Virus record (IMG/VR): IMGVR_UViG_3300046001_006250 | Coordinates: 1-35,735 of that record | Length of the DNA stretch: 35,735 nucleotides | Origin: a virus | Reading direction: 5' to 3' (one strand) | In this document: positions 1 to 35,735 of the stretch, piece by piece | Layout: each line of letters begins with the position of its first letter | Numbering within the stretch: position 1 is the first letter of the stretch | The notes under the pieces: model-generated | The model's database searches: none | Told to the model about the DNA's origin: nothing | Seen by the model: only the letters and a program-made list of their open reading frames with translations | Made by a program: the position numbers and the translations under genes

Positions 1-3000
1 TTATCACAATGTTAGTACTATTAGCATCAGGGTCAATAGTATAATCAATCTCTTCATCTTTAGCTGTATCAGATGAAGGATATATTGTTGCGTTTCTATT
101 ATTAATTATTTTTAAACCTGTTATGTCAAAACCATCGGATGAGATTATTGATTTTTCTTCTGAACCAATATAATAATATATATAACTTTTTAAGTACGCT
201 AATAATAATTTTAAATTACCTTCGGTAATTTCAATGTTTAATGTACTAAAGAATATCTTTGTTAATTCTGGTAATAATATTTTTCCCAGTGTTGGTTCAA
301 CGCTATATAATTCACGAGATCCCAAATATTTATCAACCAAAGTGTTAAAATTATCTGGTATTGTTTTTACGTCATATGATTTAATAGGTTGGTCTCCGAA
401 TAACAATGTTCTAAATAATAACCTATAGTCAAGTTTAGCTATAATATTATCAGGTGTTCTTGTTTCAGTAGCATACATTATTATTGGATTAAATATATTA
501 GAGTTTAACCTAAGACCTTTTGGGTTGTTTAAGGTATTATCTACATATAAAGGTCCTGTTGTTGAGTAGTTGTTGATCGTTATCTTATCGTTCATAAACT
601 CATCAATAACAATTTTAGCTTTATTTTCTTGACCGATCGTTAAAGCGTAGTTTATTATTTTAGATACATCATTTTTAGATGCAAACTCAATAAAATAACC
701 AGAATAACCACATAAAAAAGCTGATATCTCTTCTTTTGTGTATGCTCTATCTAATGTTACGCTATCTGGTAAATCTTTATAACCAAAAATATTTGTATGT
801 TTGATTAACGACTGAAAGTTAAACGTGTTAAAAGTTTCGGTAAAATAATCCCCTGTGTCTGTATCAGTAAAATTTTTAAATAAAGACCTAAAATCTTCTA
901 ACTTATCAACACCAAATATGTCAATAAGCGCATCAATTTCAGCTGTAGTAACTATTTCTTTTTTATTATCAATAGTAAACCATTTAGCACTAAAATATAA
1001 AGATTTATCTTTTTCAAATTTTGAATAGTCGGTAATATTAAGTTTATCCTTTAACGGATTACCCCAATCATACAACTGTCTTACGTTACCATCATGACCG
1101 TATTGTGACACCTCATAGTTATCATAAACTTTACCATCCACTAAATGTTGACCGTTTTGTGAAACATAGTCTTTGGTTATCGGAAAAATATTTCTTGTTT
1201 GATCAAACCAAAATAATTTAGATGTATTATTAATAAGATTTCTATTATCAAAATATAATTCTTTAATTCCAGACGGGTTTGTTGTGTTTGCGATAATATA
1301 TAAATCATCATATCTATCAAGATTTGATGTTACAACTTGATATTTTGATAAAAAGAAATTGTCGTTATCTTCTATTGATTTTGGATTCGTATCTTTTTGT
1401 GAATATTTAAGTGTACCAGCTAAACCCTTTATAGCTAGAAAATCGGCAATAGGTGGTTTATCAATCGAAATATTGTTTGGTAAGTTGCTGTAAAAAGTTT
1501 TGTAATCAAAATTTAAAGCACTTAACACATCATTGTTTATATTATCATAACGTTTTTCATTCGTACCAATATTAGTAAATGATGATGTTGTTAGACCTGT
1601 GATATAAGAATCACTTAAATCAGCTTTTTCTATAAGTGTTGATACATTATTTGTTTTATTGTAGGTGTAATTTTTATTTGAAAATAATTCTTTAATATTA
1701 ATCTCACCCCCACAACTTGGGTAAACAACGTATGTACCTTCTTCATCTATCTTTGATAACCTATCACTTATTTTTCGGTTAAATTCTTTTGACCATAAAG
1801 ATAATAATAAATAGGCGACTTGTTCATATTGTTTTTCTGGTGACTCAATTATTATATTTGTTAAAAAATCGGTAAGTTGTGAAATAGTTTTTGTGTCATA
1901 TGTTATTATTGGCATGAATGAATTTGGGTCCACGTCATACAATGATAATATTCTAAGTGTTTTATTAGGTCTTCTGGAATCTCTTTCAGTACCATCTGGA
2001 TAAAAAAGTAAGTGTATTAATAATGCGGTGAAATCGGATAAAGGAATATTTTCATGTTTTGCGTTTAAATTATTAACTTCACATAAACCTTTAATTATTG
2101 TGTAAACATAATCTGTTGAAATATAACCGCCAAGGTAATTAGCTTTAATTTTTGATAGCAATAAAAAAAACTCAGTTTTTTTAGTATCTTTTGAAAAAAC
2201 AAACTTAGCGTCAAGTGTGATTGTTTTTGTTAATGTATTTAAACTTGTTTTTAAAACCTCAATATTAATATTATGTTTAATTTTGGGGCCAAAACTATTA
2301 TATGATGCTAAAAAATTAAGTTGTGTATCATTATAAGTTTTAAACGTTTTTAAATTACCCTTAAAATTACCAATAATATGATAAGGAATACCGTCATTAT
2401 TTGTGGTATCAGTTATATCAGTACTACCATCAAGTCCTTGCCCAAAAAAGAAATGCGACATTGCATTCATGTAATTGTTCAAAACACCATAACCACTAAA
2501 TGGCATGTGTGATGCGATATTATTATTTAAAGACAATTGAACCTCAAGATCATAATCATAGTATTTTTCTTTATAGTTTTTACTAAAATTAGTATTACTA
2601 AAAGAATCACTACCATTACCAACCAAATCATCAACATGTTTTGGTGTTATTGGTTTTACAAATGGTGCTGTTGCTAAAATAAGGTTCTTATCATCAAATA
2701 CATAAGTACCATAATGTTTGTTTCTTATGATAGGGTCATCAAATAAATCATAACCATTTTTTGTTTTTAAACCATTTACAATACCAAGATCAATTTTATC
2801 GTCTTTTTCATAATCATTATAATAATAAAAATCGTACATACCACCAATTTTTAATATCGTGTGTATAGGTAATTCAACTAAACCTTGTGTTGTTTTAAAA
2901 GCTGTTGTTAGAAAATTAAAATCTAAGTAACCAGGGTTTGATTCACATTCTATATTATTTAAAAACATTTGACCGCTTTTAAAAAATTTACCAGTGGTGG

Positions 3001-3211
3001 TTTCTTTTACCATATTTTGTGCAAAAATAGTGTGATTACTTACACCAGCTGTTAAAATATTATCATTTTGAGTTGATTCCAATTCTTTTTTGAGTGTGTC
3101 AAAGGTACCATTTTTAGTTTCATCTATAACACTAATCATCATAGCGTTTACATCAATATCATTGTTTGATATATACCTTTTATCTAAAAAATTTTGATTA
3201 TATGATGCCAT
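1..3211 (-). CDS. Large virion/baseplate-region protein of unknown function, C-terminus cut by window edge
   Basis: The frame is open from the ATG at 3211 to the left edge with no stop, so at least 1070 codons are present and the C-terminus is missing. I read the frame line by line and found no in-frame stop. The protein starts MASYNQNFLDKRYISNND and is rich in Asn, Lys, Tyr, Asp and Phe. I recognise no family, and see no signal peptide or membrane segment. A Cys-Gly-Gly pair (near plus position 1709) is the only cysteine motif that stands out. The gene begins three bases after the stop of the 963-aa structural gene, with no promoter or terminator between, so it is probably co-transcribed with the baseplate genes and virion-associated. 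That role is inferred from context only. No Shine-Dalgarno site is visible; the leader is A/T-rich. Confidence 0.8.
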   Translation of the reverse strand, partial: MASYNQNFLDKRYISNNDIDVNAMMISVIDETKNGTFDTLKKELESTQNDNILTAGVSNHTIFAQNMVKETTTGKFFKSGQMFLNNIECESNPGYLDFNFLTTAFKTTQGLVELPIHTILKIGGMYDFYYYNDYEKDDKIDLGIVNGLKTKNGYDLFDDPIIRNKHYGTYVFDDKNLILATAPFVKPITPKHVDDLVGNGSDSFSNTNFSKNYKEKYYDYDLEVQLSLNNNIASHMPFSGYGVLNNYMNAMSHFFFGQGLDGSTDITDTTNNDGIPYHIIGNFKGNLKTFKTYNDTQLNFLASYNSFGPKIKHNINIEVLKTSLNTLTKTITLDAKFVFSKDTKKTEFFLLLSKIKANYLGGYISTDYVYTIIKGLCEVNNLNAKHENIPLSDFTALLIHLLFYPDGTERDSRRPNKTLRILSLYDVDPNSFMPIITYDTKTISQLTDFLTNIIIESPEKQYEQVAYLLLSLWSKEFNRKISDRLSKIDEEGTYVVYPSCGGEINIKELFSNKNYTYNKTNNVSTLIEKADLSDSYITGLTTSSFTNIGTNEKRYDNINNDVLSALNFDYKTFYSNLPNNISIDKPPIADFLAIKGLAGTLKYSQKDTNPKSIEDNDNFFLSKYQVVTSNLDRYDDLYIIANTTNPSGIKELYFDNRNLINNTSKLFWFDQTRNIFPITKDYVSQNGQHLVDGKVYDNYEVSQYGHDGNVRQLYDWGNPLKDKLNITDYSKFEKDKSLYFSAKWFTIDNKKEIVTTAEIDALIDIFGVDKLEDFRSLFKNFTDTDTGDYFTETFNTFNFQSLIKHTNIFGYKDLPDSVTLDRAYTKEEISAFLCGYSGYFIEFASKNDVSKIINYALTIGQENKAKIVIDEFMNDKITINNYSTTGPLYVDNTLNNPKGLRLNSNIFNPIIMYATETRTPDNIIAKLDYRLLFRTLLFGDQPIKSYDVKTIPDNFNTLVDKYLGSRELYSVEPTLGKILLPELTKIFFSTLNIEITEGNLKLLLAYLKSYIYYYIGSEEKSIISSDGFDITGLKIINNRNATIYPSSDTAKDEEIDYTIDPDANSTNIVI

Positions 3212-3214
3212 ATT

Positions 3215-6106
3215 TTATATTAGTATTTTACTATATTTGATTTCACTTTTAATTTTTTTATCAGCTTTAAGTAATCGGTTTATTCCTTCGGTTTTAACTG
3301 ATATAGCTAAAGCATTTGATTCTTTATTAGCCGAAACTTTATTATCAATTTTAAATTCTAATGGGTATGTAACAAGATCAAATTTATCACTCAAATAACC
3401 ATTTGTACTTTTATTTGGTCCAGTATGATTATCTCTAATTTCCGTTGATAATGTACTTAAATTAGGGTCATTACCTTCAATTTGATCATGTATATCTAAA
3501 CCATTAAAAAAAACAGAATATAATCTTTTTCGTGTGTTAAGGTTTTTACGACTCTTATATTCTAATGGATTGTAATCATATAACGCTTTAAATGTTTCTA
3601 AATTTGTTGCGCTGTTAATATACCCCTCTATTCGCTGTTTAGCTATATTTAGTTCAGAGATTGTATATTGTTGTTTATCCAATGTTTGTTCTATTTGTAA
3701 AATTATATTATTGATATTATTAACAAGACCAGTTGAATTTGTATCACTACCCGCCATTGTCCTTGCAAACGCATCGTAATGCGTTCCCGTTCCATTAATT
3801 TTTTTTATTTTATTATTTATATTAGCATAAAAAACACTAAGACTTGTCTTATCAGCTTTTCTAACAGAATCTTCTAACATCGAAAATTCGTGTGTGGTCA
3901 ACATATCGATTAATTTCGGGTTTATTTTATCTGTTGTGGTATTTGCAAAACCAGAAAATAACATTAATTTATCAACAAACTCATAAACAGTTTCAATCGG
4001 GGTTTGTTTTATATCGTAAGAGTTTATATTATTTATAACCAATAACGATGATATTAACCCACGAATTTGATTACTAACAATTTGATTGTTTTCATTTATT
4101 AAATTTACATTCACCACCTCTTCTGATATATCATCATTGGTATCGGTTGAATTTTTAGGGAGTTTCTGCATGGCTTTTAAAGCACGAAAAATTTCCTCGG
4201 TAAACTGAACTTCAAACCATTGGTTTGTATTTATATTTCCTGGATATGTTTTTTTAAAAACATATGTATCACTAGCAATATCTAGTTCTTTTTTAAAATA
4301 GTTGGGGAAGGGGTAGAATTTTTTTATATCGGGATTATCAATATCAATTTCATATTCACCAAAAAGAGATTGTATTTCTCCCCTGTGTTCATCATCAGCA
4401 ATTTGTCTAAAAGAATTTAACGCTGATAAATTTAATAATGTTAAGAACACTTGCATGTTATTCATTAAAATACGGATAACATTATCAATATTAGGCACAA
4501 AACCTATTTTTTCTTTTAAATTAAAAAATAACTGATCTTCAGTATTAGAATCCACTTTTTCAAAGAAACCAATAAGATTTTTTATTATGATTTTATGAAC
4601 TTTTATGAAAAATACATCACTAAAATATACATTCTTAAGGGTGTTAATATCTTTCGAAGAGGTGTTATTAAACAGTATTAAATCATCATTAAAAATTGTT
4701 TTTAAATCACGATCACTTAATTGAGCTATATATGATTTTTCGTTATCGAAATCTTTACTATTACTCAATTCTGATATAATATTCTTAATAATATTACTTT
4801 TTAAAGCATCTCTATTATTAATATTAGAATTAGTGGTAGATGAAAACGATAAACCATCTATTTGTTCCACAACCTTTTCAGAGTACTCTCCTATTAAAAG
4901 ATATGGGTTAATTTTATTACCACCAGTCTCTTTAGCCATTGCACCAGAAGATAAACCAGCTATTGACCCATTTTTTAATCTATTCAAAAGATTATCATTA
5001 AGGTAATATTTACTAAAACTTCTGTTATCTTCTACTAACTTTTTCCGCCATTCTGGTATTTGTGTTTTTATAGACCTTTCAAATATTCCCTCTAATGCAG
5101 AATATGCGTTTAAAGCTTCTGATCTATCATTATTAATCGCAGTAAGTGTATCTTTAAAAGATAAATCATCACGACCTAGAGCAGTATCTGTTCTAATCAT
5201 ATCCATTATTGATGGATATTTTTTAAATTCGTGTTTTTTGTATTCGTCTGTATTTTCACCGTATTTTTTTGCGTATTTTCTGTTTTGTTTCTGATATAAC
5301 GCTTTTAATAATCTTTTACCAAGATAATCTTTACTATTCTCACCACCAATTTTATACATATAAGGTGCTAAGTAAGCATATACCATTAAAAAGTTATTAT
5401 ATATTGAAAATGTTCTTGATAAGAATTCAGCCCTAATAATGTAATTACCTGTTGATGAATCAAATGTTGTTGACGTTTTTGTCATTGACAAAGGGTATTC
5501 AATACCTTTACCATAGTAACCCTTTATTGTTAAACTAAACAAAGGATATGGAAATCTATAAAAAATATTATATGGGTTTGTTGGGTCATTACCTCTCTCA
5601 AGCAACGTTCTACCCTGTACATCAACAAATTCTATCTTTATGATGGGTGTCATCGCCGCATTATGAGAAACGTCAATACTTGTTATACCAAATGTTTCTG
5701 GGTCAAAAAAACCATCTTGTTCATTATTTGTTGTAAAAAAATCACTCCAGTCTGTTGTAAAAACACCCTTATTTCTTTTTTTAGCAAAATTTATGGTACC
5801 ATCATTATTTTTATCCGCTTTTTCTAAAGGGTTCATAAAATTAACCCCTATTTGGCCAATAGTAAAAACTTTAGATCCATTCCTATCACCACTATCTACA
5901 ATAGCACTATCAGGATTTAAACGAGCGGTAAGATTTGCGTACATCACAAGATCTTCCTGTTTAATATATCTAGGAATAATATTGTTATCGCTGTTAATTA
6001 CTTTATTCGGATCAACAACAAAAATCCCTTTTTTTTCAGGTTTACCTACCTCTGTTGGTAGTTTACCAAAACTGGATAATATCTTTTCATCATATGTGTT
6101 ACCCAT
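3215..6106 (-). CDS. Large phage structural protein, probably baseplate/tail (963 aa)
   Basis: A 963-aa protein in the run of baseplate-like genes. Its N-terminal third contains a hallmark block at about residues 150-250: a (I/V)-(D/E)-V-x-G-(R/T)-x-L segment, then FRFPYPLFSLTIKGYYGKG-like text and an aromatic-rich stretch. I associate this FxPYPxFxLxIKGYYGK pattern with large structural proteins of T4-like and jumbo phages, but I cannot name a T4 orthologue with confidence; a hub/initiator role (gp27- or gp48/54-like) is only a guess. The rest is mostly predicted helical and Asn/Lys-rich. There is no signal peptide. The start at 6106 overlaps the end of the upstream LysM-like gene by 8 bases, which supports translational coupling and this start. 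No catalytic motif is seen. Confidence 0.8.
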   Translation of the reverse strand: MGNTYDEKILSSFGKLPTEVGKPEKKGIFVVDPNKVINSDNNIIPRYIKQEDLVMYANLTARLNPDSAIVDSGDRNGSKVFTIGQIGVNFMNPLEKADKNNDGTINFAKKRNKGVFTTDWSDFFTTNNEQDGFFDPETFGITSIDVSHNAAMTPIIKIEFVDVQGRTLLERGNDPTNPYNIFYRFPYPLFSLTIKGYYGKGIEYPLSMTKTSTTFDSSTGNYIIRAEFLSRTFSIYNNFLMVYAYLAPYMYKIGGENSKDYLGKRLLKALYQKQNRKYAKKYGENTDEYKKHEFKKYPSIMDMIRTDTALGRDDLSFKDTLTAINNDRSEALNAYSALEGIFERSIKTQIPEWRKKLVEDNRSFSKYYLNDNLLNRLKNGSIAGLSSGAMAKETGGNKINPYLLIGEYSEKVVEQIDGLSFSSTTNSNINNRDALKSNIIKNIISELSNSKDFDNEKSYIAQLSDRDLKTIFNDDLILFNNTSSKDINTLKNVYFSDVFFIKVHKIIIKNLIGFFEKVDSNTEDQLFFNLKEKIGFVPNIDNVIRILMNNMQVFLTLLNLSALNSFRQIADDEHRGEIQSLFGEYEIDIDNPDIKKFYPFPNYFKKELDIASDTYVFKKTYPGNINTNQWFEVQFTEEIFRALKAMQKLPKNSTDTNDDISEEVVNVNLINENNQIVSNQIRGLISSLLVINNINSYDIKQTPIETVYEFVDKLMLFSGFANTTTDKINPKLIDMLTTHEFSMLEDSVRKADKTSLSVFYANINNKIKKINGTGTHYDAFARTMAGSDTNSTGLVNNINNIILQIEQTLDKQQYTISELNIAKQRIEGYINSATNLETFKALYDYNPLEYKSRKNLNTRKRLYSVFFNGLDIHDQIEGNDPNLSTLSTEIRDNHTGPNKSTNGYLSDKFDLVTYPLEFKIDNKVSANKESNALAISVKTEGINRLLKADKKIKSEIKYSKILI

Positions 6107-6416
6107 AATACGCTACCCTGTTTTTTAATTTTATATCATATTCGTTTAAAGTATCTTGTAAAGGATATGGTATCCTAAGCGTTGTGTTATCAGGTATTTC
6201 CCATTCACTGGGTGCCACCTCTGGATTCGCCATTAAAATTAACCAACCGTAATATGGTACCGAATAATATTGTTGACTAATCTTATCCAACCTACTTTTA
6301 CCTGTGTTATAAACAGTAAATAAATCGGTTGTTTTTTCGATTAATTTAATAAACGGTGGGGATATGTGTTTTGAGTCACTATCTAATGTTTTATATCTAT
6401 TAAAGTATCTAGCCAT
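6099..6416 (-). CDS. LysM-like small baseplate protein (T4 gp53-like)
   Basis: A 105-aa protein. Residues about 33-85 have the shape of a LysM domain: TVYNTGKSRLDKISQQYY, then YYGWLILMANPEV and finally a TLRIPYPL ending, matching the usual y.V..G..L..IA..yy....W..I...N.....i..G..LRIP layout. In T4 and in contractile injection systems, LysM-type proteins of the gp53 group sit in the baseplate wedge/hub rather than acting on peptidoglycan. The position between the giant baseplate gene (8 bases upstream) and the 963-aa structural gene (8-base overlap) agrees with that. The gp53 assignment is by domain type and context; the LysM-like fold itself is fairly clear. Confidence 0.75.
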   Translation of the reverse strand: MARYFNRYKTLDSDSKHISPPFIKLIEKTTDLFTVYNTGKSRLDKISQQYYSVPYYGWLILMANPEVAPSEWEIPDNTTLRIPYPLQDTLNEYDIKLKNRVAYYG

Positions 6417-6424
6417 ATCAATAA

Positions 6425-9400
6425 TTAATTATAAAGCTCTGGGTAAAGTTTAGCCAATTGTGTTTCGGTGTTTATTTTAAACGACTCAGCTTCGTTTACT
6501 GAACATATATTAATAATAGACTCATTTTTATATTTTGTAAAGAGTTTTAAGTTTTTAATGATCGTACTATCTGGTTTACTTGTCTCCCTGAATGTAACTT
6601 TATAATCATCATAACTACCCTTAATTAATTTATTTTGTGTCTCTATTCTATCTAACACTTTACTTGAATCGTCAATACCAAAAATGTTTTTATTTATTTT
6701 TTTTATGGTATTATCATTTATATTTGACGCATAATTAAAAACATCAGTTAAATCAGAGTCATATTTTTTAACAAAAGTTTCGATAAGTTTGAATGTGTCC
6801 TCAATCGATTTTTTAATTTTGGATATTTGTTTTTTCTTATACCCAATAAGCCTTATCGGGTTATTTCTGATACTCGCTGGGGGGTTAATACCAGTATTTT
6901 CTATTTTAGCCATAATAGCTTCAATATGAACTGATTTGTTCACATAAAGATTATATAAAAATTCTATGAATAAAACATCTTGCATAGCTGACATTTTTAC
7001 CGTTTCACCATATACGTCACTATTATAACTTAATTTAAGTTTTTGTTGGTCTGGTAATGAATTAATATACTCTTCTGTTATGGTATAATCATAAGCCATT
7101 AAAGTATTAAGGTTTTTTAATTGCGTTTTTAAATCAGTATCAGTTAAATTTGGGTTATTATCATTAAATAAATAATAATTTATCTCTTTTATAAAACTAT
7201 TACCAGAATTAGTTTTCTTATTTAAACCATAGTAAAATAAAACATCTGAAATCGTTAATTTGCTTGTTGGAACACCAGAAGTTCCAGAAGTTCCTGAAGT
7301 TCCTGAAATACCAGATGTCCCAGAGGTACCAGATGTCCCAGAGGTACCAGATGTCCCAGAGGTACCAGAGGTTCCAGATGCCCCTGGGTTTAATAAAATA
7401 CCACTCAAATTATTAATCTGTAAATCAAATTCATAGGCTGGTGTATAAACTAAATCAATGTCATTGTTTTTAGTTTCAGAATCATCTGATAACATAAAAT
7501 CTAACGTTTTATTACTAAAATCTAACAACTCATAATTAATTTTTTCAAATGTATATTGCATTTGGTACTTACCTTGATTATATATGTTATTAGCCGTATT
7601 AGTTACGTTAGTGCTATCATCCCTACTAACCAATGCATATGACGTGGTTTCTAAAGACCTAGCGCTGGTACCGTACTCATAAGGGTTAAATGAGAAGTTC
7701 TGATCTGTTGGGCTAGTATTCGATGGTAAAGTTAATTGACCAAACTTAAAAGTGTTCGTAGCTGCCGTACCATTGATTTTTAATACATTATTTGATGGTA
7801 AAAAATTATTAAAATCATACTGATTTGGTAAGTCTGTAAGTGTTGGATAACCTAACACTTCACTAATGTAAGTCATATTCCTTATATACTCTTTAATAAC
7901 ACTATCAGATATTGTATTATCCAGTTCGTTTTTAAGTTGTTTAAAGAAATACAATCCGTTACCAAGTGACGCGTATTTTTTTATTAAACTAGGTGTTGGT
8001 GCACCAGTACCAGTACCAGTAGTAAGAATATTATAAACACCACTTAAATTAATTAATTCACCACCGTCTATTGATAATTTTTTATATTCTTCATACGGAT
8101 TGTAACCAAACATTGTACTATCATTGATTGGGGTACTTAATTTTTTAGCGTTAGGTATTACTTCATATAATGTGGCTCTACCCTCTGAATATGTTGCATC
8201 ATAACCGTATAATGGTAGTGATAAACCAGCTAAGATAACTGACATTTTTGCGATTGAATCATTTAACGCTGTTATCGTTAAGTCGGTATCTGAATCTCTC
8301 TTAGAATAAAAGTTTGTAAATTCCGTATCAATATAACTCGTAAAATCTTTTATGTGCCCAGTTTCCAGATTTTTATAAAAGTTTTTAAACCCTTTTAAAT
8401 CATCTGTTGTATCAAACCAAAAACCTAAAGTGTTTGTCGCAATTTTTGTTCTAAACTCATCAACAAAGTTAGATTCAATATCTTTATATATTTTTATACC
8501 ATTCGTATCTTTAAAGAAAATACCACCAGTTTCAGATTTACCATCTACATTGTTTGTATAACCATTCGTAAAATTACCTTGGAAATATTTACCACTTCTA
8601 CCGTTATTTTGTGCGCTTGTTAAAGCTGTGAAATTATAAGGTAAACCTTTACCATCACCAATTTTAAACATGTACTCTTGTGGGTGTAAATTTAATTTTA
8701 AAGCTTCAAAAGGTTCTGGTTTATTACCATTTTTACTTAAAAAAAATGGGTGTTGTTTAAACACATCACCAAGTTCTAAATATCTTCTTTCTTCAGCGAC
8801 CGTGTTAAAGATTTGATAGTATGTTAAACCATTAAGGACTACCTCTCCGTTAACCTCTGTTGGTATAGTTGTATCAGATATGTTACTAATTATCTCACTT
8901 ATAGTAGTATCAGTACCAGATAAAGGTTTTTTATAATTTTTATTTCTTAATACATTATTAAGTACTTTGTATTTACCAACTGTTTTATCTTCTGTTTTAC
9001 CGATGTAATTAGCAAAATTATTTACGTAATCACCAAAACCATAATACAACTCACTAAATAAATCATAATATTGTATATCATATCTTTGCATGTAGTTTCT
9101 ACCGTATTCTTGTCTAAAAGCGTATTCACCAAAATTAGAATGGTCTATTGCGGTCCAAACTTTCTTCGCGTCTTGTGGTAATGGGTCGGTTGGTTTTAAT
9201 TTTGTGTAAACACCATTAACAATTGGGTATTGGTTAGCTGTTCTAACATAATATTGACCAAGATAAGTAACACACGCTTCCGTTTGATATTCTTTTGTTG
9301 CATCAAATTCCACCGCACTAGTTAATTGATTATAATACGTGCCACCAGCCAATTTTGGTAATAACCTTTCGCTAATAACACCAATCGTACCATAAGGTAT

Positions 9401-12400
9401 TGGTAAACCTTCTGTTGAAGGTATTATTAACTCAGCTGCTTTAACAATTGGGATTAAATCCAATGAATTTTCAACAAAAAAATCTTGTTCAAGATTTATT
9501 AAATCTCTTTCTCTTCTATCTGTATTAGCAAACGTTCTTTCATCATATACATCTGTATTTGCGTAATAGTTAAATGTTAACGCGTTTTGTAATTGATCAA
9601 CATATCTTCTTAAACCTTGTCCACCAATATATTTAAATGACATAGTGACTTTTGCAAGCATCGGTTGTACACCAATACCTTCAGGGTTTAAATCCCATAA
9701 TAACGGATCATAATTAATATTTAAACTATTAATAATAATTTTTGTGTGATAAAAATCACCAATTCTTAAAACAGATACAGGTGGTCTACCAAACGCTGTA
9801 TTCTTAGCATCGCAACCAGAAATACCAATGTCCTTGGTGATTGTATCACCAGGTCTCATACATTGCTGTAAAAAGGTTAATCTAGCGTTTAACCCTTCAG
9901 GTGTCATCGCATGGAATGCTGGGCTAAAATATTTTAATTTTTCTTTTAAACTATCAAAAATAATCGGTGATTCTTTTGACAAATATTCGAAGTAATCACA
10001 TTCTGTTAATAATTTATTAAGTATTCTTTGCGCAATCTCTCTTTTTGTAACATTGGTTGTTGGGGCTTTTTCTTCAACATACAATGGTGATGTTTCAGCT
10101 GGTGGTTCTTCTCTTTTCAAAGGAATTTCTTTTGGGGTTAAAGTTGATTTAACCTCAACCCTTCTAGCGAATGAAGCTATTCCTGATAAGTTACCGCAAA
10201 CAACATCCGCTTCTGTTTTTGTTACTTGTTGAAATGATGGCTTTTGACGTATAGATACACACGTACCGATAAATTCCTTACCTTTTGTTTCCGTGTTTCC
10301 TTCTGGTAATGAAGGTATAAACGGATTTTTAATTATTTCATCGAACTCATCATATGTTCTAACCATATAATATGTTTTGTTTTCACCATAAGGAATAGCG
10401 AAATACTCTATACCTTCATCTGTTTTTAATGGTTTACCAAATAGTTTAGTATATTCATTTTCTATTTTTATATTAGGATCATCAATAGAGTCTTGATATA
10501 AATCAGCCACTGTTTGACCGCCACCTTGTTGGATGCTAAACGTAATCAATTGTCTTTCTTCTGTACCAACCTCACCTCTATAAATTATGATATTTTTAGT
10601 TGTTTCTAAATCACCATGTAATTTATCAACAACGGTTCCATCACTTATCTCTTCGTTTTCTAATGTGAAGCATTTAATATTATTACTAGTCATTACATTG
10701 AGTATTAACCATTTTGTAACCGAAACAAATCTTCTTGACGCTAATTTATCGTTATATTTCTGTAAAGCATCTTGATTTTGACCAGGAGCTGATGGTGATG
10801 CGTAAGCAAGCATAGCAATACTTATATTATAATCTTTAACAGACGTATAATTATCCGCTGAATAAGTTGTGGCAACGCTTTCTTTTTGTTTTTTATAGTT
10901 ATATGCTGGTGATTGGTTAGGGTCTAAAGGGTCCCCAAAGAAGTATTCATTACCTGCGGGCGCAGATTCACCTAAAGTATAGGCATATTGAATCCATTTC
11001 TTTTCCCCACTTTCTGAAAGAGGTTTACCGCTTACAGTCTGTTCTTGATATTCAGAGTTTTTTTCAAGATCTATATTATTAGCTAGATTTGAATATATAT
11101 TGTAATATACATCATACCCATCCACCTTGAAATCTTTAGGTTCTTTATAAATATTTTTAGATAGAGGTATATCGTTTTCAAAAAATAAATTAAATGTACC
11201 ATTAATTATTGTCTGAAGCGATGGTGTTTCAATTTTAATACTTTCTTGTTGGAAACTACCTGATGATTCAACTTTAGATCTAATTTTATCATTTGGTAAT
11301 CTAACATCTAAATCAGCTATAACTTTTTTAAAATATTCGATATCACTATCACTGAATACACCCCAAATTCTCGCCAACTCAAAAATGTCATAATCCAAAC
11401 AACCAGCCCAGAAAGCCGCCAATAATTCATCAACCTCACCATCTGTTAAAGCCGCAAATTCTTTATCCACCAATAAGTTCATTATTGTCGGGTGATCAAC
11501 AACAATATCCCATGATAATGTTCCAGCTCTTTCGGTGTTGTTATATGTGTATATTGCCTCTGGTCTACCTAAGAATTGATGTGTTGTCCAGTTTGTTGTC
11601 GTATCATCTGTAAATCTTATGTTATATGGTGGGAACCACATAATTCTACCACCATTAGAACCTTTTTCACAAGGTGGTAAGTCTCTGAACTGAGCTGAAT
11701 CTCTCCAAGCTAAGTTCTCAAGTGAGAACATGTATTTTCTAGCTCTTTTTTCACCAAAAGCTTCAACAACAGCATCACCCAATCCATCACCCAATCTACC
11801 GTAACCTTCGTTAACATTAAGCGCTGATGGGTGTATATTTAAATTTCCGTATCTATCCAATACAGAGTTTCTTTCTTTTCTATTTAACTCTTTCCATCTA
11901 ATAAGGTCAGTTACTTTTGAGAATGGTTTTGCTTTTGTCCAAGACCTACAAAGAGAAACCTCATTGTACATTTTTTTACCATCTCTATTACCACCTCTAT
12001 CTAAACCTGGTATCAGATAGTTATAACCAGTAACCTCACCTTTTTTGTTTTTTCTTTCAACCTTAAAAGGTGATATTACATTAGAACCTTTTGATGAAAA
12101 AGTATATCCATCAAAAAATTTAGTTTTTGTTTGGTCAATAGAATTGATCGCATCATTTCTTCCACCAGCTTCCAATAATTTTTGTGTAACAGCTAATATT
12201 GAACAATCTCTAAATCTACTAGCAGAATTTACTGATAAGCTACCGATATCCTTAATTTTACCATCCCAACTATCTGGATATGATGTCATTGCGACTGGAT
12301 CCATAAAAGTTTCTTTACTCTCACCTCTCCAAATAAATGAAGTTTGAATTGACCCATATTTTGAAACATCTTCAACACCTGGTTCAATATAATAATTTTC

Positions 12401-15286
12401 AATACCACCCTCTCTCTTTATTCTAATAGCTCTGGTTAACTCACTATTAGCTCTAACTTGTAAACCGTTATCATCTTGTAATAAATGAAATATACTAACA
12501 TTTTTACCAGCTGTAATGTATGGGGTAAAAACAACATCTTCAGTACCTTTTTGAGCTTTTGCAGCTCTTTTAAATAACCTAGTATCAGCACCTCTTAATT
12601 TACTCTGATAGTCTGGGGAGTACTTGTTATTACCAAGATTTGAAAATAAGAAAAATCTTTGCGCTCTACCAGTTTCATCTAGTCTATCAATAACTCTATT
12701 TTCTAATTTATCTTCTATTCTTGAGTTACCACTATCATTTGCACCAAAACATGTTGGTCTTAAAACAATAGAATCGTCTTCAAAGAATTCAGATGTTAAT
12801 CCACCTAAATTAGTGATATCTGAAATAAAACTAGCTAATTTACCTAAACCACCTTTAAATGTTGTGATATCAGCGTTACCTCTTTCAATTATTGATGATG
12901 GGTCTTTAATAAATTCAATAACTTTAAGTGGGTTTTTTAACATATCATCAATAGTTGTTAAACCAGCCACCTCTTGAGCTGTTTTAGTTAATAGTCTTGT
13001 TTTTAAATGAAATTTTAATTCCAAGGCACCTATTTGTGCTAATAACGTATCATTTTTTAAACCAGGTTCCGTTAATAAATTAGTGATATCTAAATTAGGA
13101 CCTAATAGAACGCTCAACGGAGTTGATGCTGTAGGTACGTTTAAGAAATCACCCATCTTTATATTAACTGGGTCGGAATTGTTTAATTTATCTTCTGTAA
13201 GATATGGATTTTGTGGTGTATTTGGTGTATTATTTAATAATAAATTCTCTAAAATTTCATAAACAATAGTATTTTCAGCACCATATTTATTGGTTACTAC
13301 GTTTTTTGTATAGTCAGTTGTAAGCGATGATAATTGTGCTTGATTAGGTACAATAAAATCATTTATCAATGTTGCTGTACCAACTGGGATAGCACCTGGG
13401 TTAGACAAAGCAAAAGCGTCTGTTGGATCTGTTGGATCCTTTGCCATATTTTTATTAAACAAACTGATCATTATTGGACCAGATAATGTACCAATATCAC
13501 CAGGGTTAACATTTGAAAATGTACTTATTTGTGATAATGTACCTCTACCAGCTAAATATTGAGCAGCAACTGACGCACTTGGTGATAATGTTGTAATACC
13601 AGCAGCAACATCAATTGGTGTGTTTAATGTCATTGAGATGTTTAAAGCTCTTGGTGTTACAGAGTCTGTAAGAACATCACCAGGATTAACAACATTAAAG
13701 TTATTAATTGTTGTATCTAAACCTCTACCAGCTAAGTATTGTGATGCGATTAAACCTGAAGGTGTTAAATTAACAATACCAGCGGCGATATCAGCTGGTG
13801 TGTTCAAATTCATCGCAAGATCCAATGTTCTTGGTGCAAATGAATCGGTAACAATATTACCAGGGTTTATGTTAATATAATCATTAATAACACTATTTAA
13901 ACCTCTACCAGCTAAATATTGTGCAGCCAAAGAACCGCTTAATGATGTAACCCCAGCAGTGATGTCCGCAGGTGTATTTAATGTTCGTGCAAAGTTTGAA
14001 TTTCTTGGTATTACAGAGTCTGTAACAACATTACCAGGATTTACATTAGGTAAAGTTGTAATCGCAATAAATGTACCTTTACCTGAAAGATATTGTGCAG
14101 CGTAGGCACCACTTAAATTTGTTAATCCAGCTGTTATATCAACTGGTGTACTTAATGTTTGTGCAAAGTTTTGTGTTCTTGGTCCTACAGCTTGTGTTAT
14201 AACATTACCAGGATTTACATTAGGTAAAGTTGTGATAGCAACAAATGTACCTTTACCTGAAAGATATTGTGCGGCTAAAGAAGCACTAGGGCTTAAGTTA
14301 TTTACACCAACAGTGATATCCGTAGGTGTACTTAATGTTTGAGCAAAGTTTTGTGTTCTTGGTGTTATGGCTTGTGATATAACGTCACCAGAGTTAACAA
14401 CATTAAATGTATTGATAACACTAGGTGTTCCAAGACCTGATAAATATTGAGCAGCAAACGATGCGTTAGGTGTTAAGTTGTTTACGCCAGCGGTGATGTC
14501 TGTTGGTGTACCGATGTTCATTGCAAGGTCTAATGTCCTTGGTGCAACCGAATCGGTTACTACATCCCCAGAGTTAGTATTTTGGAAATTATTAATTACC
14601 GTAAAAGCACCCTTACCAGAAAGGTATTGGGCTGCGTATGTTGCGTTAGGCGTTAAATTTTGTACACCAGCAGTAATATCAGCTGGTGTGTTTAATGTCA
14701 TAGCAAAATCCAAATTTCTTGGTGCAACGGCATCTGATAATACATTACCAGGGTTAATATTAATAAAATCATTAACAATTGTTAAAGCGCCTCTACCTGA
14801 AAGATACTGAGCCGCAATCGCTGCATTAGGTGTTAAGTTATTTACACCAGTAGTAATATCTGTAGGTGTATTTAATGTATGTGATAAACCCAAATTTCTT
14901 GGCGCAACAGATTCTGTTAGCGCATCACTTGGGTTTGTATTTGAAAAATCGTTTATTACTGTTAATTGACCTTTACTATTAACTAAAGAAGCTACATAAG
15001 CAGCACTTGTAGTTGTGTTAAGTAAACCAGCATTAATGTCAGCTGGTGTATTTAATGTTTTATTAAGGTTTGCTGTTCTTGCTGGGATACCATTAGTATC
15101 AACATCACCAGGGTTTTGTACGTTATAAAAATGTATTGCGGTATCTTGTCCCAATGAACTTAAATACGCATTAACTGTAACCGAATTAGTTAGATTAACT
15201 AAACCAGTTACAACATCAGGTGGGGCCTGTAAATTTAAATTAAGGATCACATTCCTAAACTGTCCCGATATACTATTTAAGCTCAT
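6425..15286 (-). CDS. Giant baseplate/tail structural protein with ten N-terminal repeats (2953 aa)
   Basis: The largest gene in the window. Residues about 19-610 are ten repeats of 57-60 aa (separate entry). Residues about 1210-1270 hold a WFPPYNIRF...W...QF.GRPE...Y.Y..[16 protein letters not shown] block. Its layout (N/YNIRF, W, G(R), T-L-S, D) resembles the first domain of the CIS-tube/Afp7-gp53 group that joins tail tube to baseplate. Residues about 1825-1920 contain a [11 protein letters not shown]...[14 protein letters not shown]...IGGQGL block that I believe is conserved in giant structural proteins of related phages. Residues 2635-2670 are a collagen-like Gly-Thr-Ser run. The C-terminal 280 residues are charged and helical. 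No enzyme motif is evident. A role in the baseplate is inferred from its place between the tape-measure genes and the LysM/gp53-like gene. Confidence 0.8.
7277..7384 (-). repeat. Gly-Thr-Ser collagen-like run within the 2953-aa protein
   Basis: Residues 2635-2670 of the giant protein are twelve consecutive Gly-X-Ser triplets (GAS, ten GTS, one GIS). At DNA level 7311-7364 is three exact 18-bp copies (CCAGATGTCCCAGAGGTA), flanked by diverged 9-bp units, so the run has probably expanded by slippage or recombination. Gly-X-Y runs are common as flexible or collagen-like linkers in phage tail proteins. Confidence 0.9.
13457..15232 (-). repeat. Ten tandem ~60-aa repeats at the N-terminus of the 2953-aa protein
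   Basis: Units run end to end over residues 19-610 with lengths 59, 60, 60, 60, 60, 60, 58, 58, 60 and 57. The consensus begins (L)NTPxDITAGVxNL(T/S)P, continues AAQYLSGxGxxxxIN and ends NPG(D/N)VxTxSVxPRxLxxA. The first two and the last units are most diverged and the middle ones most alike, as expected of internal duplication. Each unit has NPGD-like and PR turns, suggesting repeated small beta or helix-turn modules. No function is known to me. Confidence 0.92.
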
Positions 15287-15291
15287 ATGTT

Positions 15292-15298
15292 ATAAATA
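15292..15298 (-). promoter_or_regulatory. TATTTAT element, candidate late promoter
   Basis: On the minus strand the gap reads AATAATATTTATAACAT just before the start codon of the giant gene; TATTTAT ends five bases before the ATG. It is the same element found ahead of most other structural genes here. If it is a -10-type box the transcript would be almost leaderless, so the assignment is tentative at this site. Confidence 0.4.
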
Positions 15299-15323
15299 TT
15301 ATTTAAACTGTTTTTTTATTAAA

Positions 15324-18083
15324 TTATATCGGAGCAACGCCAAAGTCAACAATATAATTCGCACTACCATTGCTGTTTTGTGACATCGTTCTTTTAATCC
15401 ACTCACCCATCATAACAGGATCTGAATCATAAAATTCTTTTGCATTTATTTTTTGAGTACCGTTTTTAGTTTTTGCTTCAAGCTCTCCACTAACAACAAC
15501 TGTTATTGTTTGTTGACTATTGTTTGTATTAGAATTTGCATATTTATTAGCGTTTAATTCTGATATCAAAGCCATGGCTGATCCAGGTGCTCCAGACATT
15601 GCCTGTCCATTTGATAAAGCTAGATAATCATTAACTTTACTTGCCTCTGCTATTTCAGACCCATATACACCTGGAATTTCTGGGAGACCCATGAAACTTT
15701 TTAAAGTTTTATCATCACGTTTTAATCCTTCTGTTATTAAATCTTGTTTAGCTTGATTACCACCAGTAAAAAGATCTGAAAACTGAGCACCAGAAACTTT
15801 AAAATTATTCACCATTCTATCACTCATGTAAGTACCAACACTTTGCATACCTAACGCATCGCTTGCAAACATACCAACAAAATCAACAACACCACTAACC
15901 CCAGCCGCTAAACCACCTAATAAATCATTACCCCATCCAGCTTCATTTTGTTCCTTTCTAACATTTTTTACTTTTTCAGTTAAAGTTGATTTATTATCAA
16001 TACCCATTGCAGCCGCCTTACCCCTTGTGTTTTCGTCATTCGACTGCATAGCAATACCAGCGTTTTCCAACATCCCACCAATACCTGTGATATTTTTCAT
16101 TGATTTAAGTATTTCACCAAATGCAATTTTTACGTAAGGTATGACATTATCAAATACAAATTTTATAATACTAGTAAATATTTCCTTCATCTTATCAAAG
16201 AAAGCACCATCACCATTCATTATCTTTCTTATACCACCAATAAATTCAGTGAAACCTGATAAAAACATATCAACACCAGTTCTAAATTTACCACCTGGAC
16301 TAAAAACATCTTTTATAAGTGGTATCAACGTTGATGCGATATCTTTACCTAATTTTTCAATTTCATTTAACAAACCACTATCAGCTAAAAGCTTATTTAA
16401 TTCTGTAAATAATGGTGTTAAACCAATTGCAAATCTTTCTAATATATTATTAAATCTATCTTGTAGTGTTAATCTTTGTTTTGCGGCCTCATCATTAGCT
16501 TTTCTTTGATTTAATATTGTTTGTAACTGATCTTTACTTGTAATCGAACTAACTAATTTACTAACACCGTTTGGCATTTTAATCTCATATTGACCACTTT
16601 TATTTATGGTCATTAAATTAGCCAGAGATTGTTTATCATCATCACTAAAACCTACTAAAGAACCAGCTCTCTTACTAAGAGCATTCATTTTATCAGTTGT
16701 TTTAGCTTGTTCAATAGCAGCATTAACAATACTATCATAATTTTGACCAAGAGATTCAGCAACTTCTTTTAATATTTGACGTTGTGCTGGTGGTATTATG
16801 AAATCACCGTTTTTGTTTTTAATCGCTAAACCTTTTGCTGCGTTAATTAATTTTTCAGCCATTCCATCCGCATTGTTCATTGAATCATACATCAATTGGA
16901 ATGGATCCCCAAACATTTGTGCAAACTCACCACCAAGTACTTGTATCTTAGCAGCAGCTTCTACAGCTTTTTCTGGACTAAAGAAAGCATCTTTAAATGA
17001 TTTTATTGATTCAGCTAAGTTAAATCTTAACGATTCAGCTTTAGCGGCTAATTTTGTTAAACCCTCAACACTTCTACCAAAACCAGATCCTGTTAAAGCT
17101 TTAACAACTTCTGTAGTTGTTTGTAATAATTTTGTTTGATTAATATTAAACCTAGCGGCTTCGTTTCTACCTTTTTGAGCAACTTTGAGTGTTGTACCTA
17201 AAGAGTAACCTAAATTATCAAATTCAGCAACCATTTTAGTTACACCTTCAACAGCTAACCCAGTGCTATTACCAAGATTAACAATATCAGTAATTTCTTT
17301 CGTACTAAAAATTCGGTTTTTACCCGTATCCTCACTAAATCCTTTTATGATTTTACCAACATCTTCTATTTTACCACCATATTCAAGTATTTCATTATAT
17401 ATTGTTGGCATCGCATCTAATAGTCGATAATATTCTTTATTGGTCATACCGATATCCGCTGACAATGCACCGACAACTTTTTGCATTTCAAGGAATAACT
17501 TCCAAGCTTTTTCAATAGGGAAAATAATTTTAAAAATAGCTTTACCGATATCAAACGCAGCACCTAATATATTACCAAACATACTGAATAAACCACCAAA
17601 ACTTGATGATAAAAAACCACCAACTTTACCAAAGATGTTAAGCGCTTGACCCAATTTACTAACGGAAGATTTTGCCATTTCGTAATTTACTTCCTGTATT
17701 TCTTTTTCAAGTTCTAACTGGGCTTTTTTCTTTTTAACTAAATCAGCGGCCGCTTTATTACCTTTTTTTTCGAGTTGCTCAGCAACCTCAGCCATGGTTT
17801 TGATTTCAACTTCGGTTTTCTTAAGACCTTTTTTAGCTTTTTTAAGATTTTCAGCGTCTTCAGCCATTTCTTTACCAAACCTTTTTAGGTTTTGGTAAAC
17901 TGATTGTGTTTTTAAATCCCATTCTCTACCAGCTGCTTTTTTTGCGTTTATAGCATCATACATCGACAACATCTTATTGATGTGCTCCTCTTCTTGTTGT
18001 GCTGTTATGATATTGGCTTTTTTTGCGGCATCAAGTTTCTTTAACGCCCCATCTAAATTACCAAAAATATCCCCTTGTGCCAT
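15324..18083 (-). CDS. Tape-measure-like tail protein 2 (919 aa)
   Basis: A 919-aa protein with tape-measure organisation. It starts MAQGDIFGNLDGALKKL, has a Lys/Glu-rich coiled-coil region at about 60-140, a Gly/Phe hydrophobic segment at about 145-190 (possible membrane-active part), then a long mostly helical body. The body from residue 192 aligns clearly with that of the neighbouring 860-aa protein: LFLEMQ..VG.LSAD, FENLGYSL-like, SFKDAF..PE.A.E.A, LGGEFAQMFGDPFQLM and NLMTINKSGQY. The C-terminus has a beta-like TITVVVSGELE segment. Tape-measure proteins set tail length and line the tube before DNA ejection. At the usual helical rise per residue, 919 aa would span roughly 140 nm, an upper estimate. 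The gene starts 53 bases after the paralogue ends, with a TATTTAT element in the gap. Confidence 0.8.
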   Translation of the reverse strand: MAQGDIFGNLDGALKKLDAAKKANIITAQQEEEHINKMLSMYDAINAKKAAGREWDLKTQSVYQNLKRFGKEMAEDAENLKKAKKGLKKTEVEIKTMAEVAEQLEKKGNKAAADLVKKKKAQLELEKEIQEVNYEMAKSSVSKLGQALNIFGKVGGFLSSSFGGLFSMFGNILGAAFDIGKAIFKIIFPIEKAWKLFLEMQKVVGALSADIGMTNKEYYRLLDAMPTIYNEILEYGGKIEDVGKIIKGFSEDTGKNRIFSTKEITDIVNLGNSTGLAVEGVTKMVAEFDNLGYSLGTTLKVAQKGRNEAARFNINQTKLLQTTTEVVKALTGSGFGRSVEGLTKLAAKAESLRFNLAESIKSFKDAFFSPEKAVEAAAKIQVLGGEFAQMFGDPFQLMYDSMNNADGMAEKLINAAKGLAIKNKNGDFIIPPAQRQILKEVAESLGQNYDSIVNAAIEQAKTTDKMNALSKRAGSLVGFSDDDKQSLANLMTINKSGQYEIKMPNGVSKLVSSITSKDQLQTILNQRKANDEAAKQRLTLQDRFNNILERFAIGLTPLFTELNKLLADSGLLNEIEKLGKDIASTLIPLIKDVFSPGGKFRTGVDMFLSGFTEFIGGIRKIMNGDGAFFDKMKEIFTSIIKFVFDNVIPYVKIAFGEILKSMKNITGIGGMLENAGIAMQSNDENTRGKAAAMGIDNKSTLTEKVKNVRKEQNEAGWGNDLLGGLAAGVSGVVDFVGMFASDALGMQSVGTYMSDRMVNNFKVSGAQFSDLFTGGNQAKQDLITEGLKRDDKTLKSFMGLPEIPGVYGSEIAEASKVNDYLALSNGQAMSGAPGSAMALISELNANKYANSNTNNSQQTITVVVSGELEAKTKNGTQKINAKEFYDSDPVMMGEWIKRTMSQNSNGSANYIVDFGVAPI

Positions 18084-18112
18084 ATATTAAATTTAATGAT
18101 TATTGCTTAACT

Positions 18113-18119
18113 ATAAATA
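18113..18119 (-). promoter_or_regulatory. TATTTAT element, candidate late promoter
   Basis: The minus strand reads TTTAATATTTATAGTT in the 53-base gap between the two tape-measure-like genes, about 30 bases upstream of the ATG at 18083. Spacing would suit a -10-type box with a short leader. It could let the second paralogue and the genes after it be transcribed separately. Confidence 0.5.
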
Positions 18120-18136
18120 TTAAACATTATATTTTA

Positions 18137-20719
18137 TTATGAATAATAGACCATTTGGTTTATTATTTGTTTGGATACAATGTTCGTTGCCTCTTTAATA
18201 CCACCACTATCTAAATCATGTTGTGTCATATCGATTGTACCCGTTAAATTTATATTAACCACTGGTTTTTTTACGGACGCTATTTGATTAGCTTTTTCAT
18301 TAAAAAATAATACAGCATCATCTTTTCTACCTTGTAATATCTTACCGTTTGCAAAAACAACTGGCCCCTTTGTATTTAATGGATTTAAAATTGGGTTATT
18401 ATCCATCTTAAATGGTACCGAAACATTTGGTGTATTTTGCTCATAACCCATAAAATTTGGGGTTGGCGTTGTATTAATAGCTTTGGTTGTTTTTTTACCT
18501 TCAGCAGCTTTTTTGTTTGCCGCATCAATTTTTTGTTTTAAATCAGTAAGTTTACTTAAATCAATTTTATCTTCATCTAAATTTGATGTATTATAAGCTT
18601 TTACATCCTCTATTAAACCTGGTAAAGCTTCTTTTGCTAAAAAACTATCTTCACCACCAGATAAAACAGCTTTAGATTTCATTTGTAAACCATAACCTTT
18701 CATTGAATCAAAACCAAATAACTCACCCAAATTTTCAATTAGAATCCCACCCGTATATTGTAAGTAAGGTATAACATTAACTTTAAATAACGAAAAAATT
18801 AAAACACCAGTTTCAGAAATTCTTTGACCAAGTTCTTTTTTCGGATCCATCCATATGTCGAATAATTTATGAAAAATATTTTTAATCGTAACAAAACCAT
18901 CAAATACTAATTTTCTAAAATTACCATTTTCAGAAAAAGCTTCGTGTATAAAATCAATCATATTAGTTGATATATCTTTAGCTAAATTTTCTATATCACC
19001 TATTGTGTTATGGTTATCAAATAAATTATTCAGTTCAATAAAAACTTGTGAAAAACCAATACTAAATCTATCGATTGCAATACCAATTCTTTCAGCTAAT
19101 GTTTTTCTAAGTAAGGCTGTTTGTTCGTTTTTTCTTTCTTGATTTAAAATACCGTATATTTCTGCCGTGCCTGGTGTTTCTTCTAGTCTTCGTATAATTC
19201 CGTTTGATAACATTATACTATAAGAACCATCCTCATTCATTGTCATTAAATTAGTTAGTAAAGTATTTTGTTCATCAGTTAATCCGAATGTTTTAACACC
19301 TTTACTTCTTAAAGCTTCTATTTTATCATTATATTTAGCGTCCTCAATAGCGGCGTTAAATAATTCATCTGCATCTTGATTTATTGTTTTAGCAAATTCT
19401 CTTATTAATTCACGATCTTCTGGTGATATTTGAAAACCATTTCTACCTTTAAACGCTTTACCTTTAACAACTTCCATTAAATCAGCTGTTAATTGTAATG
19501 GATCTTCTATACTTTTTGCCATTAACGTAAAAGGGTCACCGAAGTAAAAAGCGAATTTACCACCAAGTAATTTAGCTGTCGATGCAACTTCTATCGCTGT
19601 TTCTGGATCGGTAAAAGCGTCTTTAAAAGCACCAACACTTTTTTTAACATCAACTCTAGCTTTTTGTGTTTTAATAACTAATTTAACCATACCCTCTAAA
19701 CCTTTTTGGATACCAAAACCTGTTAATTCAGTAACCAATTCACTAGTTTTTTTAAGAACCGTTGTTTGGTTTTGAGAAACTGCCATAGACTTTCCTCTAA
19801 CATATTTTGTAAAACCTAATGTCTTATCTAATGAATATCCTAAATTTTCAAAATTACCGATTAATTCACCAGCCGCATCAACACCAAGTCCAGTCCCTAA
19901 ACCAAGTTCAATTATTGATTTAAATTGCTCACCGCTAAAAACCCTATTTCTATTTGTTAATTTGTTATAACCTTCATAAGCTTCACCAACTTGCTCAATA
20001 GTACCACCAACATCTAAAACTTCGTTCATTATTAATGGCATGTTATTAAAAAAACGCTTAGATTCTGACGCTAATAAACCAGAATCCGCTGAAACTTTAC
20101 CGACAAGTCTTTGCATTTCTAAAAACTTCTCGTACACAGCACCAATACCCATATCAACACCAAGTACATTCTGTAAAAATGAAAAACCTATTTTAACAAT
20201 ACTAACAGCAACATTAAATAACATTTTTGCTGCGCTAATAATAAGACCACCAACCACCATTATGGCGGCTAAATAAGGGTTACCAGATTTTGCCCCAGAT
20301 TCAACCGAACTTGTGACATCATCCATAGCTTCTTTAATATCTTTTTCAATTTCTAACTGAACCCTTCTTTTGTGTAAAGCTTTACCTAATTCATTTTTAT
20401 GGTTAGCTATTGCATCATTTTCTTTTTCTTTATAAAGATTTATCTGTTCGTCAAGAAATCGTATTCTATCTTTATTTTTTTGGCGTTCTTTATAAATCTT
20501 TTCTTTTTCTTTTTGTACTCTTTTAAAATACCCCCATAAACTTTCGTTTTTGGCATTCCATCGATACATTTCTTCTTTTTGGGCAATAGCATCGTTATAC
20601 GTATCAATTACATCTTGTACGTACCTTTCAATCATTTGTTGTGAATTGGCTGAAGCTGCTGTATTAACTTGCAACTTTTTAACCATCTCATCTATCGCTG
20701 ATGATATATCCCCTTGCAT
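18137..20719 (-). CDS. Tape-measure-like tail protein 1 (860 aa)
   Basis: An 860-aa protein starting MQGDISSAIDEMVKKL. It has a highly charged coiled coil at about 60-135, a hydrophobic Gly/Ala/Val/Ile segment at about 150-190, then a body from residue 196 that aligns with the 919-aa neighbour: FLEMQRLVGKVSADSG, FENLGYSLDKTL, AFKDAFTDPETAIEVA, LLGGKFAFYFGDPFTLM and NLMTMNEDGSY. Both also share the QGDI N-terminal signature and a C-terminal beta-like VNINLTGTIDM segment. The two genes are therefore tandem paralogues from a duplication. T4 has a single tape measure of about 590 aa (gp29). Which of the two measures the tail, or whether both do, cannot be told from sequence. The start lies three bases after the stop of the upstream 244-aa gene, so the two are coupled. 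Confidence 0.8.
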   Translation of the reverse strand: MQGDISSAIDEMVKKLQVNTAASANSQQMIERYVQDVIDTYNDAIAQKEEMYRWNAKNESLWGYFKRVQKEKEKIYKERQKNKDRIRFLDEQINLYKEKENDAIANHKNELGKALHKRRVQLEIEKDIKEAMDDVTSSVESGAKSGNPYLAAIMVVGGLIISAAKMLFNVAVSIVKIGFSFLQNVLGVDMGIGAVYEKFLEMQRLVGKVSADSGLLASESKRFFNNMPLIMNEVLDVGGTIEQVGEAYEGYNKLTNRNRVFSGEQFKSIIELGLGTGLGVDAAGELIGNFENLGYSLDKTLGFTKYVRGKSMAVSQNQTTVLKKTSELVTELTGFGIQKGLEGMVKLVIKTQKARVDVKKSVGAFKDAFTDPETAIEVASTAKLLGGKFAFYFGDPFTLMAKSIEDPLQLTADLMEVVKGKAFKGRNGFQISPEDRELIREFAKTINQDADELFNAAIEDAKYNDKIEALRSKGVKTFGLTDEQNTLLTNLMTMNEDGSYSIMLSNGIIRRLEETPGTAEIYGILNQERKNEQTALLRKTLAERIGIAIDRFSIGFSQVFIELNNLFDNHNTIGDIENLAKDISTNMIDFIHEAFSENGNFRKLVFDGFVTIKNIFHKLFDIWMDPKKELGQRISETGVLIFSLFKVNVIPYLQYTGGILIENLGELFGFDSMKGYGLQMKSKAVLSGGEDSFLAKEALPGLIEDVKAYNTSNLDEDKIDLSKLTDLKQKIDAANKKAAEGKKTTKAINTTPTPNFMGYEQNTPNVSVPFKMDNNPILNPLNTKGPVVFANGKILQGRKDDAVLFFNEKANQIASVKKPVVNINLTGTIDMTQHDLDSGGIKEATNIVSKQIINQMVYYS

Positions 20720-20721
20720 TA

Positions 20722-21456
20722 TTAAAAAGTAACAATTATTTGTCTACCACTTTTTTTTATATCCGTAAATTTTTTAGGTAAAACCCTATTTACGTAATCC
20801 ACATTAGCTTTATTTTTAAAATAATCTATGATTTTATCGATTGTTGACCCAGAAATATTATTAAACTCAATTTTTTTTGTTACCTTCTGTTCATTTACAT
20901 GTACGACCACTGTATCATTATCGGTATTTATTTTAATGTCATTAGGGTCATTTGGATTTTTTTGTATAGTAACATCTGTGTTTTTAAAATTATCATTACC
21001 TAAAATACCTTGTAAATTTTTTTTATTTAAAAAATCAAGATTTCGTTCATATTTAATTTTAACATCTGAATATTTTTTGTTATCAATAAAATAAGCTATT
21101 GTTAATATAATAAGTGATAAATCTTCCGCGACACCCAAAACATTATTATCATATTTAAGATTTGAGTATATACCCTTATGATGTTTACCAGCAATCGCTA
21201 ATAAATTATCTTCAACTTTATCAATGCTAGCCGAAGCTCTATTAGCGGAAACATTAGCAGCAACGTTAGCTTTAATATCATTATCTTTAGCTAAAAATTC
21301 TTGAAATGACAATGGTTCAATTTCTTTAGTATATTCAGCGTCCGTTTTTTTTGGGTCTGAACTTTTAATATCAGGTAAATCCTCAAATTCAACTCTTTCA
21401 TCCAACTTATTGAAAAGTTTTTCTAATTGGGTTTCTGTTATAATATATTTTTTCAT
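20722..21456 (-). CDS. Unknown protein with N-terminal ITETQLEKLF segment (244 aa)
   Basis: A 244-aa protein of no family I recognise. It begins MKKYIITETQLEKLFNKL. Similar I-x-TE-x-x-L helical openings are, in my recollection, frequent on otherwise unrelated proteins of Bacteroidota phages and may be a targeting tag; that is recall, not demonstrated here. Residues about 30-60 are acidic, about 60-75 are Ala/Asn/Ser-rich, a hydrophobic stretch lies near 115-125, and the C-terminal half is Asn/Lys/Asp-rich with alternating beta-like segments. It sits directly upstream of the tape-measure pair and right after a terminator plus TATTTAT element. It is therefore the first gene of that transcription unit, a position often used by tail assembly chaperones, but no chaperone similarity is visible. 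Confidence 0.7.
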   Translation of the reverse strand: MKKYIITETQLEKLFNKLDERVEFEDLPDIKSSDPKKTDAEYTKEIEPLSFQEFLAKDNDIKANVAANVSANRASASIDKVEDNLLAIAGKHHKGIYSNLKYDNNVLGVAEDLSLIILTIAYFIDNKKYSDVKIKYERNLDFLNKKNLQGILGNDNFKNTDVTIQKNPNDPNDIKINTDNDTVVVHVNEQKVTKKIEFNNISGSTIDKIIDYFKNKANVDYVNRVLPKKFTDIKKSGRQIIVTF

Positions 21457-21470
21457 AAATGTGTTTTAAT

Positions 21471-21477
21471 ATAAATA
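21471..21477 (-). promoter_or_regulatory. TATTTAT element, candidate late promoter
   Basis: The minus strand reads TTCGATATTTATATTAAAACACATTTATG: the element ends 14 bases before the ATG of the 244-aa gene and begins just after the terminator of the preceding gp51-like gene. A terminator followed at once by this element is good circumstantial support for promoter function. Confidence 0.55.
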
Positions 21478-21486
21478 TCGAATAAA

Positions 21487-21516
21487 ACAAAAAACCCACC
21501 TTGATAGTGGGTTTTA
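21487..21516 (-). terminator. Rho-independent terminator after the gp51-like gene
   Basis: A perfect 9-bp stem pairs AAAACCCAC (21491-21499) with GTGGGTTTT (21507-21515), with a 7-base loop. Read on the minus strand it is followed by a T-rich tract (TTGTTTTATT). It starts two bases beyond the stop codon at 21518-21520. Confidence 0.85.
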
Positions 21517-21517
21517 T

Positions 21518-21691
21518 TTATCTTCTACCAGCTTTCGCCTTGCTCATCTCTCTTTCTCTTGCTTCTTTTATTTTTTCATTCTCTTCCATCAAAATATCAA
21601 TAAATTTCCTTCTTTCAAAAACTGGCATTGCCATTACATCAGCATAGGTAAAATTAGCGTGCTTAACCAGGATATATGATTCATACATCAT
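21518..21691 (-). CDS. Small gp51-like baseplate hub assembly protein (57 aa)
   Basis: I place the start at 21691 (second Met at 21688 also possible), giving 57 residues: MMYESYILVKHANFTYADV, then MAMPVFERRKFIDILMEENEK and a basic tail. The frame is open back to an ATG at 21781, but that would overlap the gp26-like gene by 77 bases; the internal start has AGGA five bases upstream and is only 13 bases after that gene's stop. The pattern of a short hydrophobic helix, then NF-T/S-x-x-DV-x-x-MP-x-x-x-RR, then a charged helix, resembles the very short gp51-like hub-assembly proteins that follow gp26 in T4-like phages. It could instead, or also, be made as a frameshift extension of the gp26-like protein (see the T9 run). 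Confidence 0.65.
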   Translation of the reverse strand: MMYESYILVKHANFTYADVMAMPVFERRKFIDILMEENEKIKEAREREMSKAKAGRR

Positions 21692-21704
21692 CTGGTTCCT
21701 ATAA

Positions 21705-22463
21705 TCAAACGTAAGGCCAAAGAAATTTGGCTGTAATAGGAAGTTCACCAAAAAAAAACTCTCCACTCGGAGCTTGTACATTAATAGTTAAATCAAGACC
21801 TGGTTCATTGTCAGATAAATGCTTCCTAAACTCAGCTGAATCCATTGGTGACATGGTATCAATAAATTGTGCAATAGCAGCCTTTTCTCTAATACCATCA
21901 ATCTCAGTAATTTGACTTTGTAATCTAAGCGTCATAACTTGGCTAATCGCATTTGAACCCATTTTTTTGGTTCTTGATTGATCTTCTTTAACCAACTTAT
22001 CATCTTCATCAGACGTTAAATATTTAAATTTAACCGTTTTTTTGCATTTTGGTAACGTAAATGAACACTCACCGTTTTCATCTGGTTTTAACGCATTTTC
22101 TTTTATTGGTAATTGACTGATATCAATATCCTCTGTAAATTTTTCATTTGTTTTAGGGTCAGTTAATTCTACTGGGTAGATCTCACCATAACCTGTTGCT
22201 CTTAAAAAGAAGATAATAGCGTTTCTATCACCTGGTAATAATTGACCAGCTTTGATATCTTTATCTAAAATCTTTTTTTCTAATAAAACATCTAAAACTT
22301 TACCACTTTGTAATAAGTTTGGTGATGTTAAAATGTTCTCATCAGCAGCTGTCATATAAGCAACCTTGATAGTATCTTTTTTGTTTTTGTAAAATTTACC
22401 ACCTGAAGGTAAGCTAATCACATCATGTGCTGGTTCAAAGTAAACTTGTTGTTCGTTATCCAT
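21705..22463 (-). CDS. Baseplate hub protein, T4 gp26-like (T4 baseplate family, 252 aa)
   Basis: A 252-aa protein with the layout of the T4 gp26 baseplate-plug family: LPSGGKFY at about 18-25, then a KVAYMTAADENILTSPNL-type block, a LLPGDRNAIIFFLRATGYG block at about 95-113 and a beta region with a lone CSFTLPKC cysteine pair (about 151-158) where homologues often carry CxxC. The C-terminal half is helical with TMSPMDSAEFRKHL, and the end is FFFGELPITAKFLWPYV. In T4, gp26 closes the tip of the hub. Its own sigma-70-like promoter lies just upstream (22485-22512) and a divergent endonuclease gene starts 117 bases away. The last 77 bases of the gene are also open in the frame of the next small gene and contain a T9 run. 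Confidence 0.82.
   Translation of the reverse strand: MDNEQQVYFEPAHDVISLPSGGKFYKNKKDTIKVAYMTAADENILTSPNLLQSGKVLDVLLEKKILDKDIKAGQLLPGDRNAIIFFLRATGYGEIYPVELTDPKTNEKFTEDIDISQLPIKENALKPDENGECSFTLPKCKKTVKFKYLTSDEDDKLVKEDQSRTKKMGSNAISQVMTLRLQSQITEIDGIREKAAIAQFIDTMSPMDSAEFRKHLSDNEPGLDLTINVQAPSGEFFFGELPITAKFLWPYV
21750..21758 (-). other. T9 slippery run, candidate programmed frameshift site
   Basis: On the minus strand nine consecutive T encode Phe236-Phe237-Phe238 of the gp26-like protein (in-zero-frame TTT TTT TTT). A -2 or +1 shift here enters the frame of the downstream gp51-like gene, which is open across the run, and would give a fusion of about 315 aa. Perfect re-pairing after slippage is possible because all three codons are identical. 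Confidence 0.35.
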
Positions 22464-22484
22464 ATTTTTTATTTATTTAGATTA

Positions 22485-22512
22485 ATTATAGTACATTATT
22501 AAATAGTGTAAA
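22485..22512 (-). promoter_or_regulatory. Sigma-70-like promoter ahead of the gp26-like gene
   Basis: The minus strand carries TTTACA (22507-22512), a 16-base spacer and TATAAT (22485-22490), about 20 bases upstream of the ATG at 22463. The -10 box is perfect and the -35 differs at one position from TTGACA. This gap lacks the coding-strand TATTTAT element that precedes most other tail genes. Confidence 0.5.
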
Positions 22513-22555
22513 CAGTATTTTTTTTAAAATATACAATTTACCCCGTTTTTAATAA

Positions 22556-22562
22556 TACTTAT
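22556..22562 (+). promoter_or_regulatory. TACTTAT element, weak promoter candidate for the endonuclease gene
   Basis: TACTTATTATAAT lies 17 bases upstream of the ATG at 22580. It differs at one position from TATTTATTATAA ahead of the neck gene at 31377 and also contains a TATAAT box (22563-22568). No good -35 hexamer is present. Confidence 0.3.
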
Positions 22563-22579
22563 TATAATAATACGCAGAT

Positions 22580-22981
22580 ATGGCCAAAAAGAAAAGAAAA
22601 ATTGGAAAATTATTTAAAAAAATGGGTGGTACTTCAAATCTTGAGGTATCTTTCGCTGAAATACTTACGAGTTTAGATATAAAATTTGAACAACATTTTG
22701 TTTTTAAAAAAAGAGAATTTGATTTTTTATTAACTGAACATAATATTTTGGTTGAAACTCATGGTTGTTTTTTCCACTGTTGCAAAAAACACAATCCAGA
22801 GGCTAAATACGCCTTTCAAAGACGAAACCTAAAGAATGATCAGTACAAAGTTAAACTGGTCAAATTTGACCCCACATACACCTTATTAGTCATTTGGGAA
22901 CATGAGGTGAATACCCAAACAGTACTAACGGAAAAAATTAATACTTTCATCGGAAAATATAGTAAATTACTAAATGAATAA
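22580..22981 (+). CDS. Vsr-like / PD-(D/E)XK endonuclease, probable free-standing homing endonuclease (133 aa)
   Basis: A 133-aa basic protein. The core is EFDFLL (D48), NILVETHGCFFHCC (E59, H61, H66) and N83...D87..K90, then LLVIWEHEVN (W106-E107-H108). This is the Vsr/very-short-patch-repair-like arrangement of a catalytic Asp, a (V/E)-x-(H)GCFFH strand and a terminal iWEhE motif. Vsr itself nicks at T:G mismatches, but phage genomes carry many Vsr-like proteins that act as free-standing homing endonucleases. This is the only plus-strand gene in a 28-kb minus-strand structural module, wedged between the tail tube and hub genes with its own gap on both sides, which fits an inserted selfish gene. 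Repair or host-DNA degradation are alternatives. The MAKKKRK start may help DNA binding. Confidence 0.8.
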   Translation: MAKKKRKIGKLFKKMGGTSNLEVSFAEILTSLDIKFEQHFVFKKREFDFLLTEHNILVETHGCFFHCCKKHNPEAKYAFQRRNLKNDQYKVKLVKFDPTYTLLVIWEHEVNTQTVLTEKINTFIGKYSKLLNE

Positions 22982-23010
22982 AAAAAAAGGGGTCGCATAG
23001 CACCCCTTTG
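22982..23010 (-). terminator. Terminator between the endonuclease and tail-tube genes
   Basis: An 8-bp stem pairs AAAGGGGT (22986-22993) with ACCCCTTT (23002-23009), with an 8-base loop. On the minus strand it is followed by a continuous T tract, so it mainly ends the tail-tube transcript. On the plus strand it directly follows the endonuclease stop and may act weakly there too. Confidence 0.85.
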
Positions 23011-23029
23011 TAAAATTAATTGAAAAATT

Positions 23030-23518
23030 CTAGTAAACCAATATACAACGATCCATTCTCAATGTAACCGTAATATCTGCAATTTCATCATCGCTGTATT
23101 CTAACGATCCAAAATCAGCATTGGTTATAAATGTACCTTGAAGGATCCATTTTTCTACAACAACACCCGTTGGATCAAGCATTTCTAATTCTATATCTTT
23201 TTTATAACCAGCAGCATAACCCATTCTACCAGTAACAGACTCAGCATGTAAACGAACCCATTCCATTAACGCTTGTGAAGCAGAAGGACCGATAGGATCT
23301 TTAAACGTAACGTCAATAGCATCCCATGTAAATCTACCAGCTACATATGTAGAAGTATTTAAAAACGGTATCTCAACTTCGTTTATTGCGATTTTAGGTC
23401 TTGATGTAGAGATTACAAACCACTCGTTAATTCCAAGTGAGCTTGGGAATCTTAAAATAAATCTGTTCTTTCTTTTTGGTTCGTAAGGAACAGGCATTTT
23501 CATTAATAAGTTAGCCAT
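23030..23518 (-). CDS. Tail tube protein, T4 gp19-like (162 aa)
   Basis: 162 aa, a typical length for gp19-type tubes. It begins MANLLMKMPVPYEPKRKNRF, then LRFPSSLGINEWFVISTSRPK, and has the beta-sandwich pattern GRFTWDAIDVTFKDPIGP, a helix QALMEWVRLHAES, and a C-terminal W-I-L-Q-GTFITNADFGSLEYSDDE...TVTLRMDRC strand set. This matches the tube monomer fold that stacks as hexamer rings inside the sheath. It is monocistronic: a TATTTAT element lies upstream and strong terminators lie on both sides. That is suited to high, separately set expression of a multi-copy protein. Confidence 0.92.
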   Translation of the reverse strand: MANLLMKMPVPYEPKRKNRFILRFPSSLGINEWFVISTSRPKIAINEVEIPFLNTSTYVAGRFTWDAIDVTFKDPIGPSASQALMEWVRLHAESVTGRMGYAAGYKKDIELEMLDPTGVVVEKWILQGTFITNADFGSLEYSDDEIADITVTLRMDRCILVY

Positions 23519-23555
23519 ATTTTTTCTTTATTTAGTTTTGTTTTATTGTTTATTA

Positions 23556-23562
23556 ATAAATA
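23556..23562 (-). promoter_or_regulatory. TATTTAT element, candidate late promoter of the tail-tube gene
   Basis: The minus strand reads AAAGATATTTATTAATAAAC, 37 bases upstream of the ATG at 23518. The core GATATTTAT is shared with the sites before the sheath gene and the 244-aa gene. Confidence 0.55.
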
Positions 23563-23612
23563 TCTTTATTTTTGTATTTGTACACTTTTTTTAAAAAAAT
23601 ATTTAGGAATAC

Positions 23613-23643
23613 TTGACTTTTCGCGTTTTTTATATTATTTTTG
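23613..23643 (+). promoter_or_regulatory. Bacteroidota-type promoter pointing into the tube-sheath gap
   Basis: TTG (23613-23615), a 20-base spacer, then TATTTTTG (23636-23643) match the TTG-N17-23-TAnnTTTG promoter of Bacteroidota. The same TTGACT also lies 17 bases from TATTTT in sigma-70 terms. It faces right, away from the tube gene, and no plus-strand protein gene follows. Confidence 0.4.
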
Positions 23644-23730
23644 TTAAGGTACTTAACCAAAGTACTCTATTCATATAGTACTATAATATATTATCTATTA
23701 TATTCTATTATATATATGTACTATATATTA
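23643..23730. repeat. AT-rich segment with four GTACT copies and small inverted repeats
   Basis: GTACT occurs at 23649, 23662, 23678 and 23718. GTTAAG-GTA-CTTAAC (23643-23657) is a short perfect hairpin. TAGTAC (23676-23681) and GTACTA (23718-23723) flank an almost purely A/T stretch of alternating TA that can partly pair. It could be a protein-binding array, an unwinding element or RNA structure. Confidence 0.5.
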
Positions 23731-23820
23731 TTTTTCTTTGTTACTTTCTTTTTAACCACCAGCATAAATTAACCAACGATAAAAAAAATATGGGGGTACT
23801 ATTAACGCACCCCCAATTTT
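23650..23820 (+). ncRNA. Candidate small RNA between plus-strand promoter and terminator
   Basis: The interval begins about seven bases after TATTTTTG (23643) and ends at the hairpin 23791-23815, which is followed on the plus strand by AATTTTATT. It would be about 170 nt with no convincing ORF. The evidence is only promoter plus terminator placement, and the hairpin also serves the opposite-strand sheath gene. Confidence 0.22.
23781..23820 (-). terminator. Terminator after the tail sheath gene
   Basis: A 7-bp G/C-rich stem pairs TGGGGGT (23791-23797) with ACCCCCA (23809-23815), with an 11-base loop. On the minus strand it is followed by ATATTTTTTTT. It lies a few bases past the sheath stop codon. 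The remaining 23519-23780 gap is noncoding and is described in the neighbouring entries. Confidence 0.85.
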
Positions 23821-23821
23821 A

Positions 23822-26800
23822 TTATATGTTATCAAATGATACGTTTTGTGGAGTTACTGTAAATTCAAGTTCAATGAATTCTAAAGTAGGTGTTGGTTTG
23901 ATAAAGATTCTACCTCTTAATGTGTTTCTATCGTTATCTTCAACGTCCATTGCAACGCTAACTCTAAAGTCTGTTAAACCTCTTTCTTTTCTGATGTTAT
24001 CCAAAATTGGGTTAACCAAAGACAAGAATTGATTTCTAACTGTAGTATCGTTTGGATCAAATAATAATCTCTTAGATACACTCATGATCAATCTTCTTGC
24101 TTGTAATAACAATCTTCTGATGTTAAGTCTATCAAGAGCACTTGATTTGATTTGCAAGTTTCTGTTACCCCAGATAACAACCCCAACGTCTGAATAAGTC
24201 GCTAATGGATTAATTCTACCTGGATATAAAACATCTCTAGATTCTTGGTCAAGAACAATACGAGCTCTATTACATTTTACTAAACCTCTATTGTAACCAG
24301 CAGTTGCAAACCAAGGGAATGCTACGTTATCAGTGTAAGCCATGTTTCTTACTACTTCAGCAGTAGGTGGGATAAACAAGTTTGCATTGTTGTCTGTATC
24401 TACGATTTGAATCCAAGGATAGTAAACCGCAGTGTAGTTAGAATCAATTTCAGTATTTTCTAATTCACTAACGATATCTTCCGCATAGTACCAGTTTTCA
24501 GTATCTGAAGGGTTGTTATTGTTTAACAACTTGATATCAGGTAATGTTGGTAAATAAATCGCATCCAATCTTTTTTCTTCAACAACCTCAATTGCATCTC
24601 TAACCAAGTCAGTATTATTTAAAATATCAATACCTGGTGTTGCTAAAATATTGATAGCAGTTTCTTCTGGGTTTTGGAATTTTTTGATACCGTACATTGT
24701 AGCGTAGTAATCAGAAGTACCAAATAACTCAGCGTATTCAACATTTGTGAATGTATCGAATAATCCAGCTACGAAACCAGTTCTACCGATTTTATAATCA
24801 TCTGTGTTTGTTCTGTTAACTCTATACTCATCCCAACCATCAAAACCACCATAAAATAAAGCTGTGAATTTTCTTGTTCTCATGTTATTGTATGGGTGAG
24901 TTGTTGTTCCATCAACAACTATTGGATCAATGAATGAAGCGACACCAACAGAAAAAACTTGTTCTCCAGTTACAGAATCAATAAGGCTACTTGCGTTAAT
25001 ATCCATGTGGAAACCTTTTGTTTTAGTTACGTAATCATCTCCAGTGTTATAAGCGTTGTCACCTAAAGTACTGATTTTACCTTTGAATAATAACAAATCT
25101 TTATCAGCACCAAATTGAGTTGAAAAACCTAAGTAGTGTTTTCTTATTACATCACCACTAGAAACTGTAGCGTTAGCAAATGGCGGGTTATAAATTGTAT
25201 CACCAGGTGCATAATATTTAAGTTTGTATGGTATTTCTGGAACCTCTGTAGCTGTGTAACCGCTTAAACCATTTGTTCTAAATTCATATCCTTCAAAACC
25301 AGCTGGAACACCATCTATAGGGGCGTTTATAGCCATTTCAAGTACAACATAAGAACTCTTAAGTGGATATTTGTTATCAATTGTACCTATTTTTCTACCA
25401 ACAAAGTTATCTAACGATTCGTCCATTGTACAATCAACAAATTTTTCAATTATAGAAGCGTTTGCATCTGTGTCACTAAATGATCTAACGTAGATATCAA
25501 ATGTTTTCTTAGATAAATCAACATTAGCGATTGAAGCTTTAATTTCAGTATTAGCGTTAGCACCGTCAGAGATTGAGATTAATCTAAACAATCTTTGTGG
25601 TAAACCACCTCTTAATTCAGATACGAAGAAAGGTGTTACTGGTGATTGATACTGGAATCTGTAGTGATCCCAATCATTAACTGATGTTAATTCACTGTAT
25701 AAACCTTTAATTTTACCGTTTAATCTACCAAATTTTAAAGAAGCATCATAAGTTTCCTCAACGTAGATATAAGAATCTTTATTGTTTGGTGTTGTACCAA
25801 CCACTTTTTTAATGTAGTTAGATTTTGTGCTATCTAAAGAAACTGTATATGTGAATGTGCTACCAGTTGGGTTTGCACTTGTACCAGTTAAATCAAAAGC
25901 TAAGTATGGATCATTAACAATCCCTATTGGGGCAACCATATCCAATGTGTTAACTTTATAACCTAATATATCTGAAGTATAAGTACCTCTACTTCTTATA
26001 GTTGCAACATTTTTGTTATGACCTTCCATGAATGGATCAGCCATTAAATCAACAGTGAATAATTCTAAAACACCATTAATAATAGTAGCACCAGCAGATG
26101 TAAATGTGTGGCAATATAAAGCAAACGAAGGTCCGTTATATGTTTGAGTACCTGTGTTATATGTTAATTCATTATTTAAGATATAAGCATCTCTATCAGC
26201 AGAAGGTATTGTAAAAGGTAACTCATATGCATCAACATAATTTGGTGTTAAACTGTGTGTAGCTGCGTCAACTGTTAAATCAGTATCCATATCTTGAGTC
26301 AAAAGACCCCAGTATAAAGCATCACCAACATAAAAGTCAGCTGTTGTATAAGTACCAATAGTTGTAAAGAATTGATTAAATGATGTATCAAAATCTGTTG
26401 TATCAACACCAGTTGCGGTAGCGATATAATCAATTAAATCAGTATTACCAGAAACCCCAGTGACATAAAAAGTATTACCGCTAGTATCGAACTGAAAATT
26501 AATTGATGTTTGAGTAACACCGCTAGTTGTTAAAGTTGATTGATCGATCGCACCTAATGTTTTAATAACCCAAGCCATACCAGCATCGTAGCCAGATAAA
26601 CCTAAAAGTCTTGTTACATACAATTGGTTTGATTGAGTTAAATACTGTTTTGCAATGTACGGTAATTCGTACTTAACAATCTGCGTATTTTTAAATTTTT
26701 CTGGGTTAGTACCACCAAAAGTAGTTTTAAATTCATCGAAATTTCTGATGAATATTGGTTGGAATGCTGGACCTTTTAAGGTTTCACCAACTAAACCTAA

Positions 26801-26887
26801 TGTTGTAACACCAACTGTCTCAGTTGTAAATGATAAGTCCTTTTCGGTTGTGTAGACACCTGGAGATGCATAAACTTTGTTTGCCAT
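23822..26887 (-). CDS. Tail sheath protein, T4 gp18-like (1021 aa)
   Basis: The N-terminus MANKVYASPGVYTTEKDLSF and the following GLVGETLKGPAF and FDEFKTTFGG segments are the classic opening of contractile sheath proteins. The C-terminal part is equally typical: GYNRGLVKCNRARIVLDQES, NPLATYSDVGVVIWGNR, a basic helix LNIRRLLLQARRLIMSVSKR, LFDPNDTTVRNQFLSLVNPIL and a final beta segment ending TVTPQNVSFDNI. At 1021 aa it is far longer than T4 gp18 (659 aa). The extra length lies in the middle (roughly residues 120-700) and is Thr/Asn/Asp/Gly-rich, as expected of surface-exposed insertion domains. A TATTTAT element lies upstream and a terminator downstream, so it is probably monocistronic and strongly expressed. 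Confidence 0.95.
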   Translation of the reverse strand: MANKVYASPGVYTTEKDLSFTTETVGVTTLGLVGETLKGPAFQPIFIRNFDEFKTTFGGTNPEKFKNTQIVKYELPYIAKQYLTQSNQLYVTRLLGLSGYDAGMAWVIKTLGAIDQSTLTTSGVTQTSINFQFDTSGNTFYVTGVSGNTDLIDYIATATGVDTTDFDTSFNQFFTTIGTYTTADFYVGDALYWGLLTQDMDTDLTVDAATHSLTPNYVDAYELPFTIPSADRDAYILNNELTYNTGTQTYNGPSFALYCHTFTSAGATIINGVLELFTVDLMADPFMEGHNKNVATIRSRGTYTSDILGYKVNTLDMVAPIGIVNDPYLAFDLTGTSANPTGSTFTYTVSLDSTKSNYIKKVVGTTPNNKDSYIYVEETYDASLKFGRLNGKIKGLYSELTSVNDWDHYRFQYQSPVTPFFVSELRGGLPQRLFRLISISDGANANTEIKASIANVDLSKKTFDIYVRSFSDTDANASIIEKFVDCTMDESLDNFVGRKIGTIDNKYPLKSSYVVLEMAINAPIDGVPAGFEGYEFRTNGLSGYTATEVPEIPYKLKYYAPGDTIYNPPFANATVSSGDVIRKHYLGFSTQFGADKDLLLFKGKISTLGDNAYNTGDDYVTKTKGFHMDINASSLIDSVTGEQVFSVGVASFIDPIVVDGTTTHPYNNMRTRKFTALFYGGFDGWDEYRVNRTNTDDYKIGRTGFVAGLFDTFTNVEYAELFGTSDYYATMYGIKKFQNPEETAINILATPGIDILNNTDLVRDAIEVVEEKRLDAIYLPTLPDIKLLNNNNPSDTENWYYAEDIVSELENTEIDSNYTAVYYPWIQIVDTDNNANLFIPPTAEVVRNMAYTDNVAFPWFATAGYNRGLVKCNRARIVLDQESRDVLYPGRINPLATYSDVGVVIWGNRNLQIKSSALDRLNIRRLLLQARRLIMSVSKRLLFDPNDTTVRNQFLSLVNPILDNIRKERGLTDFRVSVAMDVEDNDRNTLRGRIFIKPTPTLEFIELEFTVTPQNVSFDNI

Positions 26888-26924
26888 ATTTAGTTAATTT
26901 TGTTTATTTAATTTTATCTTATTG

Positions 26925-26931
26925 ATAAATA
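26925..26931 (-). promoter_or_regulatory. TATTTAT element, candidate late promoter of the sheath gene
   Basis: The minus strand reads CTGATATTTATCAATAAG, 37 bases upstream of the ATG at 26887, at the same distance as the copy ahead of the tube gene. The rest of the 26888-26990 gap is A/T-rich with no convincing hairpin. Confidence 0.55.
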
Positions 26932-26990
26932 TCAGATTTTTTACCAAAAAACCAGAATATTTGTTGATTTTTAAAATTCTTTTTTTATTT

Positions 26991-27758
26991 TTAAATATTT
27001 TCTGTTATTGTAAAAGTTCTACTAATCGCTGGTGTCACAATATAATCATCTGGATCTGATAAAAAACCTTGTAAATTAAAATTGTACATTTGCACATAAA
27101 ACCTTTTATTATCAAGATCAGTCACTTGACTTTCATCTGAAGAATCTTCTAAAATAATTGGAATATAATGTCCATTAACCACCGTATAAGCTTGCTTGCT
27201 TTGAAAATTTTTTAAAACGGTTGCGTTAAATTTATTAAGTTCTTGTTGTCTATAAGCGAAAATTCTAACATCGTAAGTTATATCAACAGGAATTGGTTGT
27301 GGTATTTGATAAACGTCAACACCCATTTTATTACCATCCCAAGTTGGAACTTCCGCATACGTATAATGTTTACCTGTCGGTATATTATAAATTAAAGATG
27401 GGTTTGTACCGTATTTTGTATCTGGATTTCTAACGATATTAATAAACGGAATCTTTAAATTTTTGTACTCATCTGAAAATTTCCATGTTTGTGAAAACTC
27501 ATTCCATTTCTGGATACCCATCATAAAAACAGGTACTTTCTCACCGTCAAGAGAAATAGCTAATTCGTTAGTAATAAACTCTTTAAAACCTCTATCTAAA
27601 TCAACATGCATCACACCCTTTGGTAAATACGTATCATTGTTGGTGATCATATCTTTCATATTTTCAGCCGCACCGCTTTGCATTGAGTAAGGATACTCTA
27701 TGTTTGCACGTTGTTGTGTAAGATTAATATTCTTTTTAAATGAACCTGGTAAAGCCAT
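26991..27758 (-). CDS. Tail completion / sheath-stabiliser-like protein (T4 gp15-like, 255 aa)
   Basis: A 255-aa protein. The central part has IPQPIPVDITYDVRIFAYR followed by QQELNKFNATVLKNFQSKQAY, GHYIPIILED and a C-terminal RRFYVQ-like plus QGFLSDPDDYIVTPAISR block. The (Q)PIPVDITY-x-V pattern followed by N-x-F...L..F is what I expect of the neck/tail-terminator group that includes T4 gp15 (and gp3). These proteins cap the tube and sheath and join the tail to the head. It lies two bases after the gp14-like neck gene and directly before the sheath gene, the order gp14-gp15-gp18-gp19 seen in T4-like phages. The precise choice of gp15 over gp3 rests on gene order. Confidence 0.68.
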   Translation of the reverse strand: MALPGSFKKNINLTQQRANIEYPYSMQSGAAENMKDMITNNDTYLPKGVMHVDLDRGFKEFITNELAISLDGEKVPVFMMGIQKWNEFSQTWKFSDEYKNLKIPFINIVRNPDTKYGTNPSLIYNIPTGKHYTYAEVPTWDGNKMGVDVYQIPQPIPVDITYDVRIFAYRQQELNKFNATVLKNFQSKQAYTVVNGHYIPIILEDSSDESQVTDLDNKRFYVQMYNFNLQGFLSDPDDYIVTPAISRTFTITENI

Positions 27759-27760
27759 GT

Positions 27761-28294
27761 TTATAGTCCCTTAAATACGTTAGGATCCACGTTTGTACAT
27801 TTTATTCTTTTAAAATAACCAGAGTAACCAAATTGGGTACTTGGGTTATCAGTATTCACGGTATCATCATCAAAAACCGTAAAATATTTAAAATTGTTTT
27901 GTCTATCCGAATAACCAATAATATCACCATAACTTATTTCGGTATTCTTCTCATCCAATTGTTTCTGTAAAACCGTAAACTCAAGATTTCCATAGTCTTG
28001 ATACCTTAAATTACCGTTTGGTGAATATGATTTATTCTCACCATTTTCAAGGTTAAGTATAACCTTTAACTCGACTGGTGATAAAAATCTGATATCATTT
28101 ACGTTACTTTCACCGTAAACATCATCCATTTGTGTGTTAACCCTATCAACTCTAAATAAAACAACAGTAAAATTCATATCACCCTCGATTAGCTCTGTTG
28201 CCATATCAAGCTCAAGTTGAAAATCTTCTTCGTCATAAAACCTATTCAACCTTGTATTTGGTATTCTAGTTTTTCTTTCCATTGCTGTTTTCAT
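27761..28294 (-). CDS. Neck protein (T4 gp14-like, 177 aa)
   Basis: A 177-aa protein with a VVLFRVDRVNTQMDDVYGES block at about 44-63, FLSPVELKVIL, a LRYQDYGNLEFTVLQKQLDE block, a SYGDIIGYSDRQNNFKYFTV block and a C-terminal YFKRIKCTNVDPNVF. DVYGES followed by a (P)xEL strand and a GD-x-I turn matches T4 gp14-type neck proteins. These form the ring joining head portal vertex and tail. It leads the minus-strand late module and is separated by only two bases from the gp15-like gene. The start is uncertain: the ATG at 28294 abuts the TATTTAT element directly, so if that is a promoter the real start may be Met5 at 28282. Confidence 0.68.
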   Translation of the reverse strand: MKTAMERKTRIPNTRLNRFYDEEDFQLELDMATELIEGDMNFTVVLFRVDRVNTQMDDVYGESNVNDIRFLSPVELKVILNLENGENKSYSPNGNLRYQDYGNLEFTVLQKQLDEKNTEISYGDIIGYSDRQNNFKYFTVFDDDTVNTDNPSTQFGYSGYFKRIKCTNVDPNVFKGL

Positions 28295-28301
28295 ATAAAT
28301 A
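28295..28301 (-). promoter_or_regulatory. TATTTAT element, candidate late promoter of the neck operon
   Basis: The minus strand reads AAAGTATTTATATG; the element touches the annotated ATG at 28292-28294. As a -10-type box it would start transcription inside the annotated first codons and favour Met5 (28282) as the true start. Confidence 0.45.
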
Positions 28302-28319
28302 CTTTGATTTATTAATGAA

Positions 28320-28348
28320 TTGACTTTATCCTAAAAATTTATTATTAT
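28320..28348 (+). promoter_or_regulatory. Sigma-70-like promoter ahead of the helicase gene
   Basis: TTGACT (28320-28325), a 17-base spacer and TATTAT (28343-28348) lie 34 bases upstream of the ATG at 28383. This is one mismatch per hexamer with ideal spacing. An AAGG (28365-28368) is present but 14 bases from the ATG, too far for a good ribosome site. Confidence 0.55.
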
Positions 28349-28382
28349 TAAATAACAATAAATTAAGGTAAAACAAACATAA

Positions 28383-30161
28383 ATGCAATTACCAATAGAA
28401 AAGAGGGCTCTAGATATATTAAAAACATACAAAGGGTCAAATGATTATATATTGGGTATACAGAATACTTACTTTACAAGTAAAAGTTTTATACCCACAA
28501 AAAACCAAAGTGATTATATCATTAGAAATGGTAATGTTGATCCAGTTGTTGTTAATAAATTATTTGATATTAGTAAATCTTGTAGATCTTTTATTGCTGA
28601 ACAATTAAAATTAGATTTTATCCCTGAAAATATATTCATCAATAAATTACTTAGTAGAAAAGAAAATTTTTTACATGTTTATGGTTGTTTTGAGGAAGGT
28701 TGTGATGAATATCACACTTTTTACATATCAAAAGAATGTGTAAAAGTTAGTCGCCCTGAACCAGAAATTGATCCAACAAAGTATGAAAGGGATCCAAAAC
28801 CACATCAGATAACAGCTATTAAAAAATTATTGACAAACGATAAGTTTATCTTGGCGGATGAAATGGGTTTAGGAAAAACCACGTCTGCTATTATCGCAGC
28901 CATGGAAGGTCAATTTAAAAAGATATTAGTTGTTTGTCCAGCATCTCTTAAACTTAACTGGAAAATTGAAATTTCAAACTACGATTCACCAAATAACATC
29001 AGTGTTGTTGATGGAAGTAATCTTACCGTAAAGAAATGGACAATTGTAAATTACGATATTCTTAAGAACTTTCATCATTTACCTAGACGTGGTGTTAAAA
29101 CCGCTGATTTACCTGTATCACCAATTGATTACCATAAATTTGATTTGGTTATTGCGGACGAGGCTCATTACCTTAAAAATGCTGCATCAAATAGAACAAA
29201 AATATTTAATGATTTTGCTATGAAAATACCAGTAAGATGGTTATTGACAGGTACTCCAATCACAAATAAACCGATTGATTTTTATAATCTTTTGTATTTG
29301 TGTGAATCTCCTGTGGCATCTAATTGGGTTGGTTATGTTAAAAGATATTGTGCTGGTAGACAATTTAACCGTAAAGGTACAAAGCAAAAGTATTGGGTTT
29401 GTTCTGGGTCCTCAAATCTTGAGGAATTAAAAGATTTTTCTGCTGATGTTATTTTGAGAAGAACTAAAAGTGATTCTATTGATTTACCACAAAAGACTAT
29501 CAAACCTGTTTATTTACCATTAGAGTTCTCAACCAGTTATAACGCTTATATTGATGAGTACGAAGCTTGGATTGAAGAAATGGAAGCTGCTGGTGAAAAA
29601 CCAACAATTACTGATCACTTAACAAAACTTATCAAAGTTAGACAATTATTATCTTATGATAAAATTGCGCATACAATTGAAATGGCTGAAGAAATTATTG
29701 AGAACGGACAAAAGGTTATTATTTTCAGTTGTTTCTCGAATACTATTAAGGAATTAATGGCTCATTTTAGTAAAAAAGCTGTTATGATTGACGGATCGGT
29801 TTCAAAAGAAAAACGCCAACAGGCTGTCGAGTCATTTCAGAATGATGAAAAAATTACAGTTTTCTGTGGTAATATTGTAGCTGCTGGTGTTGGTTTAACA
29901 TTAACCGAGGGTAGTGTTGTAATATTTAATGATCTTGACTGGACCCCAGCTAACCATATGCAAGCTGAAGATAGAGCACATAGAATTGGTCAACAAAATC
30001 AGGTTCACATCATTTATCCTTTGTTTGCGGATACTTTAGATATGATCATGTATAAAGCACTTCAAAGTAAGATGAAGATTATTAGTACGATTATGGGTGA
30101 TAACCCATCAGAAGAACAAATTTCTGTCGGTAAAGAAGTTATTATGCACCTTAGACGTTAA
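28383..30161 (+). CDS. SNF2-family DNA helicase/translocase (superfamily 2, 592 aa)
   Basis: A complete SF2 SNF2-type ATPase. Motif I is DEMGLGKTT (K165). Motif II is DEAH (D259-E260-A261-H262), followed by YLKN. Motif III is LLTGTPITN. The second RecA domain has IFSCFSN (motif IV), VAAGVGLTLTEG (motif V) and QAEDRAHRIGQQ (motif VI, D530-R531 and R534). The DRxHRIGQ form of motif VI is diagnostic of SNF2 proteins such as SMARCAL1/HepA relatives. The N-terminal 130 residues are a separate Phe/Tyr/Cys-rich domain, perhaps for DNA binding. Such phage enzymes are thought to remodel replication forks or displace bound proteins. It is on the plus strand behind its own host-like promoter and ends tail-to-tail with the Gp88-like gene (stop codons share bases). 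Confidence 0.93.
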   Translation: MQLPIEKRALDILKTYKGSNDYILGIQNTYFTSKSFIPTKNQSDYIIRNGNVDPVVVNKLFDISKSCRSFIAEQLKLDFIPENIFINKLLSRKENFLHVYGCFEEGCDEYHTFYISKECVKVSRPEPEIDPTKYERDPKPHQITAIKKLLTNDKFILADEMGLGKTTSAIIAAMEGQFKKILVVCPASLKLNWKIEISNYDSPNNISVVDGSNLTVKKWTIVNYDILKNFHHLPRRGVKTADLPVSPIDYHKFDLVIADEAHYLKNAASNRTKIFNDFAMKIPVRWLLTGTPITNKPIDFYNLLYLCESPVASNWVGYVKRYCAGRQFNRKGTKQKYWVCSGSSNLEELKDFSADVILRRTKSDSIDLPQKTIKPVYLPLEFSTSYNAYIDEYEAWIEEMEAAGEKPTITDHLTKLIKVRQLLSYDKIAHTIEMAEEIIENGQKVIIFSCFSNTIKELMAHFSKKAVMIDGSVSKEKRQQAVESFQNDEKITVFCGNIVAAGVGLTLTEGSVVIFNDLDWTPANHMQAEDRAHRIGQQNQVHIIYPLFADTLDMIMYKALQSKMKIISTIMGDNPSEEQISVGKEVIMHLRR

Positions 30162-31333
30162 TGTTGTAATAAATAACTACCTTTAACATCTTTTCTTTGA
30201 GCACCTATGTCACTGTCACCAGCAGGTAACACAATTACATTATATTTAAATGGTTCGTCTTGTGTTGTTGGTAGCTCGTCTGTATAAACAATCGATTCGT
30301 ATGGTATATTATACTTAACACTAATAAGATTTTTTAACGTTTCTTTAGCCGCATCATCAATAAAAGTAGCTTTTTCTTTTTCATCTTTAATGTAACTATT
30401 TCGGTCTTTTTTAAATAAACCTTTAAATAATTCCTTTGGTACTATTTTAGAAATTTTAGCTGTATCGGTATTAACTTTAGCTGTTTCTTTTTTATTTGCA
30501 TCATCAGAAAAATTCATAACAAAGTTTGGGTCAGCGATATTAGCGATGTCACCCATTTTTGTGTAAGCGTAAGATTCAACATTATAACCAGATTTAAGTA
30601 ATTGGTTTGTAACACTAATCGCTATATCATAATATTTTTTAGCAAAAAAATCACCAGCATCATTCCATCTTAAAATCATTTTAATGTCCACACCATCTTT
30701 TTTTGATTGTCTTTTTAAACCGTATGCTAACGGATCTAATTCATCCATTATGATATTTTCATACATTTCAGGATCGTTTAATAATAAATTAAGTCTTTGT
30801 GTGTATTTTAGGTTTTTACCGTAATTCATGATATAAAAACCTTTTCTAGCATAACAGTCAATCGCACATGAACCAGCCCCAGGACAAGTATTAATCGTAT
30901 AGAATTTACCTTGTTCTTTATCATAAAGAATACTTCTTAATGCTGGTATACCTGTATTAACAGTATACTGTAAACCACCCCTATCGCTTTTTTCCATTTT
31001 AGGATTTCTATCGAATATTTGTTGTGGTAATGTAGTGATTTGTCTAATAAAATGATCAATATCAATCTCACCTTCATTATCTGTTGGTATATTTTTACCA
31101 CTTATAATTGGTTCATCCGCATTTATCTTACCTCTATCTTTTGATGGCCTGCTTAATCTATCTAATTGTGAGTTTAACATAGCTACAACAGATTCTGGGG
31201 ATAAGCAACTTTTTTTAACATCACCAAAATCTTTTTCCCAATCAACCTCAGATATGTTTGTGGACTCATTTAAACGAAAACCAATTAATTCTTTTGTTCT
31301 GAGTATCGCGTTATTAAATTTGTTATTAGTCAT
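30158..31333 (-). CDS. Gp88-like protein with CPGAGSC-x3-CYA motif (391 aa)
   Basis: I start at Met 31333 (MTNNKFNNAILRTKEL); a longer frame to 31414 would begin inside the divergent neck gene and read through the promoter elements. Residues 148-166 read NTCPGAGSCAIDCYARKGF (C150, C156, C160); later come LRWNDAGDFF (R222, D225, D228) and SYAYTKMGD (255-259). This order, a triple Cys motif with CYA, then R-x-x-x-x-GDF, then YAYTK, matches the Gene-product-88 family first described in mycobacteriophages. Its biochemical function is, to my knowledge, unknown. The cysteine triplet could bind a metal or iron-sulfur cluster. The last 130 residues are a Lys/Asp-rich extension ending VIVLPAGDSDIGAQRKDVKG. 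A TATTTAT element lies about 30 bases upstream. Its 3' end overlaps that of the helicase gene by 4 bases. Confidence 0.75.
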   Translation of the reverse strand: MTNNKFNNAILRTKELIGFRLNESTNISEVDWEKDFGDVKKSCLSPESVVAMLNSQLDRLSRPSKDRGKINADEPIISGKNIPTDNEGEIDIDHFIRQITTLPQQIFDRNPKMEKSDRGGLQYTVNTGIPALRSILYDKEQGKFYTINTCPGAGSCAIDCYARKGFYIMNYGKNLKYTQRLNLLLNDPEMYENIIMDELDPLAYGLKRQSKKDGVDIKMILRWNDAGDFFAKKYYDIAISVTNQLLKSGYNVESYAYTKMGDIANIADPNFVMNFSDDANKKETAKVNTDTAKISKIVPKELFKGLFKKDRNSYIKDEKEKATFIDDAAKETLKNLISVKYNIPYESIVYTDELPTTQDEPFKYNVIVLPAGDSDIGAQRKDVKGSYLLQH

Positions 31334-31353
31334 AATATTCCTGTATTTAAAAG

Positions 31354-31368
31354 TATTTATTATAAATA
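31354..31368. promoter_or_regulatory. Back-to-back TATTTAT elements, candidate divergent late promoters
   Basis: TATTTAT on the plus strand (31354-31360) and its inverse ATAAATA (31362-31368; TATTTAT on the minus strand) sit one base apart in the 43-base gap. They lie 16 bases before the plus-strand neck gene (31377) and 28 bases before the minus-strand Gp88-like gene (31333). Each gene thus has a copy in its own coding orientation. Confidence 0.55.
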
Positions 31369-31376
31369 TTAAGTAA

Positions 31377-32468
31377 ATGAGAATAAATCCGATTGAAAAA
31401 GAAAAAATATACAAACAAGCTAAACATAGACTTGGTGCCCCTATTAGAAAAATTCAATTAGAGGATGAACAAATGGACTCACTTCTTGAAATCGCAACAG
31501 AAGACTATGTTGAGTTTATCAATAATTGGTTAATTGAACATCAATGGCCAAGTTTAATTGGTTTAAGTATTAGTGAAGCTGATTTGACAAGAGCTTTTAT
31601 TTATAGAACTTTTGATTTGGTTACCCAATATACTTACTCCTACTCAAAAATCGTTGGGTTAGGTGCTGGTGAAGGTGGTTATGTACTTAAAAAAGATTAC
31701 GTTGAGTTGTCTAAAGGCCAACAAATGTATGAGATTCCAGCCAACAGAGAGATAAATGAGGTTTTGTGGTTTACACCAGCTTCTTTGGACCAATCTGTTA
31801 TCGACCCATTCTTGGGTGTTTGGAATAATCAATTTGGTGCTGAATATATGGGGTTAGGTAGTTACTATATCTTACCAGCTTTTGATATTTTAATGAGAAC
31901 AACGGATAGAAATCTTAAAAATAGAATGATTCGTTCTGAATTAATTTATAAAATCACAAATGCACCTGATGGGAAAAAATATCTTCATTTAATGAACACA
32001 CCTGGTGGTAAGTTTGATTTTAGAGGTTCAATGCTTGACCAAGGTAAATGCTGGTATTGGTATTATGATATTAACCCATTAATTAAAGATGATTGTTTAG
32101 CAAAAAACAAAGATATCATTAAATCACCTTCCGATGTTCCTTTGGATGATATTTCATTCGATGATTTAAATGACCCAGCTAAAGTTTGGATAAGAAGATA
32201 CTTCATCGCTTTATGTAAAGAAACTTTAGGTAGAGTAAGAGGTACATTTAGTGGTAAAATACCAGTTCCAGATGCAAATATGGAAATTGAATACCAATCT
32301 CTTTTATCTGAGGGTAAAGATGAAATGGTTACACTTAAAAAAGAATTAGAAGATAGAATGCTTAGATTAAACCCATTAGAAATACTTAAAAGAATGTCTT
32401 CTGAGGCTGAAGAGGTTAATAAATCCCTTAAATATAGAGCGTTCCAAAAACCAATTAAAATTATATAA
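31377..32468 (+). CDS. Neck / head-tail connector-like structural protein (possibly T4 gp13-like, 363 aa)
   Basis: A 363-aa protein. The N-terminal half has helices around SLLEIATEDYVEFINNWL and a FIYRTFDLVTQYTYSYSK segment. These are followed by DYVELSKGQQMYEIPANREINEVLWFTP, a pattern (helical bundle, then elsxGqq-Y-x-(I/L)P...I..V) that recalls gp13-type neck or adaptor proteins of T4-like phages. The centre is Gly/Asn/Trp-rich (LGVWNNQFG, MGLGSYY, KCWYWYYDINP), and the C-terminus is a long charged helix from about 310. It leads a three-gene plus-strand cluster with 1-base overlaps (TAATG), so all three are translationally coupled. A TATTTAT element lies 16 bases upstream. The neck assignment is moderate; virion role is likely. 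Confidence 0.6.
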   Translation: MRINPIEKEKIYKQAKHRLGAPIRKIQLEDEQMDSLLEIATEDYVEFINNWLIEHQWPSLIGLSISEADLTRAFIYRTFDLVTQYTYSYSKIVGLGAGEGGYVLKKDYVELSKGQQMYEIPANREINEVLWFTPASLDQSVIDPFLGVWNNQFGAEYMGLGSYYILPAFDILMRTTDRNLKNRMIRSELIYKITNAPDGKKYLHLMNTPGGKFDFRGSMLDQGKCWYWYYDINPLIKDDCLAKNKDIIKSPSDVPLDDISFDDLNDPAKVWIRRYFIALCKETLGRVRGTFSGKIPVPDANMEIEYQSLLSEGKDEMVTLKKELEDRMLRLNPLEILKRMSSEAEEVNKSLKYRAFQKPIKII

Positions 32469-34084
32469 TGTTTTATACAGCCCTAGATAAAAGTGATTAT
32501 TTTGATTTAGTTGTCACAAAAGATTGTCGTGATTTTTATCGTGATTATAACGAATGTAAATTAATAAACATTAACGTTACTGAAGACTTATGTTCAATAC
32601 CTGGGGGTGTTCAAACAGGGGAAGTTGAGTTAAAAAATATAACCCTTACTGGTTATGATAATTTTTTCATATATAACGGTGTAACGTTTAATACTAATAA
32701 TTTTACATGGAATACAGCAACTGTTGCTTGGTTAAACGCTAATTTTAGTTGGTTAAATGATATAGGTGACGGAACAACTGGTTATACCGTAAATAATAAC
32801 ACTATTATTGATATTAATAATGATTTAACTTACATTATTGAAAGTGGTGACACATTTTGTTTTCACGAAATATCTGGGTATAGTGGTAACTATTGTTATG
32901 AAATTAATCATCTTGAATTAGATAACGGTGTGTATTATAATAAATTAAACGGTGGGTTTTATCAAGGTTTTTATAAAATATTCGGGCAAAACGTTGAATG
33001 GTTTCCAGCTAGAGCTAAAAAGGGTTGGACTGTTGATATGGTTGTCCATTTTCCAATGGATTTATCTGGAACAACATCTGGAACAACATCTGGAGAAACG
33101 TGTGTTATCTTAAATGACATTTACCCAAATAATAGCGGTTTTATTTTTTATATCGGTACAAGAGCTGAGAATAAATTTGCTGATCAAACAACAATTGAAG
33201 TACAAAGATTAGAAACAGAATATAGTGTTACACCTTTAAATACAAATAATTTATACACATACAATAGTTTAATAACCCTGGATGGTTTAACAAACTACAT
33301 TGGTTATTTCAATTATTATAACGGTTTAATGTATACTGGTAGAAATTATACAACAGATTCACAACCATTACAATACCACCAAAAATATGGTGATTTAACA
33401 TATAATGCGTTTGGTATTAGAGTTACTAATGATGGTAAAATTGGTTATAGAACCATATACCCAACTGACGTTTGTTATAGTGGTGCCACACAAGAGGTTA
33501 GTGGTATAACAAATAATTCATTTATTATGGAACCTGACGATCCTTGTGTTAATTACACAAAAGCTCTTATCGTTACAAAATATTTTACTATCGAAGAATG
33601 TTACACAAAAAAACCTATTATTAATGTTAGCGAAAATAAATTTTTAAACATAACTGGTGTTTTTGAAAGAGATTTTGCTTATGGTGATAATTGTCAATTA
33701 AAATATGGTGATTACAAAAAAGGTTCTTTTTCAATTTATTTAAATGGGTTCTTAGTTTTTAGAAATAAAAATTTTATTGAAGTCATGCCGCATGAATTAG
33801 ACACTGACTCAAAATACCAAGAAGGTGTACCATTTAATATTTCTTTTGGCGGTGGTACCCAAAATTTAATGGATTTTATTTCACTCGATAACACAAAACA
33901 TATAAACACTGTACTTGAAAAATTCTTTGCTGGGACATTTTTAGGTGGAGTTAAATCATTTAAAATGCATTGCGTACCTTTATACACTGTTGAGGTTAAA
34001 AAAGAGTTTAGAAGTATTGCGGATATGTACGATTTACCAATAATAAACGGTGGGAGACAAATATTTATAAAAAATTTATTCTAA
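32468..34084 (+). CDS. Putative virion surface protein, lectin/LamG-like beta-rich (538 aa)
   Basis: A 538-aa, Asn/Tyr/Gly/Thr-rich beta protein with no family I can name. The pattern GWTVDMVVHFPMD (about 186-198), then GFIFYIGTRAENKF (about 224-237) and, near the C-terminus, GSFSIYLNGFLVFRNKNF followed by PFNISFGGGTQNLMD, is what concanavalin-type/LamG jelly-roll domains look like. Such domains bind glycans or decorate virions. A short GTTSGTTSGET repeat (DNA near 33066-33098) precedes the sixth cysteine or so; cysteines are unusually frequent in the N-terminal half. It shares a TAATG overlap with both neighbours and so belongs to the neck-like cluster. A role in head/tail decoration or adsorption is inferred. 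Confidence 0.55.
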   Translation: MFYTALDKSDYFDLVVTKDCRDFYRDYNECKLININVTEDLCSIPGGVQTGEVELKNITLTGYDNFFIYNGVTFNTNNFTWNTATVAWLNANFSWLNDIGDGTTGYTVNNNTIIDINNDLTYIIESGDTFCFHEISGYSGNYCYEINHLELDNGVYYNKLNGGFYQGFYKIFGQNVEWFPARAKKGWTVDMVVHFPMDLSGTTSGTTSGETCVILNDIYPNNSGFIFYIGTRAENKFADQTTIEVQRLETEYSVTPLNTNNLYTYNSLITLDGLTNYIGYFNYYNGLMYTGRNYTTDSQPLQYHQKYGDLTYNAFGIRVTNDGKIGYRTIYPTDVCYSGATQEVSGITNNSFIMEPDDPCVNYTKALIVTKYFTIEECYTKKPIINVSENKFLNITGVFERDFAYGDNCQLKYGDYKKGSFSIYLNGFLVFRNKNFIEVMPHELDTDSKYQEGVPFNISFGGGTQNLMDFISLDNTKHINTVLEKFFAGTFLGGVKSFKMHCVPLYTVEVKKEFRSIADMYDLPIINGGRQIFIKNLF

Positions 34085-34485
34085 TGATATTCAGTATAAG
34101 ACAAAATGCAACATTACCTATTTTAAAAATGAAAGTTTTTAGAGATGGTCGTAACGATTTTAGACGTTTTGAAGATTTAATCGAAAATTGTGTGGCAACT
34201 TTTGCCATGAAAGATGAAAAAACAGGTGTTTATAAAGTTGCTAATAAAGCAGCGAATGTTGTCCTTGAAAACCCATGTGATGAAAATGGTTACAAACACT
34301 ATATCATAACATACCAGTTTACAAAAGACGATACTGACAAACCTGGAATATTTCTTGGTGAGTTTAAATTAACTCTTTTTGATCCAGCTGACCCAATGGA
34401 AGTTTATGGTGAATTAATAGCACCAATCCAAGAGGAGTTATACATACATATCATCGATTCATTTGTAAAAACAGATATTATTTAA
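34084..34485 (+). CDS. BppU-N-like small baseplate/adaptor protein (133 aa)
   Basis: A 133-aa beta-sandwich-like protein: FSIRQNATLPILKMKVFRDGR, NCVATFAMKDEKTGVYKVANK, YKHYIITYQFTKDDTDKPGIFLGEF and a C-terminal PIQEELYIHIIDSF. The order 'ligand-like strand with LP-L, then V-(T/A)F-x-M-x-D-x-x-TG, then Y-x-(F/W)-x-x-x-DT-x-x-(P)G-x-(F/Y)-x-x-EF' is typical of the Ig-like N-terminal domain of phage baseplate upper proteins (BppU). These attach receptor-binding proteins or fibres. It is coupled by TAATG to the lectin-like gene, which may be its partner. It is followed by a T-rich tract with no clear hairpin. Confidence 0.6.
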   Translation: MIFSIRQNATLPILKMKVFRDGRNDFRRFEDLIENCVATFAMKDEKTGVYKVANKAANVVLENPCDENGYKHYIITYQFTKDDTDKPGIFLGEFKLTLFDPADPMEVYGELIAPIQEELYIHIIDSFVKTDII

Positions 34486-34492
34486 CTTTTTT

Positions 34493-34523
34493 TTTGTTTT
34501 TTTCAGTTTTATACTTATATTTG
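34493..34523 (+). promoter_or_regulatory. Bacteroidota-type promoter ahead of the DNA polymerase gene
   Basis: TTTG (34493-34496), a 19-base spacer and TATATTTG (34516-34523) match the -33 TTTG / -7 TAnnTTTG consensus described for Bacteroides and Flavobacterium. Transcription would begin near 34530, about 11 bases before the ATG at 34541. It is the best single indication of host phylum here and suggests expression by unmodified host polymerase. Confidence 0.65.
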
Positions 34524-34540
34524 TCCCAAAATAAATAATT

Positions 34541-35735
34541 ATGGCTGAATACAAAATATCCCTTGAAGAAATAGAAAGATTTTTAAATGGACACGATGAT
34601 GAGAAATACATCGTTAATGTTGAGTATGACGCTGAAACAAATTTAATTCATAAAATTAAACAAGACCCTGAAAAAGGTAATTTAATTGAGACAGAACCTT
34701 TAATGGCTTTTATGTGGATTAAAAATCTTAACAAGGTTAAGGATTTAACTAATTTTTATGATAACAGTGATTCTAAAATTAAATCAGCTAGACAAAGATT
34801 TGGTATTGAAATCAAATCTTTAGGTGGTGATCACCCAAAATTATTAGAAGGTTATAGATATTTAGTTACCTGTAATCAAGGTAATAAAAGAATGTTAGAT
34901 TTCTTCAGAGAAGGTGGTATCTACGTATATGACACAAGAAACGATATTAAATCACACTTTTTAATGATATCACCTGTTGAGCAATATTTTATACACACTG
35001 GTAAACGTTTGTTTAAAGGGTTTGAAGAATATGATGATATCCATAAATTTATATTTGACTTAGAGACAACAGGTTTAGACCCAAATATTAATAGAATATT
35101 CTTGATTGGTATCTACACTAATAAAGGTGTTAAAGAAATCATACCAGTTGAAAATAATGATGAATCTGAAAGACAAGCAATCACAAAATTCTTCGAAGTT
35201 ATTAATAATATTAAACCAACAATTATTGCTGGTTATAATAGCGCTAACTTTGATTGGGATTTCTTTTTTGTCCGTTGCCAAAAACTTGGTTTAGATATTC
35301 AAGATATTGCGATAACACTTAAACCAGGTGAACTTATCCAAAGAAAAGAAAAAAGTATGCTTAAACTTGGTAATGAGGTAGAGGAATATACCCAAACTAA
35401 TATGTTTGGTTATAGCATCATTGACATCATACACTCAGCTAGACGTGCACAAGCGATTGATTCAAGCATGAAATCTGTTGGTTTAAAATACGTTTGTAAG
35501 TATAACAAGATCGCCAAAAAGAATCGTGTTTACATTGTCGGTGATAAAATCGGTAACACATGGTACTCAGAAGATAAATTCTATTTTGATGATAGAACTG
35601 GCGCATATTCTAAGACAAAACCAGCTTTAGAATTTATGGATTATATTCGTAGAGAAGATATCCAAGCTAACCCAGATAAAGTGTTTATTTTTGGTGATAA
35701 CTTATTAAGAGAAGGTCTTGGTGGTCAGGCAATCC
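34541..35735 (+). CDS. Family B DNA polymerase, N-terminal and exonuclease part, with probable inserted FGDNL/GGQA domain; 3' end cut by window
   Basis: 398 codons are present. Residues 1-165 are the N-terminal domain. The 3'-5' exonuclease follows: Exo I FIFDLETTGLDP (D173, E175) and Exo II AGYNSANFDWDFFF (N233, F237, D238). The conserved SMKSVGLKYVCKYNKIAKK region and a Tyr/Trp-rich linker come next. Exo III (YxxxD) and all polymerase motifs should lie beyond the window. Instead, residues 367-398 read DYIRREDIQANPDKVFIFGD and on to NLLREGLGGQAI. That is the opening of a small phage/bacterial protein type normally seen alone. The frame is unbroken, so a domain appears to be inserted between Exo II and Exo III. 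A Bacteroidota-type promoter lies just upstream. The polymerase identity is secure; the insertion is inferred from the visible 32 residues. Confidence 0.9.
   Translation, partial: MAEYKISLEEIERFLNGHDDEKYIVNVEYDAETNLIHKIKQDPEKGNLIETEPLMAFMWIKNLNKVKDLTNFYDNSDSKIKSARQRFGIEIKSLGGDHPKLLEGYRYLVTCNQGNKRMLDFFREGGIYVYDTRNDIKSHFLMISPVEQYFIHTGKRLFKGFEEYDDIHKFIFDLETTGLDPNINRIFLIGIYTNKGVKEIIPVENNDESERQAITKFFEVINNIKPTIIAGYNSANFDWDFFFVRCQKLGLDIQDIAITLKPGELIQRKEKSMLKLGNEVEEYTQTNMFGYSIIDIIHSARRAQAIDSSMKSVGLKYVCKYNKIAKKNRVYIVGDKIGNTWYSEDKFYFDDRTGAYSKTKPALEFMDYIRREDIQANPDKVFIFGDNLLREGLGGQAI

Follow-up and report, generated by a model that had tools for sequence, protein, structure and literature searches.

We found that the last gene of the window (the whole 35,735-base stretch analyzed here, which is one whole virus record) encodes the 5' part of a family B DNA polymerase (PolB) in which, near certainly, a complete DUF7831 domain is inserted between the Exo II and Exo III motifs. 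We consider it likely, with good confidence, that this is a macro-type domain similar to those of DarG and TARG1. Our best overall explanation, to which we give a probability of roughly 40%, is that the macro-type cassette reads or removes ADP-ribose on the template DNA and in this way counters a DarT-like defense.

The polymerase ORF (34541–35734, plus strand) stays open up to the contig end, where the gene is truncated. It contains the following features:

34541..35734, plus strand: family B DNA polymerase gene, 5' part (398 of 1033 aa; PF03104, phrog_262)
35057..35065, plus strand: Exo I, D173 and E175, invariant in 20 aligned polymerases
35237..35257, plus strand: Exo II, N233 to W239 (NSANFDW), with N233, F237, D238, and W239 invariant in the 20 aligned polymerases
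35618..35735, plus strand: DUF7831 insert, 5' part, from aa 360 on (PF25176, E 2e-8, match from aa 364 at position 35630)
35690..35701, plus strand: FGDN motif, aa 384–387, at least 90% conserved in 70 DUF7831 sequences
35720..35731, plus strand: GGQA motif, aa 394–397, at least 90% conserved in the same 70 sequences

Exonuclease models of family B polymerases match the fragment, as does DUF7831 at aa 364–398. Its frame runs unbroken through Exo I and Exo II, just as the earlier note on this DNA had read it from D173/E175, N233, F237, and D238. Elsewhere the window holds an ORF of 2953 aa on the minus strand (6425–15286) and a tail sheath gene (23822–26887).

Two other contigs, L002 and L003, have zero mismatches with the window across the 6 kb upstream of the polymerase ORF, and within the ORF the differences are confined to the last three bases (35733–35735), which are probably a contig-end artifact of the window. 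The whole gene is present in L002 (6001–9102) as a frame of 1033 aa, in which DUF7831 occupies aa 364–478 (profile positions 2–116 of 118; E 6e-44; 149 bits vs. a curated cut-off of 27) and the insert extends to about aa 488. After the insert, in the same frame, come Exo III (Y503, D507), motif A (D589), the motif B region (K654), and motif C (D707, T708, D709), the names of these four being our own assignment. The key residues of Exo I–III and the palm (D173, E175, N233, D238, Y503, D507, D589, K654, D707, D709) are invariant among the 20 aligned polymerases, and the gene reads as a family B DNA polymerase with a 3'–5' exonuclease whose Exo I–III and palm motifs A, B, and C share one frame. 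The polymerase thus looks intact with its insert, and, judged from the sequence, its class assignment is DUF7831 inside PolB. No intein-type match was found in the L002 polymerase at E up to 1, and a single DUF7831 match fills the insert. A full-length model of the polymerase was weak (pTM 0.50); its best PDB matches were archaeal PolB structures (KOD, 9N), with low TM-scores on the query (0.26–0.33 among the 50 matches shown).

These results bear on several expectations of the earlier note. A stop or frameshift just past position 35735 was looked for and is absent, the L002 frame running on to 1033 aa, and the Exo III and palm motifs that it expected in frame after the insert are present there. 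It had placed the start of the insert at residue 367, which is close to the beginning of the Pfam match at 364, although the RRED it associated with that point stands at aa 370. The final I of its GGQAI was read from the contig-end bases that disagree with L002 (GGQAKE) and falls away.

Some signs could point to an assembly chimera or a pseudogene: the domain is cut off by the end of the window, whose last three bases do not agree with L002, and one relative (L037) has a broken polymerase frame. Against such an origin, which we regard as close to negligible, the same architecture recurs, by our own tally, in 30 further contigs drawn from 29 metagenome datasets. The 13 of these that were aligned, besides L002, carry polymerases 50%–95% identical to that of L002, and all insert-bearing ORFs except that of L037 have at least 1023 aa.

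Related polymerases without the domain delimit the insertion. We searched with the polymerase alignment and used the best 80 of 561 confirmed matches, and the frequencies given here refer to that sample; together with loci collected earlier, and with repeated loci included, these yielded 123 ORFs matching the polymerase profile. The spacing between Exo II and Exo III was 270–273 residues in 47/47 ORFs with DUF7831 and 140–189 in 72/72 measurable ORFs without it. The 76 ORFs lacking the domain comprised 67 at 150–159, four at 180–189, one at 140–149, and four fragments that were not measured. Removing identical ORFs and ORFs of 850 aa or less left 81, of which 21 carry the insert. At the insert site itself, the block measures 137–142 residues with the domain, whereas polymerases without it have a linker of 15–25 residues (36 in a small subgroup). 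These insert-free polymerases of uncultured phages (e.g., L014–L024, L308–L371) are alike in the rest of the protein, with best-segment identities of 42%–46% and 52%–56%. The full-length relatives with and without the domain thus bear out the earlier proposal that an accessory domain separates Exo II from Exo III, and the alignment it had called for places the length difference at that site.

Some members of this polymerase family show other peculiarities. In L343, L344, and L351, the linker at the insert site is a different one of 36 residues. The polymerase ORFs of L019 and L024 contain a long intein-like insertion that splits motif C between VGD and TDG. Another case is L037 (1843–5186), whose insert-bearing polymerase frame is interrupted and which has an additional ORF matching the polymerase in a different frame.

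On a polymerase tree inferred by a quick method, the distribution of the insert needs two changes, with a clade of 20 insert-bearing polymerases and L064 standing among insert-free ones. A tree of 21 rows inferred by a more careful method needs the same two changes, with L064 on a long branch. If these trees hold, they would mean two gains of the insert, or one gain and one loss; the domain tree does not resolve the L064 insert relative to the others. Seven insert-bearing records that were searched, possibly fragments, have only the polymerase copy of DUF7831, and none of nine insert-free records (again possibly fragments) has any copy. The polymerase fragment has matches in 17 records of an annotated phage collection, and all of them stop at or before query residue 346. 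Such an insert in a polymerase was not found in open-license PMC papers, including the accessible part of PMC7824862.

We next consider what the domain is. An AlphaFold2 model of DUF7831 built from 70 sequences had a mean pLDDT of 95. When this model was compared by VIA-align with Foldseek's 1000 best structures (995 aligned), macro domains took ranks 1–16 of the 50 shown (Z 7.1–5.8), led by TARG1 (2l8r at 7.1, 4j5s at 7.0) and DarG (5m3i at 6.9), and the first other fold followed at Z 5.0; by the tool's own note, Z below 8 is not proof. Foldseek itself found no match to the model in the PDB at E ≤ 0.001, and its top rows were mainly phosphatases. Against BFVD it gave nine matches at E ≤ 0.001, of which six are named DUF7831 and three are other large or unnamed proteins; these matches also show that the giant viruses Tupanvirus, Hyperionvirus, and Yasminevirus have DUF7831 proteins.

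Direct sequence comparisons gave no macro assignment. There was no Pfam Macro (PF01661) match in the L002 polymerase at E up to 1, and the insert had no NCBIfam match at E up to 10. Searching PDB sequences with the domain (phmmer, hmmsearch) returned nothing credible, and PDB profile matches included no macro domain at E 10, the best being triosephosphate isomerase at E 0.06. For a comparison with DarG, we used 14 of the 15 macro domains adjoining DarT in Bacteroidota genomes, leaving out the near-copy L188; PF01661 searches of genomes gave a match in one of five, with loci L182, L183, L203, and L204 left out. A direct hhalign comparison of DUF7831 with DarG gave 10.8%, out of register, and 11 of 100 column shuffles scored as high; DarG against the insert blocks of the polymerase alignment gave at most 2.7%.

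A third family connects the two. A1S_2505 (NF049995), a phage non-structural protein family, shares PHROG 2072 with the insert and has a profile match to DUF7831. Five A1S_2505 sequences linked to DUF7831 at 92.3% and to DarG at 60.0%. With 85 sequences, the match of A1S_2505 to DUF7831 reached 93.7% (score 45.1; shuffle maximum 24.0, reached in 0/100) and that to DarG 95.5% (score 53.9; shuffle maximum 22.4, reached in 0/100). As a control, A1S_2505 against polymerase blocks outside the insert region gave at most 0.5%. A merged profile of DUF7831 and A1S_2505 matched DarG at 73.9% (score 34.4; 0/100 shuffles reach it, maximum 19.7), a result that is not independent of the chain from DUF7831 through A1S_2505 to DarG. 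The merged alignment places GIVTK on NFPTK and PKMGIGTGL on PPLGCGNGG, so that TK falls on TK and the glycine loops align; a TK also stands at the same profile place in TARG1. A DarG profile gave weak matches (E 9e-5 to 7e-4) to four A1S_2505 ORFs and none to any DUF7831 ORF at E 0.01. The A1S_2505 proteins carry motif variants of their own (FGSN/AIPT/GCGLAG) and have no PF25176 match.

The insert shares with DarG and TARG1 the predicted fold and the order and spacing of the TK and PxxGxGxG motifs, and with DarG also the N-x7-G-x-A spacing. It differs in lacking a direct profile match and a found DarT partner, and in length (about 115–130 residues vs. about 150 for the DarG macro domain). We did not assign it to the Pfam Macro or DarG family, because the features of these families were looked for and not found, but it probably works like such a domain.

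Residue comparisons suggest how. In Thermus aquaticus DarG, as described in the available part of PMC5179494, 11 residues are named as ADP-ribose contacts (among them N22, T79, G117, G119, and G121), K80 is catalytic, and N22A, K29E, G119E, and K80A impair the enzyme. We propose as their counterparts in L002 N387 (N22), T411 (T79), K412 (K80), G458 (G117), G460 (G119), and G462 (G121), a matching that is based on the A1S_2505 profile chain and on motif spacing and register. It covers five of the 11 named contacts plus K80 and leaves aside N8, L9, T20, V31, Q34, and N120. Each of the six proposed residues is conserved in at least 90% of the 70 DUF7831 sequences. The pattern N-x7-G-x-A...TK...PxxGxGxG occurs in 56/70 DUF7831, 13/14 DarG, and 0/85 A1S_2505 sequences; among 4362 distinct ORFs of at least 100 aa it had 115 hits, and the 114 listed were all DUF7831 or DarG when judged by eye. 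Because we wrote this pattern with the comparison of the two families already in hand, it serves as a consistency check and not a blind test.

Within the 21 distinct inserts, the counterparts of N22, T79, and G119 are kept in all 21, that of K80 in 20, that of G121 in 18, and that of G117 in 15. FGDN, (G/A)GQA, and GIGTG are intact in 12 of the 21. One or more of these motifs are altered in the remaining nine: the last loop in L007 and L013, and all three places in L008, L010, L011, L012, L063, L298, and L299. L008 and L010–L012 are near-identical and make up four of the nine. L063 has R where the K80 counterpart stands. "Degraded" was considered as a description of the altered inserts and dropped, since N and T are kept in 21/21 and K in 20/21. 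A core that is largely kept while the rim varies would be expected of a binding module that faces changing attack, although relaxed constraint could produce it too.

The kept lysine also bears on whether the domain is a ligand sensor that binds ADP-ribose, NAD, or a related host-defense signal and switches synthesis or proofreading with no removal of an adduct. A sensing role is assumed for some macro domains (PMC9503650, in the part available), the insert lies directly before the Exo III helix, and in the large phage protein L086 a SLOG domain precedes DUF7831. Yet the counterpart of the catalytic lysine, present in at least 90% of the DUF7831 sequences and in all but one insert, is more than pure binding requires, and we judge a sensor unlikely. 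Metabolite sensing, an effect on proofreading, and counter-defense had all been suggested in the earlier note; of these ideas, which are of an inferential kind, an ADP-ribose-type ligand and counter-defense are now the leading options because of the predicted macro fold and the DarG-like residues.

In L063, L298, and L299, a D stands at the place of DarG G121 (the last glycine of GIGTG), as in TARG1 in the alignment, and a shift from DarG-like to TARG1-like chemistry is possible in these lineages. TARG1, the top structural row, is a protein de-ADP-ribosylating enzyme whose D125 takes part in the hydrolysis step, according to the accessible text of PMC5179494; we infer that D125 is the aligned D. 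The domain might accordingly act on ADP-ribosylated protein and not on DNA, stripping the modification that a host transferase has placed on the polymerase or on its replication partners. Fixation in a DNA polymerase, together with one copy in a virion RNA polymerase, fits the template better, and we hold a protein substrate to be quite improbable. We turn next to the other places where the domain occurs.

The likeness that the earlier note had seen to small separate proteins of phages and bacteria was borne out on both sides. A DUF7831 match was found in 99 phage records; three that were opened are short genes of their own, and the 40 listed are hypothetical proteins, except for one that has no annotation. 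In bacterial genomes we found 56 loci, mostly short ORFs, with titles mainly of Acidobacteria, Methylobacterium, and Hymenobacter. Such separate DUF7831/phrog_2072 proteins share the whole domain and its motifs with the insert and differ in that the domain is not inside a polymerase; the best relatives of the insert outside polymerases are about 45%–53% identical to it. The name DUF7831 is absent from open-license PMC papers, and we found no function or structure for the family.

By our own reading, 17 of the 80 best viral DUF7831 loci have the domain in ORFs of at least 700 aa other than the polymerase. We scanned 15 large ORFs (14 from viral loci, one bacterial by its record), and the end of the locus truncates many of them. 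In one, L066:3–7379, the protein that holds DUF7831 is an N4-type virion RNA polymerase (phrog_2206, E 7e-84). Another, L086:3–7316, is the large phage protein mentioned above, in which a circularly permuted YpsA SLOG domain lies directly before DUF7831. Among the 15, two match a virion structural protein and one each a Dda-like helicase, exonuclease V, and a DprA-like protein. The virion RNA polymerase was considered as the usual large host of DUF7831 and rejected, as it accounts for 1/15 large ORFs. On a 339-kb phage contig, L023:6001–9792 encodes an orthologous polymerase that has no insert and is fused instead to an A1S_2505-type domain at its C terminus, for which no Pfam match was found. 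This fusion and the DUF7831 insert imply that related domains joined this polymerase family at two places.

In six pairs of the window's clade, dN/dS was 0.06–0.18 in the insert vs. 0.02–0.07 elsewhere in the gene. The inserts of L002 and L007 are 59% identical, compared with 86% and 88% for the flanks; by blocks, aa 302–344 and aa 517–559 are 98% identical, and the three blocks spanning aa 345–473 are 51%–65% identical. The insert data reject the polymerase-derived grouping of these rows (AU p 0.0011), with long branches present. From these sequences, the cassette appears to have been either exchanged or quickly changed, and quick change is somewhat favored because synonymous divergence between L002 and L007 is not raised in the insert (1.12 vs. 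1.59 and 1.15).

The altered FGDN, GGQA, or GIGTG in 9/21 inserts whose length and neighboring sequence persist could be taken to mean that the domain is now mainly a structural or docking surface (e.g., for a replisome partner) and that its ligand chemistry is unimportant. The N and T counterparts kept in every insert, the K counterpart kept in all but one, and the dN/dS of the insert in the window's clade (0.06–0.18) argue otherwise, and we see only a small chance of this.

We return to the reading that the domain acts on ADP-ribose of the template. In the available parts of the cited papers, DarT ADP-ribosylates single-stranded DNA and stalls replication (PMC7003065), the DarG macro domain reverses the DarT modification (PMC7003065; PMC5179494), and phages escape DarTG through DNA polymerase mutations (PMC11481870; PMC10684548). 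We detected DarT in 18/198 genomes of one phylum, Bacteroidota, which was chosen as the phylum of a Hymenobacter locus and may not be the host phylum of these phages. In the phages themselves, Pfam DarT had no match in 11 records, some of them fragments, and a home-made DarT profile had none among 11,188 ORFs of the collected loci; as a control, this profile found four of seven left-out DarT loci.

DUF7831 lies in the polymerase loop directly before the Exo III helix. As we envisage it, this DarG-like module would hold or cleave ADP-ribose on thymidines (or some other adduct) of the single-stranded template while the polymerase moves along, encountering the modification ahead of copying, and the outcome would be that a DarT-like ADP-ribosylating defense fails to stop replication. 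In some lineages the motifs are altered, with the N/T/K core largely kept. ADP-ribose as the ligand, its hydrolysis, DNA as the substrate, and DarT as the opponent are all putative, and we put forward this function only tentatively, at distinctly less than even odds. A still more specific version, which is rather unlikely as a whole, would make the insert a built-in ADP-ribosyl-DNA hydrolase that clears DarT adducts ahead of the active site, with the cassette in the N4-type virion RNA polymerase doing likewise for transcription and with the cassette being exchanged or quickly changed under attack by the defense.

The orphan Pfam family DUF7831 gains from this work a testable fold and chemistry, and a place inside a replicative polymerase. 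If our explanation is true, phages would have built a counter-defense enzyme into the very machine that the defense stops, and the escape from DarTG by polymerase mutations would have a natural, dedicated counterpart.
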